A stretch of 59,431 nt of DNA, from contig JAKBZR010000007.1 of assembly GCA_021842405.1 (NCBI GenBank), positions 1 to 59,431 of the forward strand, in the 5' to 3' direction. The stretch is from a bacterium. Its GTDB lineage: Bacteria; Armatimonadota; Chthonomonadetes; Chthonomonadales; JAMCWF01. A model generated the notes under the pieces. It ran no database searches, had not been told where the DNA came from, and saw nothing but the letters and a program-made list of their open reading frames with translations. Below are positions 1 to 59,431 of this stretch, piece after piece. The position numbers and the translations under genes were made by a program. Positions within the stretch are counted from its first letter, which is position 1. Each line of letters begins with the position of its first letter.

Positions 1-2156
1 CCGAGAATGAACAAACCGCCTCGATTACACACCTCGTCCGCCTCGCGGCGATGCTCTTCCGGATCGAGCGTAGTCACACTTTGCAAAACGGTGGACTGCT
101 TCCCGCCCCGCCGGTACGAGAGGATCGCCGCTGCTTCTTCGCTGTCTTCTGCACTCGGCGCAATCGCTACGGCGGTATCATCGGTTTTAGGCTTACCACC
201 CAACAATATATCAACACCGCGGCCCGCCATATTGGTTGCGATGGTCACCGCTCCTTTTCGGCCTGCCTCCGAGATAATAATCGCTTCCTTCTCGTGGTAC
301 TTTGCATTCAATACATTGTGCGGTATGCCATGCCGCAATGCCTCGTCCAAATTCGCAAGGGTCTCTTCATTTTCCGGCAGCTCCAGCATGGTTAAGATCA
401 TCCGTTTATTTTCATCCGAGAGTGGATCGGCTGAAGCCTCAAGCTGCTTTGCCATTGCCATTAACCGGGACATCGAAAGCTGGTCCAGATTGGAGTTGAG
501 CATTGCGATAAATTGATTTCGCTGATTTTTATCCAGCGTTTTGGAATCTTCGATTTTCTGCCTCAGGATTGAAACAAGTGCCAGCAGTTGCAGTCGGTCG
601 GCCGCGATACGGCTGCTGACCAGTTCCGACATCTCGATGGATCGAGTACCCACTAAAACCGGCTGCTGCTTGGTGTAGAGCCGCAATATCTCGGCTGCAA
701 TTCCTCGATATTTGTGCTCGGAGGTCTTATAAACCACATCGGGCTGATCCCGGCGGATCATGGGGCGGTTAGTCGGTACGACCACTACATCCAGCCCGTA
801 AATTCGTCGGAACTCATCCTCCTCCGTCTTTGCCGTACCGGTCATACCAGACAGTTTTCGGTAGAGCCGGAACAGGTTCTGGAAGGTGATGGTGGCCAGC
901 GTCTGACTTTCATGCTTGATCGCCACGTTTTCTTTGGCCTCAATCGCCTCATGCAGGCCATCCGAATAGCGCCGCCCGAACATCAGCCGCCCGGTAAACT
1001 CATCCACGATGACGATCTCACCGTCTTTCACCACATAATCAATGTCCTTCTTAAAAAGGGCGTATGCCTTCATCGCGGCGGTCACATGGTGCATAATCTC
1101 CGCATCTTCAGAGAGATTTTTAACACCAAGCGCTCTTTCCAAGCGCTGAATGCCGGCATCGGTAGGCGCCACCGTCTTTTGCTTTTCATCAACGATATAA
1201 TCTATATTGGGGTTGTAACGATCGGCATCCGGATTATCTTTGTCAGTTACTAGGTCTTTTCCCGCTCGGAGCTGTGCCACAACTCGATTGACCGTGTAGT
1301 ACTTATCGGTCGGCTGGTCCACCATCCCGGATATGATAAGCGGCGTTCTGGCTTCATCAATGAGGATGCTGTCCACTTCGTCTACGATGGCAAAATTCAA
1401 CTCTCTTTGCACGAGTTCACTGGCGCTGAAGGACATATTATCCCGCAGGTAATCGAACCCGAATTCGTTGTTCGTGCCATAGGTGACATCGCATTCGTAA
1501 GCTTCCCGGCGGGTACAGGGCCGGCAGAAGAGATACCGCTCGTCCGCATCGGTGTAGGTCGGGTCGAAGAGATAGGAGCCTCCCATGTCGCCCGTTTCCG
1601 GACTTTGCCCCTGTATAATGCCGACGCTGAGTCCGAGTAAGTGATAGATAGGCCCCATCCAGACCGCACCCACTTTGGAGAGGTAATCGTTTGCGGTGAC
1701 GAGGTGCGCCCCACGGCAGGCCAGCGCATTGAGGTAAAGAGGCAAGGTGGCCATCAACGTTTTACCTTCACCGGTCTTTAACTCGGCCACTCGGCCATCA
1801 TGACAAACCATGCCACCGACCAGTTGCACGTCGTAGTGCCGCTGACCGAGCGTTCGCTTGGCGGCTTCTCGTACTATCGCGAAAGCCTCCACCAGATGCT
1901 TCGATAAAATCTCATCGAGGATTTTCCGTTCGGCCTCTCTCCGAACATGAGCCTCCTGCGATTCATCGAGCCGCTCAAGCGCCGCATCAAACGCGGCCTT
2001 AACTTCCTCCTTCAGCTCGGATGTTCGTTGGCGCAAATCATGGTTGGACATCTTTTCGATTTTCGGCTCCAGCGCATTGATTTTCTGGACGACCGTCATG
2101 TACCGATTGATGTCTCGCTCGTTACTGTAAAAGAGGCCTTTAAGTGATCCAACCAT
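1..2156 (-). CDS. secA: Preprotein translocase ATPase SecA (C-terminus outside window)
   Basis: SecA is the ATP-driven motor that pushes unfolded preproteins through SecYEG at the inner membrane. About 718 residues are present; the gene runs off the left edge, so the C-terminal helical wing and any zinc-binding tail are not visible. Nucleotide-binding domain 1 has the Walker A motif TGEGKT near residue 130 and the [13 protein letters not shown] and [16 protein letters not shown] blocks; NBD2 shows VLVGTRSIE and the [11 protein letters not shown] motif. Two lineage-type insertions are visible: about 25 residues before the EFGFDYLRD block, with a CRPC pair, and a long helical insertion after VGTRSIE, where many SecAs go straight to the next strand. 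The ATG at 2156 gives the expected N-terminus (MVGSLKGLF) and lies 3' of a good promoter. Identity is certain from many conserved blocks. Confidence 0.97.
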
Positions 2157-2186
2157 TTCGTACCTGCATTTCCGGTTGCAAAACTA

Positions 2187-2220
2187 AGCCGCCGCAACTC
2201 CTACCTGTAGTGCGGCGGCT
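2187..2220 (-). promoter_or_regulatory. Hairpin in secA leader (terminator-like)
   Basis: AGCCGCCGCA at 2187-2196 pairs perfectly with TGCGGCGGCT at 2211-2220 around a 14-nt loop. On the minus strand the stem is followed by TTAGTTTTG. It lies downstream of the secA promoter and 31 nt upstream of the secA ATG, so it would be in the secA leader. It may also end transcripts from the phosphoesterase gene upstream. Confidence 0.65.
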
Positions 2221-2239
2221 ATATTTACTCATAGCAATG

Positions 2240-2269
2240 AGTATACCAGCGTGACGATGAAGCTGTCAA
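2240..2269 (-). promoter_or_regulatory. Vegetative promoter for secA
   Basis: Read on the minus strand, TTGACA (2269-2264), an 18-nt spacer, then TATACT (2245-2240). The start of transcription would be near 2233, giving a leader of about 77 nt that contains the hairpin at 2187-2220. The same hexamer pair and spacing recur upstream of the polysaccharide exporter at 52056-52085. Confidence 0.75.
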
Positions 2270-2300
2270 ACTGTGTTGCGAAGCGCGCTTCGCCTATCGC

Positions 2301-3698
2301 TCAGGGTCGCGTCGTCGTCATGTTGTTGAAATTCAACTTGGTGGCAGCAGTGATAATATCCGGCTTCAACGGTTTCTGATGGAAATTGAAGCAAGACAGC
2401 ATGTCGTTGGAATCCCGATCGCGCGCGGTTAAAGACGCCAGGCCAAATCTCACCTCGATTAATTTGAGGGGCGAAGTGAGATCAAAGCGCGTATTACAGA
2501 TATAGCCGGGCTTCGCATAGGGTGAAATGACGAGGGTCGGCACCCTGGGTCCGAAGCCGTAAAGGTCTACCTGCGGCGGCGGCACGTGATCATAAAAGCC
2601 ACCGTAATCGTCCCAAGTCAGGATGATCGCGCTGTCCTTCCAGTATGGGCTCTCCATAATCGCATTGATCAAGTGGGTGACATGCCACATCCCCTGCACC
2701 GAATCGGCCGGTGGATGCTCGCTATCCTCGAAGCTCGGAACGATCCAACAGACCTCCGGCAACTGGTGATTGCGGATATCGGTGTAATACTGGCCGAGCG
2801 TCACCAAGTGCGACATCAGCTTCGGGTTGTCTTCGAAGCTGACAAATCCGGCCAGCGGATTCCAGAGGGTGTGCGCTTTCGGGTTGAGCTGGTCATAGTA
2901 TTTCCAGGAGACATGCGAATTTTGGAGCAGTTCCGCCATCGTAGGGAATGAGTAGACGCCGTATTTGCCGGCGATATCCGGCGGCGGATTGTTGACCATC
3001 CCACCGGATTGAGCGGCGACGGTGTAGAGATGGTTCGGCTCGCTTGGGCCCATCAGTGAGGAGAAGAAGTTGTCGCAGAGCGTGAATCGCCGGGCATAAT
3101 CCCAGTAGTTGGGGATTTGATGCCAATCATAGTAAGAGAGCGTATTGATCACCCAGCTTGGCGGCGGGCCGGTCGGCGGCGCTCCTCGTCGCGCTCGAAA
3201 CCCCTGGCCGGCGCGGATGGCCGCGCGCATCGCCCTCATCGGCCGGCGCAGCGGCCGGCGGGAATTTTGAGAATTCAGTGCACTGGATTGAGATGGGTGA
3301 ACCAACTTTGGATTCGGCTGCGGGACCGGCTGATTCCAGTAATGCCGCAGCGCCAGCGGCCACTCCGCCCACAAAAAGCCGTCCATTTTACCGTTGTCCC
3401 ATGCGGTATGGGCGGCCTGCCAGCTATGATTTAAGTCGCGGGGCAGAGCAGTGGCTTTCAAATGAAATGGAGCCAGCTCGGGCGGACCGCCTGGATAATA
3501 GGGCAGCTTCACTCCGGGCGGGATCCCGTTGGCGCCGGGATAGGTGCCGAAATAGTGGTCGAAGGAGATGTTCTCCTGGATGATGTAAATGAAGTGGCGA
3601 ATGGGCATCGGCCTGGGAGGAGCAGCGGAAGCGGCAAAAACGGTGCCGATACCGAATGTGACGGATAAAGCTACGCTTACAAGGTTGCGGATGGACAT
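2301..3698 (-). CDS. Secreted alkaline phosphatase-superfamily phosphoesterase (PLC/AcpA type)
   Basis: A 465-residue exported hydrolase of the Pfam Phosphoesterase family (PF04185), which includes non-haemolytic phospholipase C and acid phosphatase AcpA. A signal peptide covers about residues 1-25 ([11 protein letters not shown]...FAASA). The family's metal/nucleophile block follows as [15 protein letters not shown] (residues 41-55), and [17 protein letters not shown] and [15 protein letters not shown] are near the C-terminus. The substrate (phospholipid or phosphomonoester) cannot be told from sequence. An Arg-rich low-complexity insertion sits near residues 150-180 and is unusual. I chose ATG 3698 because AAAGGAG lies about 6 nt upstream and it begins the signal peptide; a longer frame to 3797 has no ribosome site. 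Confidence 0.9.
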
Positions 3699-3889
3699 GG
3701 GTGTCTCCTTTCCTCTTGCGTCAGCGCACCATATAGTGCGACCGACGCATTCTCTCGCTTTCCAGTCAAATCGTAAAACCGACGGCCGGCCAGGCACCTA
3801 TTCGAGATAAGCCTTCTGCTGGCGAACGGCCGATATTCATTACATTATATAGCGCTTTTAAGGATAGGCGCTCCTACAATCTATAGGGC

Positions 3890-4036
3890 AACAGTTTAGT
3901 TTTGTGGGAATGATTTTCGTACGACCAACGCCGCTAAACTCCTTCCCCCTCCTAGGGGGAAGGGCGGGATGGGGGTTAAGCAAAACCGCCCTCCAACATC
4001 TGCCTAAATTACCCAGAGAACTGAATTCATTCCTAC
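3890..4036. repeat. Dispersed repeat family A, copy 1
   Basis: Left arm ACAGTTTAGTTTTGTGGGAA with ATGATTTTCGT, a C/G-rich palindromic core (CTTCCCCCTCCTAGGGGGAAG) and a right arm AGAACTGAATTCATTCCTAC. The right end runs into the lplA stop codon at 4033. Arms are more diverged than in the copies at 11641 and 51764. Confidence 0.7.
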
Positions 4037-4773
4037 CGACAGATCGAAGAAAAATCCCGATCAATTCCCCGCTCCAACCAGTTTACGTCTTGATAACGCT
4101 CGCTCGTGAGATGCTCCGCCGCCCGCGCTTCGATTTCGGTGAGGCCTTCCCATTTCAGAGATTTTACACTCCATCGCTCAAAACGCTCCCTCAGCGCCGC
4201 CTTCAACTTATCAACCCGGTTTGGATCGCACTGTATCGAGCACTGGAAGAGGATGACATTTGCGCCTCGATGGATTGCCCCACCCGCCAACTTTCGGCCC
4301 GTTATATCGGCAATATCGGCCGCGCCGAGCCAATCGAAGCAGTTCGCGCCTACGGATGGGATTTCAATATGCTTGGATTGAGCGTTATGAATTGCATATC
4401 CCACATCACCAAGCGCGGCAACAATCGGCTGTTTGAGCAGTGCGTAGGTCTTATGGATGGCGGCTGATTTTTGGGGCAGATCATCGAAGGAGCAGATAAC
4501 GGCTAAGGTTAAATCCTCATCATGGGCAACCGCCCGCCCGCCGGTGATCCGCCGCACCATCGGAGCCTCTCTCCAGCGATCACGCCGCATATCGAGCTTC
4601 GCGCGCTCGTAATTTTGAAAACGGCCGATCGTGATGCTTGGCACCTCCCAAGCATAGAGACGAAGGATTGGGGCGGCGGGTTCAGATTGGAACCGGAGGT
4701 AGAGGGCTTCGTCCAGCGCCATATTATAGGCCGCGCAGGAAGGCGGCGATTCAATTATCCGCCAGTGCTCCAC
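4033..4773 (-). CDS. lplA: Lipoate-protein ligase A family protein
   Basis: A 246-residue cytoplasmic enzyme of the biotin/lipoate protein ligase family, which attaches lipoate or octanoate to lipoyl domains. Key sequence: RRITGGRAVAHDEDLT (residues 74-89), the ligand/adenylate-binding loop, and ADITGRKLAGGA with the conserved lysine at residue 161. The C-terminal accessory domain of E. coli LplA is missing, as in octanoyltransferase LipM or short ligases, so it may be a transferase instead. It is the last gene of the glycine-cleavage operon and overlaps gcvPB by 19 bp with a GTG start; the obvious partner is the H protein encoded three genes upstream. The end of the gene is embedded in a family A repeat. 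Confidence 0.88.
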   Translation of the reverse strand: MEHWRIIESPPSCAAYNMALDEALYLRFQSEPAAPILRLYAWEVPSITIGRFQNYERAKLDMRRDRWREAPMVRRITGGRAVAHDEDLTLAVICSFDDLPQKSAAIHKTYALLKQPIVAALGDVGYAIHNAQSKHIEIPSVGANCFDWLGAADIADITGRKLAGGAIHRGANVILFQCSIQCDPNRVDKLKAALRERFERWSVKSLKWEGLTEIEARAAEHLTSERYQDVNWLERGIDRDFSSICR

Positions 4774-6224
4774 CGCACATCCAGTTTTTTGACCGCCGCC
4801 GTCTCATTGAGGCGCGATACCGGAGTGTGATGGGGAGCGGTTCGAAGCAGCTCCGGATCGTCTTCCGCCTCACGCGAAATCTGGATTAGCGCCTCACAAA
4901 AGGTATCCAGCGTCTGCTTGCTTTCCGTCTCGGTCGGTTCGATCATCAGTGCTTCCGGCACCGTGAGTGGGAAGTAGTTTGTCGGCGGGTGAAAACCGTA
5001 ATCAATGAGTCGCTTGCTAACATCCAACGCCTTTACTCCATGACGGCGCAGACCGCCTGCGCTCACCACAACCTCGTGCATGCAGGTTTGCGGAAAAGCG
5101 GCCGGAAATGACTCCGCTATTTTCGCTCGGATGTAGTTGGCGTTCAGCACCGCATTTTCAGCAACCTCACGAAGTCCATCCGCGCCCAAGCCGGCAATGT
5201 AGGCATAGGCGCGCACCGCCACCAAAAATGCCCCATAAAAGGAGTGAATCCGCCCGATGGTGTGGGGGCGATCTTCTTCAAGTGAATAGTGCCGCCCGTC
5301 TTTGTGGATGATGACCGGCACCGGCAGGAATGGCTCCAGGCAGCGCTGCACCGCAATGACGCCGCCCCCGGGTCCGCCGCCGCCGTGCGGGGTGGAAAAT
5401 GTCTTGTGAAGATTGAAGTGCATCACGTCAAACCCCATATCGCCGGGGCGCGCTATTCCCAGTAAGGCATTCATATTGGCACCATCGCAGTAGACCAGCG
5501 CGCCGCGTTGGTGGGCGAGCTCGCAGATTTCAGCGATGCGCGTCTCGAAAAGGCCGAGTGTGCTGGGATTGGTCAGCATCAGAGCCGCCGTCTGCGTGCT
5601 CAGCGCCGCCTTCAATCCGCTCAGGTCAATATTCCCATTGGAGCCGGTCTTAATGGTTTGGACGGTAAATCCGCAGCGCGCGGCGCTGGCCGGATTGGTG
5701 CCGTGCGCCGAATCCGGGATGAGCACCACCTCCCTTCCCTCTTCACCACGATGACGGTAATAGGCCTGTATCATCATCAGTGAAAGCAGCTCGGCATGGG
5801 CTCCGGCCGCTGGTTGCAGGGTGGCCGTCGCCATTCCGGCAATCTCGGCCAGCATGGCCTGCAGCTCGTACATGATCTGCAAGGCGCCCTGAACCGTCTC
5901 CTCCGGCTGAAGCGGGTGAATCCGGGAGTAACCGGGCATTGCGGCGATGCGATCGTTTACCTTTGGGTTGTACTTCATCGTGCAGGAGCCTAAGGGATAA
6001 AAGCCGGAGTCAATCGAATAGTTATGATGTGAGAGGCTCGTGTAATGGCGAACTACGTCCAGCTCCGAAAGCTCCGGCATTGGAAGCTCGCGGCGCAAAT
6101 TCTCGGCCCCCAGCATATCGCCGAGCGAATGGGCCGGCACATCCAGTGTCGCGGTGCGAACCCCTCGACGGCCGGGAACCGATCCCTCGATCAGCAACGG
6201 ATTTTGATGGGTATAGCGGCTCAT
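4755..6224 (-). CDS. gcvPB: Glycine dehydrogenase (decarboxylating) subunit 2
   Basis: The 489-residue C-terminal half of the split P protein of the glycine cleavage system. With GcvPA it decarboxylates glycine using pyridoxal phosphate and passes the aminomethyl group to lipoyl-GcvH. The PLP-binding block HFNLHKTFSTPHGGGGPG is present with the Schiff-base lysine near residue 274, and SGFYPLGSCTMKYNPK marks the N-terminal region typical of subunit 2. I placed the start at ATG 6224, which overlaps the gcvPA stop as ATGA and has AAGGAG 10 nt upstream; an in-frame extension to 6296 lies inside gcvPA and is unlikely. Stoichiometric coupling with gcvPA is expected. Confidence 0.96.
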   Translation of the reverse strand: MSRYTHQNPLLIEGSVPGRRGVRTATLDVPAHSLGDMLGAENLRRELPMPELSELDVVRHYTSLSHHNYSIDSGFYPLGSCTMKYNPKVNDRIAAMPGYSRIHPLQPEETVQGALQIMYELQAMLAEIAGMATATLQPAAGAHAELLSLMMIQAYYRHRGEEGREVVLIPDSAHGTNPASAARCGFTVQTIKTGSNGNIDLSGLKAALSTQTAALMLTNPSTLGLFETRIAEICELAHQRGALVYCDGANMNALLGIARPGDMGFDVMHFNLHKTFSTPHGGGGPGGGVIAVQRCLEPFLPVPVIIHKDGRHYSLEEDRPHTIGRIHSFYGAFLVAVRAYAYIAGLGADGLREVAENAVLNANYIRAKIAESFPAAFPQTCMHEVVVSAGGLRRHGVKALDVSKRLIDYGFHPPTNYFPLTVPEALMIEPTETESKQTLDTFCEALIQISREAEDDPELLRTAPHHTPVSRLNETAAVKKLDVRWSTGG

Positions 6225-7567
6225 GATGCGATGCACTCCTTCATAGCTTGAACGAAGCGGTCCAGATCGTCTCGGCTTTTGGTCTCGGTCACGCAAACCA
6301 ACATACTATCCGGCAATTGTGGATAGCGCCGACGCAGGTTGTAGCCGCCGATAATGCCTTGTTGGAGCAACCGCTGGTTTAGCTCGTCACCGTCAATCGG
6401 CAAGGTGACCGCGAACTCACAAAAGAATTTGGACTGAAAGAGCGGCTTCAGTCCTAATTCGTTCTCCAAATGCTGCTGCAAATAGTGCGCTTTTTGAACG
6501 CAGATTTCAGCCGTCTCCCGCAGCCCCTCTTTGCCCAGAGCGACCAGGTAGATGCTGGCCATCAGCGCCATCAGCGCTTCGTTGGTGCAGATGTTGGAGG
6601 TCGCCTTTTCACGCCTTATGTCCTGCTCACGAGTGCGCAAGGTCATCACATATCCTCGGCGACCTTCCGAATCGGTGGTTGCCCCCACGATCCGACCCGG
6701 TAATCGCCTGGCGTAATCGCGTTTGCAAGCAAAAATGCCCAGCAACGGCCCCCCAAACCCGGTCGGCAAGCCCAAACTCTGCCCTTCGCCGGTCACGATG
6801 TCAATCTCCATCTCACCGGGTGGCTTCAGCAAAGCGAGAGTAAACGGGTCTACCGAGATGATCGAGAGGGCGCCGCACCGGACAGCGGCATTGGAATAGT
6901 TGGAGACATCTTCAAGGCATCCAAAAAAGTTGGGCTGCTGGCCGATGATGCAGGCTGGAGGCCCTTTTAATAAATCTTCAAATGAGGCAGCATCGGTAAT
7001 GCCGCGCCGTGCAGGCAGAAGAATCATCTCATCGCCGGCCGACCGGAGATAGGTGTTAAGAACTTGCCGGTAATGCGGATGCACCGCTTCCGAGACCGCC
7101 ACTCTTGTGCGCCCGGTCACCTCAACGGCCATCAGGGCGGCCTCCGCCAGTGCGGTGGCGCCGTCATACATAGAGGCGTTGGCCATATCCATTCCAGTCA
7201 GGTCGCAGATGAGCGATTGAAACTCATACATCGCCTGGAGCATCCCCTGGCTGACCTCCGGCTGGTAAGGCGTATAGGAGGTGGCGAATTCCCCGCGGCT
7301 GGCCAATGCGCTCACTATGGCCGGGCAATAGTGGTCGTATATTCCAGCGCCGATAAAGGATAGATTACGATCGAGGTGGACATTCGCATCCGCAATGCGC
7401 TGGAGATGTCGGACCAGGTTTTGCTCATCGAGGGCGGGAGAGAGATCGAGCGGGCGATTCAATCGTATCGAGGCGGGAATGGGATCCCAGAGATCTTCCA
7501 GTGAGCGAATCCCGATCGTATCCAGCATGGCCGCTTGTTCGGGAATCGTGTTTGCGATGAAGCTCAA
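6221..7567 (-). CDS. gcvPA: Glycine dehydrogenase (decarboxylating) subunit 1
   Basis: The 448-residue N-terminal half of the split P protein, forming a heterotetramer with GcvPB. Sequence begins LSFIANTIPEQAAMLDTIG, the usual N-terminus of subunit 1, and contains the family block SFIGAGIYDHYCPAIV and YTPYQPEVSQGMLQAMYEFQ. The start is a TTG at 7567 that overlaps the gcvH stop as TTGA, with GGAGG 11 nt upstream. A longer frame reaches 7660 but lies inside gcvH and gives residues unlike the family. Subunit 1 does not carry the PLP lysine, which is in GcvPB. Confidence 0.95.
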   Translation of the reverse strand: MSFIANTIPEQAAMLDTIGIRSLEDLWDPIPASIRLNRPLDLSPALDEQNLVRHLQRIADANVHLDRNLSFIGAGIYDHYCPAIVSALASRGEFATSYTPYQPEVSQGMLQAMYEFQSLICDLTGMDMANASMYDGATALAEAALMAVEVTGRTRVAVSEAVHPHYRQVLNTYLRSAGDEMILLPARRGITDAASFEDLLKGPPACIIGQQPNFFGCLEDVSNYSNAAVRCGALSIISVDPFTLALLKPPGEMEIDIVTGEGQSLGLPTGFGGPLLGIFACKRDYARRLPGRIVGATTDSEGRRGYVMTLRTREQDIRREKATSNICTNEALMALMASIYLVALGKEGLRETAEICVQKAHYLQQHLENELGLKPLFQSKFFCEFAVTLPIDGDELNQRLLQQGIIGGYNLRRRYPQLPDSMLVCVTETKSRDDLDRFVQAMKECIAS

Positions 7568-7953
7568 TGGCTCGCTTCCTCCACGATCTGACGATAGGCA
7601 TCGGCATCGAGCAGGCCGTCCAATTCGGAGGGGTCGCTCATTCGTATCAGGATGATCCAACCTTCATCGTAAGCCGATTCGTTCACTCGCTCGGTATGAT
7701 TCAGAATATCGGTATTCGTCTCCACCACCTCCCCGCTAACCGGCGCATAGAGGTCGGAGACTGCCTTCACCGATTCCACCGCGCCGAATACGTCACCCTT
7801 ACTCAGAATTCGGCCAACCTCCGGCAAATCCAAATAGACGACGTCGCCCAGCTCCTCCTGGGCGTGATCGCTGATGCCGACCCGCACTTTGTCGCCCTCT
7901 ACCTTTGCCCACTCATGGGTCACCGAATATTTTCGATCGTCCGGAATCAACAT
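7564..7953 (-). CDS. gcvH: Glycine cleavage system H protein
   Basis: A 129-residue lipoyl carrier that shuttles the aminomethyl group between the P and T proteins and electrons to the L protein. The lipoylation site is visible in GDVFGAVESVKAVSD with the acceptor lysine at residue 63 (the usual position is 63-64), and the C-terminal GW(I/L) element appears as DEGWIILI. ATG 7953 has GAGGAGG about 7 nt upstream; a GTG two codons earlier is possible but badly spaced. It is separated from gcvT by a 213-bp gap filled by an inverted-repeat element, while the downstream genes overlap. The dihydrolipoamide dehydrogenase (L protein) gene is not in the window. Confidence 0.97.
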   Translation of the reverse strand: MLIPDDRKYSVTHEWAKVEGDKVRVGISDHAQEELGDVVYLDLPEVGRILSKGDVFGAVESVKAVSDLYAPVSGEVVETNTDILNHTERVNESAYDEGWIILIRMSDPSELDGLLDADAYRQIVEEASH

Positions 7954-7991
7954 TCCCACTCCTCCTCAAGATAGTTATATTAATCTGAATC

Positions 7992-8160
7992 AGGATTTTC
8001 TTGATTAAAGGATGGCCGGGATTGTACCCACCGCGACAATTTATCGCTTTAATCATGTACACAACGCCGTTAATGTATGCGCATGTTTTGTCGTACAGAG
8101 CGTAAGCATGCGCACATATTTATGACGCTCAGTACATGGCAATCCTTTAATCCTAAAAAT
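7992..8160. repeat. Large imperfect inverted repeat between gcvT and gcvH
   Basis: About 170 bp with nested inverted arms. Outer arms contain GATTAAAGGAT (8003-8013) against ATCCTTTAATC (8142-8152), extended outward by a GATTTT/AAAATC pair at matching spacing. Inner arms are CATGTAC (8054-8060) against GTACATG (8132-8138), then a roughly 14-bp arm with CATGCGCA around a loop of about 20 nt. It could be a small palindromic transposable element or a structured RNA in the gcv transcript. No coding sequence is seen in it. Confidence 0.7.
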
Positions 8161-8166
8161 CGTGGT

Positions 8167-9255
8167 TCAGACCGGCCGTGTGCCGAGATGCGAGAGCAGA
8201 CTCTTTTTAGGAACTACATGAACCGTATAGTTGCGGCCACGCACCCTAAAGAATAGGGGCGAGCCGCTCCGGGCATACGCCGGCGAAACGTAGGCCATCC
8301 CGATCCCACGTTCAAGCACCGGTGAATAGACCCCGCTCGTTACGGAGCCGACCACCGATTCATCATTAAAAAGAGTATACCCTTGCCTCGGAACTACCCG
8401 TTCGGCGTGCCAGATGCCGACCAGCAGTCGGCCCGGCCCCTCTTGTTGCGTGCGCCGAATCGCCTCCTGGCCGATAAAGCGATCGCTGCTCATATCAACC
8501 ACCCACATCAGGCGGGCTTCCACCGGGCTGATATCCTCGTCCAACTCGTGTCCATACAGCGGATAACCGGCCTCGATCCTCAAAGCGTCACGCGCGCCCA
8601 ACCCGCAAGGCAGCGCTCCGGCCTGGATAAAGGCAGACCACAGCTCGGCGGCGTACTCCCGTTTTACGACCACCTCAAAGCCGTCTTCACCCGTGTAACC
8701 GGTTCGGCAAATTCGAGCGGGTGAGCCCAATACGCCTCCGGTCGCCCAGCCGAATCGAGGGAGATCCGCAATCTCCATATCGGTGTGCGGTGCCAGCAGC
8801 GATACGGCAGCCGGTCCTTGAACGGCCACCATCGCGGTCCGATCGGTATGGTCATCAAAAGAGACGCTGGAATCCGCATGTTGGTGAAACCAGGCGATGT
8901 CCTTATCCGTGTTTGAGGCGTTCAACACCAAAAAGAAGGAATCGGGTGCATCACGATAGATAATGATGTCGTCCTTAATACCACCCTCCGGGTTCGGAAT
9001 CAACGAGTAACGTGCCCGCCCGACACTTAAATCGGCAAGCCGATTGGTGGTGGTACTCTGGAGAAGTGAAAGTGCACCCGATCCTGAAATTTGCAGCCTT
9101 CCCATATGTGAAATATCGAATATGCCGGCCGCTTTTCGAACGGCTAGCGACTCTTCCAGTATTCCGGAGTAGCTCACCGGCAGCGACCAACCCGCAAAAT
9201 CAACCATCCGAGCATTCAGTTGGAGGTGATTCTGATTCAAGGGACTGATTTTCAT
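8167..9255 (-). CDS. gcvT: Glycine cleavage system T protein (aminomethyltransferase)
   Basis: A 362-residue cytoplasmic enzyme that moves the methylene group from aminomethyl-lipoyl-GcvH to tetrahydrofolate, releasing ammonia. Family blocks seen: MVDFAGWSLPVSY at the N-terminus, GIFDISHMGRL, ILNASN-type segment LVLNASNTDKDIAW, RTGYTGEDGFEV and the glycine/Asp block GARDALRIEAGYPLYGHELD. Length matches the family. The ATG at 9255 overlaps the previous gene's stop as ATGA and has GGGAGGT about 7 nt upstream. First catalytic gene of the cluster; a spacer containing a palindromic element follows before gcvH. Confidence 0.96.
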   Translation of the reverse strand: MKISPLNQNHLQLNARMVDFAGWSLPVSYSGILEESLAVRKAAGIFDISHMGRLQISGSGALSLLQSTTTNRLADLSVGRARYSLIPNPEGGIKDDIIIYRDAPDSFFLVLNASNTDKDIAWFHQHADSSVSFDDHTDRTAMVAVQGPAAVSLLAPHTDMEIADLPRFGWATGGVLGSPARICRTGYTGEDGFEVVVKREYAAELWSAFIQAGALPCGLGARDALRIEAGYPLYGHELDEDISPVEARLMWVVDMSSDRFIGQEAIRRTQQEGPGRLLVGIWHAERVVPRQGYTLFNDESVVGSVTSGVYSPVLERGIGMAYVSPAYARSGSPLFFRVRGRNYTVHVVPKKSLLSHLGTRPV

Positions 9256-10106
9256 GGATGACCTCCCTTTTGAACCGGCACTCGCACCGACCCGGAAACT
9301 TTAACCTTCTGGTGCTCCAACGTGATCGTCTTCGGTTGAAAGAGCTCGCCCAGTCCAAAGACACTTTGCAGATTGAGGGCCGGGATCATGATGGTCTCCA
9401 TCTTTTGAATGAGCAGAGGACCCGCTTTTTGGCCGCCGACCATCAACTGCAGATTCTCGACCGCCAGCCCTCCATCCGGGTCTACATTCAGGTTAAATCG
9501 GGCCTGAAACGGCTCCGCTATTAGCCACAACGAGGCATTTCCAGTAATTTGGAGGTAGTTCGGCGTCACCTCCACTCGAACTCCCTTCAAGGCGGATACC
9601 TCCCGTTTTAGGATCGCCTGCAACCCCGCCCGGCCGATTACCAATTCGGCTTGGCCGGTCTTTGCCGACATCAGGCGGATGTGGCCGTCAAACAAGGCTT
9701 GATTTAAATCGAGGTGGACGAACGGCACGTTCGCTTTGAGCCTTTTGACCGGGATACCGGCTAAATTAAAGTTGTCCAGGTTAATGTTGAGCTGGCGGGC
9801 AGTTCCGCTGAGTGCGTGCCCCGGTGCCAGGTCCAGTGGAATATCGTTGATGCGATTACCTGAGCCGGTGATTTTGATCGCGTAGGCCTGGCCGATCAGA
9901 GCGCCGAAAAATCCGCGCGGGGCGACATCCACCTGTAACTGGCCGCCGTGAATGAATTGCCGCAACCGGTGCGTGGCAACCCCCTCTAATCGGGATTCCA
10001 TCGCGCCGGATACGATGACCAGACTGAAAAACGCGATGGCTGCATCTTTCCAATCCAATGGAATATCGGACTTTCTATCTAGCGCTTTTTCCCCCGATGA
10101 AATCAA
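9252..10106 (-). CDS. DUF2993 / LmeA-type lipid-binding-like protein
   Basis: A 284-residue protein with one N-terminal hydrophobic segment (about residues 22-36, AAIAFFSLVIVSGAM), followed by a domain rich in beta strands. The pattern (LNINLDNFNLAGIPVKRLKANVPFVHLDL, then VEVTPNYLQITGNASL) matches the DUF2993 family, whose actinobacterial member LmeA binds phospholipid in the cell envelope. It is probably an envelope-anchored protein facing outward. Its position between an amino-acid permease and gcvT is odd; no link between this family and glycine metabolism is known to me. The start is a TTG that forms a TTGA overlap with the permease stop; a clear ribosome site is lacking, so translation may depend on coupling. 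Confidence 0.7.
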   Translation of the reverse strand: MISSGEKALDRKSDIPLDWKDAAIAFFSLVIVSGAMESRLEGVATHRLRQFIHGGQLQVDVAPRGFFGALIGQAYAIKITGSGNRINDIPLDLAPGHALSGTARQLNINLDNFNLAGIPVKRLKANVPFVHLDLNQALFDGHIRLMSAKTGQAELVIGRAGLQAILKREVSALKGVRVEVTPNYLQITGNASLWLIAEPFQARFNLNVDPDGGLAVENLQLMVGGQKAGPLLIQKMETIMIPALNLQSVFGLGELFQPKTITLEHQKVKVSGSVRVPVQKGGHP

Positions 10107-11563
10107 TCCAAGGTCTCGGGGCGTATTCGGGCATGGCTATGCCGGTAGCCATAGGTTGAATAGATAATAATTCCAATGATCATCCAAACAATGAGCCGCA
10201 CCCAGGTATCCAAAGGTAGCATAACCATTTGCAACAGGCAGATGGCAGCGCCGAGAATCGGAACAACCGGTACCCACGGCGTTCGAAAAGTGCGAGGAAT
10301 TTCAGGATGATTGAAGCGCAGCACCAGCACGCCCAAACATACGATCATAAACGCCATCAAGGTGCCGATGGATACGAGCTCCCCCAGAATGCCGATCGGA
10401 AAGAGGCCGGCCACCACCGCAGCAAGAATGCCGGTTGTGATGGTGGTAACGTATGGAGTTCGAAATCGCGGGTGAACTCGGGCGAATGCGGGCGGCAGCA
10501 GGCCGTCGCGCGCCATCGAGAAGAATACACGGGGTTGGCCCATCAATAAAATCAATACCACTGAGCTAAGTCCCGCAATGGCCCCTAGCTTGATGATCGG
10601 ACGCATCCAGAAGAGTTGAGGGCCGATCGAATCGGTGGCAACCGCGAGCGGGTCGGGAACCATCAGCTTAGTATAAGAGATAACGCCGGTAAGCACCAGC
10701 GATACCACAATGTAGAGCACGGTGGAGATCGCCAGCGAGCCCAGGATGCCGATCGGCATGTCCTTTTGCGGGCGGCGCGCCTCTTGTGCGGTGGTGGAGA
10801 CGGCATCGAAGCCGATATAGGCAAAGAAAATTACGCCCGCTCCACGCAGTACGCCACTCCATCCGAAATGGCCGAATCCTCCATGCTGGGGGGGTATAAA
10901 TGGATGCCAGTTGGCCAAATTGATAAATGGCAGCGCAACGGCAACAAACAGAATGAGCACCGCGATCTTGGTAAACACGATGATATTGTTGGTATTGGCC
11001 GATTCCCGGATACCGATAACCAGTAAGATGGTGGCCAGCACTACAATAAATACGGCTGGTAAATTAACCATACCCATCATCTGCCAATGACCTTTGACAA
11101 CATCCACTGGTGCCGCTGCCAACGCTTTTGGCACCGTGATGCCGAGATCCTTCAAAAAACTCACCACATAGCCGGACCAGCCCACCGCCACGGTAGCCGC
11201 GCCAAAAAGGTACTCGAGGATGAGATCCCAGCCGATGATCCAAGCGATAATTTCACCCAACGTGGCATAAGCGTAGGTATAGGCGCTGCCGGCAACCGGG
11301 ATCATGGATGCCATCTCCGCATAACAGAGGCCGCTGAAGGCGCATCCTATTCCAGATATGAGAAACGATATTACGATGGCCGGCCCAGCGTATTGGGCGG
11401 CGGCCTGGCCGGTGAGCACAAAAATACCGGCGCCAATAATGCCCCCCACGCCGAGGCTGACCAGGTTTACCGGCCCCAGCACCCGGCGAAAACCGTGCTC
11501 CGGCTCTTCCGCCTGCTCTTTTAGATGAGCAACTGATTTACGTGAAAAAAGTCCGGCGCTCAT
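10103..11563 (-). CDS. APC-family amino acid permease (CAT type)
   Basis: A 486-residue inner-membrane transporter with about 12 hydrophobic segments. The N-terminal substrate-binding motif GVGGIIGAGIFVLTG is the APC-superfamily TM1 signature, and GSAYTYAYATLGEIIAWIIGWDL is typical of the cationic amino acid transporter (CAT/YfnA-like) branch. It starts at ATG 11563 with GAGGAG just upstream. It heads the overlapping run to gcvT/H/PA/PB, so glycine or a glycine precursor such as serine or threonine is a reasonable substrate, but this is inference from context only. A palindrome upstream (11603-11632) may control the whole operon. Confidence 0.92.
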   Translation of the reverse strand: MSAGLFSRKSVAHLKEQAEEPEHGFRRVLGPVNLVSLGVGGIIGAGIFVLTGQAAAQYAGPAIVISFLISGIGCAFSGLCYAEMASMIPVAGSAYTYAYATLGEIIAWIIGWDLILEYLFGAATVAVGWSGYVVSFLKDLGITVPKALAAAPVDVVKGHWQMMGMVNLPAVFIVVLATILLVIGIRESANTNNIIVFTKIAVLILFVAVALPFINLANWHPFIPPQHGGFGHFGWSGVLRGAGVIFFAYIGFDAVSTTAQEARRPQKDMPIGILGSLAISTVLYIVVSLVLTGVISYTKLMVPDPLAVATDSIGPQLFWMRPIIKLGAIAGLSSVVLILLMGQPRVFFSMARDGLLPPAFARVHPRFRTPYVTTITTGILAAVVAGLFPIGILGELVSIGTLMAFMIVCLGVLVLRFNHPEIPRTFRTPWVPVVPILGAAICLLQMVMLPLDTWVRLIVWMIIGIIIYSTYGYRHSHARIRPETLD

Positions 11564-11602
11564 TTCTCCTCAACCGATTGATTTGATGGCCCGCTGTCTT
11601 CT

Positions 11603-11632
11603 CATAATACCAGCATGAACCGGTATATTATG
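11603..11632 (-). promoter_or_regulatory. Palindrome upstream of the permease-gcv operon
   Basis: CATAATACC (11603-11611) faces GGTATATTATG (11622-11632), an inverted repeat with one extra base in one arm and a 10-nt centre. On the minus strand it contains a TATTAT that could act as the -10 box. It is the only dyad seen in front of the operon and could be a repressor or activator site; no glycine riboswitch pattern was recognised here. Confidence 0.4.
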
Positions 11633-11640
11633 ACGGGAAT

Positions 11641-11845
11641 GAAAGAGTTCAGTTTTATGGGAATGATTTTCGTTCACCCCCACCCCAGCCCTCCCCGCAA
11701 GCGGGGAGGGTGTCATTGCGAGCGAAGCGAAGCAATCTCTCCTTCACCAGTCCCTCTTAATCCCCTCCCCCGTAAACGGGGGAGGGTTAGGGTGGGGGTG
11801 CATCCAATATGGTCGTAAATGATTCCCACAGAACTGAACTCTTAC
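11641..11845. repeat. Dispersed repeat family A, copy 2 (complete)
   Basis: Terminal arms GAAAGAGTTCAGTTTTATGG with GAATGATTTT on the left and AAATGATTCCCACAGAACTG with AACTCTTAC on the right are inverted copies. The core holds a G/C palindrome (CCTCCCCGCAAGCGGGGAGG), the motif TGCGAGCGAAGCGAAGCAAT and a second palindrome. It fills nearly all of the 345-bp gap between the permease and the GH106 gene; nothing else is seen there apart from the palindrome at 11603. Confidence 0.85.
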
Positions 11846-11908
11846 GTTCAGATTAAAAAATCTCCAAGGAGAGTCTCCCCTTGGAGATCAATGGAAGTCA
11901 TCCCCCTG

Positions 11909-14900
11909 CTAGCGCAAGATCATCACCTTCGTGCATTGTAAAGTAACTGGTCCCAGCAATCCGGACTTTTGAAGCGGAGAGTTTGGATTATAAGGATTAT
12001 GGGTGGTGAAGGCGATCCGCTTATCGGCGGGCAGTGCGCTATCTCCGATGAGTCGGTTCGCCCATTGATTGGTCACCAGGACCTTCAATTCGTTCCGCCC
12101 TGGCTTGAGCGCCTTGGTGATATCCACACGAAAGGGTGGAAGCCATAATATCCCCATATCATGACCATTCACGCTCACGCTGGCGATATCCCGAAGATCA
12201 CCTAGATCGAGATCAACTCTTTTATTGGATGCTATCCAGGTCTTTGGAATTTCAAACGATTTGACATAGGTCGCAGTGCCGGAATAGTACTTTACGCCGT
12301 CTTCGGGGCGAGTGGACCAATCCTGCAATTTATTGAAGCGAATGCTCGCCGGACCTCCCCATCGGGGATCGAAATGGAGTTCCCAGGAACCCGTCATCCG
12401 GATCGTTGGGACGGTTGAAACCTCTCGGCGCACAACCTTGCCTGAGGAGTATCTCAGGATGAATTTCCCCGGATCCCACACCTTTAGCAATGCCAGCCCG
12501 TTTGATTCCCCAGTCAGCTCATAGGGAGGCTTCATATCTCCGGGTGGTGTGGTCGGGATCCGGAGTACCCCGTTTTCCGGGATGGTGATGACACCCGGCT
12601 TGCTATCGTAGGTGTAATGCACCTCCAAATGCTTCACGTGGAGCGGGGCTGGATCGGTGCCGAAGAACATGTTTGAGGCGTCGGCTTTGATCATCCCATC
12701 GCTTACCAGGGACTGGAGTTTCGCGGTCACGTCCAGCGCGGTTCCCGCCCCATCGTTCGCCGCATACACCCCTTTCGTGATGACGAGAGTATGCTTGAGT
12801 TCCTTCGTGGGTTTGGTATTGGCGTATGTCACCGAGACCAAATGGGGCGCATGGGATGCAGGCTTGCGAAATACGATGAAGAGCGATTCGGCTGGTCCGA
12901 AATTGAGCGGGACCGACGTGCGCCCGCCCGGTGTCGTTTGCCACACCGGCGCCGGTGAGATGACGCCCGTCTCGGGATTCCAAATCTCGGGGAGTCTTCC
13001 CTTCACTCGGAATGTGCAGAGGGCGTTCACGCGAGTCGGTTCCTGGTTGCTGACAAAGTAGACATCCGCGCCGCCAATACGGCGGTGGATATAGCGTATC
13101 CGCGAATCCGGTGCAACGTAAACAAAGTCCGGCTCAATTTTCAGCGCCTTTAGAACGGGCTTGATATCGGTGAACTCTCCGGTCCAGAAGATGCGGCCCG
13201 CTCCAAACTTGTGTGAGATGATCCTCTTCCCGTCAATTGGTCCCCAAAGTTCTCCAGCGATCCGTTTCACGATTTCGTCGCTCCGAGGGTAGCCATCCAA
13301 TCCAAAAGATCGAACCGGCTTCGGACCGAATACGTTCGCGCCCATTCGCACCAGATCGCGAATACGACGCAAAACGGCGGGCGACATCATCGTTTGGTTG
13401 GGCAACGCTAGCAGCCGATAATGCATTCCCGAAGGAAGGGTCAGAAGACCGTTTTTCACGGTCAGAGCTTTCAACAGAAGCTGGACATCCAGAGCATCGT
13501 AATCGTATCCGGCCGGAAGATCTTTGAAGGGACGAGGGTCGCCGTCGAAATGTTGCACGCCCTCCCCTTCAAAGGAGAGGACATCCGCCACGAATTGACC
13601 TCGCTGGAGCATGTATTGGCATCGCGCGATGTATTTCAGCCACGCGCTTGCCTGATTCCACCATGTCAAGTTACGGGTCAAATGGATACCGTTGCTCCAC
13701 ACCACTCCGGGCTTCCGTCCATCCGTGTACATCTGCTGGCAATAGCTATGGAAATAATAGCGATTGACGCCGTTGGTGAATATCCAGTCCCCCTCAATCT
13801 TCATGTTGGCCGGATAGAAGTTGAACCGATCGCCTGAAGTGAACGATTCCGCGCCGACAATCGGTCTGCCGTACGTATGCGCCGCGGAGGAAGCCTGCTT
13901 TGCGCAGTTCCCATCGCTAGAATTCCCGAACCAGAATTCGCTCATCGGCATGTCGTTAAGCCCGGCGGACTCCAGGTTGTCGAAACCCCCATTTCCATAC
14001 GCCTCGACGGACCCCTTGAGGCCCTTTTCGTGAAGTAAATGGGCGAAGTATCCGTAGTAATTCGTGCTCCAAAGGTCTGCAATGGTCTGGTTGAAATCCT
14101 CTTGAAACCGCTGGGTCAATTCCGGACTTTCCACGATTTCGCCTGTTAATGTTGGCAACCAAGGCAAAATCGAGTAACCGTTGCGCGCTTGGAATTCCTC
14201 CGGCATGAGTGGAGTCCAGTTCTGTTCTCCGCATTCGTAGCTGTCTATCAGAGAATAAACGAGCGTTTTGCCCGCCAATGAGCCGGCGGTGTCTATAACC
14301 TTGTCCACAAACGCTTTGAAATGATCCTTTAATGCGGCTTTGCTGAGCTTGTCGCATTCCAATCCGTCACCGTACTTGGTGACGGGATGATTGTGCACAC
14401 CAATCGGGGTGTAGCCGAAGCGCATCACCGTCCAGGAACCCGTCGGAACGTCCCAGTGAAGGTTTCCTGCGACATCCATGCGTGTGGTCAGGTTGATGAT
14501 GCTTTTCAAGGGGATGGGTGTTGGGTTGACGGATGCCGCCCCGCCTAGATTAAAGTCCGCCACCGTCATGGTGCCTCCGCGGTGGAACACAAGGCGAAAG
14601 TAGCGGGCTGTCACCGGGGTGAAGGCGCCAGTGGTGAGCCATTGAGTTCCCTGCTGATCCGTCAGGTTTCCCGGCAAAGCGAAGGTCTGAACCGTGCGGT
14701 AATTGCGTCCATCCTCCGACATCTGCAGGCTGAAATCCCTTCCAACCCAGGATGGACCGGGTAGCAATCGTAAAGACGCGGCGGTGAAAGGCTGCTGGAA
14801 CTCGAATTGAAGGTACGGATTGCCATTGGGATTAGTGGGTACCGTAATATAGGTCGCCGCGTTTCCGTCGTATAGGACGGATCCATTCAATGTTTTTCCA

Positions 14901-15484
14901 TCCGCTCCGGTGACAACAGGCTTGATATCCGCAAGGGTGGGGGCGAGGTCGTCTGGTGGAGTGGGAAACGCCACGATCCCTATGTCCCGGTAGTATCCCA
15001 GCCGTGTGAAGGGTTGCGGCAAGCTGACCGATACTTGCCCAGGCCCCTGCACTCTCGTTTCACTCCAAACCACCATCTGCATGGCGATGTTGGGGGTGAT
15101 CCATGGTCCGCCGCTTGAACTCCAACCTTCGCAATTGAAGAAACCGAGCTGAAGTCCGAGATGATGCGCCTCCAGCACGGCGTGCTTGATGGAACCCCAC
15201 CATTGCGGTGACAAGAACGGTTCCGGCCCTTCCGGCAGAACGCCGATGTTCGCGATGGTTCCGCCACCGATGCCCTCCTTTTTCCATGCCTTCATGTCGG
15301 CGGTGATACCGGCATTGGAGACATTTCCGGACGCCCAGTGCCACCAGACTTGGGGACGTGCGGAATCCGGCGGGCTTACAAAGTCTTTTTGCAGTTGGTT
15401 CTTCGATGTTGTATAGCCGGCCCCCCATGCGATATCGCATAGACATACAGCTATCAGCACCACAAGGGGTGTGAAGCGTTTCAT
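11909..15484 (-). CDS. Secreted GH106-like alpha-L-rhamnosidase
   Basis: A 1191-residue exported glycosidase. A signal peptide covers about residues 1-22 (ending DIAWGA). Directly after it comes FVSPPDSARPQVWWHWASGNV and the TIM-barrel stretch GLQLGFFNCEGWSSSGGPWI, the opening of GH106 enzymes that release rhamnose from plant or algal polysaccharides. A beta-sandwich insertion near residues 190-310 is followed by the rest of the barrel (DSYECGEQNWTP), and the C-terminal 160 residues form a GH2-like sugar-binding domain (VDLDLGDLRDIASVSVNGHD). Length fits GH106 (about 1000-1200). ATG 15484 has GAGGAGG 10 nt upstream. It would act outside the cell or in the periplasm, releasing rhamnose for uptake. 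Confidence 0.85.
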   Translation of the reverse strand: MKRFTPLVVLIAVCLCDIAWGAGYTTSKNQLQKDFVSPPDSARPQVWWHWASGNVSNAGITADMKAWKKEGIGGGTIANIGVLPEGPEPFLSPQWWGSIKHAVLEAHHLGLQLGFFNCEGWSSSGGPWITPNIAMQMVVWSETRVQGPGQVSVSLPQPFTRLGYYRDIGIVAFPTPPDDLAPTLADIKPVVTGADGKTLNGSVLYDGNAATYITVPTNPNGNPYLQFEFQQPFTAASLRLLPGPSWVGRDFSLQMSEDGRNYRTVQTFALPGNLTDQQGTQWLTTGAFTPVTARYFRLVFHRGGTMTVADFNLGGAASVNPTPIPLKSIINLTTRMDVAGNLHWDVPTGSWTVMRFGYTPIGVHNHPVTKYGDGLECDKLSKAALKDHFKAFVDKVIDTAGSLAGKTLVYSLIDSYECGEQNWTPLMPEEFQARNGYSILPWLPTLTGEIVESPELTQRFQEDFNQTIADLWSTNYYGYFAHLLHEKGLKGSVEAYGNGGFDNLESAGLNDMPMSEFWFGNSSDGNCAKQASSAAHTYGRPIVGAESFTSGDRFNFYPANMKIEGDWIFTNGVNRYYFHSYCQQMYTDGRKPGVVWSNGIHLTRNLTWWNQASAWLKYIARCQYMLQRGQFVADVLSFEGEGVQHFDGDPRPFKDLPAGYDYDALDVQLLLKALTVKNGLLTLPSGMHYRLLALPNQTMMSPAVLRRIRDLVRMGANVFGPKPVRSFGLDGYPRSDEIVKRIAGELWGPIDGKRIISHKFGAGRIFWTGEFTDIKPVLKALKIEPDFVYVAPDSRIRYIHRRIGGADVYFVSNQEPTRVNALCTFRVKGRLPEIWNPETGVISPAPVWQTTPGGRTSVPLNFGPAESLFIVFRKPASHAPHLVSVTYANTKPTKELKHTLVITKGVYAANDGAGTALDVTAKLQSLVSDGMIKADASNMFFGTDPAPLHVKHLEVHYTYDSKPGVITIPENGVLRIPTTPPGDMKPPYELTGESNGLALLKVWDPGKFILRYSSGKVVRREVSTVPTIRMTGSWELHFDPRWGGPASIRFNKLQDWSTRPEDGVKYYSGTATYVKSFEIPKTWIASNKRVDLDLGDLRDIASVSVNGHDMGILWLPPFRVDITKALKPGRNELKVLVTNQWANRLIGDSALPADKRIAFTTHNPYNPNSPLQKSGLLGPVTLQCTKVMILR

Positions 15485-15719
15485 AAAAGTTTGTCCTCCT
15501 CTTGCCGCCTTCCTTCAGCGGGCTTATATATACCTGCACATACTCCTCCACCGTTGTGGCCGTTTCCGAGACGTATACTGGCGGCCAGTGATCCGGGTCT
15601 TTATTCGACAGCCTTACGTCAAACTCTACGCAAAATTCGCGTGAGCCCGGCAGCAAAGGCAATTGACCAACGGAGAAATCTCGAGGCGCGCCATCCCCAT
15701 TTTCACCGATAGCCTCATG
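15485..15719 (-). other. Gap with a protein-like open frame of unknown origin
   Basis: Between the two glycosidase genes the minus strand has an open frame of about 78 codons with protein-like composition (for example SREFCVEFDVRLSNKDPDHW, then PPVYVSETATTVEEYVQVYI). It starts right after a TAG, has no convincing start codon and continues out of frame into the GH106 gene. It may be the end of a decayed gene. I do not recognise the family. Confidence 0.35.
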
Positions 15720-15773
15720 ATGCCTCTATTTCGGTGAGATGGTACTTCGGCATCCACACCATCCTTGAATAGC

Positions 15774-17282
15774 TCATCGTTTCGCTCGGATGCTGAGCGC
15801 GATATCCTCCGAATATTTCGGAGAGGTGAGCGTCACTATTCCACCGGAATGTCTGAGTGTTTCGCTCATCATGTATTGCCCGGTTTTGGTGTCCAGCCAT
15901 TTCACTTCGTACTTGCCGGCAGGGAGGTTTAGCTGTAAATCCGCATGACTCCCTCCAAGTAGATAGAGGGCGTATTGGCTTCCCGGTTTCGCCAGCACAT
16001 GCACTCGCGCCCCATCTGGAATGCCACCCGCAACTACCGTATTGTCCGGGGCCATTTGGATGAAATCGAATCGGCAGATGAAACGCTTCAAGATACCGAG
16101 CTGGCGACGCAGTTCGGGACTTCCACCGCCGGGGGATTTATAATCGAGGAATGAGCCGTCAGGATGAGCGCATGTGAAGGAATAATCCAGGTTATTATAC
16201 AGGCCTCCACCCGCCAGAATGAACTCCCAGCCCTCGGTGCGGTAAGGGGCGTCTTCCTTCCCGCGAAATCCCGTTTCATTCTCCCCTATCACCTTGTTCA
16301 GGGCATAGTTCATCCCCACTGTGTCGGGGGGAGTCGCATAGTGGAAGTTGAAGATGGAAACTCCTGGAACGGGCTTCGTGATTTGCGCCTTGTCGTTGGC
16401 GATATTCATGGAGATGAGATGCTTGTGAGGATAATCCTTCTCCGTATCTTGGATGGTTCTTACAATGTGTCGCTGCCAATCCAGCGTCACTCCGCCGAAG
16501 TAGGGTTCGTTGCAAACTTCGTAATACAGATTATCGTAGCCTTTCAACTCCTGAACGATTTTACGAACCATCGCGTCCTCCACCGTAAGCAGATCGGAAT
16601 GTTTCAGCGTGTAGACCTCATTCGCCGGGCAATCACCAACTCCGTTGACATTGTTCACCGAATTCATCGGGTTGGCCGCCCAAAGCGGATTATCGTAGTT
16701 CGGGCAGAATAGATTCATCTCCACGACCACGCCGTATTTGGACGCTATGCTCATGAAATCCTTCAGGCGCTTGAAGTAATCGGCGTCCCACTGGGTAAGA
16801 TCAAACTTATTGCCGCCGTCATAATAACCCGGCTTGTCGCTGCGCTTCCAAGGGCAGATATAGCGATTGGGAAGCGGCGCCAGCGTGTTATCGGTGATGC
16901 CGAAGGAGCTGATGATTTCCCTGTAGGGACCCGACCAGACACGGGTGAGATTCAGCCCATCCTGGTGCAGTGTCTTCAGATATCGCTGATAATCGAAATC
17001 GAGATTCAAAACCGCCCCGTAGTGCTCGCCGGATGTGATGAGAATCGTGGGCTTTCCGCGAAATAGAAAGTAATGCGGGTTGGCGGCATCCAATTCTAGC
17101 GGGGTTTTAATTTGTGGGGGATGAGCGGTCTTTTCGACGCTGGTTTGCATGGAGAAACCCTTTCGTATGCTCGCCTCGCTATAAGCTAAGGCGGATATGG
17201 AGATAAATCCTGTTACTGTGAATAGGATCACCAACGGGGCACATAACATCCGCTTGACGCGGAAACTCCTCATCCTATTCAC
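15774..17282 (-). CDS. Secreted clan GH-A (GH5-like) glycoside hydrolase
   Basis: A 502-residue exported enzyme with an N-terminal hydrophobic signal (about residues 12-35) and a TIM barrel. YYEVCNEPYFGG holds the usual acid/base glutamate of clan GH-A at residue 259 and VIGENETGF the likely nucleophile region at residues 334-336. The C-terminal 80 residues (GGSHADLQLNLPAGKYEVKW) look like the beta-sandwich found after the barrel in GH5-like or DUF4038-type enzymes. Specificity cannot be read. The start is a GTG at 17282 with AAGGAG 8 nt upstream. It lies upstream of the GH106 gene in the same direction and may share its substrate. Confidence 0.78.
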   Translation of the reverse strand: MNRMRSFRVKRMLCAPLVILFTVTGFISISALAYSEASIRKGFSMQTSVEKTAHPPQIKTPLELDAANPHYFLFRGKPTILITSGEHYGAVLNLDFDYQRYLKTLHQDGLNLTRVWSGPYREIISSFGITDNTLAPLPNRYICPWKRSDKPGYYDGGNKFDLTQWDADYFKRLKDFMSIASKYGVVVEMNLFCPNYDNPLWAANPMNSVNNVNGVGDCPANEVYTLKHSDLLTVEDAMVRKIVQELKGYDNLYYEVCNEPYFGGVTLDWQRHIVRTIQDTEKDYPHKHLISMNIANDKAQITKPVPGVSIFNFHYATPPDTVGMNYALNKVIGENETGFRGKEDAPYRTEGWEFILAGGGLYNNLDYSFTCAHPDGSFLDYKSPGGGSPELRRQLGILKRFICRFDFIQMAPDNTVVAGGIPDGARVHVLAKPGSQYALYLLGGSHADLQLNLPAGKYEVKWLDTKTGQYMMSETLRHSGGIVTLTSPKYSEDIALSIRAKR

Positions 17283-17400
17283 AAGACCTTCTCCTTAGCT
17301 CCAACGGGAATGATCGAATGGTTATTACGCACAGAGCGATATGTATCGCAACATTGAAATTATACTCCGCTTTTGCACGGTTGACAACTTTTATTGCGAA

Positions 17401-17436
17401 GACGAAAGAGCTCAGTTTCGTGGGAATGATTTGTGA
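17401..17436. repeat. Solo end of repeat family A
   Basis: GACGAAAGAGCTCAGTTTCG and TGGGAATGATTTG match the left arm of family A; no right arm follows. It lies at the edge of a gene-debris region (17283-18084) that also holds a 22-bp inverted repeat and two gene fragments. Confidence 0.6.
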
Positions 17437-17523
17437 TAGCATTGGTCGCCCCACTCACCTCAGCATTCCCCTAGTACTGCAATGTTATCAGGGAATCAAT
17501 CTACTAGCCTGCGAGCTACCTCT

Positions 17524-17704
17524 GAGCCGCGAGCGTGAGCGAGCGTACACGCTGACTGTTTATGCCTAACGATAATCCCATTCTCGTTCTCCACGTCATC
17601 ACCCGACTAGTTAACGGGGGCGCGCAGCAGAACACGATCGCCAACGTGCTAATGCTATACCGCTCCGCTCGCTCATCGCGTCCGCTCGCTCACGCTCGCG
17701 GCTC
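17524..17704. repeat. 22-bp perfect inverted repeats flanking a glycosyltransferase fragment
   Basis: The 22 bases at 17524-17545 are the exact reverse complement of 17683-17704; similarity continues inward for about 10 more bases with 3 mismatches. The arms are built of GAGCGAGCG-like units. The enclosed 137 bp consist almost entirely of the start of a glycosyltransferase gene. This looks like a small mobile element, or two inverted extragenic repeats, with a trapped gene end. Confidence 0.75.
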
Positions 17705-17723
17705 TGATTGTGGGTTAAATTGA
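17562..17723 (+). pseudogene. Truncated group 1 glycosyltransferase (N-terminal fragment)
   Basis: ATG 17562 opens 53 codons beginning MPNDNPILVLHVITRLVNGG and continuing AQQNTIANVL, the standard first strand and glycine-rich loop of GT4-type glycosyltransferases (VLHVITRL-x-x-GGAQ). After about 31 codons the frame runs into repeat sequence (the GCTCGCTCACGCTCGCGGC arm) and stops at 17723. Only the nucleotide-loop end of the acceptor domain remains, so it cannot be active. It suggests that a GT4 gene was cut by, or recombined with, the surrounding inverted repeat. Confidence 0.7.
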
Positions 17724-17888
17724 GAAATGAGTGATCAGCCCACCCTACGAGTTGCATTCACTAGCCGGGTGACTCCTAAAGTAACCTATCAAAGACCATG
17801 CAACACATACTGCAATGTGGTCTGGGAAGCAATCTCTGTCTTCCCAAGCCCTCTCCCAGGATCGGCAAAGGGTTGGGGCGGTGTGCAG

Positions 17889-17972
17889 AAGAAGCGGAAT
17901 GGCCGCGTCCTCGATGGGCGCACCTGGAACGAGATGCCGAATGCCCACCTATTTGAACTTGAACGGCGATGA
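17889..17972 (+). pseudogene. Possible C-terminal remnant of a DUF5131 (phage Gp37/Gp68-like) gene
   Basis: The 27 codons before the TGA at 17970 read KKRNGRVLDGRTWNEMP and on; the pattern KK-x-x-GR-x-LDG-R-x-W-x-E-x-P is what I recall for the C-terminus of DUF5131 proteins. The frame upstream of it is repeat-like and not protein-like. Recognition rests on a short motif, so confidence is low. The rest of the 17283-18084 gap holds no gene I can support. Confidence 0.4.
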
Positions 17973-18084
17973 TTCGGGCTTGGCCTATCTTTTGTGATTG
18001 CGTTGTTGGGGCGCAGAGTGTCTTTGATCTGTGAGGGTGCAGCTTGATTCGATGGGAGATTGCTCTCCAAATAGGTAGGGGATA

Positions 18085-18834
18085 CTATTTGGCGGAGGTT
18101 TCGAGCAGCTCGTCGGGGATATCGAAATTGGCATGGACGTTTTGAACATCATCCTGATCTTCCAGCAGCTCCATCAAGCGGATAAGCTGAGAGGCATCTT
18201 TTCCTTCCACTTTGACCGTATTGCTGGGGATGCGGGTGATTTCAGCGTTGATCGGCTTTAGACCGTGTTGGTCTATCGCGTCCCGAACGGCGGGAAAGCT
18301 ATCCGGATCGCTGTAAATTTCGTAGTTCTCTTCATCCGATTTCAAGTCTTCGGCGCCCGAATCCAGCGCCAAACCCAGCAAGGTGTCCTCATCCACGCTC
18401 GATTTGGGCAGCGTGATCACCCCTTTGGGCGTGAATATCCAGCCCACACAGCCGGTTTCTCCCAGGCTGCCGCCGGTCCGACCGAAGATACTGCGGATAT
18501 CGGCCACGGTGCGGTTACGGTTGTCGGTCATGCACTCCACCATAATGGCGGCGCCGCCCGGCCCGTATCCCTCGTAGGTCACCTCTTCGTAGTTGACGCC
18601 CTCAGCTTCACCGGTTCCACGCTGAATGGCGTTCTTGATCTTGTCGTTCGGCATGGAGTTTTCGCGCGCTTTCTGGATCGCCAGCCTCAACCGCAGGTTG
18701 GAATCGGGGTTGCCGCCGCCCGTTTTTGACGCAATGATGATCTCACGCACCAACCGCGTGAACTTCGCGCCCCTCTCTGCGTCCATCTTTCCCTTGCGAA
18801 GCCGGATATTGTGCCATTTAGAATGTCCGCTCAC
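18085..18834 (-). CDS. yebC: YebC/PmpR-family protein (TACO1 family)
   Basis: A 249-residue cytoplasmic protein of the YebC/TACO1 family, described as DNA-binding regulators and, more recently, as factors helping translation through polyproline. The family start SGHSKWHNIRLRKGKMDAERG is complete, followed by GGGNPDSNLRLRLAIQKARE and the YEGYGPGG block; the end (DVQNVHANFDIPDE) is also typical. The GTG at 18834 has GAGGT 7 nt upstream and starts exactly at the family N-terminus; the frame extends to 18894 but only through a (TGA)n-like tract. It has its own promoter at 18872-18901. In many genomes yebC is next to ruvC; that is not so here. Confidence 0.95.
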   Translation of the reverse strand: MSGHSKWHNIRLRKGKMDAERGAKFTRLVREIIIASKTGGGNPDSNLRLRLAIQKARENSMPNDKIKNAIQRGTGEAEGVNYEEVTYEGYGPGGAAIMVECMTDNRNRTVADIRSIFGRTGGSLGETGCVGWIFTPKGVITLPKSSVDEDTLLGLALDSGAEDLKSDEENYEIYSDPDSFPAVRDAIDQHGLKPINAEITRIPSNTVKVEGKDASQLIRLMELLEDQDDVQNVHANFDIPDELLETSAK

Positions 18835-18871
18835 CGAACTGACCTCATCATCATCATCATTGTACGGTAAA

Positions 18872-18901
18872 ATTATAGCACCGCGCCCAGCCAAACGTCA
18901 A
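18872..18901 (-). promoter_or_regulatory. Vegetative promoter for yebC
   Basis: On the minus strand: TTGACG (18901-18896), 18-nt spacer, TATAAT (18877-18872). The transcript would begin near 18865, about 30 nt before the GTG, and cross a TGATGATGATGATGA tract before the ribosome site. Confidence 0.75.
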
Positions 18902-18918
18902 ATGGGGGGAGCTGGCCA

Positions 18919-21825
18919 TCATAGCCGACCCCACCAAGCTCCCGGCTCGGCAAGCGGCTTCCCGGACAAACCAGCCGGTAGAGCCCAGATGCACATATTG
19001 CTGTAGTAATCGGAACCCCACACCGGATCGCCGTTAGCCGAGGAGACGTTGAAGTACTGGTTCCAGACCATGTTGTGGGCGCAGAGGTTGGCGTAGGCGC
19101 GTTCTGCCGCCGGCAGCCCGATTCGCGGCCGACCGGCATAGAGTGCGGTGGTGGCGAAATTCCACACCTCACCCGGAGACGAATCGAGGGATTGATTCTG
19201 GCCGCTCGGATCGGGTCGGCCGTCCGGCAGAACCCCGTTTACCGCTCCAACCGCAGTGGCCGCCATGTTAAGCCGCTGCACGCTCTCAACCACCGATTCC
19301 AGGTGGGACTTCGGCACGATATCTCCTAATCCGAGCAGTCTTGCGTACATTTCGCCGATAAGCTGATCGGCCAGGCAGCTTTCGGAAACTCGGTTATGAG
19401 ACGGCTGGTTATAGAGTCGATAGTAGCGGCCGTTCCATAGCTTGGCCTCGAAATCCGCCTGACCCCGTGTAAAATCCGCCTGCCATCGGGCCGCCCGCTT
19501 TAGGTCGCCCATCTTTTGAGCCATCGCGGTTGCCGCCTTCAGCGCGGCCAAATCTATCGAGGCCACGTAGGGACTGGTGCCCCACCACGGCCAGATATCG
19601 TAGTATTGATTGGCGGGCCAGCCGGTATCGCTGCCGGGAGCGTCGTTCACCAGCCCATCGCCATCAAGGATCAAACTGTTTCGAAAATCCATCGCCCTTT
19701 TCACATGAGGCCACATATCGCTCAGGAAGCGCCGGTTGCCGGTATAAAGGTAGTCCCGCCAGACCATCAGTATCCATTCGTTGGTCACGATGGGGCGCTG
19801 GAGGTGAAACATCGGGCTGGCGATACCGAGCGGCGAGCCGAAGCCGAACGGGATTTCACCCTGCGGACTTTGAAACTGGGCAAACTCCCGCATCACCGGT
19901 AATTCCAGCTTCGGAAACAGCATCAGCAGCGGAAATGAGCCGTTAAACCGACAGACCAGCGTCTCGGTAATCGGGCAGCCGGTGAAGCTCTCCGAGTGGT
20001 AGAATCGGCCGTCCTCAAGCCAGAGGGTATTTCGCGCCAGCGAATAGAGGCTGTTGATTAACCCATCCTGCAACCAACCCGGGATCGGCGCGGCGTAAAT
20101 CCGCTCCTGCCAGCTTATGATCTTCTTTTCAATTGCGGGCGCGCGAGGGGTAACCCACTCCGCGACCGCCTGCGCATTCTCAAACCATTTGGTATACCGA
20201 TGGCGGAGCGGTTGCCCATCCGAGCTGGTTGCGCTCGGGAAATACCACGCCAGCGTGAAGGTGATCGTCGCCGCCTGCCCCGGCCGTAAAACTCGATCGG
20301 CGTAGAGCCGCCCATCCCCGGTCTCCTTTTCGATCGAGTGGCCGAGCTGCCAACCTCTGCCGGCGGCCGTTATAGCGTAGCCGTCTGCGCTGTTCGGCCG
20401 TCCCAGCCAAAGCCCGCTGCCGCCGCTGATCAAAAAGGGCCGCCAAACCGGCTGCTCGGACGGCGTCGTGGCCAGGCGGCAGGGCGTGCTCTCCATCCGG
20501 CCGAAGGAATCGCGCACCGTTGGCCAGGCGCCGATCAGAAAACCTTCGGGCAGAGTGAGAGGTTTCAGCTTTGCATGGAAAGCTCCTTCCCCCCAAGAGA
20601 CAAGTTCACTCGTGGTGGGATCGTAACGGATGGTGTTCTGCTCGGATTGGTCGGGTCCGCCCACATCGAAATTAACGAAATAGCCGAACTGGACATGATG
20701 AAGTGGAGCGCCGCCCCGGTCGAGCAGAGTGAACGTTCGCCGGATCGTGCCGGAAGCGGTCACTTGGGTTTCGATCCGAACTTCGATTCCTAGTTCGGAA
20801 TTCACTAGATTTACGTTCGGGTAACTCCCAGCCTCGGCGCGCTTGTCCAGGTCAAGGCCAATCCGTTTCGTCATTTCGCCGGGCGCATAGGATATGCCGA
20901 CGTAATGAGCATCGCCGTTGCGCTCGAATTTGTACCCAAAAAGAATTTGACCGATCGTGGGAGCGCCGTCTACCAGCCCCGATTCGCGCTGATAGGCTTC
21001 CCAATTAAAACCACCATTTTCATCCAAAATGAAATCGGTAAGGGGCAGTGCTTTTTCGCGTCCGGCCGATGATCCAGATATAGATTGGGTGGCAAGATGC
21101 TCCAGTGAAACGGACCACTCCGAGTTCGGGGCGATTTCAGATTTTAACCAGTATAGCGCGCCGGCCACGTTGCCGGATGCGCAGAGGGAATCGGGTAAGT
21201 TACCGGGCCAGCGCAGCGCCAGTCTGACGTTTTGGTTCATCCGAGTGGGATTGTGTACATTGAATCGGAAGATCGCAGCCGGAGCGCCGCTCAAACGATA
21301 GTTCCCGGGAACGAAGGGCGACATGGCGCGCAGAGTCACTCGGACAGGATAAGCCGCGGAGCCGTAATCCATGTCCACCATCGGATAGTGTCCCCAGTAA
21401 CGGGAGGGCGATTGCCCGCCTGCCGTTCCAATCAGCGGATGGAGCGGCGGCATTTTATCATTGACTGTGCCGTCGGCTGCCTCTGGCGTTGCGCCGAACT
21501 CGAAACCGGCATCGGTTGGCGGTGCCGGTGCAAGCCAGTTGTTCTCCAATGTCGCGCGCCCGAATGTGCCGTCCGGATTGAGGTCCAGGTAGCCGGTGCC
21601 CAGCCCCCCCAGTGGAACCGCGCTGAAGTTGTCAGTTGCACCGATCCAGCGGCCGGTAACCTTCATTGAATAGCCACTTGGCTGAAATCGTTGAAAGAGC
21701 TTCCCCTTTGCCGCAGTATGAGGAACGGATCCCGCTGTCGCCGCCGATAGTGCCATCAGAGCAAACACCCCATTTCTCATCGCCGTTATCGAAATTCCAA
21801 CCCAAAAAATATCTCTCACCACCAT
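18919..21825 (-). CDS. Secreted GH116-family beta-glycosidase (GBA2-like)
   Basis: A protein of about 968 residues with an N-terminal hydrophobic stretch (ISITAMRNGVFALMALSAAT) that should direct export. The start of the mature part, FSAVPLGGLGTGYLDLNPDG, is the N-terminal beta-sandwich (GBA2_N) signature; the C-terminal half is an alpha/alpha barrel of DUF608 type with SDTGWPANQYYDIWPWWGTS and SCLADQLIGEMYARLLGL, the latter containing the conserved DQ-x-x-G of the acid/base region. The family includes beta-glucosidases, beta-xylosidases and glucosylceramidases; specificity is open. Start choice: ATG 21825 has GGGAGG 12 nt upstream; ATG 21837 has no room for it, and ATG 21780 would shorten the signal. 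The end lies only 18 bp from the yebC promoter. Confidence 0.85.
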   Translation of the reverse strand: MVVRDIFWVGISITAMRNGVFALMALSAATAGSVPHTAAKGKLFQRFQPSGYSMKVTGRWIGATDNFSAVPLGGLGTGYLDLNPDGTFGRATLENNWLAPAPPTDAGFEFGATPEAADGTVNDKMPPLHPLIGTAGGQSPSRYWGHYPMVDMDYGSAAYPVRVTLRAMSPFVPGNYRLSGAPAAIFRFNVHNPTRMNQNVRLALRWPGNLPDSLCASGNVAGALYWLKSEIAPNSEWSVSLEHLATQSISGSSAGREKALPLTDFILDENGGFNWEAYQRESGLVDGAPTIGQILFGYKFERNGDAHYVGISYAPGEMTKRIGLDLDKRAEAGSYPNVNLVNSELGIEVRIETQVTASGTIRRTFTLLDRGGAPLHHVQFGYFVNFDVGGPDQSEQNTIRYDPTTSELVSWGEGAFHAKLKPLTLPEGFLIGAWPTVRDSFGRMESTPCRLATTPSEQPVWRPFLISGGSGLWLGRPNSADGYAITAAGRGWQLGHSIEKETGDGRLYADRVLRPGQAATITFTLAWYFPSATSSDGQPLRHRYTKWFENAQAVAEWVTPRAPAIEKKIISWQERIYAAPIPGWLQDGLINSLYSLARNTLWLEDGRFYHSESFTGCPITETLVCRFNGSFPLLMLFPKLELPVMREFAQFQSPQGEIPFGFGSPLGIASPMFHLQRPIVTNEWILMVWRDYLYTGNRRFLSDMWPHVKRAMDFRNSLILDGDGLVNDAPGSDTGWPANQYYDIWPWWGTSPYVASIDLAALKAATAMAQKMGDLKRAARWQADFTRGQADFEAKLWNGRYYRLYNQPSHNRVSESCLADQLIGEMYARLLGLGDIVPKSHLESVVESVQRLNMAATAVGAVNGVLPDGRPDPSGQNQSLDSSPGEVWNFATTALYAGRPRIGLPAAERAYANLCAHNMVWNQYFNVSSANGDPVWGSDYYSNMCIWALPAGLSGKPLAEPGAWWGRL

Positions 21826-21884
21826 CCTAAAAGGCATCCTCCCTCAGGGCTTGATGATAAAAGGCCGTTCGCCCTTTCAGGAGG

Positions 21885-22119
21885 GTGTTGAAAAATACGA
21901 TGCTACCAACCGCATCGTCATTCCAGGCCCGCAGAGCGAAATACCGGAATCCAGAGCATCAGCATTTCTACGTCTCGTTTGGCAAAGGGCTGGATTCCCG
22001 CCTTCGCCTGCCTGCGGCCTGCCCCTGCCTGCGCCAAGCCCAGCGCGGCAGGCAGGTGTTGCAGACAGGTAGGCAGGCGGGAATGACGAAATGGGAGGAT
22101 CCAGCGATTTTTCAACAAC
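21885..22119. repeat. Dispersed repeat family B, copy 1
   Basis: Begins TGTTGAAAAATACGATG and ends CGATTTTTCAACAACTT, so the outer ends are inverted copies. Inside: GCATCGTCATTCCAGG, GGATTCCCGCC, and several CCTGCCTG units that form internal hairpins. It fills the gap between the GH116 and URO-D-like genes; nothing else is seen there. Confidence 0.8.
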
Positions 22120-22144
22120 TTCTTAATCCTTCCGTTGCAATCGC

Positions 22145-23152
22145 CTATTGAACCGCCGCCGCCGCATACTCCCGGAACAGCTTCAGGTAGAGATGATAGT
22201 CCTCCAACGAGACTCCAGGCGGGGTCTGATGATCCACCGAAGGGATATAGTATCCGCTGCGCATTACCGGCATCAACCGCTCGAACTCGGCCCGGATTGC
22301 GCCCTCACCACGATGCATCACCGTTTTGTCGAAAGCGCCGACCATCTTCCATTTGGGATGCCGACTGCGGACTCGGTTTACATCAACGCCCGCCATCCGC
22401 TCCAGCGGCAAAATTCCCTCCAGCCCCACCTCCTCAAACCACTGGATGAGCGGCTCGACGTTGCCGTCGCTGTCAATCATAGGAATGATGCCCCGCCTCT
22501 TCAGCTCCGGCACCACCTGTCGGTAGTAGGGCGCCATAAACTCGTCGTACTGCTCCTTGGATATCATCGGCCCGTGATTGTAGGACATATCTTCACCGAA
22601 GGTCATAAAATCAGGGGTGCAGATGGTGCCGAACTCCTCAAGGCAGCGCAAGGCATAACCGACCTGATCCTGGTTGATTCGGTGAATGAGTTGGGGCTGG
22701 TCAAAAAAGCTGTATAGGTGCGGCTCGATGCCTAGAAGCTCCCTCGGCCACCAGAAAAAGCCGCTGAAGGTGATCCAGATTACGGCATTTCCTTGCGCCT
22801 GATCATCGGCCCGCCTTTTCCACTCCTCCCGATCAAATGGAATCGGATCCGGATAGAGATAGGGCCTCATCGCTTCGTAATCGGCCTCGTTCTCGATCCA
22901 GCTTCCCTGGTGGCCGGAGCCGGGCCGTTTTTGAACGGCGCCGGGCATGATCTGTGGAAACCAGAGCTGATAGTCCACATCCAGATCAAAATGGCGCTTG
23001 ATGGCAATCCAGTCCAGGTTTGGATCAAGCCCTTCATCACGCCAGCGATAGATGGTTTTGTCCCACCAGGTCGCCCACTCCATCAAAGGTAACCGGTCAG
23101 CCGGCATTTGACCGGACATCACTTTTAGAAAGCGAGACCTTACCGTCTCCAC
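22145..23152 (-). CDS. Uroporphyrinogen decarboxylase-fold protein (methyltransferase-like)
   Basis: A 335-residue cytoplasmic TIM barrel of the URO-D superfamily. The C-terminal part (FGEDMSYNHGPMISKEQYDEF, then SDGNVEPLIQWFEEVGLEGI and PLERMAGVDVNRVRSRHP) follows the URO-D/MtaA/CmuA pattern. True HemE motifs are absent (no N-terminal RQAGR), so it is unlikely to make coproporphyrinogen. Members of this branch are common in polysaccharide-degrading bacteria and are probably methyltransferases of unknown substrate. It begins with GTG at 23152, GGGAG 7 nt upstream. It stands alone between repeats. Confidence 0.8.
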   Translation of the reverse strand: METVRSRFLKVMSGQMPADRLPLMEWATWWDKTIYRWRDEGLDPNLDWIAIKRHFDLDVDYQLWFPQIMPGAVQKRPGSGHQGSWIENEADYEAMRPYLYPDPIPFDREEWKRRADDQAQGNAVIWITFSGFFWWPRELLGIEPHLYSFFDQPQLIHRINQDQVGYALRCLEEFGTICTPDFMTFGEDMSYNHGPMISKEQYDEFMAPYYRQVVPELKRRGIIPMIDSDGNVEPLIQWFEEVGLEGILPLERMAGVDVNRVRSRHPKWKMVGAFDKTVMHRGEGAIRAEFERLMPVMRSGYYIPSVDHQTPPGVSLEDYHLYLKLFREYAAAAVQ

Positions 23153-23324
23153 ACCTGTTCTCCCTCAATTATTCATCCGACCGCACGAAAAGGTGGTCGT
23201 TTTGTAAATCATGATGAATGCAGCCTATACGATACCCAAATTGGACGGCGAAGACAAGGGATCGCCCGGGCGAAAGAACGATATCCAAGCGGAACGGCTT
23301 AAGCGGATGTTGGCACCATAAAGT

Positions 23325-23415
23325 AGGGAGAAACGGCATCCCCTCCCCGCTTGCGGGGAGGGTTAGGGTGAGGGGCGATCAATCCTGCCACAAATTATCC
23401 CCGTAGAATTGAAGT
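23325..23415. repeat. Degenerate copy of repeat family A
   Basis: Shares the palindrome CCCCTCCCCGCTTGCGGGGA followed by GGGTTAGGGTGAGGGG, and a right-hand end CACAAATTATCCCCGTAGAA that resembles the family arm only loosely. The rest of the 370-bp gap upstream of the prepilin gene holds the promoter at 23427 and nothing else recognisable. Confidence 0.5.
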
Positions 23416-23426
23416 CTATCGGGTTA

Positions 23427-23455
23427 TTGACAATTCGTTACGGGCATGTTAATAT
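23427..23455 (+). promoter_or_regulatory. Vegetative promoter for the prepilin operon
   Basis: TTGACA (23427-23432), 17-nt spacer, TAATAT (23450-23455). Transcription would start near 23462, leaving a leader of about 60 nt before the ATG at 23523. Confidence 0.7.
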
Positions 23456-23522
23456 TTAAACAGCTTGTTTATACGCATAATCAAATGCTCGCAGTACTAG
23501 CTCACTTTAAAGGAGAAATCTG

Positions 23523-24353
23523 ATGCTCAACCGCAAGTCAACCGGTTTTACCCTCATCGAGCTGCTTGTCGTAATCGCGATAATCGCGATACTGGCTGCT
23601 ATACTCTTCCCGGTTTTTGCGCAAGCCCGGGAAAAGGCGCGCGCGATCTCCTGCTTGAGTAACTTGAAGCAGTCCGCTCTGGCTACGCTGATGTATGTGG
23701 AGGATTATGACGAAACCTTCCCAACCAGCATCTATCTAGCAACGGATGGAAGCGGCAATCCTTGCACGGCCACCTTCTACACCGAAGTGGCGCCCTACAT
23801 GAAAAACGCGAACATTATGCAGTGCCCGTCCAAGCCGAACGCGCTCAATATTCCAGTAGGTTTCAATGTAATCGGCCTTCCACCGCCATGTCCGGTCTCC
23901 CCTCAAGCAATTTACATCAGCTATCCCTTCAACTTTGCGGTTATTGAGGACGGCGATCCCAATCCACTATTTGGGGGCGAGACCGGCCGCCCCAACAAAT
24001 CAATGGCTGCCATTCCCTATCCGGCTGAGACCGGCCTCAATTACGACGGCAACATTACGCTGCCGGGCGGCACCGCCGGGTTTGGCCTGTTCAGCTCACC
24101 GGTGGACGCGCGGCATAACCTGACCGTAAATGTGAGTTGGGTGGACGGCCACTCTCATCTGGTCCACGCCGAGCCGGCACTCGATGGGAGCGGCAACCAG
24201 CTTGGCGGGAATGGTCTGGACGGCCAAGCGATTTTGGATTGGATCGTGACGGACAGCCCGTACGGCCATCTCTGCAATTCGCCGAACAATGACGAAATCT
24301 GGGGCGTTCCCATCTCTCAGGGCGCGAACGGATGCTGGAATATTCAAAACTGA
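23523..24353 (+). CDS. DUF1559 prepilin-like protein with H-x9-DG motif
   Basis: A 276-residue pseudopilin. [20 protein letters not shown] is the prepilin peptidase site (cleavage after the G before F) and membrane helix, followed by the lineage-typical [12 protein letters not shown] and SCLSNLKQ. The C-terminus contains [12 protein letters not shown], the H-x9-DG motif that follows processing signals in this family. It would be processed by a PilD-type peptidase and sit in the inner membrane with its globular part outside, perhaps in a type II secretion-like or pilus-like machine. AAAGGAG lies 7 nt before ATG. Downstream and probably cotranscribed are two tiny single-span proteins and a strong terminator. 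Confidence 0.93.
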
Positions 24354-24384
24354 CCATTTAATTACGAGCGAAGGGAGAAACTTC

Positions 24385-24639
24385 GTGGCCAAATCGAAAT
24401 CCTCAAATGGAACATCCTTCGGGAGCTTTGAGGTACCGACCTGGGGCGTGGTGGCGGCCGTGTTCGTCGTGATCATCGTCGTGATGCTGATTGCGTGGAA
24501 AACCCTCGGCCCTCCCAGTGGGGGCAAGTCTATTAAGGTACATCCCAACATGTACAATTTCCGACAGGAGTTTCTAAAGGGGAACGTGGGTCGTCATCCA
24601 CAAAATATCACCCCCCCGGCCAACAATGGGACACCGTGA
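24385..24639 (+). CDS. Small single-span membrane protein next to the prepilin
   Basis: An 84-residue protein beginning at GTG 24385, 31 bp after the prepilin stop, with AAGGGAG about 8 nt upstream. A soluble start of about 17 residues (Lys/Ser-rich) is followed by one membrane helix, VVAAVFVVIIVVMLIAW, and a polar tail (VHPNMYNFRQEFLKGN). No cysteines and no catalytic motifs. I do not recognise a named family. Position suggests a helper of the prepilin, e.g. in assembly or membrane anchoring; this is inference. A longer frame beginning at 24289 lies inside the prepilin gene and was not used. Confidence 0.75.
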   Translation: MAKSKSSNGTSFGSFEVPTWGVVAAVFVVIIVVMLIAWKTLGPPSGGKSIKVHPNMYNFRQEFLKGNVGRHPQNITPPANNGTP

Positions 24640-24689
24640 TCAACCGAGGAGGGGCGAGAAACCAAAATTATGGAGGTGCTGAATTCATT

Positions 24690-24797
24690 TTGAAGAAACG
24701 TGAGCTTCAACCGTTGCCGCGCTGGGTTCCGATAACAGCGGTCGTTTTTGCAGTGATGGTTGTATTCTTGCTGATTTTAAGGATAGCAGGCGTATAA
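24690..24797 (+). CDS. 35-residue membrane peptide, third gene of prepilin operon
   Basis: Starts at TTG 24690 with GGAGGTG 11 nt upstream and ends at TAA 24797. The product is one short basic N-terminus (KKRELQPLPRW) followed by a hydrophobic helix (VPITAVVFAVMVVFLLIL) and RIAGV. Its layout (Pro-x-Trp, then a Val-rich helix ending in a glycine) matches the start of the 84-residue protein just upstream, so the two may be paralogues. It lies between that gene and the terminator at 24812. Reality as a gene rests on the ribosome site and composition only. Confidence 0.55.
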   Translation: MKKRELQPLPRWVPITAVVFAVMVVFLLILRIAGV

Positions 24798-24811
24798 TTC
24801 GATTTAGGGGC

Positions 24812-24886
24812 GAAGCCATTTGGAAATGGGAGGCGTTGGACTCATCCGTTCAACCGCTTCCAAATCCCAAATGGCTTCAATTTTTT
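24812..24886 (+). terminator. Rho-independent terminator of the prepilin operon
   Basis: GAAGCCATTTGG (24812-24823) pairs perfectly with CCAAATGGCTTC (24867-24878); an inner GGAGGCGTTG / CAACCGCTTCC stem lies inside it, and AATTTTTT follows. It ends 8 bp from the convergent LCP gene. An A-rich run is lacking on the other side, so it should work mainly on the plus strand. Confidence 0.85.
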
Positions 24887-24893
24887 CGGTCGT

Positions 24894-26285
24894 TTAACCT
24901 GAGTCACCCCGCGTGGGTGGAACAGCGTTATTTGATTCGGGGCCAATGCTCGGCGGATTGCTCTTCGTTGTATTACTGGATTGATTGGAACCGCTGGTGC
25001 TGCTTGGGGAAGCTGGAGATTGAAGGCCGCCGCCCGTTCCGCTGGGCGTACCGGTTGTGCCCGGGCTTGCGGGGCCGCTTGATGGATTAACTGAACCGGA
25101 ATTAGGGCGTGCAGGCTGTTGCAATGCCGAAGTGGGTTGCGCGCTGGTGTTGCTCTTCTGCACTACAGGAGGACTTGACTGATTAACCACCGGATGATAA
25201 CCCGCCGGCTCGTAGGGCGCGTTGAGCAGAGCCACTTCCTGCGGGCTTGGCGCGTTGATCTGGATCGGAACCTGCTGGCCGGGATAAAACAATTGCTGAA
25301 TCACCTGCGCATCTCGATTCAGGTCCAGCGAGACGAAGCTGGGTCCCTCGTTGGAGGGTGTCGTCTGTACGACAATGTTTTGCTGTGGCAGGTCGCGTAC
25401 AAAATTTAAGAGCGCCAACATCTGGCCCTGACTCATGCTGGTCTGTAAGCTATAGGCGAACTCATCCAGCGCGGTGGGTAACTTTAAAAAGATGGAGGGC
25501 TGCTGAATTTTCGTGCGCAGCGCTTCCAGAAATTCATGCTGCCGCTGCATCCGCATATAATCGCTGTCGGTATGCCGCATGCGGACAAAACCCATCGCCT
25601 GATAGCCGTTTAAGTGCTGCAAGCCCTTTTTCAGGTGAATGTGCAGGTTCGCCCAGTTATCGTCGTAATTTAAATCTTTTGGCACGTAGAGGTCAATGCC
25701 GCCGATCGCATTGACCAACTCCTGAAACCCGTGGAAATTGATGGCCAGCGCATAGTTCGGTGTCACTCCGAAAACGGACTGAACGGTCTGCATGGCAAGC
25801 TGGTTACCGCCGAACTCGTGGGCGGCGTTTATCTTGTAGATACCGTGATAACCGGGAATGCGGACCGCCGCGTCACGCGGAATGGACAGCACCGCCACCG
25901 TGTCATGGGTGAAATCAACGCGGGCTAACAATATGCTATCGCTTCGGCCGGGCGTATTCAGCACCTGGTCACGATGATTGTAATCCCGATCAACACCCAT
26001 AATCAACACATTGATGCTGGACTGTCCAGGGAACTGCTTGGCTGGAACGAAGGAGGCGAGTGGATTACCGTGTTCCAAAGTATCCATCGCCATCTGCCCA
26101 CCGTACTTGCCAAGAAACTCGCGCATAACCTTGCTGTGGGTGTAAAAATAGCCGAACACTCCTGCACTGGTGATCACCAACAGCAGCATGATCAATCCGA
26201 ATACGCGAAGCGCCAGCTTCCAGCGATTGAGTTTGCCGCGCACCTTGTTGCGACTTTTCTTGATTTTGAGATTCGAGTTCGCCAA
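24894..26285 (-). CDS. LytR-CpsA-Psr (LCP) family cell-wall glycopolymer ligase
   Basis: A 463-residue membrane-anchored enzyme. One N-terminal helix (about residues 25-48) is followed by the LCP domain: INVLIMGVDRD, GRSDSILLARVD, VLSIPRDAAVRIPG and KINAAHEFGG, then GGIDLYVPKDLNY and GFVRMRHTDSDYMRMQRQHE with the conserved Arg/Asp residues. LCP enzymes move glycopolymers from lipid carriers to peptidoglycan or protein. The last 120 residues are a Pro/Ser/Gly/Asn-rich low-complexity tail, presumably a flexible wall-spanning or disordered region. Start is TTG 26285 with AAGGAG 7 nt upstream. In this window it may cooperate with the Wzm/Wzt exporter (52.2 kb), though they are far apart. Confidence 0.93.
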   Translation of the reverse strand: MANSNLKIKKSRNKVRGKLNRWKLALRVFGLIMLLLVITSAGVFGYFYTHSKVMREFLGKYGGQMAMDTLEHGNPLASFVPAKQFPGQSSINVLIMGVDRDYNHRDQVLNTPGRSDSILLARVDFTHDTVAVLSIPRDAAVRIPGYHGIYKINAAHEFGGNQLAMQTVQSVFGVTPNYALAINFHGFQELVNAIGGIDLYVPKDLNYDDNWANLHIHLKKGLQHLNGYQAMGFVRMRHTDSDYMRMQRQHEFLEALRTKIQQPSIFLKLPTALDEFAYSLQTSMSQGQMLALLNFVRDLPQQNIVVQTTPSNEGPSFVSLDLNRDAQVIQQLFYPGQQVPIQINAPSPQEVALLNAPYEPAGYHPVVNQSSPPVVQKSNTSAQPTSALQQPARPNSGSVNPSSGPASPGTTGTPSGTGGGLQSPASPSSTSGSNQSSNTTKSNPPSIGPESNNAVPPTRGDSG

Positions 26286-26353
26286 TTTTAAACTCCTTGC
26301 TCACTTACGGTATGGAGATCCCGCGTATTAAACATCAACTGACCAAACTAAGC

Positions 26354-26488
26354 AGATGTTGAAAAAACCGTTAACACCCACCGGGTCGTCATTCCGCCTG
26401 CCTGTGCGCCTGCCTGAGCAGACAGGTGCCCGCACGCAGACAGGGGGCTGCAAAGCGGAGGATTCCGGTGAATTTTTCAACAACCTCA
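26354..26488. repeat. Dispersed repeat family B, copy 2
   Basis: Left arm GATGTTGAAAAAACCG, right arm GAATTTTTCAACAACCTC; inside are GTCGTCATTCCGCCTGCC and CTGCCTGAGCAGACAGG hairpins. The rest of the 355-bp gap between pyrF and the LCP gene shows nothing recognisable. Confidence 0.8.
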
Positions 26489-26640
26489 TCAGGCCGAAAC
26501 CTCTCTCGATGCGCGGGGTCCATTCTTAACTTTGGGCAAATTACAATATACCCGCAAACTAGGTTGAATCGGAAATCATCAGGTCAAGCTTGGCGTCAAG
26601 ACTAGCGGAAATAACAGCCGAACCTTAACCTATTTATTCT

Positions 26641-27387
26641 TTAACGATTGCAGCCGGTTGAGCCAAGCGCGGAAGCGATCTCCCGATTGATGGATTCGGC
26701 TGCAACTACCGGATCGTCGGCTTGAGTGATGGGGCGCCCCACCACTACATAGGAAGCGCCGTTTTGCATCGCTTCACCGGCGGTGGCCGTTCGGACCTGG
26801 TCATGCGCTTTCGCTTCGACCGACCTGACACCCGGTGTAATCAGACAAATATCTGGCCCCAACTCCTTTCTCATCCGCCTCACTTCGAGCGGCGAGCATA
26901 CAATGCCGTAGCAACCAGCGGCCTGCGCCATTCCGGCAAAATTCATGACGTAGTCATCAACCGGATAATCCACCATAAGCTCCTGTCTTAAAGAGCCCCC
27001 GCCGATGCTGGTCAACAAGGTCACCGCGATGACCTTTAGATTGGCCGGTTTCTCTCCATCCGTTTCACCTTGAGCGGCGCGGCAGGCGGCCTTGAGCATC
27101 TCGGAACCGCCTCCGGCATGAACCGTCACCATCTCAACTCCGAGCCGCGCAATCGCCCGCACGGCGCCGGCAACCGTCTTGGGAATATCGTGCAGCTTGG
27201 CGTCATAAAAAATACGATCCGCCCCCGCCGTTCGCAAATTGGCCACGATGCCCGGCCCGGCCGAGTGGATCAGCTCGAGACCGACCTTAAAGCCGGCGAC
27301 TTGACCTTTTAACTGACCCACCAGTTTGAGCGCATGACCGATGTGGTTTACATCCAGCGCCACAAATATCCGACTTTCGCTTTTCAA
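26641..27387 (-). CDS. pyrF: Orotidine 5'-phosphate decarboxylase
   Basis: A 248-residue TIM-barrel enzyme that turns OMP into UMP, the last step of pyrimidine synthesis. IFVALDVN at the N-terminus and the catalytic DAKLHDIPKTV block (Asp-Lys-Asp tetrad residues, near residues 62-72) are intact, as is the phosphate-binding end TPGVRS and YVVVGRPIT. Length is typical. The start is TTG 27387, sharing a TTGA overlap with the stop of the giant secreted protein upstream and with an AGGAG nearby. Other pyr genes are not in the window; coupling to a glycosidase-like gene is unusual. Confidence 0.95.
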   Translation of the reverse strand: MKSESRIFVALDVNHIGHALKLVGQLKGQVAGFKVGLELIHSAGPGIVANLRTAGADRIFYDAKLHDIPKTVAGAVRAIARLGVEMVTVHAGGGSEMLKAACRAAQGETDGEKPANLKVIAVTLLTSIGGGSLRQELMVDYPVDDYVMNFAGMAQAAGCYGIVCSPLEVRRMRKELGPDICLITPGVRSVEAKAHDQVRTATAGEAMQNGASYVVVGRPITQADDPVVAAESINREIASALGSTGCNR

Positions 27388-30300
27388 TCCGAACTCCTAT
27401 TAACGATTGGACTCACCTCAATTACACTGGCAGGGTTCATCAGCCGAATCTCCGGCTCCCCCCAGGATCCCCAGTCGGCGGTGGAGTTATTATGCACCAC
27501 ATTCCCTCGTAGTACCAAGCGCACTTGTTGCCCCTCGAAACGGCTTAAATCGGCCTGCATCACCCTCCACTGGTGCTGAACCCCCAATTTTGACGCCAAT
27601 TGGATTCGCTGACCCTTCGAGTTGATGACGTCCAGGATAAAGTCGAGGCCGACGCTCGGGTCGCCCCCATCCTTTAGGCCGATGAAGCTGTGGAACTCCA
27701 CCGGCTCGTTCGGCAGTCGGATCGGCTCCGATATGGCCCAGGTATAGCCGATGCCGTGAATATAGGGCGGATGCATGAAGATTCCGTGCTTCACCGCCCC
27801 GCCGACCGGCAGTTCCTGACCGGGACTGAACATCGCGCCCGAAGTGCCGTCATCCGGTTCCTCATGTTGGCCGCGGAGAGCAATGCCCCACTGGTAACGC
27901 AGCGAGGTTAAATCAAACAGCTTTGCCGGTTGATTTCGACGGGTCAGTTGGAATTGGGCGCTGTAATTTCGATGGCATCCGGACACCGTAACGGTCAGCC
28001 GCCCGCTGACGGCCGGTGTGCTGCCGGGCCGAATGACAAGATTGATCTCCGAAGGCGGCTTCGTGGAGCTGAAATACAGTTTGCGGGGCGAAACCTCGAA
28101 TCCATCTGATACGGAACCATGTACGGCCAGTCTCGCTCTCGGCAAACCGCCCAAAAACCAGATCGGTTTCATCGCCAGCGTCGTCTTTTCGGGTGAGACG
28201 ACGGATTGGAATCGCCACTGAACCGGTGCTATCACCTGAATCATGGCCTCCCGTATCGCTTTTCTATGGATCGCGGTGACCCGCACCCAAGTCCCAATTT
28301 TGGCATCGGCCGGGATGGTTAAAACGTTGTGAGAAACCGTGCCCTGATTGGCAACCAAACGAGCGGAGCCGACCCTTAATAATAAAATCGGAACCCGGCT
28401 GCCCGGCGCCGCCACCGCCCTTTGAGGTTGAATGGACCAGGTCGTCTTGCCGGAAAAAATCAGCACGTAACGGATCGCCTGATTAACCGGCTCGATCCAG
28501 GTTGCGTTGCCCGAATCGTGGAGGACGGCGTTATGAAGCTGTTGCCCGTTCACGGCGTACGACTTACATTGAACGACAGCGGCCTTCGTTCCATAGGGTC
28601 GCTTGATCTCAAAGGCGCCGGTTCCGGAGATATGCACAATCTTGAGGTAGTTCGCGTCGCCCGGAATAATGGCCAGTGCGCCGTTGGAGCCGGCCGACTC
28701 GGTTTCAAACCAGTGCCCTCGACCATCCTGATAGGTATAGGCGGCTGATCTCAGAAAATCGTACTTGCGCCCATTACGAAGCGCTGAAAAGCTGAAAAGG
28801 GGCCCGCGCCGACTTTTTTCTTGTTCCACCACCCATCCGGCCGGCGGAACGTTGATATCCATTCCGTGCGCCTTAACCAGCCAGTCCTGATCGGGGCTGT
28901 CGTTCAGCCAGAGCTTTAAACCGTTTGGATACTCGAGAAATAATTGCCGACGCTTGCGAGGGAGATCCCTCTCCACTGCGCGGGAGGTGCCGACCAGCTT
29001 TTGGCCATCCCAGTAGGCGATCCGAACCGGCACTTTCAAACCGTAGCGGGCCTGCACCTGCTGGAGCATATAGTAAGACCGGCACGTCCGCTCAATTCCG
29101 TACTGCTCCTCCACCAGCCAGCCGATATGCCCGTAAGCCATCGTGGTCAGTATAAATCGGTCAATCGCGCGATCAAGGTTTTGAGGCGCTTGCCAGTTCG
29201 GGATAGCGTCACAATAAAAGGTGGTCCAGCTCACCCCGATATCGCACTCTTTGGGATGAATTTGGAGCAGATCGAAGACCGGAAGCAGCGGCTCGGTAGC
29301 GAGCGGACGATTATTATAGGTGTGGCCGTAGTTGCCGTCATCGAGGCCGGCGTAGAAACACTGGTAGGTTCCTTCCGAAAAGACCGGTCCGCCATAGATG
29401 CGCGAGTCGTTACGGAGAAGCTGCCCATACGCATAAAAGGTCTGGGCGAAGGTGCCGGCTCCGGGAAGCCGGGCGTCGAAATCGGTATGGTACCACGGAG
29501 AAACGGCGGTCATTACGTCAGTATAGGCGGCATCGGAACGGTATCGCTTTTCAACTTGCGGTGCTATTTCGGCCTCAAATTGCACCGCGGCCAGCGGCTT
29601 CTCCGCCCAGCACCGATACCAGGCCCCCTGCCAGCTCCCGTCCGATAGGAGTATCACCTTGTTTGGATCCCACCGCTTATCAATGGGCGCAAAATCGCTG
29701 TAGTTGGTGTAGAGGCCGCTCAGCCAGCCGAGCGACTTTTGATGCGCCACGTACTGCTCCAGCGCCCGATCACCGCCGCCCAACACCGGCTCCCCATTCA
29801 CAATGGGAGAGTTGCCTCGGAGCGGGGCGGCGTGGGTGCGCAGCGTAAAGCTCTCCCCGCGATCACGCCATGCGATCTCATGGTTGCATTGGATGAGCCT
29901 TCTGATCCCATAGGCGCGCAACATATCGCTTCGCTTTTCTTCCTGGACGTAGCTCTCCGGTCCCCAAGATTCCTGCCAGAGGCGGTTAGCCGCCTCTTTA
30001 GCATGCAAGCCGACCGGATTGGCAATAGTCGGCAAGACCTCCTCCAGCGAAGGCGAGACGGTGACGAAAAGTCGCTCATACATCGGGTTGAGCTTTCCGT
30101 TGGTAAGCGGTAAATAGTTAATAGCGCCGTTAATCCGCGCCGTCGCGCCGCCCGCGAATTGGGCGCCTCGCAGCTCGGACCCGTTGGAGCGGTACCAATC
30201 GGGCCAGATGGAGGTGTAGACCCAGCTTCGTCCGGCCCGGCTGAGTAACACGCTGGGATCGTTTGAGCTGCCGCCATAGGTTCCATAGACCAAGAAGGGA

Positions 30301-31478
30301 ATATAGAGGGCGCGTGGATCGCTCAAACCGGTGAGCTGGCCGAAATGGATGCTGGTCGCACGCCTTGTGCGGTTGATTACGTCAATCACCAACGATTTTT
30401 GCCAGATTTGAAGCCGGAGCTCGGTGCCGTCACCGTACCACGCCCTCAATAAATCGGATTGCAGGATCACCCGAGCAAGTGTGAAGGGGTTGCTCTTCTT
30501 ACCCTGGATTACGATTGAGGAATCAGCCATCAAGCGGCCGACGTTGGCTCCGTTATAAATTGCGGTGAGGCCGCTCAGACCCTTTTTCGCATTGAACCGG
30601 TAGGTTAAACGGCTTTTTGCCCCTTGATAGGTAAAGAGATAAAGGTCCGATCGCGCCTTAACGATACCGTTTCGGTAGTGTGGATCGCGATTATAGGGCA
30701 AAATCGTTTGCTCTCGGGTTGGAAACGGCAAGCGACCGGGGCCGGTATTGGCGCCAGGGGATTGGCCGGGCAGCAGGGTTAAATTGCGGCGAGGCAGCGG
30801 CGGAAAGTGAAGCGGCGGCAGCAACTCATGGTAAAACCGGATTGAATCGAGGTAGATGACCCGATTCTGCGCCTGCCAACCGCCGACAATCTGTATGCCG
30901 ACCAGATCGGCCGGAAATGTCAGACCGGCCGGCAGCTTGGTGTGGAGCAAAAACCACTGCGGCCAGTCGATACTGGCGATTTGGACGGGGATCGTGTTGC
31001 CCGCCGCGTCTCGAATCAGCAGGGTGATGGAGACCGGTGGGGTTTGGGACAGCGGCGGGGTGCCGGGCGGCTCCGAGCCAAACGTCCATCGGTCGCCATA
31101 GACCCACATATTCACCGCATCGGCGCCATCCGGTATCGCGATCGGTTTCGGTGGTGTGAGAGTGATGCGAGGGTTGGAGGATTGCTTGCCATCCCCCTGG
31201 TAGGTCAGCTCGCCCACTGGCCGATTCCACAAGTTCTGTGCGCGGCTGAGCTGCAAAACCGCCTTCGCTCCGCCTACCACCTGCATCGTCCAGCCGTTTA
31301 GGTCGGCGAAGGTCAGGGTCGGCGGCCCCGCCTCTTTTCGGTGCGCCCAGTAAATCTCGTAGGGCTGCACTCCAACCGGCTCATTGGGATTGATTTGTGG
31401 AACGACGGTCTGTGCGACGGCCACATTAAACGCGAATAAGAAGGCGATTGTAAGGGTCACTGAGGGTCCGCTGCGCAT
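27384..31478 (-). CDS. Giant secreted protein, probable glycoside hydrolase-like enzyme
   Basis: 1364 residues with a signal peptide (VTLTIAFLFAFNVAVAQ). Residues about 30-230 look like a beta-sandwich carbohydrate-binding module (PDGADAVNMWVYGDRWTFGS). The middle (about 560-860) looks like a TIM barrel: GWLSGLYTNYSDFAPIDKRW, AYTDVMTAVSPWYHTDFDAR and YGGPVFSEGTYQCFYAGLDD contain acidic residues at strand ends that could be catalytic. The C-terminus (PPYIHGIGYTWAISEPI, then GLKDGGDPSVGLDFILDV) resembles an NPCBM-type galactose-binding domain. I cannot name the family. RBS CAGGAG precedes ATG 31478. It is secreted and likely acts on polysaccharide. Confidence 0.7.
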   Translation of the reverse strand: MRSGPSVTLTIAFLFAFNVAVAQTVVPQINPNEPVGVQPYEIYWAHRKEAGPPTLTFADLNGWTMQVVGGAKAVLQLSRAQNLWNRPVGELTYQGDGKQSSNPRITLTPPKPIAIPDGADAVNMWVYGDRWTFGSEPPGTPPLSQTPPVSITLLIRDAAGNTIPVQIASIDWPQWFLLHTKLPAGLTFPADLVGIQIVGGWQAQNRVIYLDSIRFYHELLPPLHFPPLPRRNLTLLPGQSPGANTGPGRLPFPTREQTILPYNRDPHYRNGIVKARSDLYLFTYQGAKSRLTYRFNAKKGLSGLTAIYNGANVGRLMADSSIVIQGKKSNPFTLARVILQSDLLRAWYGDGTELRLQIWQKSLVIDVINRTRRATSIHFGQLTGLSDPRALYIPFLVYGTYGGSSNDPSVLLSRAGRSWVYTSIWPDWYRSNGSELRGAQFAGGATARINGAINYLPLTNGKLNPMYERLFVTVSPSLEEVLPTIANPVGLHAKEAANRLWQESWGPESYVQEEKRSDMLRAYGIRRLIQCNHEIAWRDRGESFTLRTHAAPLRGNSPIVNGEPVLGGGDRALEQYVAHQKSLGWLSGLYTNYSDFAPIDKRWDPNKVILLSDGSWQGAWYRCWAEKPLAAVQFEAEIAPQVEKRYRSDAAYTDVMTAVSPWYHTDFDARLPGAGTFAQTFYAYGQLLRNDSRIYGGPVFSEGTYQCFYAGLDDGNYGHTYNNRPLATEPLLPVFDLLQIHPKECDIGVSWTTFYCDAIPNWQAPQNLDRAIDRFILTTMAYGHIGWLVEEQYGIERTCRSYYMLQQVQARYGLKVPVRIAYWDGQKLVGTSRAVERDLPRKRRQLFLEYPNGLKLWLNDSPDQDWLVKAHGMDINVPPAGWVVEQEKSRRGPLFSFSALRNGRKYDFLRSAAYTYQDGRGHWFETESAGSNGALAIIPGDANYLKIVHISGTGAFEIKRPYGTKAAVVQCKSYAVNGQQLHNAVLHDSGNATWIEPVNQAIRYVLIFSGKTTWSIQPQRAVAAPGSRVPILLLRVGSARLVANQGTVSHNVLTIPADAKIGTWVRVTAIHRKAIREAMIQVIAPVQWRFQSVVSPEKTTLAMKPIWFLGGLPRARLAVHGSVSDGFEVSPRKLYFSSTKPPSEINLVIRPGSTPAVSGRLTVTVSGCHRNYSAQFQLTRRNQPAKLFDLTSLRYQWGIALRGQHEEPDDGTSGAMFSPGQELPVGGAVKHGIFMHPPYIHGIGYTWAISEPIRLPNEPVEFHSFIGLKDGGDPSVGLDFILDVINSKGQRIQLASKLGVQHQWRVMQADLSRFEGQQVRLVLRGNVVHNNSTADWGSWGEPEIRLMNPASVIEVSPIVNRSSD

Positions 31479-31623
31479 ATTTTTCTCCTGTAAATAGGGT
31501 TGAATACCAATTCACAGTTTATAAGTAAATAAATTTATAACAGTTATTTTATCAATAATTGCGATGTTTGCCCGGCAATCCCTCTTCTCAAACCCATAAA
31601 ATCAAGGAGCGCTTTTAGTAATC

Positions 31624-32247
31624 CTATAGAGTTTGCAAGAATTTTTTAAGCGGTTTAAAGACGGAACTATCCAGATTCCAGTAACCACTTTTCCCCGTCG
31701 CCTCGCCTACCAGTAGACCCGGTTCCTTCCGAGAAGCCAAAAAAGTATGCAACCGGGCCTTGTCTGCATTTTTTGGTAGCGCGGATGACTTTTTTAAGCA
31801 ATCAAGATATTGGTGGACGCATGGGATTGCGGAATCGTCCGATCTTGCCACTGCCTGCCAGCAGAGCGTCTCCAACATTCCCGGGTTTTGGCAATCCGGC
31901 AAAATAAAAACCGATATATTCGGGTCGCCGTCAACCATTTCGCTCGGGTGGGAAGGCACCGCAAAACCGCTCGCTTTCAGCGCATCACAAACCGACTGGA
32001 AAGCCGAGCCCATATCCAATTCAGCGTCACGAATGACGCCAAGTGAGTTGACATTCATTGACCGATAACTAGAACTGGCTTTTAGGGATTTCAGATATTT
32101 ACGAAATTGTGTTATCCCACCAAAATCCAGGATTTGAATGTCAGCTTGTTTTTCTATGTGCACACACAATTTATCGAAAAATATTTTTTCATCTTTGCCT
32201 TCCACTAGCACGATCTTAGGACGTGTGACCACTTCCGGGTCGGGCAT
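31624..32247 (-). CDS. DUF3226 Toprim-like protein, partner of the AAA ATPase
   Basis: A 207-residue protein of the DUF3226 family (Toprim-like fold). The Toprim glutamate is in VLVEGKDE (Glu16), the acidic pair in VIRDAELD (Asp74, Asp78), and the family block ILPDCQNPGMLETL is present near residues 114-127. Toprim proteins coordinate Mg2+ and may cut or nick nucleic acid. Its ATG lies one base after the stop of the AAA gene and its GGAGGTG is inside that gene, so they are cotranscribed and coupled. This pairing (SMC/ABC-like ATPase plus small Toprim protein) mirrors OLD nucleases and the AriA/AriB pair of PARIS, but with DUF3226 rather than DUF4435. A role in defence is inferred. AT content is higher than in neighbours. 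Confidence 0.85.
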   Translation of the reverse strand: MPDPEVVTRPKIVLVEGKDEKIFFDKLCVHIEKQADIQILDFGGITQFRKYLKSLKASSSYRSMNVNSLGVIRDAELDMGSAFQSVCDALKASGFAVPSHPSEMVDGDPNISVFILPDCQNPGMLETLCWQAVARSDDSAIPCVHQYLDCLKKSSALPKNADKARLHTFLASRKEPGLLVGEATGKSGYWNLDSSVFKPLKKFLQTL

Positions 32248-32248
32248 A

Positions 32249-33355
32249 TCACCGCACCTCCAGGTTACTGGAGATGGCGGTTTCTATCATTTCCTGGTCA
32301 TAAACGATAGCATCAACGTCCTCTTTTATGTTATCCAAACGAATCACCCGAAGATCGTTGGGATCGGCTTCCTTAAAAGCCTCGTGGGCGGCGCAAATAC
32401 ATTCCCAGCTATGGGTGGTGGCGAATATCTGCAAATCGTGATCTTTCGCCGCTTGATTGATCGCTTTCCATACGTTCTTCATCGTGGAATGATGAAGTCC
32501 GTTTTCCACCTCGTCTATGAGCACGATTCCCTTTTCCGCCTGCGTTATCGCCAAAATAATCGAAGTGAGGCGCACCATTCCCTGTCCCATCAAGGGTAAT
32601 GGGATTAGACGCTCAAGGCCAATATCACCGTAGAGCATCGGGGTTTGTCCCATCAATAAAACGGAAAGTTGTTTCAGCCTTTTCTCCAATATTTTCAGCG
32701 GCTCGATAACCTCATCAATGCGTCCCACCAGCGCTAAGCTGCTATATATCTGCACATATTCATTCGTTAAGCGATTTGAGGCACCCATAAGGCGGGTTAA
32801 AGGCATAAGTGGCAACTTACCTTGACTAGTTGCAGTTTCAGTCGGCGTAATCTTAATATGAGATTCGTAAGCCTCATTATTAAAATCCTTGAAAACAAGT
32901 TTTATTTCCCATAAGCCTTTATCGGTGCTAAGAGAAGTGGTTGGCTTTGAAAGGTTCTCGGAAGTTGGTATGCTCTCCCTTACAATACCGCTCACTTGCC
33001 TTGTCGTCATAACCATGTCTTGTTGAGTTAAATATATTTCAAGTGACCGTCTCTTTTTGTCATCATTTTGGATAATCAATTGAATCGGTTCGTTAGAAGC
33101 GTCGCTGTGAAACAGTGAGCGGCAGTTTCCTACCATATCATCCGAGGGAGTTGGAAAAGTAAGAGGTATGCCTCGAAAGCCATTTATATTAGCAACAATT
33201 TGAAGATTATTTCCTGCCATGTGCAAATAAATCGCTTCCAATAATGCCGTCTTGCCGACGTTGTTGGATCCCATGATCAAGTTCACGCGAGCGAACGGCT
33301 CAATCTTTATATCACGGAAACAGCGAAAGTTTTTTATCTCAAAAGATTCCAGCAT
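32249..33355 (-). CDS. AAA/ABC-type ATPase of OLD/AriA kind
   Basis: A 368-residue cytoplasmic ATPase. The N-terminus LESFEIKNFRCFRDIKIEPF leads to Walker A GSNNVGKT (residues 29-36); PLMGQGMVRLTSIILAI is the ABC-like signature region, LIDEVENGLHHS is Walker B (Asp281-Glu282), and FATTHSWECI is the H-loop. This arrangement is that of AAA_15/AAA_21 ATPases found in OLD, RloA and PARIS AriA proteins. There is no fused nuclease domain; instead the following gene supplies a Toprim protein. The gene is clearly AT-richer than the glycosidase genes around it, suggesting transfer. A possible start is ATG 33355 with AGGTGG about 11 nt upstream. Confidence 0.9.
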   Translation of the reverse strand: MLESFEIKNFRCFRDIKIEPFARVNLIMGSNNVGKTALLEAIYLHMAGNNLQIVANINGFRGIPLTFPTPSDDMVGNCRSLFHSDASNEPIQLIIQNDDKKRRSLEIYLTQQDMVMTTRQVSGIVRESIPTSENLSKPTTSLSTDKGLWEIKLVFKDFNNEAYESHIKITPTETATSQGKLPLMPLTRLMGASNRLTNEYVQIYSSLALVGRIDEVIEPLKILEKRLKQLSVLLMGQTPMLYGDIGLERLIPLPLMGQGMVRLTSIILAITQAEKGIVLIDEVENGLHHSTMKNVWKAINQAAKDHDLQIFATTHSWECICAAHEAFKEADPNDLRVIRLDNIKEDVDAIVYDQEMIETAISSNLEVR

Positions 33356-33535
33356 GATCGCTCACACCACCTTTCAGCTTGGCGCCGGCACGATTATTCT
33401 ATACCCGATCCCTATCCGTTTTTGCATGGCCGACATGCGCATTCCGTATCATCACTCAACCATCAGCAGACCTTAGATTAAGCTTTAGCGGCGTACGAAG
33501 GCCAACGCTTTATCGAACAGCGCGCCGATAGGACG

Positions 33536-36073
33536 TCACCTCACGATCTGATAAGTACCGGGCCGCAGCAACCAGCCGCTATGAACGGCCGGAGCCAGGC
33601 TCTTCGTCGCACCCTCAATCCGGTAGCATTTTGCCCGCTCCCAACCCGACATTTTCAAACGAAACCACTGCCAATGCTCTTGCAGCTCACCCACCGGCGC
33701 CTCGAACGAGCCGTTCAAGCAGTTTCCCACCAGTTGCGCATCCGGATTTACAGTCAGTTGATACCCATTCGCACCAATTTTTTCAAGAACATAGAGGCCG
33801 CTTCCCCCATAATCCACGTAGGGCGATGAGCCGGTTCCCACGATTTTAACCGGAGATGGCGGCCATTTTAGCGGACGCCAGCGATCGTTTATTTGCCGCG
33901 AATGGTAAACCCGATCTTCGGTGGCGAGCAGGGTCATGTTTTCATAGAACGAAACGGCCATCGGGGGCAGAATGAGCGGCCCCGGTCCGGCCGTATAGCG
34001 GATCCCGCGCGGTAAGCGCCGGAACGCCTCGCCGGCCGCCATGTAACTGACGACTTTGGTCGGGGTGTAGAGCCAGTTCAGCCAGTGAGCGTTCCAATCG
34101 GTGTTCCAACGAGCGGTCGCAAGGGTGTCGTACTGAAATTGGCAGGCGATCTGGCACTCGCCGCTGCGAAAGTGGGCCGCGATGGCGGGATAAAGGTAGC
34201 AGCTCACGTTGGTCGCCGGCGCATCGAACTCGTAGGCCACCCGCGCCTTCTTTGCCAGGCGCCCATCCAACTGCAACGGCCCCACCGATGGCAACAGGTT
34301 AGTTCCATCGTTAACCTGCTCCCAGCCGCCCGGATAGATGCTTACCGTCACCGCCTCGCACTCGGAGTCGGCGATCGCCTGGGTCAGATCATCCCCCGGA
34401 TCAAAGAAATAAGAGACCGCCACCGGCTGGTCGGCGGCGGTTGAGCGAATGGCGCCGATCATTTCGGTCAGATAGGTGCGCATCAGCTCGTATCGGAAGA
34501 AGGGAAAAAAGGCAACGCGGTCCTTTAACTGATGGTTTGTTAGCCACCTTTGCCATAATTCACGAAATATTCGATGGTCCTTCTTCAGCACATCGGCCGG
34601 CTCGCCCTGGGGCGAGTAAGCATCGCCGGTAATATCGCCATAGCTGAAATAGGACGGCTCATTCATGATTTCCAGGAAGCAGACGTTCGGCTGATCCTTC
34701 AGTGCGCGCCCGCTGTAAGGATTGATGTGATTCAGAAACTGACGGATGAAATTTGAGGCCGCCGCCTTCGCGGCCGGAACGAACATCATTCCCGGCTTGC
34801 TGGTGAAATTGGAAAAGGCGTCCGGCCTTGCATTGGGGCTGTTCCACCACGCGATGAGGGTGAAGTAAAAGTAGATGCCTCGATCGGCGCACTCGGAGAC
34901 CAGATAATCCAGCAAATCTAAATGGATGTTCGGCTTTAAATTACCCTTCGAATCGCTGATCTCCCGATCGAAAACGTGGATGCGAATAATTTCGACGTCC
35001 ATCCGTTGAAGATCATCCAGATCCTGGCGGATGGTTGCCTTCATATCAACCCGTCGGGCCTCCATGTTGACAAACTGCTGCCAGGCCATAGGGTAGTAGT
35101 TCGTTCCCCAGAGGGCGACCTCGGCGCCTTCCGGATAACGCAGCACCCCATCCTTCACATGCAGCCGCCGAAAAGGATGCGGTGTGCCGATCGGTCCCGG
35201 TTTCGGGCGCTGGATCGGCGGCGTGGCGCCGGCCGGCTGGTTCGTCCAGTTGCCCGCATCGCCCGACACGATCAGATAGGGCGGCTCGTAAAGACCACCG
35301 CCGAAGGTTGGATTTTCCACCATTACGGTCAGCAGGTTCGGCTTCCCCCACCGAATCAAATTTTCCGGCGCCACGTAATCCCGCGGTGTATTCCAGCCGT
35401 TTATGTGACCAATCTCAGTCCCGTTCCAGTAGGTAATATCGTTATCGTCCACTCCGCCCAGTAAAACATGGAGCGGCCGCCCCCGCCAATCGTCCGGCAC
35501 ATTGACCCAGACCCGGCACCAGGCGTTTTCGTTGCTCTCCCACATGTGAGGAATGGCCAGGCTTTCCCAATTCTCGTCATTGAGCGATGGAGCAGCGAGC
35601 AGTGGGTTGATCGGCTGGCTGGCCGGGACGAATTTGCGTTTCCATGTAAGGCCGGACAGATCAATGCCGCGCCGAATTGCAATATCAGCGACCGCCTCGT
35701 TCAACCGCGCGACGAGGGTCGCATTTGCGGTATTTGGGCTTATAGCGGCTTCAACTGTTACCAGCTTCCAACCGAAAGACTTCAGGCTGCATGCGACGTG
35801 ATCGGGAGTTACCGATCCATTTTCGATGGCGAGATCGAGATTTCCGGTTACCGGTGAGGAGCCTCCATTATAAAGCATCAAGATGATGCTTTCTGGTGAG
35901 CTCCCGCCGATGACATAGGAGGGAGCGCGAATTTGAAGGTCGTCGCCCGCCATACCGCTAGCACCGGCATACCGGCTGACGCCAAGCGCCGCGCTTGACA
36001 GCGCTGAGCTTATCAGAAACTCACGCCTTGAGACTTTCCCCTTCTGAGCTTTCGCGCTCCCCCGATTAGGCAT
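33536..36073 (-). CDS. Tat-exported glycoside hydrolase with GH2-like and GH5-like domains
   Basis: A protein of about 845 residues with a twin-arginine signal (SRREFLISSALSSAALG, residues about 16-32). A jelly-roll sugar-binding domain follows (WCRVWVNVPDDWRGRPLHVL, with WNGTEIG), as in GH2 enzymes. The TIM barrel then contains CFLEIMNEPSYFSYGD with the likely acid/base at Glu472 and VAYEFDAPATN with the likely nucleophile. A clan GH-A exo-glycosidase is the best guess; sugar specificity is unknown. Starting at ATG 36073 puts the gene 5 bp after the isomerase stop, suggesting an operon; a TTG at 36094 inside that gene would be the alternative. Tat export suggests that it folds, or binds a cofactor, before export. 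Confidence 0.82.
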   Translation of the reverse strand: MPNRGSAKAQKGKVSRREFLISSALSSAALGVSRYAGASGMAGDDLQIRAPSYVIGGSSPESIILMLYNGGSSPVTGNLDLAIENGSVTPDHVACSLKSFGWKLVTVEAAISPNTANATLVARLNEAVADIAIRRGIDLSGLTWKRKFVPASQPINPLLAAPSLNDENWESLAIPHMWESNENAWCRVWVNVPDDWRGRPLHVLLGGVDDNDITYWNGTEIGHINGWNTPRDYVAPENLIRWGKPNLLTVMVENPTFGGGLYEPPYLIVSGDAGNWTNQPAGATPPIQRPKPGPIGTPHPFRRLHVKDGVLRYPEGAEVALWGTNYYPMAWQQFVNMEARRVDMKATIRQDLDDLQRMDVEIIRIHVFDREISDSKGNLKPNIHLDLLDYLVSECADRGIYFYFTLIAWWNSPNARPDAFSNFTSKPGMMFVPAAKAAASNFIRQFLNHINPYSGRALKDQPNVCFLEIMNEPSYFSYGDITGDAYSPQGEPADVLKKDHRIFRELWQRWLTNHQLKDRVAFFPFFRYELMRTYLTEMIGAIRSTAADQPVAVSYFFDPGDDLTQAIADSECEAVTVSIYPGGWEQVNDGTNLLPSVGPLQLDGRLAKKARVAYEFDAPATNVSCYLYPAIAAHFRSGECQIACQFQYDTLATARWNTDWNAHWLNWLYTPTKVVSYMAAGEAFRRLPRGIRYTAGPGPLILPPMAVSFYENMTLLATEDRVYHSRQINDRWRPLKWPPSPVKIVGTGSSPYVDYGGSGLYVLEKIGANGYQLTVNPDAQLVGNCLNGSFEAPVGELQEHWQWFRLKMSGWERAKCYRIEGATKSLAPAVHSGWLLRPGTYQIVR

Positions 36074-36078
36074 TCGCG

Positions 36079-36924
36079 TTAGATCTTGGCCCAAACCTTG
36101 TTGAGCGCGGCCGCCGTATCCCGCGCCGCCTCGTCAGCCGGCAGCGCTGCGGTCGGCTTATGGAAGGGCTCCGGCGTAATGGGTCCTTGGTAACCGATCT
36201 TTTTCAGCCCGCGCAGGAATCCCACCAGGTCAATCACGCCGGTGGCTCCCGGCAGATCCCTCACGTTATCCATCTGCTCGTCCACTGGAATGCCCACCGG
36301 GGCATCGTTGACGTGCACATAGACCACCTGCTCCGGCTTGAGCGCTTCCACCTCGGCGACCGTGTGGTGGGCGGTGTACCAGTGCCAGCAATCCAACAGC
36401 AGGCCGACGTTCGGTCCGATCGCAGCGTCCAGCTCCAGCATTTTGTCCATCGTGTGAATGAATTCGTACTTTTGGCTGGTCCAGAGCGTTTTTGGCCCGA
36501 TGAACTCAAGACCGAGGCTGCAACCGTGATCCCGCAGCGTTTTTGCAATCGGCGTGAAGCGCGCCACCGCAAAGTCCCAGTATTCCGAGTAGGTCATCGT
36601 GTTGGAGCAGGGCATCACCCAGGTCGAAACCCGGGTGCAGCCGATGGCCTGGCCCGCCTTCGCCAGCCGAGGCAACTGCTCTAAATCCTTGCGCCATCGC
36701 TCTTCGTCACCGCGCCACTCCACCGGCAGTCCCCACCCGCCGGGCAGTATCCCATTTTTCCGAAACAGGTTGATGACTCGCTCCGCTCCGATCTCATTCA
36801 GCAGGTTGGCAACCTCACCGATCGGCACCTCAACCCCTTGAAAGCCGGCGTCTTTCGCCAACTGTATGCCCCGTTCCAATCCGGCCGAAATCCCGATCGC
36901 GCCCGGGCTTAGACAGGTAAACAT
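36079..36924 (-). CDS. Sugar phosphate isomerase/epimerase (AP endonuclease 2 fold)
   Basis: A TIM-barrel protein of about 281 residues in the xylose-isomerase-like superfamily. Metal-binding acidic residues are in GLEFIGPKTLW, LLLDCWHWYTAHH, VYVHVNDAP and ITPEPFHKP, the usual four barrel-strand ends. The reaction cannot be named; members isomerise or epimerise keto sugars such as hydroxypyruvate, tagatose or inositol derivatives. I chose ATG 36924, because the AAGGAG abuts the earlier ATG at 36936 but lies 12 nt from this one. It precedes the Tat glycosidase (5-bp gap), suggesting that the two process one substrate. Confidence 0.85.
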   Translation of the reverse strand: MFTCLSPGAIGISAGLERGIQLAKDAGFQGVEVPIGEVANLLNEIGAERVINLFRKNGILPGGWGLPVEWRGDEERWRKDLEQLPRLAKAGQAIGCTRVSTWVMPCSNTMTYSEYWDFAVARFTPIAKTLRDHGCSLGLEFIGPKTLWTSQKYEFIHTMDKMLELDAAIGPNVGLLLDCWHWYTAHHTVAEVEALKPEQVVYVHVNDAPVGIPVDEQMDNVRDLPGATGVIDLVGFLRGLKKIGYQGPITPEPFHKPTAALPADEAARDTAAALNKVWAKI

Positions 36925-37001
36925 CTTCGCTTGCATCTCCTTGTAGCTTAATTTAGAAATGGATTGATTTACGAAAGCCGTTTCAATTGAAATGATTCAT
37001 C

Positions 37002-37937
37002 TTACTGGGCGCTACGGCGTCCAGGCCAGTGAAAGAGCGGGAGGCCCGGCGCCGACACCGGAATAGAATAGACCGCATTCGTCTCGCATTCGGTAATGTA
37101 GAGCGTTTTCAAATCCATGCCGGCAAACTCCACGTTGGTCACCTGCTTGCCAGGCAGGGAGATACGCCGAACGATCTTCCCATCCGGTGAGATGACGATA
37201 ACGGCAGATCCCCCAAAATGGGCGACGTACAGTTTACCCTCAGTGTCAAAGGCCATCCCATCCGGTTCACCGCCGGGCAAATCAATGAACACCTCCGGCT
37301 TGCCCAGCGCACCGTCCGGATGGACCCGCAATCGCAGCACCCGTTGGGGGCTGGATTCGTTCAAATAGAGCCAGCGGCCGTCCGCGCTAAACGCCAAGCC
37401 GTTCGGGAACGCCAGCCCTTCCGCCGCGCAGGTGACCTGATGCGTATTGCCGTCAATCCGGTAGACGCAGCCGATCGGACGCTCCACATTGGAGCCGGTC
37501 GGATCGGTGAAGTAGAGATTGCCGCCAGCGTCGAAAACGAGGTCGTTCGGGCCCTTGAAAGCTCGGTCGCCGCACCGATCGGCAATCAGCTCGTTGGTTC
37601 CATCCAGCTTGATGCGGACGATGGCGTTCCGGCCGAAGTCACAGACCCACAGCGAGCCGTCCTCGGCGACGATCATGCCGTTCGTTCTTTGAAATCGGAA
37701 ACCGCTCGGATCGCCGGCACATTGAAAGGTGGAGACCACGCCGGTAGTCAGGTTGATCCTCGTAATGAAATCCCTATTGCAGTTAGAGACGTAGAGCGTT
37801 TCTTGCCCATCGTAAGCCGGCCCCTCCGGAAAAAACAGGCCGCCGGTTACCTTTTTCAGATCGGTTACCTCATCGCCTGCCGCACCCAATCCCATGCAAA
37901 CGGCGATCGCCGCCAGATAAAATCCAACTTGCAACAT
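37002..37937 (-). CDS. Secreted SMP-30/gluconolactonase-like protein
   Basis: A 311-residue six-bladed propeller protein of the SGL family, which includes gluconolactonases. A signal sequence (about residues 1-20, FYLAAIAVCMGLGAAG) suggests export. Repeated blades are visible: GGLFFPEGPAYDGQETLYVS, GPNDLVFDAGGNLYFTDPTG, FPNGLAFSADGRWLYLNESS and EPDGMAFDTEGKLYVAHFGG. The conserved metal ligands (Glu in PEGP, Asn in GPNDL, Asp in PDGMAFD) are intact, so hydrolase activity on a sugar lactone is possible. Its job may be linked to the sugar genes upstream. Confidence 0.88.
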   Translation of the reverse strand: MLQVGFYLAAIAVCMGLGAAGDEVTDLKKVTGGLFFPEGPAYDGQETLYVSNCNRDFITRINLTTGVVSTFQCAGDPSGFRFQRTNGMIVAEDGSLWVCDFGRNAIVRIKLDGTNELIADRCGDRAFKGPNDLVFDAGGNLYFTDPTGSNVERPIGCVYRIDGNTHQVTCAAEGLAFPNGLAFSADGRWLYLNESSPQRVLRLRVHPDGALGKPEVFIDLPGGEPDGMAFDTEGKLYVAHFGGSAVIVISPDGKIVRRISLPGKQVTNVEFAGMDLKTLYITECETNAVYSIPVSAPGLPLFHWPGRRSAQ

Positions 37938-38072
37938 AGTTTCCTATCCTTTACCAAAATAAATTATGAATAATCCCGCCTTCAGAGAAAATCGAAGGGC
38001 CGGCCGCATCCCGCAAATCACCATCAAAACCTTCGGGCGGAGTTGATGGGTAATTCGGCATTTGCTTTAATA

Positions 38073-38266
38073 AGAGGTTGTTGAAAAGGTCGCTGAAGCC
38101 TGCCGCTTCGTCATTCCCGCATGGCTTCACTCCAGTGGAGTGGATGGCGGGAATCCAGTCCCAAGTCTACCGGCAGGCAAGAATGCTATTATTCTGGATT
38201 CCGGGTTCCGCTTTGCGGCCCCGGAAAGACGACCTTGTGGGCGTTATGGTACTTTTCAACATCCTC
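38073..38266. repeat. Dispersed repeat family B, copy 3
   Basis: Starts AGAGGTTGTTGAAAAGG and ends GTACTTTTCAACATCCTC. The core reads GCTTCGTCATTCCCGC, GGCGGGAATCCAG and TTCTGGATTCCGGG. The gap 37938-38366 otherwise looks empty. Confidence 0.8.
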
Positions 38267-38366
38267 ATACGTATTCGCAAAGGTGATCTGCCCGAAAATC
38301 ACTCTCAAAGCCTTATTGTTCGCGAAGTGGGAGTATTTCTCCTGCCGAGAGGATTCATTTTGACGC

Positions 38367-39626
38367 CTACCCGTGTCCGATGTGCTCGATCTGGATGAGG
38401 GAAAGCGTCGGCTCAACGATGTGGAGATTGTTGAGCAGCGGCTCGGTGTATTGAATGTCGCCGTATTCCGACTGGTTGAAGTGGTGCTGTCGTCCCACGT
38501 GATTGTTCCAATCAACCCCTTCTGTCAAGAAACCGTGCGGCCCGTGATGGTGCTTTGCAATGGCGCGCAGAATGGTTTTTCCGCATTCCAGCCAGCGCAG
38601 ATCACCCCACTCCATAAAAGCCTCGAAATAGGCTTGGGCGCACTCCGCGTTTTCCCAGAGATAGGCGGTATCCCAGCTATCCTCCATATAGAGAAGACCT
38701 TTGGATGCCACATCGTTCCGATCCTCCACCATTTTAAAACGATCAAGGCCCTTCAGCGCATGATTAAAAGCGAAAGCGCGGTAAGCCGGCTCCTCCATCC
38801 ATTCCGACGCACGCACCAGCACCCGAAACGCAACGCCGTGAGCCACGCTTTCATCCGTATCGTAGGTATCGTGGTTGATGCTGCCGTAAATGCCGCCTTG
38901 TGCGAGGAAGTGATCCAGCATTCCCTTGGTCAACGGTGATAAGGGCGACCAGCCCAGCCGAAATAACTCGAGATCGAGCCATAGGAGGTATAGCCCGTCG
39001 GCGCTGCTATAGAGGAGCGGCTCCGGTCCGCCCTCCGCCCGGTAAGGATAGGGATCGCCCTCGCGGTCGCATCGCCGGGGGAACCATCCCGCCTCTGGCT
39101 TGAGATGTTTGAACAGCCAGTCGTGGGCGCCCAACGCGGCGCTCTTCAGCCGGTCACGACGCAGGTCACCGGCCGGCAGCGATTCGTAAAAGAGCGCCAG
39201 TTGGCGGGCGATATTGGCCATCGCTCCCGGACAAAACCAGTCGCGGTTGTGCTTGAAATTGTAGACGAAGCGCTCGGCGGCGGTGTCCAGGTAACCGGCG
39301 ATGAAGCCGTCTTCCTCCAAAAAGCCGTCCCGCAAAATATGGTCCAGCAGCCCGACCGCGACGTCGCGCAGCAGGCAGCTTTGATCGTAGTTTGCCCAGC
39401 GATACAGCTCCCAAGCCCCGCCCACCGCGTTAGCCGCCCAGCCCGGCCCCTCCAGCGTGCCGAAATCGTGCCATTCCATCGGCCGGCCCTCGACGTCCAC
39501 GAAGCTGGAGTGCGCCCTGCGAACCCCGTGCGTGGCATAGAGGCAGTAGTCGGCAAAGCGCACCGAGTCGCGCGCGCTGTCTAGGACGGTGTAATCCGGA
39601 TTCTCGTCGAGGTAAAATGATGCCAT
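38367..39626 (-). CDS. Helical-barrel protein, possible glycosidase or epimerase-like
   Basis: A 419-residue cytoplasmic protein without a signal peptide. The pattern of repeated amphipathic helices with aromatic/acidic motifs (WHDFGTLEGPGWAANAVGGA, FPRRCDREGDPYPYRAEGGP, GSINHDTYDTDESVAHGVAF, WDTAYLWENAECAQAYFEA) suggests an (alpha/alpha)6 barrel, as in GH families or sugar epimerases. I do not recognise a named family. ATG 39626 has GAGGTG a few bases upstream. It stands between two copies of repeat family B. Confidence 0.65.
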   Translation of the reverse strand: MASFYLDENPDYTVLDSARDSVRFADYCLYATHGVRRAHSSFVDVEGRPMEWHDFGTLEGPGWAANAVGGAWELYRWANYDQSCLLRDVAVGLLDHILRDGFLEEDGFIAGYLDTAAERFVYNFKHNRDWFCPGAMANIARQLALFYESLPAGDLRRDRLKSAALGAHDWLFKHLKPEAGWFPRRCDREGDPYPYRAEGGPEPLLYSSADGLYLLWLDLELFRLGWSPLSPLTKGMLDHFLAQGGIYGSINHDTYDTDESVAHGVAFRVLVRASEWMEEPAYRAFAFNHALKGLDRFKMVEDRNDVASKGLLYMEDSWDTAYLWENAECAQAYFEAFMEWGDLRWLECGKTILRAIAKHHHGPHGFLTEGVDWNNHVGRQHHFNQSEYGDIQYTEPLLNNLHIVEPTLSLIQIEHIGHG

Positions 39627-39777
39627 GCTTCACCTCATCGGGCGATAATGATGTATATTTCACGTGATGAAGCGGGGTTTCCTGCACCGGTCTTTATCCG
39701 CCTGATGGCTTACAAGCAGCGGATGCCTTCAGCCGGTCAGTTGTGGTTCTTATAAGAATCATCAATCATCGAAGTGA

Positions 39778-39938
39778 TTATTGAAAAACTAGATAAAGCA
39801 TACCGCTTCGTCATTCCCGCCTGCCTACCGCAGGCAGGCGAAAGCGGGAATCCAGTCCGATGCTGGTGTTCTGGATTCCATGTCCCGCTTCGCGGTCCCA
39901 GAATAACGACGTGGGGGTATTACAGACATTCAACACCA
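39778..39938. repeat. Dispersed repeat family B, copy 4
   Basis: Left arm TTATTGAAAAACTAG, right arm ACATTCAACACC, core CCGCTTCGTCATTCCCGCC, CCTGCCTACCGCAGGCAGG and TTCTGGATTCCATG. Together with the remaining bases it makes up the 333-bp gap between the divergent neighbours; a TATAAG just upstream of the DUF1015 gene may be its -10 box. Confidence 0.8.
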
Positions 39939-39959
39939 ATATAAGGGACTTTCTCAAAT

Positions 39960-41243
39960 ATGGCAGTGATACGGCCGTTTTTTGCAACTCGATATAATCC
40001 AAACCAAGCGCCGCTCGAACGGGTGGTAGCGCCTCCCTACGACGTGATCAGCCCGAAAGAACAGGACGAGCTGTACGAGCTCAGCCCCTACAACTGCATT
40101 CGGCTGATCTTGAATCGGGAAGAAAAGGGTGATCAACCGGCCGGCCGGTACGAGCGTGCGGCGCATTTTTGGAATGAGTGGCGGCGAGTCGGTATCCTCA
40201 CTCAGGATGAGCAGCCGTCTTTCTATCTATACCAGCAGGAGTTCACCGATCCGCTCTGCGCTCGCCGACTCAGTAGAACCTGCCTGTATGCCGCTCTCCG
40301 ATTGGAGCCGTACTCGACCGGCACCGTAATTCCGCATGAGGAGACTCGCTCGCAAGCCAAGCAAGATCGCCTCTTGCTGATGAGGGCGATGAAAGCCAAC
40401 CCGGAACCTATCTTCGGCCTATACCAGGACGATAGCCTCTCCGTCGCCGGCTTAATCAACGGCTCTTCCTGCAATCTGATTCCGCTGGCCGATATCTCAT
40501 TTCAAGGCGAAAGGCACCGCCTTTTTCGCTTTCAATCCGAGGATTCCCAGCGACAGATCGTGGAGCGTTTCCAAGACAAGAAAATCTGGATCGCCGACGG
40601 CCACCATCGCTATGAAACCGCCCTCGCTTATCGGGATGAAGCTCGTTCGCCTACCTCTGATGGGGAACCGGATTATATCTTGATCGGATTGGTGGCATTA
40701 AACGATTCGGGGCTTGTGATCCATCCCACCCACCGTTTAGTTAAAAAGGTAAGCCCAGAGCGCCTCCGGAACTTGGCGGCCTCCCTCGATGACGATTTTA
40801 CTGTTACGCCGATCACCGAGCAATCGGCGCTCAATTATCCGATTGAGCGCCATCAGCTCATCTGCGCTTTACCGAACCGATGCCTGCTTCTCAGCTTGAA
40901 AGGAGATGATGCGGCGCATTATAACGATGCAGCGCACTCCCAGGCTTGGCGAAATCTGGATGTCGTCATCTTGCAAAGGCTGGTGCTGGAGAAGCGGTTG
41001 GGTATCCCAGCCGCCGCTTTAGCCACCACACCGGACATCGGATATACTCGAAGCCGGCAAGAGGCGCTGCAGGGGGTACAAAAAGGGGAGTTCCAGGCCG
41101 CCTTCCTGCTGCGCGAACCAACGGTGCAGGAGCTGCAGGGGGTAGCGGTGAGCGGTGATAAGATGCCGCCCAAATCCACCTTCTTCTACCCTAAACTGCT
41201 CAGCGGCCTGGTGATGAGGTCGCTGCAATCATCGGAAAAGTAA
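39960..41243 (+). CDS. DUF1015 family protein
   Basis: A 427-residue cytoplasmic protein. The N-terminus has the typical PPYDVISPKEQDELYELSPYN segment and the core has KIWIADGHHRYETALAYRDE, the best-conserved motif of the DUF1015 family. Some archaeal and bacterial members have been linked to ADP-dependent serine kinase activity through a ParB/Srx-like fold; whether this applies here is unknown. A weak ribosome site AGGGA lies 12 nt before ATG. It is followed at 37 bp by a zinc-ribbon protein and then hemL, all on the plus strand. Confidence 0.88.
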   Translation: MAVIRPFFATRYNPNQAPLERVVAPPYDVISPKEQDELYELSPYNCIRLILNREEKGDQPAGRYERAAHFWNEWRRVGILTQDEQPSFYLYQQEFTDPLCARRLSRTCLYAALRLEPYSTGTVIPHEETRSQAKQDRLLLMRAMKANPEPIFGLYQDDSLSVAGLINGSSCNLIPLADISFQGERHRLFRFQSEDSQRQIVERFQDKKIWIADGHHRYETALAYRDEARSPTSDGEPDYILIGLVALNDSGLVIHPTHRLVKKVSPERLRNLAASLDDDFTVTPITEQSALNYPIERHQLICALPNRCLLLSLKGDDAAHYNDAAHSQAWRNLDVVILQRLVLEKRLGIPAAALATTPDIGYTRSRQEALQGVQKGEFQAAFLLREPTVQELQGVAVSGDKMPPKSTFFYPKLLSGLVMRSLQSSEK

Positions 41244-41280
41244 GTTGAAAATAGAAACAGCGATCGCACCTTGAACGCAG

Positions 41281-41478
41281 ATGAAAAAGAACGATAGCCC
41301 GGCCTACTGCCAGCATTGCGGGGCGCTCGTCTATCCCGATACAAAGGAATGCCCTCAATGCCAACACTTTCCGGTCAAGCTGCATCGTTGCCCGAAATGC
41401 GCTCACATCCAGCCTCCGAATCAGGCCCGATGCGAACGCTGCGGCTGCCCGCTTCGTCCTGACGGGGATTTTCTTTAA
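41281..41478 (+). CDS. Small double zinc-ribbon protein
   Basis: 65 residues with four CxxC pairs: YCQHCGALVYP, ECPQCQHFP, RCPKCAHIQPP and RCERCGCPL. Each two pairs are about 10 residues apart and would hold one zinc ion, i.e. two ribbons. Such proteins bind nucleic acids or partner proteins. Ribosome site is weak. No clear tie to its neighbours DUF1015 and hemL. Confidence 0.75.
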   Translation: MKKNDSPAYCQHCGALVYPDTKECPQCQHFPVKLHRCPKCAHIQPPNQARCERCGCPLRPDGDFL

Positions 41479-41534
41479 GTGACTGTTGACGCAAATTTGG
41501 AAGGAAAACGATATTAAACAAAGGTGGTTTATGC

Positions 41535-42836
41535 ATGACGCTCTCAACTCAAAAATCCAAAATGCTTTTCGAGCGCGCGTTGCGGGTCATTCCGGGCGGC
41601 GTGAATTCACCGGTGAGGGCATTTAAGACGGTCGGCGGTGACCCGCTCTTTATCGAGCGGGGTGAAGGCGCCTACCTCTGGGATGTGGATGGCAACCGAT
41701 ACCTCGATTGCTGCGGTTCCTGGGGGCCGCTCATCCTAGGCCACAGCCCGAGTGAGGTGGTGGCCGCATTGAGCGAGCGGATTGAAAACGGCACCACCTT
41801 CGGCGCCCCCACCGAGATTGAGATCGAGCTCGCCGAGATGGTGACCCGCTTTATGCCGACGATCCAAAAGCTGCGGCTCGTCTCTTCGGGCACTGAAGCG
41901 GTTATGAGCGCTCTTCGCCTGGCTCGTGCCGCAACCAACCGCTCGAAAATCGTTAAGTTCGAGGGCGGCTACCACGGACACTCCGATCATCTGCTGTCGA
42001 AGGCCGGATCGGGGCTGGCATCGCTGGGCATCCCCAACAGCGCCGGTGTGCCGGCTGCCATCACCGCCGATACCATCACGCTTCCCTATAATGACGTTCA
42101 GACGGTGGAAGCTCTCTTTCGAGCGGATGGAAATTCCATCGCCGCCGTGATCGTGGAGCCGATCGCCGGAAATATGGGTTGCGTTCCACCAAAACCGGAT
42201 TTCCTGCCCGCCCTTCGCCAGCTCACCGAGCGTACCCATTCGCTGCTTATCTTTGACGAGGTGATCACCGGCTTCCGAGTCGGGACGGGGGGCGCGCAGG
42301 CACTCTACCACGTCTCCGCAGACCTCACCACGCTGGGCAAAATTCTGGGCGGCGGCCTCCCGATCGGCGCCTACGGCGGCCGAGCCGACCTGATGGATCT
42401 GATCGCGCCCAGCGGGCCGGTCTATCAGGCCGGCACCTTGAGCGGTAACCCGTTGGCGGTTGCGGCCGGCATCGCCACATTGAAGGTACTCTCCGACCCA
42501 AAGGTTTATGAACGGCTGGAGCGGATGGGCAACCAGCTTGAAGCCGGATTGACCGCCGCCGCTGAGAGAGCTGAAACGCCGGTGCAGGTGAATCGGATGG
42601 GCTCTATGTTCTCCCTCTTTTTTACGAACCGGGCGGTCACCGATTACAGCAGCGCCAAGCGGTCGAATACGGCCGAATTCGCACGGTTCCACCGTAAGAT
42701 GCTGGAAAAGGGAGTCTACCTGCCGCCCTCCCAATTTGAAACCGCATTTCTCTCAGCCGCCATGACGAACTCCGATATGGTTCACATCATCGAGGCGGCG
42801 GAGTCATCTTTTCAATTCATCGCCCGTAAAGAATAG
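41535..42836 (+). CDS. hemL: Glutamate-1-semialdehyde 2,1-aminomutase
   Basis: A 433-residue PLP enzyme that turns glutamate-1-semialdehyde into 5-aminolevulinate, the C5 route to tetrapyrroles. PGGVNSPVRAFKTVGG at the N-terminus, SGTEAVMSALRLARA, DEVITGFRVG (Asp contacting PLP) and TTLGKILGGGLPIGAYGGR with the PLP lysine at residue 269 are all canonical. Length matches the family. ATG 41535 has AGGTGG upstream; an overlapping ATG at 41531 is out of frame. The other hem genes are not in the window. Confidence 0.97.
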   Translation: MTLSTQKSKMLFERALRVIPGGVNSPVRAFKTVGGDPLFIERGEGAYLWDVDGNRYLDCCGSWGPLILGHSPSEVVAALSERIENGTTFGAPTEIEIELAEMVTRFMPTIQKLRLVSSGTEAVMSALRLARAATNRSKIVKFEGGYHGHSDHLLSKAGSGLASLGIPNSAGVPAAITADTITLPYNDVQTVEALFRADGNSIAAVIVEPIAGNMGCVPPKPDFLPALRQLTERTHSLLIFDEVITGFRVGTGGAQALYHVSADLTTLGKILGGGLPIGAYGGRADLMDLIAPSGPVYQAGTLSGNPLAVAAGIATLKVLSDPKVYERLERMGNQLEAGLTAAAERAETPVQVNRMGSMFSLFFTNRAVTDYSSAKRSNTAEFARFHRKMLEKGVYLPPSQFETAFLSAAMTNSDMVHIIEAAESSFQFIARKE

Positions 42837-42842
42837 CGGCCG

Positions 42843-43038
42843 GACGAAAGAGTTCAGTTCCCTGGGCAATTTAAGCAGGAGGTTCTCACTGTCTGTCTGC
42901 CGCCAGGCAGACAACTCTTTTCCCAATCCTGAGAGAGGACTGGTGAAGGAGATTGCTTCGCTTCGCTCGCAATGACACCCTCCCCGCTTGCGGGGAGGGC
43001 TGGGGTGGGGGGGCTTCCCGCCAAACTGAACTCTCTCT
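42843..43038. repeat. Dispersed repeat family A, copy with GCTTCGCTTCGCTC core
   Basis: Left arm GACGAAAGAGTTCAGTTCC, right arm CCAAACTGAACTCTCTCTTG. Core includes a GTCTGTCTGCCGCCAGGCAG hairpin, TTGCTTCGCTTCGCTCGCAA and CCTCCCCGCTTGCGGGGAGG. The gap 42837-43184 otherwise holds only the promoter at 43118. Confidence 0.82.
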
Positions 43039-43117
43039 TGCACCGGCGTTTCGTGTGGTTTTTTGATGAGGCAACGTATCCTTTTCCTTTAGATTCTTGA
43101 TGAGGCAATTCGACCGG

Positions 43118-43146
43118 TTGACTTCTGACTCTTTTCGGTCTAAAAT
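43118..43146 (+). promoter_or_regulatory. Vegetative promoter for the ParA cassette
   Basis: TTGACT (43118-43123), 17-nt spacer, TAAAAT (43141-43146). Transcription would start near 43153, about 32 nt before the GTG at 43185. Confidence 0.75.
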
Positions 43147-43184
43147 AAGCAGTGATATTTTCCCCTCGACATCAGGAGCTTTAG

Positions 43185-44033
43185 GTGGCCGATAACTTAT
43201 TTCAATTTGAAGAGGCGTTTGCTGACTTGGAGATTGGCGCCACCAGCAGCTTCCTTAAAACCGGCGCTTTGCGATCCACCATCATCGCCATCTCGGAAGA
43301 GGGCGTCTACCAGCCCATCTTGCTGGATTTTGGAGCGACCTCCAATCCCGATGAGGTGTTTGAAGAGGCGAGGCGCTATTTGATCCGAAGCCACCATCCG
43401 ACCGCCTACGGGTTCATCAGCCAGGCATGGAGTTACGGGATGGATCAACCGACCATTTCCTTCGTCTACGATGACCGGCAGAAATTGCAAAACGAGATCA
43501 TCATACTGGTGCTGTGGGCACAATCCGGTGAATCGAGAGGGATGGCCTTTCCGGTAAGGAGAAAGGGCGAGACGATCTCCTTCGACCGTCCCTGGAAGCC
43601 GGACCACGGCCCGGTTATACTCTGCCCGATCGGCGATATCTGGCGAAACCCCCTCTGCGTTGGCGATCTGGTGCGGACTCGACCGGGCATGCGACGGCTG
43701 GTTGAGCCTGGCACCGAGCTATGGGAGACCCTGATCGCCCTCATCCGTCTAAGAATCCATGGTGATCAAGCGCACGCGTCCGAATATCAGCAGTGTCTGG
43801 ACGACATTCGCAACAGTATCTATATCGTTCACGGCCGGGATCGCTTCCATTCCGGACGCCTAATTCTGCGACCGCGCACCCTATTTAATCCGCTCGGATT
43901 TTTAGTCGGCGAGGCCGACTCGCTGATTCTTTTACAAGAAGGAGAAGGAACGCCAGGAGCCATACGGCATGGGGTTTTGGCCGACGAGTTGCACCATCCG
44001 AATCTGCCGGCAGGAGCCGCTAGCAGCCGATGA
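43185..44033 (+). CDS. Unrecognised 282-residue protein, first gene of ParA cassette
   Basis: Begins at GTG 43185 with AGGAGC 6 nt upstream. It has no signal peptide or membrane helix. Sequence is balanced and protein-like; short Asp/Glu-rich N-terminal segment, then FGATSNPDEVFEEARRYLIR and ILVLWAQSGESRGMAFPVRR. I do not recognise a family. It overlaps parA as ATGA, so the two are coupled. Possible roles are a ParA regulator or cargo adaptor; this is inference from position only. Confidence 0.8.
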   Translation: MADNLFQFEEAFADLEIGATSSFLKTGALRSTIIAISEEGVYQPILLDFGATSNPDEVFEEARRYLIRSHHPTAYGFISQAWSYGMDQPTISFVYDDRQKLQNEIIILVLWAQSGESRGMAFPVRRKGETISFDRPWKPDHGPVILCPIGDIWRNPLCVGDLVRTRPGMRRLVEPGTELWETLIALIRLRIHGDQAHASEYQQCLDDIRNSIYIVHGRDRFHSGRLILRPRTLFNPLGFLVGEADSLILLQEGEGTPGAIRHGVLADELHHPNLPAGAASSR

Positions 44034-44812
44034 AAATAATCGCGGTTGTTAATCAAAAGGGAGGCGTCGCCAAAACAACCACCTGTGCCAACCTGGGGGC
44101 GGCGCTGGCCATTCGGGGTAAGAAGGTGCTGTTGATTGACCTGGACCCTCAAGCGAACTTGACGATGGGGCTTGGCGTCGAATGGTATCATCTTGAGAAG
44201 GCAATCCACTCCACCCTGCTGGATCCCGATCAGGCGCCGATCGCCTCAATCGTTCATCAGATTGACGAAATTAACCTTTTCCTGGCGCCGGGCCATTTGG
44301 ATCTGGCCAAGTGCGAGCGGCTTCTCCTGCCGGCGCCCGGACGCGAATATCGGCTCCGCAACGCCTTGGAGGCGGTGGATGGCGTGTATGATTACGTTTT
44401 TATAGATTGCCCGCCTTCGCTGGGCACGCTCACCACCAACGGTATCGTGGGCAGCAGCGACCTGCTGATACCGATTGAGCCGAAATTTTACGCTTTCGCC
44501 GGCATGAGCACCCTGAACGAAATGATCGCTGATCTCGCCAAAAGCCTGCGGATACATGTGGACCTATTTGGGGTGCTACTCACCATGTATGAGCGCAACA
44601 CCCGCCTGCACGGAATGGTTGCTGAAGAGATCCGAGAGCGTTTTGGGGGGAAAGTTTTTCGCACCATCATCTATAAAAATGTGAAATTATCGGAGGCGGA
44701 AGGAGAGGGGAAGCCGATCGTGCTGTACGACCCTCGCGCGCCGGCGGCCCAAAACTATATGGAGCTGGCCGAAGAGATTTTAGCCAATGGCCGACAAAAC
44801 ACAGTCACTTAG
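44030..44812 (+). CDS. ParA/Soj-family ATPase
   Basis: A 260-residue ATPase of the ParA/MinD superfamily. The deviant Walker A, KGGVAKTTT (residues 10-18), carries the signature lysine; LLIDLDPQANLTMGLG is the switch I region and YVFIDCPPSLGTLTTN the Walker B region. Such ATPases move DNA, chemoreceptors or other cargo across the nucleoid and usually act with a ParB-like partner. No ParB and no obvious parS site is nearby, and the flanking genes are unrecognised, so this is probably an orphan ParA for a different cargo. It overlaps the genes on both sides (4 and 26 bp). Confidence 0.93.
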   Translation: MKIIAVVNQKGGVAKTTTCANLGAALAIRGKKVLLIDLDPQANLTMGLGVEWYHLEKAIHSTLLDPDQAPIASIVHQIDEINLFLAPGHLDLAKCERLLLPAPGREYRLRNALEAVDGVYDYVFIDCPPSLGTLTTNGIVGSSDLLIPIEPKFYAFAGMSTLNEMIADLAKSLRIHVDLFGVLLTMYERNTRLHGMVAEEIRERFGGKVFRTIIYKNVKLSEAEGEGKPIVLYDPRAPAAQNYMELAEEILANGRQNTVT

Positions 44813-45296
44813 AGAGAAATTACGAGCGCGGACCCAATCTTTCCGGTTCGACGCCCTGCTGCAAAACGGGGAGGCAACAGCCGAAGGGGAAAGCGCCGCC
44901 GGCACCGCTTCCACACCAGCGGGCGCCGAGCCGTCCAGCGCGCTGGTCGCACTCATCGAACGCCTCGGCGAGGAAATCGGGGGGCTGCGCGCCTACCTTC
45001 AAGTCGGCGATCCGCAGGAGGCGGGCGTCTACCTGGCCAGACTGAACTACACTTTGAGCTCACTCAATCGGCTCGACCCTTACGGCGAGCAGGGACGAAA
45101 GTCGAACGTTACGCTGCCGGCCGGTGGGTGGCCCCTACCGGTATGGACGCAGGTCGAATTGCTCTCATCGCCGCTGGCGATCTATCTGCCGCCCACGTGC
45201 GGTGAAGAGCTGATCCGCGAGTTGCTTCGAAGTGCCTGGGGCGTCTTTCATACCGCACAACCGGAACGGCCGGAGCCCGCACCGCCGGCATCATGA
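44787..45296 (+). CDS. Unrecognised 169-residue protein, third gene of ParA cassette
   Basis: Begins inside the end of parA (26-bp overlap). The first 40 residues are basic (KTQSLREKLRARTQSF), then an Ala/Glu/Pro-rich linker, then a helical and beta region (LVALIERLGEEIGGLRAYLQ, then CGEELIRELLRSAWGVFH), and a Pro-rich tail. N-terminal basic segments like this often stimulate ParA ATPases, as in ParB or McdB, so it could be the ParA activator. No named family recognised. Confidence 0.75.
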   Translation: MADKTQSLREKLRARTQSFRFDALLQNGEATAEGESAAGTASTPAGAEPSSALVALIERLGEEIGGLRAYLQVGDPQEAGVYLARLNYTLSSLNRLDPYGEQGRKSNVTLPAGGWPLPVWTQVELLSSPLAIYLPPTCGEELIRELLRSAWGVFHTAQPERPEPAPPAS

Positions 45297-45338
45297 GCGG
45301 CCATTTTCAGCGGCGATTACACAATAGCGATAAGCCAG

Positions 45339-45677
45339 GTGATTCAACCACCCCGATACGACCTTTACCAGCCGATCTATGATTTCGTGCGCCGCGTGCC
45401 CTACGGTCGGGTGGTGAGCTATGGTCAGGTAGCCGATTGGGTGACTGAGGTTCGCTTCACGCCGCGGCAGGTAGGCGTCGCGATGTCGGTCTGTCCGCTG
45501 GATGTTCCCTGGCAGCGGGTGGTCGGTTCGGATGGGCGGCTGTTGATCGCGAAAAGAAATCCGGCGATGGCGGTTCAGCAGCGCCAAAAGCTTGAGGCGG
45601 AGGGGGTCGGGTTTACGGAAGACGGCCGGGTGGACATAGAGCGATACCGGTGGTTGATATATGAAAAGGAGGGATAA
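45339..45677 (+). CDS. Alkyltransferase-like protein (ATL), MGMT fold lacking the cysteine
   Basis: 112 residues with the MGMT DNA-binding fold: YDFVRRVPYGRVVSYGQVAD, TPRQVGVAMSV. The place of the active Pro-Cys-His-Arg motif holds VPWQRVV, so Trp replaces the reactive Cys, as in ATL proteins, which bind O6-alkylguanine and hand it to nucleotide excision repair. His is also replaced by Gln. Start is GTG 45339 with a poor ribosome site; no better start seen. It lies 42 bp after the ParA cassette and 2 bp before the methyltransferase gene. Confidence 0.85.
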   Translation: MIQPPRYDLYQPIYDFVRRVPYGRVVSYGQVADWVTEVRFTPRQVGVAMSVCPLDVPWQRVVGSDGRLLIAKRNPAMAVQQRQKLEAEGVGFTEDGRVDIERYRWLIYEKEG

Positions 45678-45679
45678 CG

Positions 45680-46684
45680 ATGCAAGAGCTTTCCTTTGAT
45701 CCACAGCGACTCCCCAAGCATTTACAACGCACCATCAGCACGTTATACGAGAATGGGCAATCACCAAATGGATGCTTATTGCCGAATAACGTTTATCAAG
45801 GTGACGCACGCATATTGTTGCCAAAGATTGACCCGAACAGTGTTGCGTTGAGCGTCTGGTCCCCTCCATATTTTGTTGGAAAGAGTTATGAATCCCATAT
45901 ATCCTTTGAGGAATGGCAAGATTTACTGAGTTCGGTCATCGCCCTTCACTTCCCGATCATTAAGCCCGGCGGTTTTCTTGCAATCAATATCGCAGACATT
46001 CTCTGTTATCGTGATGATTCGATGCCTCGTATCCAAGCAGAAGCAGCCAATCGTCGTAAATCGAAAGTCACCAGAGAGGATGTACTGCGCACCATAAAAG
46101 AGCATCCGGAGGCGAATCGGTATCAATTAGCGACCTTACTCGGGTGTAGTGAGCAGACGATTGATCGGCGTTTACATGGAAACAACATCCGCGGCGGTAA
46201 ATATGAAACTCAGACCCGAGTTAAGATTGTTGGAGGAATGGTGGAGACATGGGCATTGGAGGCCGGTTTCTATCCTTATGATCGACGAGTATGGGTTAAA
46301 GACGCGGCCTGGGAGAATTCTCGCTGGGCAAGCCTTTCATATCGGGCGGTTGATGAATTTGAATATATCTATATATTCTGGAAGCCTGGCATCACCAAGT
46401 ATGACCGAAACCGATTAACTATGGATGAATGGAAGAATTGGGGATCGCGCGGGGTTTGGACATTCCCTTCGGTCCGTGCAAATGATGATCATGAAGCTAA
46501 GTTTCCCATTGAATTGCCCCGGAGATTAATACGTCTACTTACTGAACCGGATGAGATAGTTTTGGATTGTTTTCTTGGGAGCGGGACATCTGCACTTGCG
46601 GCCATTCGAGAAGGACGGCGCTACATCGGCATCGAACTAGAAGAACGATATATTCGACTAGCAAAGCAACAACTATTTTTGTAA
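45680..46684 (+). CDS. Site-specific DNA methyltransferase (beta class) with internal HTH
   Basis: A 334-residue amino-methyltransferase. SPPY at residues 61-64 is the catalytic motif IV of N4-cytosine/N6-adenine enzymes (Ser form favours N4-mC), and DCFLGSGTSALAA near residue 296 is the SAM-binding motif I, in the permuted (beta) order. Between them lies an insertion of about 45 residues, with TREDVLRTIKEHPEANRYQL and ATLLGCSEQTIDRRL, that reads as a winged or ordinary helix-turn-helix; this would help recognise DNA. AAAAGGAGG precedes ATG. The gene is AT-richer than its neighbours and has no recognisable restriction enzyme, so it is an orphan methyltransferase or a broken R-M system. Confidence 0.9.
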   Translation: MQELSFDPQRLPKHLQRTISTLYENGQSPNGCLLPNNVYQGDARILLPKIDPNSVALSVWSPPYFVGKSYESHISFEEWQDLLSSVIALHFPIIKPGGFLAINIADILCYRDDSMPRIQAEAANRRKSKVTREDVLRTIKEHPEANRYQLATLLGCSEQTIDRRLHGNNIRGGKYETQTRVKIVGGMVETWALEAGFYPYDRRVWVKDAAWENSRWASLSYRAVDEFEYIYIFWKPGITKYDRNRLTMDEWKNWGSRGVWTFPSVRANDDHEAKFPIELPRRLIRLLTEPDEIVLDCFLGSGTSALAAIREGRRYIGIELEERYIRLAKQQLFL

Positions 46685-46689
46685 AATAT

Positions 46690-46932
46690 AATTACAAAGA
46701 TAATGGCTCTCATCAATTAATTAATATCACGGTAGCGGTTGTCCCCAATGGATTGTTGCAAGAACGGTATAATCCTACTCATCGCGAATCGATCTGGCTG
46801 GCAGGGCGTAATTCACCATCACGTGGAGAGGAATTCCGTGTTCGATTGAGTTTCGCTCATCTTAGAGAAAAAGCCGCTTGGCGAGTGCAAATAATTCCTA
46901 TGACTCCAAACCAATATATATGGGTTGAGTAA
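46690..46932 (+). pseudogene. Fragmentary frame after the methyltransferase
   Basis: An open frame of about 80 codons follows the methyltransferase stop, ending at TGA/TAA-type stop 46932. It reads LINITVAVVPNGLLQERYNP, then SIWLAGRNSPSRGEEFRVRL and MTPNQYIWVE; composition is protein-like but there is no credible start codon or ribosome site. It could be the remains of a linked restriction enzyme. The bases from 46933 to 47060 hold nothing recognisable. Confidence 0.35.
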
Positions 46933-47060
46933 TCACCCTAAGGCTTCAAGTATTTTACATTTAAGGGATAATGTCGTTAATGCAGTAGTGCAATTGATAT
47001 GACAATTTTAATCCCAAATATATGTTGGTTATGAGCAGCTAATCAGATGATCGGTGAAAT

Positions 47061-47089
47061 TTGATGTATGTTCAAATATACAGTATATC
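47061..47089 (+). promoter_or_regulatory. Possible promoter for the isomerase at 47105
   Basis: TTGATG (47061-47066), 17-nt spacer, TATATC (47084-47089). The start point would fall only about 9 nt before the ATG, within or next to the GAGGAG site, so it may give a very short leader or be wrong. Confidence 0.4.
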
Positions 47090-47104
47090 TACAAGAGGAG
47101 AGTT

Positions 47105-48109
47105 ATGACGAAACGAACCGTTACGGTGAATCTCGGAATTAACGGCGCATTCATTACCCGACGATGGGAGGAGCCGGAAAACTGGATGCGGCTCACGCGG
47201 GAGTGCGGCTTTAACCAGCACTCCTTCTGTGGGGACGTGATTGATCCGTTTTTCTCGGGAGACCGTGAGTTTCAACTGGAACAAGCGACGGCCGCCAAAG
47301 AAGCGGCGAAACGCTATGGGGTGAAAATTTGTGACTTCTACACCGGCGTGGCGACCCACCGATTCCTGGGGCTTTCGCACCGGGATGAGCGGGCTCGGCG
47401 CCGGATGATGGAGTGGGTGGAAGGGGCGGCCGAAATTGCGGCCGCCATGGGAACCGATCGTCTCGGCGGCCACGTGGACGCCTTCTCGGTCGAGGTTCTC
47501 TCCGATCCGCAATTGACGAAAGAGGCCGTCGCGCGCCAATACCAGACGATCCACGAGTTGGCGGTCCGGCTGAAATCGAGCGGCATTCGGTGCCTGATGG
47601 TGGAGCAGATGTACATCCCCAGCGAAAAGCCCTACACGTTGGCGGAGTGCGAGGAGTTTTTAATCGAAACCAACCGAGGATTTTCGGGCATTCCGGTCAT
47701 TGTAACGCTGGATGTGGGCCACCAGGCCGGTGAGCACTACGGCCTTTCCGGCGCCGATACCGACTACGTGGAGTGGGTGCGGCGGTTCGGCGCGGTATCC
47801 GAAATCATCCATCTTCAGCAGACGACCCGAGACGCCTCGCACCACTGGCCTTTCACGGATGAGTATAACCGTCGCGGCCATATCAAAGTGGATGCGGTGC
47901 TGAAGGCGCTCTGGGAATCGCACCAGCGCTATGCCCAGCAGCCCTACGCATCGGTGCTGCCGCCGGTTAAAGAGCACGTGCTGGTTGCCGAGATCATTCC
48001 GGGTTCAACCAAGACGGAGGCCAAGCTGCTCGCCGAGCTCAAGGAATCGGCCGAATATCTAGCCGATTTTGTGCCGGAAGACGGCTTGCAATGGGAGTTT
48101 GAAAGATAG
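47105..48109 (+). CDS. Sugar phosphate isomerase/epimerase family protein
   Basis: A 334-residue TIM barrel. Metal-ligand regions: DRLGGHVDAFSVEV, CLMVEQMYIPSEK, VIVTLDVGHQAGEHYGLSGA and IIHLQQTTRDASHHWPFTDE. The substrate is unknown; the sequence is related to pentulose/tetrulose isomerases of the xylose-isomerase-like fold. I started it at ATG 47105, with GAGGAG six nt upstream, instead of an AT-rich extension from 47054. It stands alone. Confidence 0.85.
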   Translation: MTKRTVTVNLGINGAFITRRWEEPENWMRLTRECGFNQHSFCGDVIDPFFSGDREFQLEQATAAKEAAKRYGVKICDFYTGVATHRFLGLSHRDERARRRMMEWVEGAAEIAAAMGTDRLGGHVDAFSVEVLSDPQLTKEAVARQYQTIHELAVRLKSSGIRCLMVEQMYIPSEKPYTLAECEEFLIETNRGFSGIPVIVTLDVGHQAGEHYGLSGADTDYVEWVRRFGAVSEIIHLQQTTRDASHHWPFTDEYNRRGHIKVDAVLKALWESHQRYAQQPYASVLPPVKEHVLVAEIIPGSTKTEAKLLAELKESAEYLADFVPEDGLQWEFER

Positions 48110-48147
48110 GCGAGCCGGTTCGGAGCGATTATGCCCTTGTAAAAAAC

Positions 48148-48198
48148 GTTATGACTCCGGCAGTGTTATAGCGTAATTATCCTAACCTCACTACTCCT
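48148..48198. repeat. Repeat family C, copy 1
   Basis: 51 bp nearly identical (about 5 mismatches) to 57922-57972; shared core CTCCGGCAGTGTTATAGCGT (G varies to A) and CCTAACCTCACT. It overlaps the stop codon of the ABC permease gene at 48191. Confidence 0.7.
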
Positions 48199-49012
48199 CC
48201 CGGCTGGCCAAGACCTCAATGCGGCTGATTTTCCAGCAGGCTAAAACGAGGAAAAGCAAGAGGAATACGACGAGGTACATCCAGGCGGCCGTCTCACTTT
48301 CGGGCGCCGCTTTTAGATACGATGCGTTGGCTTGGTTGAGATACTGGGGACAAAGGGTGTGTAGGTGGAACAGGATGGTGAACCGTTTTAAGAATCCTGG
48401 CAGCCAGCCGGCCAGATTTTCCCAACCAAAAGCGATGCATATCCCCCAAAAATGCGGAATTTTAAAGACGAGACCGATGAGTGTGAAGAGGGAGGTGTAG
48501 GCGGCGATGCCCAATGCGGCGGCAAGGGAATCCCTTTTCAGATTTCCGATGTCGTGGCTGAAGACGCCGTGCGAGGAGATGTGAGTCAGCAAATATGAGA
48601 CAAATATAGAAAAAACGACGCCCACCTCGATCACCGCGATAGTCCCCAAGAATTTCACGATGAGCCACAAACTGCGCGGAATCGGCCGGCCGAAGAGATA
48701 ACCGACCGTCCCCCCTTCCACCTCATCAGCGATCAGTGCGACCCCGAAAAACAGGGTGCATACTGGAATTAAAAAGGGGATGTAAAAGAGCGTTATGAGC
48801 AAATTGTAGAGCAATGAGCCGTTCATACCGACGATGTATCTCTTCGAGATGAGGAACTCCAGCAACAAAACGATTGCCCACGGAACCAGCATCAGGGAGA
48901 AAAGTATCGCGCCCTTCGAGGAAAGCATCAGGCGTCTTACCGTGAACCCAAAAATCGCCTTAACCGCTTCTCGGTATCTCAAGTACAGGTTTGGTGTTAT
49001 CGTTTCATTCAT
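48191..49012 (-). CDS. ABC-2 type transporter permease (second)
   Basis: A 273-residue integral membrane protein with about six hydrophobic segments; the family-typical start (LRYREAVKAIFGFTVRRLML) and DEVEGGTVGYLFGRPIPRSL, which marks ABC-2 permeases, are present. Last gene of the four-gene exporter operon; it is paired with the ATPase 3 bp upstream. Substrate unknown; such pairs move peptides, lipids or drugs outward. Confidence 0.88.
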   Translation of the reverse strand: MNETITPNLYLRYREAVKAIFGFTVRRLMLSSKGAILFSLMLVPWAIVLLLEFLISKRYIVGMNGSLLYNLLITLFYIPFLIPVCTLFFGVALIADEVEGGTVGYLFGRPIPRSLWLIVKFLGTIAVIEVGVVFSIFVSYLLTHISSHGVFSHDIGNLKRDSLAAALGIAAYTSLFTLIGLVFKIPHFWGICIAFGWENLAGWLPGFLKRFTILFHLHTLCPQYLNQANASYLKAAPESETAAWMYLVVFLLLFLVLACWKISRIEVLASREE

Positions 49013-49015
49013 CTT

Positions 49016-49930
49016 TTATGTCACGAGGTACTGAAAAACGGACGCTAAATTGTCGTCCAGTGGGTTGAGAATTTCCAGTCCGAAGTCCTCATTCGCCATC
49101 AGCTCGCCCAATTCGGCATAGAAACCGCTCGCATCGGCGACCTCGATCGTCAGGTTTTTGCTATCTTCTCCGAATTCGAGCGATTTGACGGTAGGCCAGG
49201 CGATCAGGGAAGCGCCGAGTCGCCTACCATCGGCGCAGCGCAAGGAGATCCGCAGCGGTCGGCTTGCGATGGCTTCGCGAACCTCCGGAACTTCACCCGA
49301 AGCGAGCAGGCGTCCGTGGTGCAAAAGAAGAATCCGGGAGGTCATCGCCTCCACTTCATGCAGCACATGGGATGACACCATCACGCATTTGCCGGCTGCG
49401 CCCCACTGCCGGATCAGCTTTATCGTTGTGGCCCGGCTCGGAGGGTCCATACCGTTCAGCGGTTCATCCAGCAGCAAAATGGGTGGGTTATGGACGATCG
49501 CCTGAGCCATTTTCACCTTTTGCCGCATTCCTTTGCTCATACGGCGGATTTTCTTTTGCCCTTCCGCTCCGATCGCCACCTCGTCGAGCGCTTCCTTTGC
49601 TCGGCGGCGCGCGTCATCGAGGGTGAGGCCGGACAACCGCCCCATATAGGTTACGAACGCCTCGCCGGATAGATCCTCATAAAATTTGTCTATTGAGGGG
49701 CAGTAACCGATCTTGCGAATGGCTTTACCATTGCTGAACACCGGCGCGTTGCCCACCGTGACGGATCCGGTGGAAGGTTTCAAAAGCCCGCCCATCAGGT
49801 TCAGCAAAGTGCTCTTTCCCGCACCGTTCACGCCCAGCAAGCCGGTTACGCCGGGCTCGAGGGAGAGCGATACGCGGTTGATGCCCACCACAATGCCATA
49901 CCACTTTGAGACGTTGGTCACTTTGATCAC
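49016..49930 (-). CDS. ABC transporter ATP-binding protein (second)
   Basis: A 304-residue ATPase of the drug/antibiotic export type. Walker A GVNGAGKST (about residues 34-42), signature region RRMSKGMRQKVKMAQAIVH, Walker B LLLDEPLNGMDP and the H-loop His in VMVSSHVLHEVE are intact. The C-terminal 80 residues form the extra domain typical for ABC-2 exporters. It overlaps the first permease by ATGA. With 48191-49012 it forms the second exporter half of the operon. Confidence 0.93.
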   Translation of the reverse strand: MIKVTNVSKWYGIVVGINRVSLSLEPGVTGLLGVNGAGKSTLLNLMGGLLKPSTGSVTVGNAPVFSNGKAIRKIGYCPSIDKFYEDLSGEAFVTYMGRLSGLTLDDARRRAKEALDEVAIGAEGQKKIRRMSKGMRQKVKMAQAIVHNPPILLLDEPLNGMDPPSRATTIKLIRQWGAAGKCVMVSSHVLHEVEAMTSRILLLHHGRLLASGEVPEVREAIASRPLRISLRCADGRRLGASLIAWPTVKSLEFGEDSKNLTIEVADASGFYAELGELMANEDFGLEILNPLDDNLASVFQYLVT

Positions 49931-50799
49931 CGCAGTATCTCCCGGCGGTAGAAGCGAAGAGAGAGGATTGTGAGGCTGAGCAGCGCCATCACCCCGAAAA
50001 AGGTGACCGAATGAAGGATCGAGATGGGGTACTCGGTGCTTACTCCAAGGCAGTGACAGGCCAGCGCCTGCAGCTCACCAATTGGGCTGAAAATCCAAAC
50101 GATCGGCTTGTGTGTGTTAAACCATAGAATTTTCGATACCGATAGGCCGAAGAAGAGGATGAGGACGAGTATCAGGCCTGCCACACGAGGATTCTCGCCC
50201 AGGGCGGATAAGGCAAGGATAAAAAGTATTAGAGCGCCGAACCCGCCAATCGAATACAGCAGGGTTCCCCATAATATCCGTATGTGGTGCCATAGGAAAG
50301 ATACGTTGCCCGTCAGCCCCACCTGAAAAATCAGCACGATGATCAGGGGAATTAGGGTGATACCCAGCAGAAATACGCCCAATGCCGCCCCTTTGCTCCA
50401 TATATACTGGGCGGGACCGAGCGCCCGGCCGAGGAAAACCTCCATCGTGCGCTCCTTGCGATCCCTGGCAATGAGACCGGATCCAACCCACACCGAGATG
50501 ATAACGAGCATGAGGATGGTCCAGGGATTGGTGAGAATGCGCGCGATTAATTTTTCATCCATTGGCGGCAACTGGCTGTTCATCGAGGAGGGCCAATACT
50601 CATTTCCCATTTGAGTGCGCAAAAAGGTGGGACCGATTCCCATAATCACCCATGGCAGAAGCGTAAGTGCGATCAATAAGATAAAGATTCGCTTCTTGGT
50701 ATAGGGGAGGATCTCCTCACGCATCAGCGGAATCCAGCGTCTCCTTCTTGAAGTGCGGGCGCCGGTATAGCTTTCATACCCCTGATCGTAGATCGGCAT
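49927..50799 (-). CDS. ABC-2 type transporter permease (first)
   Basis: A 290-residue protein with about six membrane segments and the soluble N-terminus YDQGYESYTGARTSRRRRWI. DRKERTMEVFLGRALGPAQY matches the D-x-E/K-x-GT-like loop of ABC-2 permeases. It starts immediately after the first ATPase (no gap) and overlaps the second ATPase by four bases, so the operon is ATPase-permease-ATPase-permease. Confidence 0.88.
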   Translation of the reverse strand: MPIYDQGYESYTGARTSRRRRWIPLMREEILPYTKKRIFILLIALTLLPWVIMGIGPTFLRTQMGNEYWPSSMNSQLPPMDEKLIARILTNPWTILMLVIISVWVGSGLIARDRKERTMEVFLGRALGPAQYIWSKGAALGVFLLGITLIPLIIVLIFQVGLTGNVSFLWHHIRILWGTLLYSIGGFGALILFILALSALGENPRVAGLILVLILFFGLSVSKILWFNTHKPIVWIFSPIGELQALACHCLGVSTEYPISILHSVTFFGVMALLSLTILSLRFYRREILR

Positions 50800-51717
50800 T
50801 CAGGTTCCCTTCCTCAAAGCCTGAAGAAAGACTTCCTCCAGCGTGGTGCGCTCATGAACGAGGCGGTGGATCGTGCCATCCAGCCCGCCTGCGAGCGAAA
50901 AGAGATCCTTCAGCCCCTTTCCAGGCGGGATAACCACGCGCAAGAGGCCGTTTTCACTGGGGTTGACGCCCCATCCATGATCCTCGAGGGCGTGGAACAG
51001 AAGCTCCCTTTCGCCGTGCCACTGAACGAGGTAGTGCCGGCTCTCACTCCGGCTCCAATCCTCGATGCCAAGATGAGAGAGGACCTCCCCTTGGTGGAGA
51101 ATGATCACCTGGGTACAGATCGCCTCCACATCCTTGAGGATATGGGTGGAAAGGAGGATGGTTTTACCCTGTTTCGCCAGATCCTGGCATAAATCGAGCA
51201 TCTCCTGGCGCCCGCCCGGATCCATGCCGGCCGTTGGCTCATCCAACAAAACCAGCTCCGGATCGTGAACCAGCGCGGCGGCCAATTTCAGGCGCTGCTG
51301 CATGCCGGTCGAGTAGGTTTGGACCTCTCGGTAGCGGCTTTCCCCCAATCCAACGTACTGCAGCACATCGTGCGCCCGCTCGATCGCGGGACGGCGCGGC
51401 AGCCCCGAGATTTCACCCAAGAATGCGACCCACCCCACACCGGTCATGCCGCTTCGGAGCCCCTCCTTTTCGGGCACGTAACCGATCTTCTCGCGGAGAG
51501 CTGCCCCGAGGTTGGATGTGTTTTCACCTTTAAACAGGAAATGGCCGCTCGATGGGGGGACTAGATTGAGGAGTGCTTTGATGAGTGTGGTTTTTCCGGC
51601 GCCGTTGGGGCCGAGCAGCCCCACCGTATTGTCGCTGATGTCGAAGGTCACTTCTTTGAGAGCCTTCGTTTTGCCGTAGTATACAGAAACGTCTTGTGCC
51701 GAAAGTACGTTTTGCAT
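50800..51717 (-). CDS. ABC transporter ATP-binding protein (first)
   Basis: A 305-residue ATPase of the ABC-2 exporter class. Walker A GPNGAGKTT (about residues 35-43), signature TYSTGMQQRLKLAAALVH, Walker B LVLLDEPTAGMDP and H-loop LLSTHILKDVE are complete. First gene of the four-gene operon; the TATAAT box just upstream suggests that the message begins at or very near the start codon. The operon probably exports one substrate through two half-pairs that may form a mixed complex. Confidence 0.94.
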   Translation of the reverse strand: MQNVLSAQDVSVYYGKTKALKEVTFDISDNTVGLLGPNGAGKTTLIKALLNLVPPSSGHFLFKGENTSNLGAALREKIGYVPEKEGLRSGMTGVGWVAFLGEISGLPRRPAIERAHDVLQYVGLGESRYREVQTYSTGMQQRLKLAAALVHDPELVLLDEPTAGMDPGGRQEMLDLCQDLAKQGKTILLSTHILKDVEAICTQVIILHQGEVLSHLGIEDWSRSESRHYLVQWHGERELLFHALEDHGWGVNPSENGLLRVVIPPGKGLKDLFSLAGGLDGTIHRLVHERTTLEEVFLQALRKGT

Positions 51718-51723
51718 GCACTC

Positions 51724-51729
51724 ATTATA
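51724..51729 (-). promoter_or_regulatory. TATAAT box six bases before the ABC operon start (leaderless?)
   Basis: On the minus strand, TATAAT (51729-51724) precedes ATG 51717 by six bases, so the standard start point would coincide with the A of the ATG. There is no ribosome site in the intervening GAGTGC, and no convincing -35. It fits a leaderless message. Confidence 0.55.
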
Positions 51730-51763
51730 CCCATCAATATCAAAATGGCTGGAAAGGGTTCAG

Positions 51764-51919
51764 TTTGTAAGAGTTCAGCTTTATGGGAATAAATAATTTT
51801 TACGTTGCCCACCTCACCCCCCATCCCCCTCCCCCCTCGTGTCTATACACCTAGGAGGGGGAAGGAGTTTAGCGGCGGATCGAACGAAAATCATTCCCAC
51901 AAAACTGAACTCTTACAAA
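51764..51919. repeat. Dispersed repeat family A, clearest copy
   Basis: Left end TTTGTAAGAGTTCAGCTTTA, right end ACAAAACTGAACTCTTACAAA: 15 bases (TTTGTAAGAGTTCAG) are exact inverted copies at both ends. Core CCCCCTCCTAGG-like palindrome (GTCTATACACCTAGGAGGGG). Between it and wzm (51920-52195) the only thing seen is the promoter at 52056. Confidence 0.88.
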
Positions 51920-52055
51920 GAGAAGACAGTAAGCACTTTCGCATTCCTATAAATCCACTCGCCCATTCTCTCTGAAATTGTGCAGATGTTATCGCGATTA
52001 TTGACTATTTTCAAAAATGCGGTCCCTTTCTCGGCGACAAGGTAAGAAGCCCCAG

Positions 52056-52085
52056 TTGACACCAACCGCCTTCCGCCAATATACT
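52056..52085 (+). promoter_or_regulatory. Vegetative promoter for the polysaccharide exporter genes
   Basis: TTGACA (52056-52061), 18-nt spacer, TATACT (52080-52085), identical in hexamers and spacing to the secA promoter. The leader would be about 104 nt. Confidence 0.75.
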
Positions 52086-52195
52086 ATCAACGATTTTTTA
52101 AGACACCGGGCAATCCATCTTAAGGTTGCCTGTTTTAATCCACCCTTGAAAAAGCGGATGCCACCACCGGCGGCCGCGAGCGAGCGTATCTCTCA

Positions 52196-53035
52196 GTGAT
52201 TGAAGAGTTAAAGGAAGTCTGGCGTTTTCGCGAGCTTTTAATTCAGCTTGTCGCACGTGATCTGAAGGTTCGCTACAAAAATTCGGTGCTCGGCTTTTTC
52301 TGGTCGCTGGCCAATCCACTGGTTCAGGTTGCGGTAATTACAATCGTATTTAAAACCATGACCGGGATGGTGAAAGTGCCCAACTACTCGGCCTACGTGC
52401 TTTGCGCCTTCATCCCCTGGAACTACTTTCAGACCGCGGTGCTCGATTCAAGCCAGTCCATATTGCTGATGTTCCCGGTCATCAAGAAGGTCTACCTGCC
52501 GCGAGAGCTCATCCCGCTGTCCAACGCGATCAGCAACTTCATTCATTTTTTGCTGGCTTGGATCGTCTTTTTCCTATACCTCTACGGCTACCTGCGGGCA
52601 CCGGTGCTCATTACGGTGTTGCTGCTGCCGGTGCTGGTCATCATTCAGTTTATCTTCACGCTGGGCGTCAGCCTCTATGTGTCCTGCCTGAACGTCTTTT
52701 ACGAAGACGTCAAGTACCTGGTAACCGTTCTGCTGAACCTCTTTTTCTTTTTACTGCCGTTGATCTATTTCACCGAGAACGTCTATTTTGCGCACAGCAT
52801 CCCGCCGAAATGGCACATGTTGGTCTATCGTCTCTACATGCTGAACCCGGTCGCCTGCTTAATCACCGCCTTTCGGAAATCGTTCCTGCAACCGCTGCCG
52901 GCCCACATGTTTCCACACAATCTGCCGCTGGACTACATCAGCATTGAAATATCAGGCGTTTTTTCGGTGTTGGTGCTGGTAACCGGCTACGCCTATTTCA
53001 ATGCCCGCAAGTGGCAATTTGTGGAGAAGCCATAA
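52196..53035 (+). CDS. Polysaccharide ABC exporter permease (Wzm/TagG type)
   Basis: A 279-residue inner-membrane permease of the ABC-2 family. LKEVWRFRELLIQLVARDLK then VRYKNSVLGFFWSLANPLVQ is the family start, and about six hydrophobic helices follow; CAFIPWNYFQTAV and VYLPRELIPL are typical conserved loops. With the ATPase encoded next it would export a lipid-linked glycan. Start is GTG 52196 with no clear ribosome site; the family start matches. No glycosyltransferase genes lie nearby, which is unusual for this transporter. Confidence 0.93.
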   Translation: MIEELKEVWRFRELLIQLVARDLKVRYKNSVLGFFWSLANPLVQVAVITIVFKTMTGMVKVPNYSAYVLCAFIPWNYFQTAVLDSSQSILLMFPVIKKVYLPRELIPLSNAISNFIHFLLAWIVFFLYLYGYLRAPVLITVLLLPVLVIIQFIFTLGVSLYVSCLNVFYEDVKYLVTVLLNLFFFLLPLIYFTENVYFAHSIPPKWHMLVYRLYMLNPVACLITAFRKSFLQPLPAHMFPHNLPLDYISIEISGVFSVLVLVTGYAYFNARKWQFVEKP

Positions 53036-53808
53036 TGGATCAACCGGCGATCGAGCTTCGCGGCCTGCGTAAAGTATTCCGCATGATTCATCAGCGCCAT
53101 GGCACCTTGAAGCGGGCGGCACTCAATCTATTAAGGCGACAGAAAAAGGAGTGGGTGGTAGCCATTGATCACCTGGACCTGGAGGTGGCGCACGGGGAGA
53201 CGCTGGCGGTGATCGGCCGCAACGGCTCCGGCAAATCCACGCTGTTGGGCATCTTAAGCCGTGTTTACCGCCCCACCGCAGGCATCGTGAAGGTCAATGG
53301 AAAGATCGCGCCGCTGCTGGAACTGGGCGCCGGATTTCATCCCGATTTAAACGGCATCGAGAATATCTACCTGGACGCATCCATCCTGGGCCTATCCCGC
53401 CGGCAAACCAGTGAGAGGCTGGATTCGATCCTGGAGTTCGCCTTCGTGGAGCCGGGGCGGGATTTGCGATCGTTTGCCGATATTCCGGTTCGTAACTATT
53501 CCGATGGAATGAAGATGCGGTTGGGCTTCTCGGTTGCCATTCATACCGATCCCGACATTTTGCTGGTGGATGAGGTGCTGGCGGTCGGGGATGAGCTATT
53601 TCAGCACCGCTGCCTGAAAAAGATCAGCGAGTTCCAGCAAGCCGGGAAGACGATCATCTTTGTCAGCCATCAGCTCTGGGTGATTGAGAAGGTGGCGACC
53701 CGCATCATCTGGCTCCAGGACGGTCGAATGGTGGCGGATGGCGAACCGGCTTCAATATTGGCTCGTTACCGGGAGGCGGAGGTTTCCGGCCCCTCCCCCC
53801 CGGCTTAA
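53035..53808 (+). CDS. Polysaccharide ABC exporter ATPase (Wzt/TagH type)
   Basis: A 257-residue ATPase starting at ATG 53035, whose A is the last base of the permease stop (TAATG). Walker A GRNGSGKST (near residue 63), APLLELGAGFHPDLNGIENI (the family's Wzt-type Q-loop/helical region), NYSDGMKMRLGF signature and LLVDEVLAVGDELF Walker B are typical. It lacks the C-terminal O-antigen-recognising domain found in some Wzt proteins. It would energise the permease encoded before it. Confidence 0.95.
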   Translation: MDQPAIELRGLRKVFRMIHQRHGTLKRAALNLLRRQKKEWVVAIDHLDLEVAHGETLAVIGRNGSGKSTLLGILSRVYRPTAGIVKVNGKIAPLLELGAGFHPDLNGIENIYLDASILGLSRRQTSERLDSILEFAFVEPGRDLRSFADIPVRNYSDGMKMRLGFSVAIHTDPDILLVDEVLAVGDELFQHRCLKKISEFQQAGKTIIFVSHQLWVIEKVATRIIWLQDGRMVADGEPASILARYREAEVSGPSPPA

Positions 53809-53813
53809 CAAGA

Positions 53814-54923
53814 TCAGATCGTAATAGCAGTGGAGATGGAGCTTTGCACGACCTCGTCGGCGGTTACTTCCCGGCCTCGCGCTTCGGAAAGATAGATGCC
53901 TTCCGAGATCAGCATCGTATTCAAGGCGATATCGGCGGTCGGTATCAATTCCACCTTTCCCTGCAGCGCCGCGATCCAGTGTTCTTGAGAGCCGCCGTAT
54001 CCGATGATCTTTTTCACATTATTCCAGCGGTAGAGGGCGGCGCCTAAATTAACGGTTCCGTCAATATCCAGGTTTCCGACGCTGCGGAAAAAGCCGAACG
54101 GATCCAACCGAACTCCCCCCTTAGTGCCGAGGACGCAGGATCCCTCGATTTGATCCAAATTGAGGGCCCAAGCCTCGATGATGTCCATCGTCATATCGCC
54201 GGCAAATCGCACGAAGCCCAGTCCCAGCTCCTCCACGTTGTAGCCGGAGGTTTTCCGACGGGCCTCATCCATCTCCAGCTTTTGGTAGGTCTTGCCGCTG
54301 ATCCGCTCAACGCTTGGATTGCCCAACAGGTAGAGGACCTGGGCGATGTGGTAGACGCCCATATCGTAAAGGGCGCCGCCGGCCGCATTTTGCTTCTGGA
54401 CAAAAGTGGGGGTACCGTAGCCATCCACGTAGGGCCTCCCCCGGCGCCGGTGGCCGGTGGATCGGGCGTGATAGAGCTCGCCCAGCTCGCCCGCCTCGAT
54501 CAGCTCTTTGGCGGCTCTGGTTTCATTGCTGTAGAGGGTTGAAAGCTGAATGTGGAGCTTTTTGCCCAGCTTTTTGGCGGTCTCCCACATCGTTCGTGCA
54601 TCGCGATAGGAACCCGCCATCGGCTTTTCACAATAGACGTGCTTATCGGCCTCCAATCCCGCAACGGTTGCCGGCATGTGAAGGTTGTTGTGCAGGCAGA
54701 CATCCACCGCTTCCATGTCATCCCGCTTCAGCATTTCGCTGATTGAGGTGTAGACGTTCGGGATGTGAAACTCATCCGCCGCCTTTCGGGCCGCCGTTTC
54801 GTTGACATCACAACAGGCGACTAATTGCGCATCTGATATGCCGCTGTATGTCCGCATATGGTGTTGGGCGATCTGCCCGCAACCGATCATCCCAATGCGG
54901 ATTTTTTTATCCGTTTCGCTCAT
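53814..54923 (-). CDS. Gfo/Idh/MocA-family oxidoreductase
   Basis: A 369-residue NAD(P)-dependent sugar or cyclitol dehydrogenase. The N-terminal Rossmann motif [12 protein letters not shown] and the catalytic-lysine segment [10 protein letters not shown] are present, followed by the mixed alpha/beta substrate domain ([20 protein letters not shown]). No signal peptide. AAGGAG precedes ATG 54923. It lies 24 bp downstream of the isomerase gene on the same strand, suggesting a shared catabolic path. It ends 5 bp from the Wzt-like gene on the opposite strand. Confidence 0.94.
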
Positions 54924-54947
54924 TCAAAAATCTCCTTACTATTATTA

Positions 54948-55790
54948 TTATGTGACCGGCACCAGCCGGCGGATGAGCGCGATGGTTTTGCGCGCACCGG
55001 CGTGCTCATCGCCGTCATCCGGCACCGATTCGATGCCCCAAATCCCATGATAGCCTGCTTCCAGCAGCAGGCGGATCGCCTCCTCCACGTTTTCGCCCAC
55101 CTCGTTGCCGTCATCATCCCAATGCAGTGTCTTAATGTGCAACCCCTTGGCGTACCGCGCGCAACGGGCGCGTCCCTCATCTCGAAAACCAGTCTTCCAA
55201 TTATGCGTGTCCAATAATAGCCCCAGCCCCGGCACGTTCTCCAACAGTTTGATCACGTTATCCGGCAAAACAGTCGGCCCCCAGTGATTCTCGACCAGCA
55301 CCTCGATCCCTTTTTCGCCGGCCCGATCAATGACATCCCGGTATCCTTCCTGGATGATCTTGAACACCTCGGCCGGCATATCTTCAGGGCCGCCCGCGTC
55401 AATCCGCACCTGATCGGCTCCCAACCGTTCAGCCACCTCCAGCCAGCGATAAGCGCGCGCCCGGTTCAGCGCCCGCTTATTGGATTCGGGTTCGTAAATA
55501 TGGGCGCCATCCGCCGCAATCAAACCGAAAGGAAGTTCGACCTCATCGGCAGCCGCCTTTACCTGTTCGAGATAGTACAGCTCTTCATCGGACAGCAGCC
55601 GGCCCGCATCCATGAAGTGCTCATCCTTGATTTTCTCATCGTTTCGGCGGATGAGATCCAGATGGTAGTTCCACGGATCGAGCTGAGTGCAGCCCAGCTC
55701 CTTGCAATCCCGAATGTACTGAAAAATGTCTTGCCTCCCGGCTCCAAGCAGACGATGAAAGCTGTATGAGCAAATTCCAATCTCCAGCAT
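54948..55790 (-). CDS. Sugar phosphate isomerase/epimerase family protein
   Basis: A 280-residue TIM barrel of the xylose-isomerase-like fold beginning MLEIGICSYSFHRLLGAG. Metal-ligand stretches: IEVLVENHWGPTV, LGLLLDTHNWKTGF, HIKTLHWDDDGN and GIWGIESVPDDGDEH. Substrate unknown. ATG 55790 was chosen (GGAG close upstream); a TTG at 55811 lies inside the palindrome and is unlikely. Operon with the Gfo/Idh dehydrogenase. Confidence 0.88.
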   Translation of the reverse strand: MLEIGICSYSFHRLLGAGRQDIFQYIRDCKELGCTQLDPWNYHLDLIRRNDEKIKDEHFMDAGRLLSDEELYYLEQVKAAADEVELPFGLIAADGAHIYEPESNKRALNRARAYRWLEVAERLGADQVRIDAGGPEDMPAEVFKIIQEGYRDVIDRAGEKGIEVLVENHWGPTVLPDNVIKLLENVPGLGLLLDTHNWKTGFRDEGRARCARYAKGLHIKTLHWDDDGNEVGENVEEAIRLLLEAGYHGIWGIESVPDDGDEHAGARKTIALIRRLVPVT

Positions 55791-55810
55791 AGCTCCGTCC
55801 TTTCTAATCA

Positions 55811-55842
55811 ATCAACGCAATCGGCGGGCTGATTGCGTTGAT
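55811..55842 (-). promoter_or_regulatory. Perfect 12-bp palindrome before the isomerase-dehydrogenase operon
   Basis: ATCAACGCAATC (55811-55822) and GATTGCGTTGAT (55831-55842) are exact reverse complements around 8 bases. It sits about 20 bp upstream of the isomerase ATG. It could be an operator for a sugar-responsive repressor, or a hairpin in the leader that controls translation. The rest of the 55791-56059 gap shows only the tRNA promoter. Confidence 0.65.
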
Positions 55843-55980
55843 TTAGGCAATAACGATGCGGGAATATTCGACGTCGGGGCCGATAGTTCCTTGAGGATTG
55901 TGCGAAATAGCTTAACAACCTTATGGTAAGTTTGCACCGCTGTCCCATGTGTATTGGAATGAAATAATTGCGCCATCTCT

Positions 55981-56010
55981 TGATTGATGGAAGCGGATTA
56001 AGGTACACTG
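55981..56010 (+). promoter_or_regulatory. Promoter for tRNA-Lys
   Basis: TTGATT (55981-55986), 18-nt spacer, TACACT (56005-56010). Transcription would begin near 56017, about 43 nt before the tRNA. Confidence 0.65.
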
Positions 56011-56059
56011 AAGCCTGTCACTCGGTGATGTGAGGTCCTATTCCTCACCGGGATGTCGG

Positions 56060-56132
56060 GGGTCGTTAGCTCAGGCGGCAGAGCATCTCCCTTTTAAGGA
56101 GAGGGTCGTAGGTTCGAGTCCTACACGACCCA
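56060..56132 (+). tRNA. tRNA-Lys (anticodon UUU)
   Basis: 73 nt that fold as a cloverleaf: acceptor GGGTCGT with ACGACCC and discriminator A; anticodon arm TCTCC-CTTTTAA-GGAGA with TTT in the loop; T arm GTAGG-TTCGAGT-CCTAC. UUU reads lysine codons. CCA is not encoded. It is the only RNA gene found in the window. Confidence 0.96.
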
Positions 56133-56354
56133 ATTTTATTGGATCGCTCATTTCTTCAATGCCTCCCCAGAACTCGGTGAAATCGGCGTCCACTCCCTGA
56201 GACCATCCGCTAATCCCCGAGTTTGGGATAGGGATGCGATGCCTGCAGAACGGGGAACCACACATTCACCCGACGAACGAAAGAGAATATCGCTACACCG
56301 GTGTGAGCGAAGCATTCTGAACCGTTCGTAAAATCCACCGATTATGAGGTTGAC

Positions 56355-57713
56355 ATGAGCACCTCATTCACAAAACATAATAATCCGGATTGGGATGCGA
56401 TGCAATTCATCGCCCGAAAACGGGATGGGTTTGAGCATGGAGAGCACGACATCCAGCGCTTTATCCGCGGACTGGTGGACGGCGACATCCCCGATTACCA
56501 AACCTCAGCCTGGCTCATGGCGGCCTACCTGAACGGACTCTCGGCAGCGGAAGCTCAATTTCTCACTTCGGCGATGCGCAACAGCGGCCGCACCCTTTCA
56601 GCCGATATTTTACCAGCGCCCCGCTGTGATAAGCACAGCACCGGCGGCGTCGGCGATAAGACCTCGCTGGTGGTGGCGCCGATCTTGGCCGCGGCCGGTG
56701 TATCGGTCTTAAAAATGTCGGGGCATGGGCTCGGCCATACCGGCGGCACGCTGGATAAGCTGGAGGCGATCCCCGGCTTCCGCTGCGATCTGCCGGTGGA
56801 GGAGGCGATCAATCAGGTGAAGCGCATCGGGTTGGCCATCATCGGTCAGACAGTGGAACTGGTACCGGCCGACAAAAAGCTCTACGCACTTCGCGACGTC
56901 ACCGCCACCGTGGATTCCATTCCGCTCATTGCGGCCAGCATTATGTCAAAAAAGCTGGCGGCCGGCTCACCCGCGCTGGTTCTGGATGTGAAGGTGGGGG
57001 CGGGCGCCTTCATGAAGACGGTTCCGCGCGCCCGTGAGTTGGCCCATACCATGCTGACGATCGCCGAGAATGCCGGAGTCGCGGCGAGTGCGCTGCTCAC
57101 CGATATGAATCAACCGCTGGGAGCGACGGTCGGCAATGCGCTGGAAATCATTGAGGCGGTCGGCATTTTGACCGGCTCGTTGGGTAAATTGGATCTCGAA
57201 GCCTCCGCATCGGCGGCCGCTCGTTTTCGTACTCTCTGCCTCGAAATGGCGGCGGCTGGTCTGGTGCTCACCGGAAAGGTGAAAAGCCATAAGGGTGGTT
57301 ACGATTTGGCGAGCCGCTTGCTGGAGGATGGGTCGGCGGCCGCCAAATTGGAGGCGATGGTAGCAGCCCAATACGGCGAAGCCGCCGTCGTGAAAGACCC
57401 ACTGAAACTCGAGTTGGCGCCGGTGCAAAGGCAAATCAAGGCCGAGCGCGACGGCTACCTCATTTCAATGGATGCCCAGCGCATCGGTGAGGCAGCGGCC
57501 GATTTGGGCGGCGGCCGCCATCGTGCCGAGGATGCGGTGGATCATGCGGTCGGCGTGGTGATTCATCGGTCGGTGGGCGAAGGGGTAAAGCGGGGTGAAC
57601 CGATTTTGACCGTCTATTCGCGAGATGAGGATGCGGCGGTGTTGAAGGAGGTCGTGCAAATCGGTGATGCGCCGCCCGCTTCAACGCCGATCGTATTGGA
57701 ACGATTGCCGTAA
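56355..57713 (+). CDS. deoA: Thymidine/pyrimidine-nucleoside phosphorylase
   Basis: A 452-residue enzyme that splits thymidine (or uridine) with phosphate into base and pentose-1-phosphate. The family signature KHSTGGVGDKTSL begins at residue 93 and MSGHGLGHTGGTLDKLEAIPG follows; the C-terminal PYNP_C domain (LGGGRHRAEDAVDHAVGVVI) is complete. Nearly all family blocks are intact. Whether it prefers thymidine only (DeoA) or any pyrimidine nucleoside (Pdp) cannot be told; the length is between them. ATG 56355 has a modest GAGG upstream. It follows tRNA-Lys; no other nucleoside-salvage genes are near. Confidence 0.95.
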   Translation: MSTSFTKHNNPDWDAMQFIARKRDGFEHGEHDIQRFIRGLVDGDIPDYQTSAWLMAAYLNGLSAAEAQFLTSAMRNSGRTLSADILPAPRCDKHSTGGVGDKTSLVVAPILAAAGVSVLKMSGHGLGHTGGTLDKLEAIPGFRCDLPVEEAINQVKRIGLAIIGQTVELVPADKKLYALRDVTATVDSIPLIAASIMSKKLAAGSPALVLDVKVGAGAFMKTVPRARELAHTMLTIAENAGVAASALLTDMNQPLGATVGNALEIIEAVGILTGSLGKLDLEASASAAARFRTLCLEMAAAGLVLTGKVKSHKGGYDLASRLLEDGSAAAKLEAMVAAQYGEAAVVKDPLKLELAPVQRQIKAERDGYLISMDAQRIGEAAADLGGGRHRAEDAVDHAVGVVIHRSVGEGVKRGEPILTVYSRDEDAAVLKEVVQIGDAPPASTPIVLERLP

Positions 57714-57921
57714 TTAAACGGTCTTTAGTTAGGATGAAAATGTGCAGCGGCAGCCAATATCCAGATTAGGGTGAATAACTGCGTCGGGTCTTTTGTCCTA
57801 CCGCTTCGAAAATTGCAGAGATCACAGGGGGTGGAATTTAAGAGGCTGTCGAGAAAAGGCTAAAACGATAAATATACGGATGTTTTATAGTTTTTTACGA
57901 TCAATTTATAGAATACGTTTA

Positions 57922-57972
57922 GCTATTACTCCGGCAATGTTATAGCGTAATTCTCCTAACCTCACTGCTCCT
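57922..57972. repeat. Repeat family C, copy 2, beside a gene-end remnant
   Basis: Matches 48148-48198 at about 46 of 51 positions. As in copy 1, a minus-strand reading frame ends (TGA) inside it: RRVVGDDDKQEQ then stop, possibly the last codons of a lost gene. Of the gap 57714-58465, bases 57714-57921 show nothing recognisable. Confidence 0.6.
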
Positions 57973-58003
57973 GCTTGTCGTCGTCGCCCACCACGCGCCG
58001 ATC

Positions 58004-58053
58004 CCCTAAACCCTAAACCTAAACCCTAAAGGTTTTTAAAACCTTTAGGGTTT
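58004..58053. repeat. CCCTAAA (telomere-like) units and a 33-bp palindrome
   Basis: 58004-58030 contains four near-tandem CCCTAAA units. AAACCCTAAAGGTTTT (58021-58036) and its exact reverse complement at 58038-58053 form a 16-bp-arm palindrome with a single T at the centre. Confidence 0.75.
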
Positions 58054-58200
58054 CGCCGTGCCGTTTCACCCCAATGTGCGTGGCGGCCGAAGATACTGCT
58101 GCCTTTAGAATGAAGATGGTAACCGGTGGTAATAACCTAACGCCCCCCCTCGCCCTCACTCCAAGTTTAAAGAAGAAGATTCCGATCCGGGTCCATCCGA

Positions 58201-58348
58201 TTTCACTTCCCAATCCTGGGAGAGGGCTGGTGAATGAGATTGCTTCGCTTTGCTCGCAATGACACCCTCCCCCCTCCGTGGGGGAGGGCTGGGGTGGGGG
58301 GGCGGCAAATATGGTCGAAAATCACTCCCATAAAACTGAACTCTTACT
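58201..58348. repeat. Dispersed repeat family A, right end complete
   Basis: Core GAGATTGCTTCGCTTTGCTC then CCTCCGTGGGGGAGGG palindrome, and a right arm CGAAAATCACTCCCATAAAA followed by CTGAACTCTTAC. A left arm cannot be recognised, so the left boundary is uncertain. Confidence 0.7.
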
Positions 58349-58369
58349 GTAACAACTCTCTTACTTCAG

Positions 58370-58386
58370 TTGGCACGATTTATGCA
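58370..58386 (+). promoter_or_regulatory. Sigma-54-type promoter before small secreted-protein genes
   Basis: TTGGCACGATTTATGCA has the invariant GG (58372-58373) and GC (58384-58385) exactly 10 bases apart, and TGGCACG matches the -24 element completely. The start point would be near 58397, leaving about 70 nt to the ATG at 58466. No enhancer-binding regulator is nearby. Confidence 0.55.
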
Positions 58387-58465
58387 ATAATACCAGGCAA
58401 GCAAGTTAAATATAGCGCGAGTGATTTTACCGGCAGCCATTAAAGTTAATATAGGAAGAATTGAA

Positions 58466-58680
58466 ATGTTCTGGAGTCGAACTCGCTCAACGCTGTACCT
58501 CTTCTTGGCGACCTCGCTCTTCGTTTTTGCGGGTGGGGGGGCAAAATGCCAAACCAGTAATTGGAGCATATTAATCTCTCGTACACCGTAAACGGAACTA
58601 CCACCACCGGATTTTCAATTCAAGTCTCAGACCTTCAAAATGGTTTTGAAACATATGTTGGTGGTTCGTCTCCGGCATAA
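58466..58680 (+). pseudogene. Small secreted protein gene 1, broken frame
   Basis: ATG 58466 (AGGAAG upstream) opens a signal peptide (RSTLYLFLATSLFVFAGGGA) that reads on to a stop at 58591. A second frame from 58564, starting EHINLSYTVNGTTTTGFSIQ and ending SSPA at 58680, is protein-like and would continue the first after adding one base near 58561 (codons ...QTSN-L-EHIN). The joined product would be about 72 residues, exported, without cysteine pairs after the signal. I do not recognise it. It follows the sigma-54-like site. Confidence 0.6.
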
Positions 58681-58694
58681 ACGATGTGATTTTG

Positions 58695-58730
58695 TATCAA
58701 GGGGGTGCGAAGCATTTTACCCCCTTGATA
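58695..58730 (+). terminator. Hairpin between small secreted genes 1 and 2
   Basis: TATCAAGGGGGT (58695-58706) and ACCCCCTTGATA (58719-58730) are perfect 12-bp arms around 12 bases. Only TCTTG follows, so it is a weak terminator at best or an mRNA-stabilising hairpin. Confidence 0.6.
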
Positions 58731-58770
58731 TCTTGAATGTCGAATACACGCTGATAAAAAGGAGCGATCC

Positions 58771-59003
58771 ATGATTTTACGGGCATACGTTATCCTACTG
58801 GCTACGTTACTCCTTGTAAAGAGCGGCACTTCAGATTTGAAAGACCCACGGCTGCAACGAATCTCCAAAGAGGAACTAATCAGTCTCATCAATCAAACAC
58901 CTTTCGAGGTCACGGTTACATAGGAGATACGACCTGGGATGGGATATATGTACAACCAACAGATGCTTTATCAGCACAAGTAAATTTTACCTATTCGCAT
59001 TAA
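58771..59003 (+). pseudogene. Small secreted protein gene 2, broken frame
   Basis: ATG 58771 with AAGGAG 7 nt upstream. 50 codons: hydrophobic signal LRAYVILLATLLLV, then LKDPRLQRISKEELISLINQ and a TAG at 58921. The frame GDTTWDGIYVQPTDALSAQV, running from 58923 to TAA 59003, looks like its continuation after one missing base (TV-T-Y-x-GDTTW). Joined, it would be about 77 residues. Unrecognised; layout matches gene 1. Confidence 0.6.
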
Positions 59004-59012
59004 ATGGTGACG

Positions 59013-59051
59013 CCCACCATTCGTTTGCCAGTGTTGCCGCCGAATGGTGGG
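59013..59051 (+). promoter_or_regulatory. Hairpin between small secreted genes 2 and 3
   Basis: CCCACCATTCG (59013-59023) and CGAATGGTGGG (59041-59051) are exact 11-bp arms. No U-run follows, so an mRNA structure is more likely than a terminator. Confidence 0.55.
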
Positions 59052-59086
59052 AGCTAAATAAAAAGCCATTGAAAGGAGTTTGAGCG

Positions 59087-59406
59087 ATGAAACGGAAATT
59101 AGCTCTCACATCGGCGATAGTTCTGCCAGCGCTGAACCGGTAGGCATCAACTTTGGAGTCACATTGGGAGCTACGTTTACTACGCAAGTCACCCGGCACA
59201 AATCGTATACCTGTCCACAGGGCTACTATTCGTGGGTCACCAATCAACCGTTTTGGCGCCATCGAGACGGCGTGGTTGACAATTACGGCAGCCACGGTTT
59301 CGCCGGAACTCAGCCTTGGATGCTAGACTGTGCTTATAATCCATCAAACCCCCTGATTGATTACGTAGAATATATCAGAATGAGTGACACGCCACCACAA
59401 TTTTAA
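59087..59406 (+). pseudogene. Small secreted protein gene 3, broken frame
   Basis: ATG 59087 with AAAGGAG 9 nt upstream opens MKRKLALTSAIVL, a signal start, then stops after 18 codons. From the same region another frame reads ASAEPVGINFGVTLGATFTT and on to QGYYSWVTNQPFWRHRDGV and a TAA at 59404-59406. Adding one base at about 59126 joins them into a clean signal peptide (SAIVLASA) and a mature protein of about 90 residues with two cysteines. Unrecognised. Third of three neighbouring genes with the same kind of break. Confidence 0.6.
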
Positions 59407-59431
59407 AACTGATATTACAACGCCTTCCGCT

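Follow-up and report, generated by a model that had tools for sequence, protein, structure and literature searches.

A two-gene module of an ABC-type ATPase and a DUF3226 Toprim-type protein with a predicted anti-phage function

An AT-rich gene pair and its two proteins

The stretch of DNA analysed here (59,431 nucleotides from an Armatimonadota genome, hereafter the window) contains an AT-rich two-gene insert at positions 31624..33355, the composition of which is foreign to its flanks. Gene A (32249..33355, minus strand) encodes an ABC-type ATPase of the AAA_15/OLD-like kind with 368 aa, and gene B (31624..32247, minus strand) encodes a DUF3226 protein of 207 aa, a putative nuclease of the Toprim type. 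Gene A has the last base of its stop codon at 32249 and gene B its ATG at 32247, leaving one base between the two reading frames, exactly as the initial annotation had placed them. The window as a whole has 55.0% GC, and its AT content over 1.7 kb peaks at the pair, with 45.0% GC; only 5/1154 sliding windows of the same size are as low in GC, and all 5 of these overlap the pair. The GC3 value of 0.49 also falls below the range of 0.63–0.76 found in the neighbouring genes, and the AT-richness relative to the neighbours that had been noted at the outset is thus real. Target-site or direct repeats and a tRNA were looked for at the insert and none was found.

The genes on either side are largely metabolic, encoding orotidine decarboxylase, sugar-isomerase-like and gluconolactonase-like proteins, together with large proteins without a Pfam match. 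Two such proteins of 1364 and 852 aa flank the pair (27384-31478 and 33536-36094, minus strand), both having homologues of ~53–54% identity in one order-level relative (G003), where the homologues of the flanking genes lie on separate contigs, so that a search for an empty insertion site in this relative revealed none. A second compositionally foreign gene (45680-46684, plus strand; GC3 0.44) encodes a solitary AT-rich DNA methylase of the N6/N4 type, for which no restriction partner was found among the adjacent open reading frames. The source genome has one DUF3226 gene in total and, elsewhere, a further OLD-like protein that combines ATPase and Toprim parts in a single chain, in a frame of 603 aa (G000:C15:35725-37089).

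The ATPase displays a Walker A motif (GSNNVGKT, residues 29–36), a Walker B motif (LIDE, with D281 and E282), a D-loop (ENGLH) and an H-loop (H315, within THS), bearing out the motifs first read from the sequence, as well as a signature-like G257xG259xxR. It matches Pfam AAA_15 at 9e-26 (91.7 bits against a cut-off of 32.1). In an alignment of 83 homologues, residues G29, N31, G34, K35, G257xG259, D281, E282, H315 and S316 are kept in nearly all rows. Residues ~51–215 are poorly conserved, with a mean pairwise identity of 0.09–0.20 compared to 0.47–0.48 in the core, and we infer that this variable middle contains a sensor. The AF2 model (pLDDT 85) has PtuA, Rad50, SMC, OLD and GajA as its nearest folds.

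Gene B matches Pfam DUF3226 (PF11536) at 1.1e-38 and OLD-like_TOPRIM at 2.4e-6. No solved structure that matches it by sequence was found; for its AF2 model (pLDDT 95), the four best PDB matches are all C-terminal regions of class 2 OLD proteins (6njx, 6njv, 6njw and 6nk8; TM ~0.5), and AriB is absent among the best 50. Conservation across the 83 homologues picks out E16 (82/83), D74 (83/83) and an aspartate or glutamate at position 76 (83/83), with E126 (82/83) and K163 (80 Lys and 2 Arg of 82) as further catalytic candidates. The initial annotation had assigned the active site to Glu16, Asp74 and Asp78. The first two residues stand, while Asp78, an aspartate in only 28/79 homologues, was rejected in favour of Glu76. 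The conservation of Toprim residues on which that annotation had staked its reading beforehand is accordingly seen for E16, D74 and D/E76.

The two-metal site of BpOLD is made up of E400, D455, D457, T506 and E508, and the helical domain contains K562 (PMC6755086). The acidic residues and the lysine of gene B follow the same order as, and have similar spacing to, BpOLD E400/D455/D457/E508/K562, and the predicted helices place E126 at a helix start and K163 inside a helix. Judged by order, spacing and predicted structure, residues E16, D74, D/E76, E126 and K163 constitute a putative complete two-metal active site of the OLD type. The protein appears to share the helical domain and catalytic lysine with the GajA/OLD DNA nucleases, and its modelled fold slightly favours a GajA-like DNA nickase; by analogy with AriB, tRNA cleavage may be the other possible type of substrate.

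Pairing, co-inheritance and a shared C-terminal tail

Seeding 151 Armatimonadota genomes with DUF3226 retrieved 26 genes in 23 genomes, and every gene with readable upstream sequence (25/25) is preceded directly by an ATPase gene on the same strand. DUF3226 is carried by 34 of 146 cyanobacterial genomes, with the ATPase upstream in 30/30 loci examined, such that 55/55 DUF3226 genes with readable context in the two phyla have an ATPase directly upstream. Seeding with the ATPase only, in a species-level collection, returned 80 loci from ~20 phyla including archaea, and DUF3226 lies directly downstream in 74/80, the two genes mostly overlapping by 1 or 4 nt. The other six comprise four loci without a detectable B (L039, L067, L100 and L106), one at a contig edge (L061) and one that is N-joined (L045). 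A true A–B fusion at the last of these was rejected, the junction being a scaffold gap (a run of Ns). No recurrent third gene is evident in the 80 loci beyond A and B, the next family occurring in 9 of them. Pairing is thus not confined to close relatives, a point on which the initial reading had been made to depend.

The distance matrices of A and B are correlated across 83 pairs (r = 0.73), and 0/2000 permutations gave a value as high. The dN/dS ratios for five close pairs (0.08–0.26 for A and 0.10–0.40 for B) indicate purifying selection on both genes. Copies interrupted by stops or frameshifts, or lacking the Toprim half, were seen at L057, L059, L063, L079, L005, L013 and L023, which could be cases of decay or errors in MAGs. 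The genome of a cyanobacterium, Hormoscilla sp. (G155; locus L074), contains seven DUF3226 matches.

The ATPases end in a Glu-x-Arg tail, with E366 conserved in 81/83 and R368 in 82/83 homologues. In the window, the tail is Glu-Val-Arg, encoded by GAG GTG CGG (32252..32260, minus strand), and these codons contain most of a Shine-Dalgarno-like GGAGGTG ahead of gene B: the junction reads CTG GAG GTG CGG and then TGA T ATG. Across 76 loci, the tail Glu codon is GAG in 64/74 compared to an expectation of ~31 based on the remainder of each gene, an excess which fits a ribosome-binding site, and the tail Arg is encoded by all six codons, in keeping with selection at the protein level. From its sequence, therefore, the tail appears to be put to double use, as a feature of the ATPase and as a translation signal for B. 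This tail is absent from the ATPases sampled upstream of RloB and of DUF4435 in the same phylum, and we propose that it forms part of a latch with the nuclease. More tentatively, the DUF3226 pairs might represent a separate split OLD-like class in which the tail latches the nuclease and its codons carry the nuclease ribosome-binding site, making synthesis of the nuclease dependent on a complete ATPase frame; we regard this combined idea as possible, with the balance somewhat against it.

Transfer, mobile carriers and genomic neighbourhoods

In a maximum-likelihood tree of A, the branches of bacterial and archaeal phyla are interleaved. The window protein falls there into a supported group of copies from cyanobacteria, Chloroflexota, Verrucomicrobiota and Planctomycetota, apart from most other Armatimonadota. 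This interleaving and the AT-rich composition uphold the transfer suggested initially. Among plasmid records, mostly from Klebsiella, 152 match A and 128 match B, the latter count having been made with a DUF3226 protein closer to the consensus than the window B, which as a query matched none of the annotated phage and plasmid records. The typical carriers are ColRNAI plasmids of 4.1–4.7 kb in which the pair is the main cargo. One plasmid version is present in 9 of 5,426 E. coli genomes, always on small plasmids, and a copy on a Plesiomonas plasmid comes after P2-like tail genes.

A relative of A is encoded by 38 viral contigs and is followed by a clear B in 19. The genes around ten viral copies belong to integrase, repressor, CII, O-like, Q-like, tape-measure and endolysin families, indicating that the carriers include temperate phages, and in the lambdoid L177 the pair sits between a P-like helicase loader and a Q-like antiterminator. 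On viral contigs L194, L196 and L203-L206, the ATPase is longer (~750 aa), ends in Asp-Ile-Arg-Gly and has a weak B match downstream; this version is possibly a fused-sensor subtype. The only chromosomal relative found in E. coli (MB06172) is part of a P4-like satellite at ssrA, where the pair (L214:8982-10690) is located between psu plus an ogr/Delta-like gene on one side and the integrase on the other (psu-int). This interval of P4 has been described as a reservoir of anti-phage systems and is one in which PARIS was found (PMC9122126). In the E. coli satellite L214, the ogr-like gene is separated from the ATPase by a gene for an uncharacterised 270-aa protein (7864-8676), which could be a further component or cargo in its own right.

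These carriers bear on whether the pair might instead be a plasmid or phage addiction (toxin-antitoxin) module, in which B is a toxic nuclease that A neutralises, with no phage sensing involved. Such a module would explain a neutraliser-first gene order with tight coupling, and the frequent residence of the pair on very small plasmids. There is also a precedent in the NetFlax AAA (D29) and TOPRIM_OLD (D44, D60) pairs, where the neutraliser and the toxic effector are likewise separate genes and where neutralisation by the AAA proteins was validated in E. coli (PMC10440598), although D44 differs from the window effector in being RloB-like. Every one of the 55 B genes has an A, whereas in four of the loci seeded with the ATPase A was kept and no B could be detected, but this asymmetry of orphans is not statistically clear. 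Moreover, PARIS has the same design and is not a toxin-antitoxin system, the deletion of either gene being non-toxic (PMC9122126), an antitoxin would not need to be an ABC ATPase of this size with a variable middle region, and the psu-int hotspot of the satellite carries defence systems. Simple addiction is therefore an unlikely explanation, albeit the strongest of the rivals considered here.

Around ordinary chromosomal copies, enrichment of defence genes is weak at most. For the nearest genes of 80 such copies, about a dozen of some 135 proteins are strong (threshold 1e-25) among the PADLOC matches listed, compared to about half a dozen of some 136 control proteins, all of these protein counts being approximate. 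Some of the strong matches around the copies are generic (WYL, TnpB-like) and the neighbours are mostly ordinary genes. Of the defence-island check proposed in the initial annotation, then, the expectation of widespread homologous pairs was borne out, and that of an enriched neighbourhood was borne out weakly at best.

Ordinary neighbours would also suit a housekeeping module for DNA repair or the cell cycle, built from a RecF/Rad50-like ATPase and a Toprim nuclease and comparable to the archaeal OLD-family protein Cran1. The RecF/Rad50/SMC-type fold of A is consistent with this, and OLD-family ATPases can indeed have cellular roles, as Cran1 exemplifies (PMC12796447). The distribution, on the other hand, is patchy (23/151 Armatimonadota and 34/146 cyanobacterial genomes), with up to 7 DUF3226 matches in one genome, broken copies, spread across phyla and carriage by phages, a satellite and minimal plasmids, all of which make a housekeeping role improbable.

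Relation to known systems and a proposed mechanism

Gene A matches the PADLOC model PDC-M38A (PDLC04611) at 1.2e-63 over its full length, and the adjacent gene B matches PDC-M38B (PDLC04623) at 4.5e-17 from end to end, with the same gene order. PDC-M38B also matches DUF3226 proteins encoded on plasmids, in phages and in other genomes, and the window copy differs in its divergence only, giving weaker scores with the B model than some plasmid copies. On the basis of the matches to both genes, we conclude that the window pair is a divergent member of PDC-M38, the PADLOC candidate under which the DUF3226 pair is already catalogued. We found no papers on DUF3226 or PDC-M38 in the literature searched, nor a phage test of any DUF3226 system in those papers, where we likewise came across no mention of the carriers described here, of the assignment of catalytic residues or of the apparent double use of the tail.

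The design of the pair resembles those of PARIS and Gabija, but it is a member of neither. In PARIS, sensing falls to a hexamer of the AriA ATPase, and AriB, once set free in dimeric form, cleaves tRNA (PMC12409363). The window pair shares the split arrangement of an AAA_15 ATPase and a Toprim effector, the PADLOC AriA model matches A at 2e-26, and, when compared by profile to six DUF4435 proteins, B scores a probability of 93.7% across the Toprim core; the P4 satellite hotspot, occupied by one DUF3226 copy, is also common to both. These similarities could be read as a divergent PARIS (AriAB), of the same family and trigger class and with a tRNA-cleaving effector. The defining component of PARIS is however DUF4435 (AriB) (PMC9122126), and since B is a DUF3226 protein that matches neither DUF4435 nor the AriB model, the pair is not PARIS by definition. 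The best folds of B are class 2 OLD regions, with AriB absent from the 50 listed, and the Glu-x-Arg C-terminus of the window-type ATPase is absent from the DUF4435-associated ATPases sampled. We therefore consider a divergent PARIS very improbable. The earlier description of an analogous pair using DUF3226 holds, given the lack of a DUF4435 or AriB match, the general pairing and the conserved Toprim residues.

Class 2 OLD proteins, including GajA of Gabija, provide the closest solved fold for B and the same order of catalytic residues, including the C-terminal helical lysine. Both classes 1 and 2 of OLD nevertheless combine the ATPase and Toprim parts in one polypeptide, whereas these are split in the window and in essentially all loci examined. 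Furthermore, the UvrD/PcrA/Rep-like helicase of Gabija (GajB) is absent beside the window pair, the flanks containing no UvrD domain. Because it is split and has no helicase, the pair is neither OLD nor Gabija. AbiL shares a two-gene abortive-infection layout, and its AbiLi model is the best single PADLOC match to A (3.4e-66), but the partner in the window is DUF3226 and not RloB (AbiLii), and the RloB-associated ATPases do not have the Glu-x-Arg tail. The AbiLii model gave 0 matches to seven DUF3226 proteins while matching an RloB positive control at 7.6e-33, and the profile comparison of B with RloB yielded just 3%.

Taken together, we think it likely that these genes form an abortive-infection (anti-phage) module of two proteins, with the ATPase and Toprim parts split between them, and a divergent member of PDC-M38; the anti-phage function is a probable one, predicted from the carriers and the design. 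In the mechanism that we envisage, the ATPase would multimerise and keep the DUF3226 nuclease in an inactive or sequestered state, the Glu-x-Arg tail would form part of the latch between them, and a sensor in the poorly conserved middle of the ATPase would detect a cue made by the phage. On sensing, an ATP-driven rearrangement would release or activate the nuclease, which would then cut host or phage nucleic acid and so bring the infected cell to a stop.

A concrete and testable role is hereby offered for DUF3226, an unannotated domain found in 15–23% of the sampled Armatimonadota and cyanobacterial genomes and also carried by small Klebsiella and E. coli plasmids. The satellite, lambdoid phage and small-plasmid carriers supply independent and compact versions that are compatible with E. 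coli. DUF3226 would be the third family of split ATPase/Toprim effectors beside DUF4435 and RloB, and would help in studying how a single ATPase scaffold came to be coupled to different nucleases and triggers.
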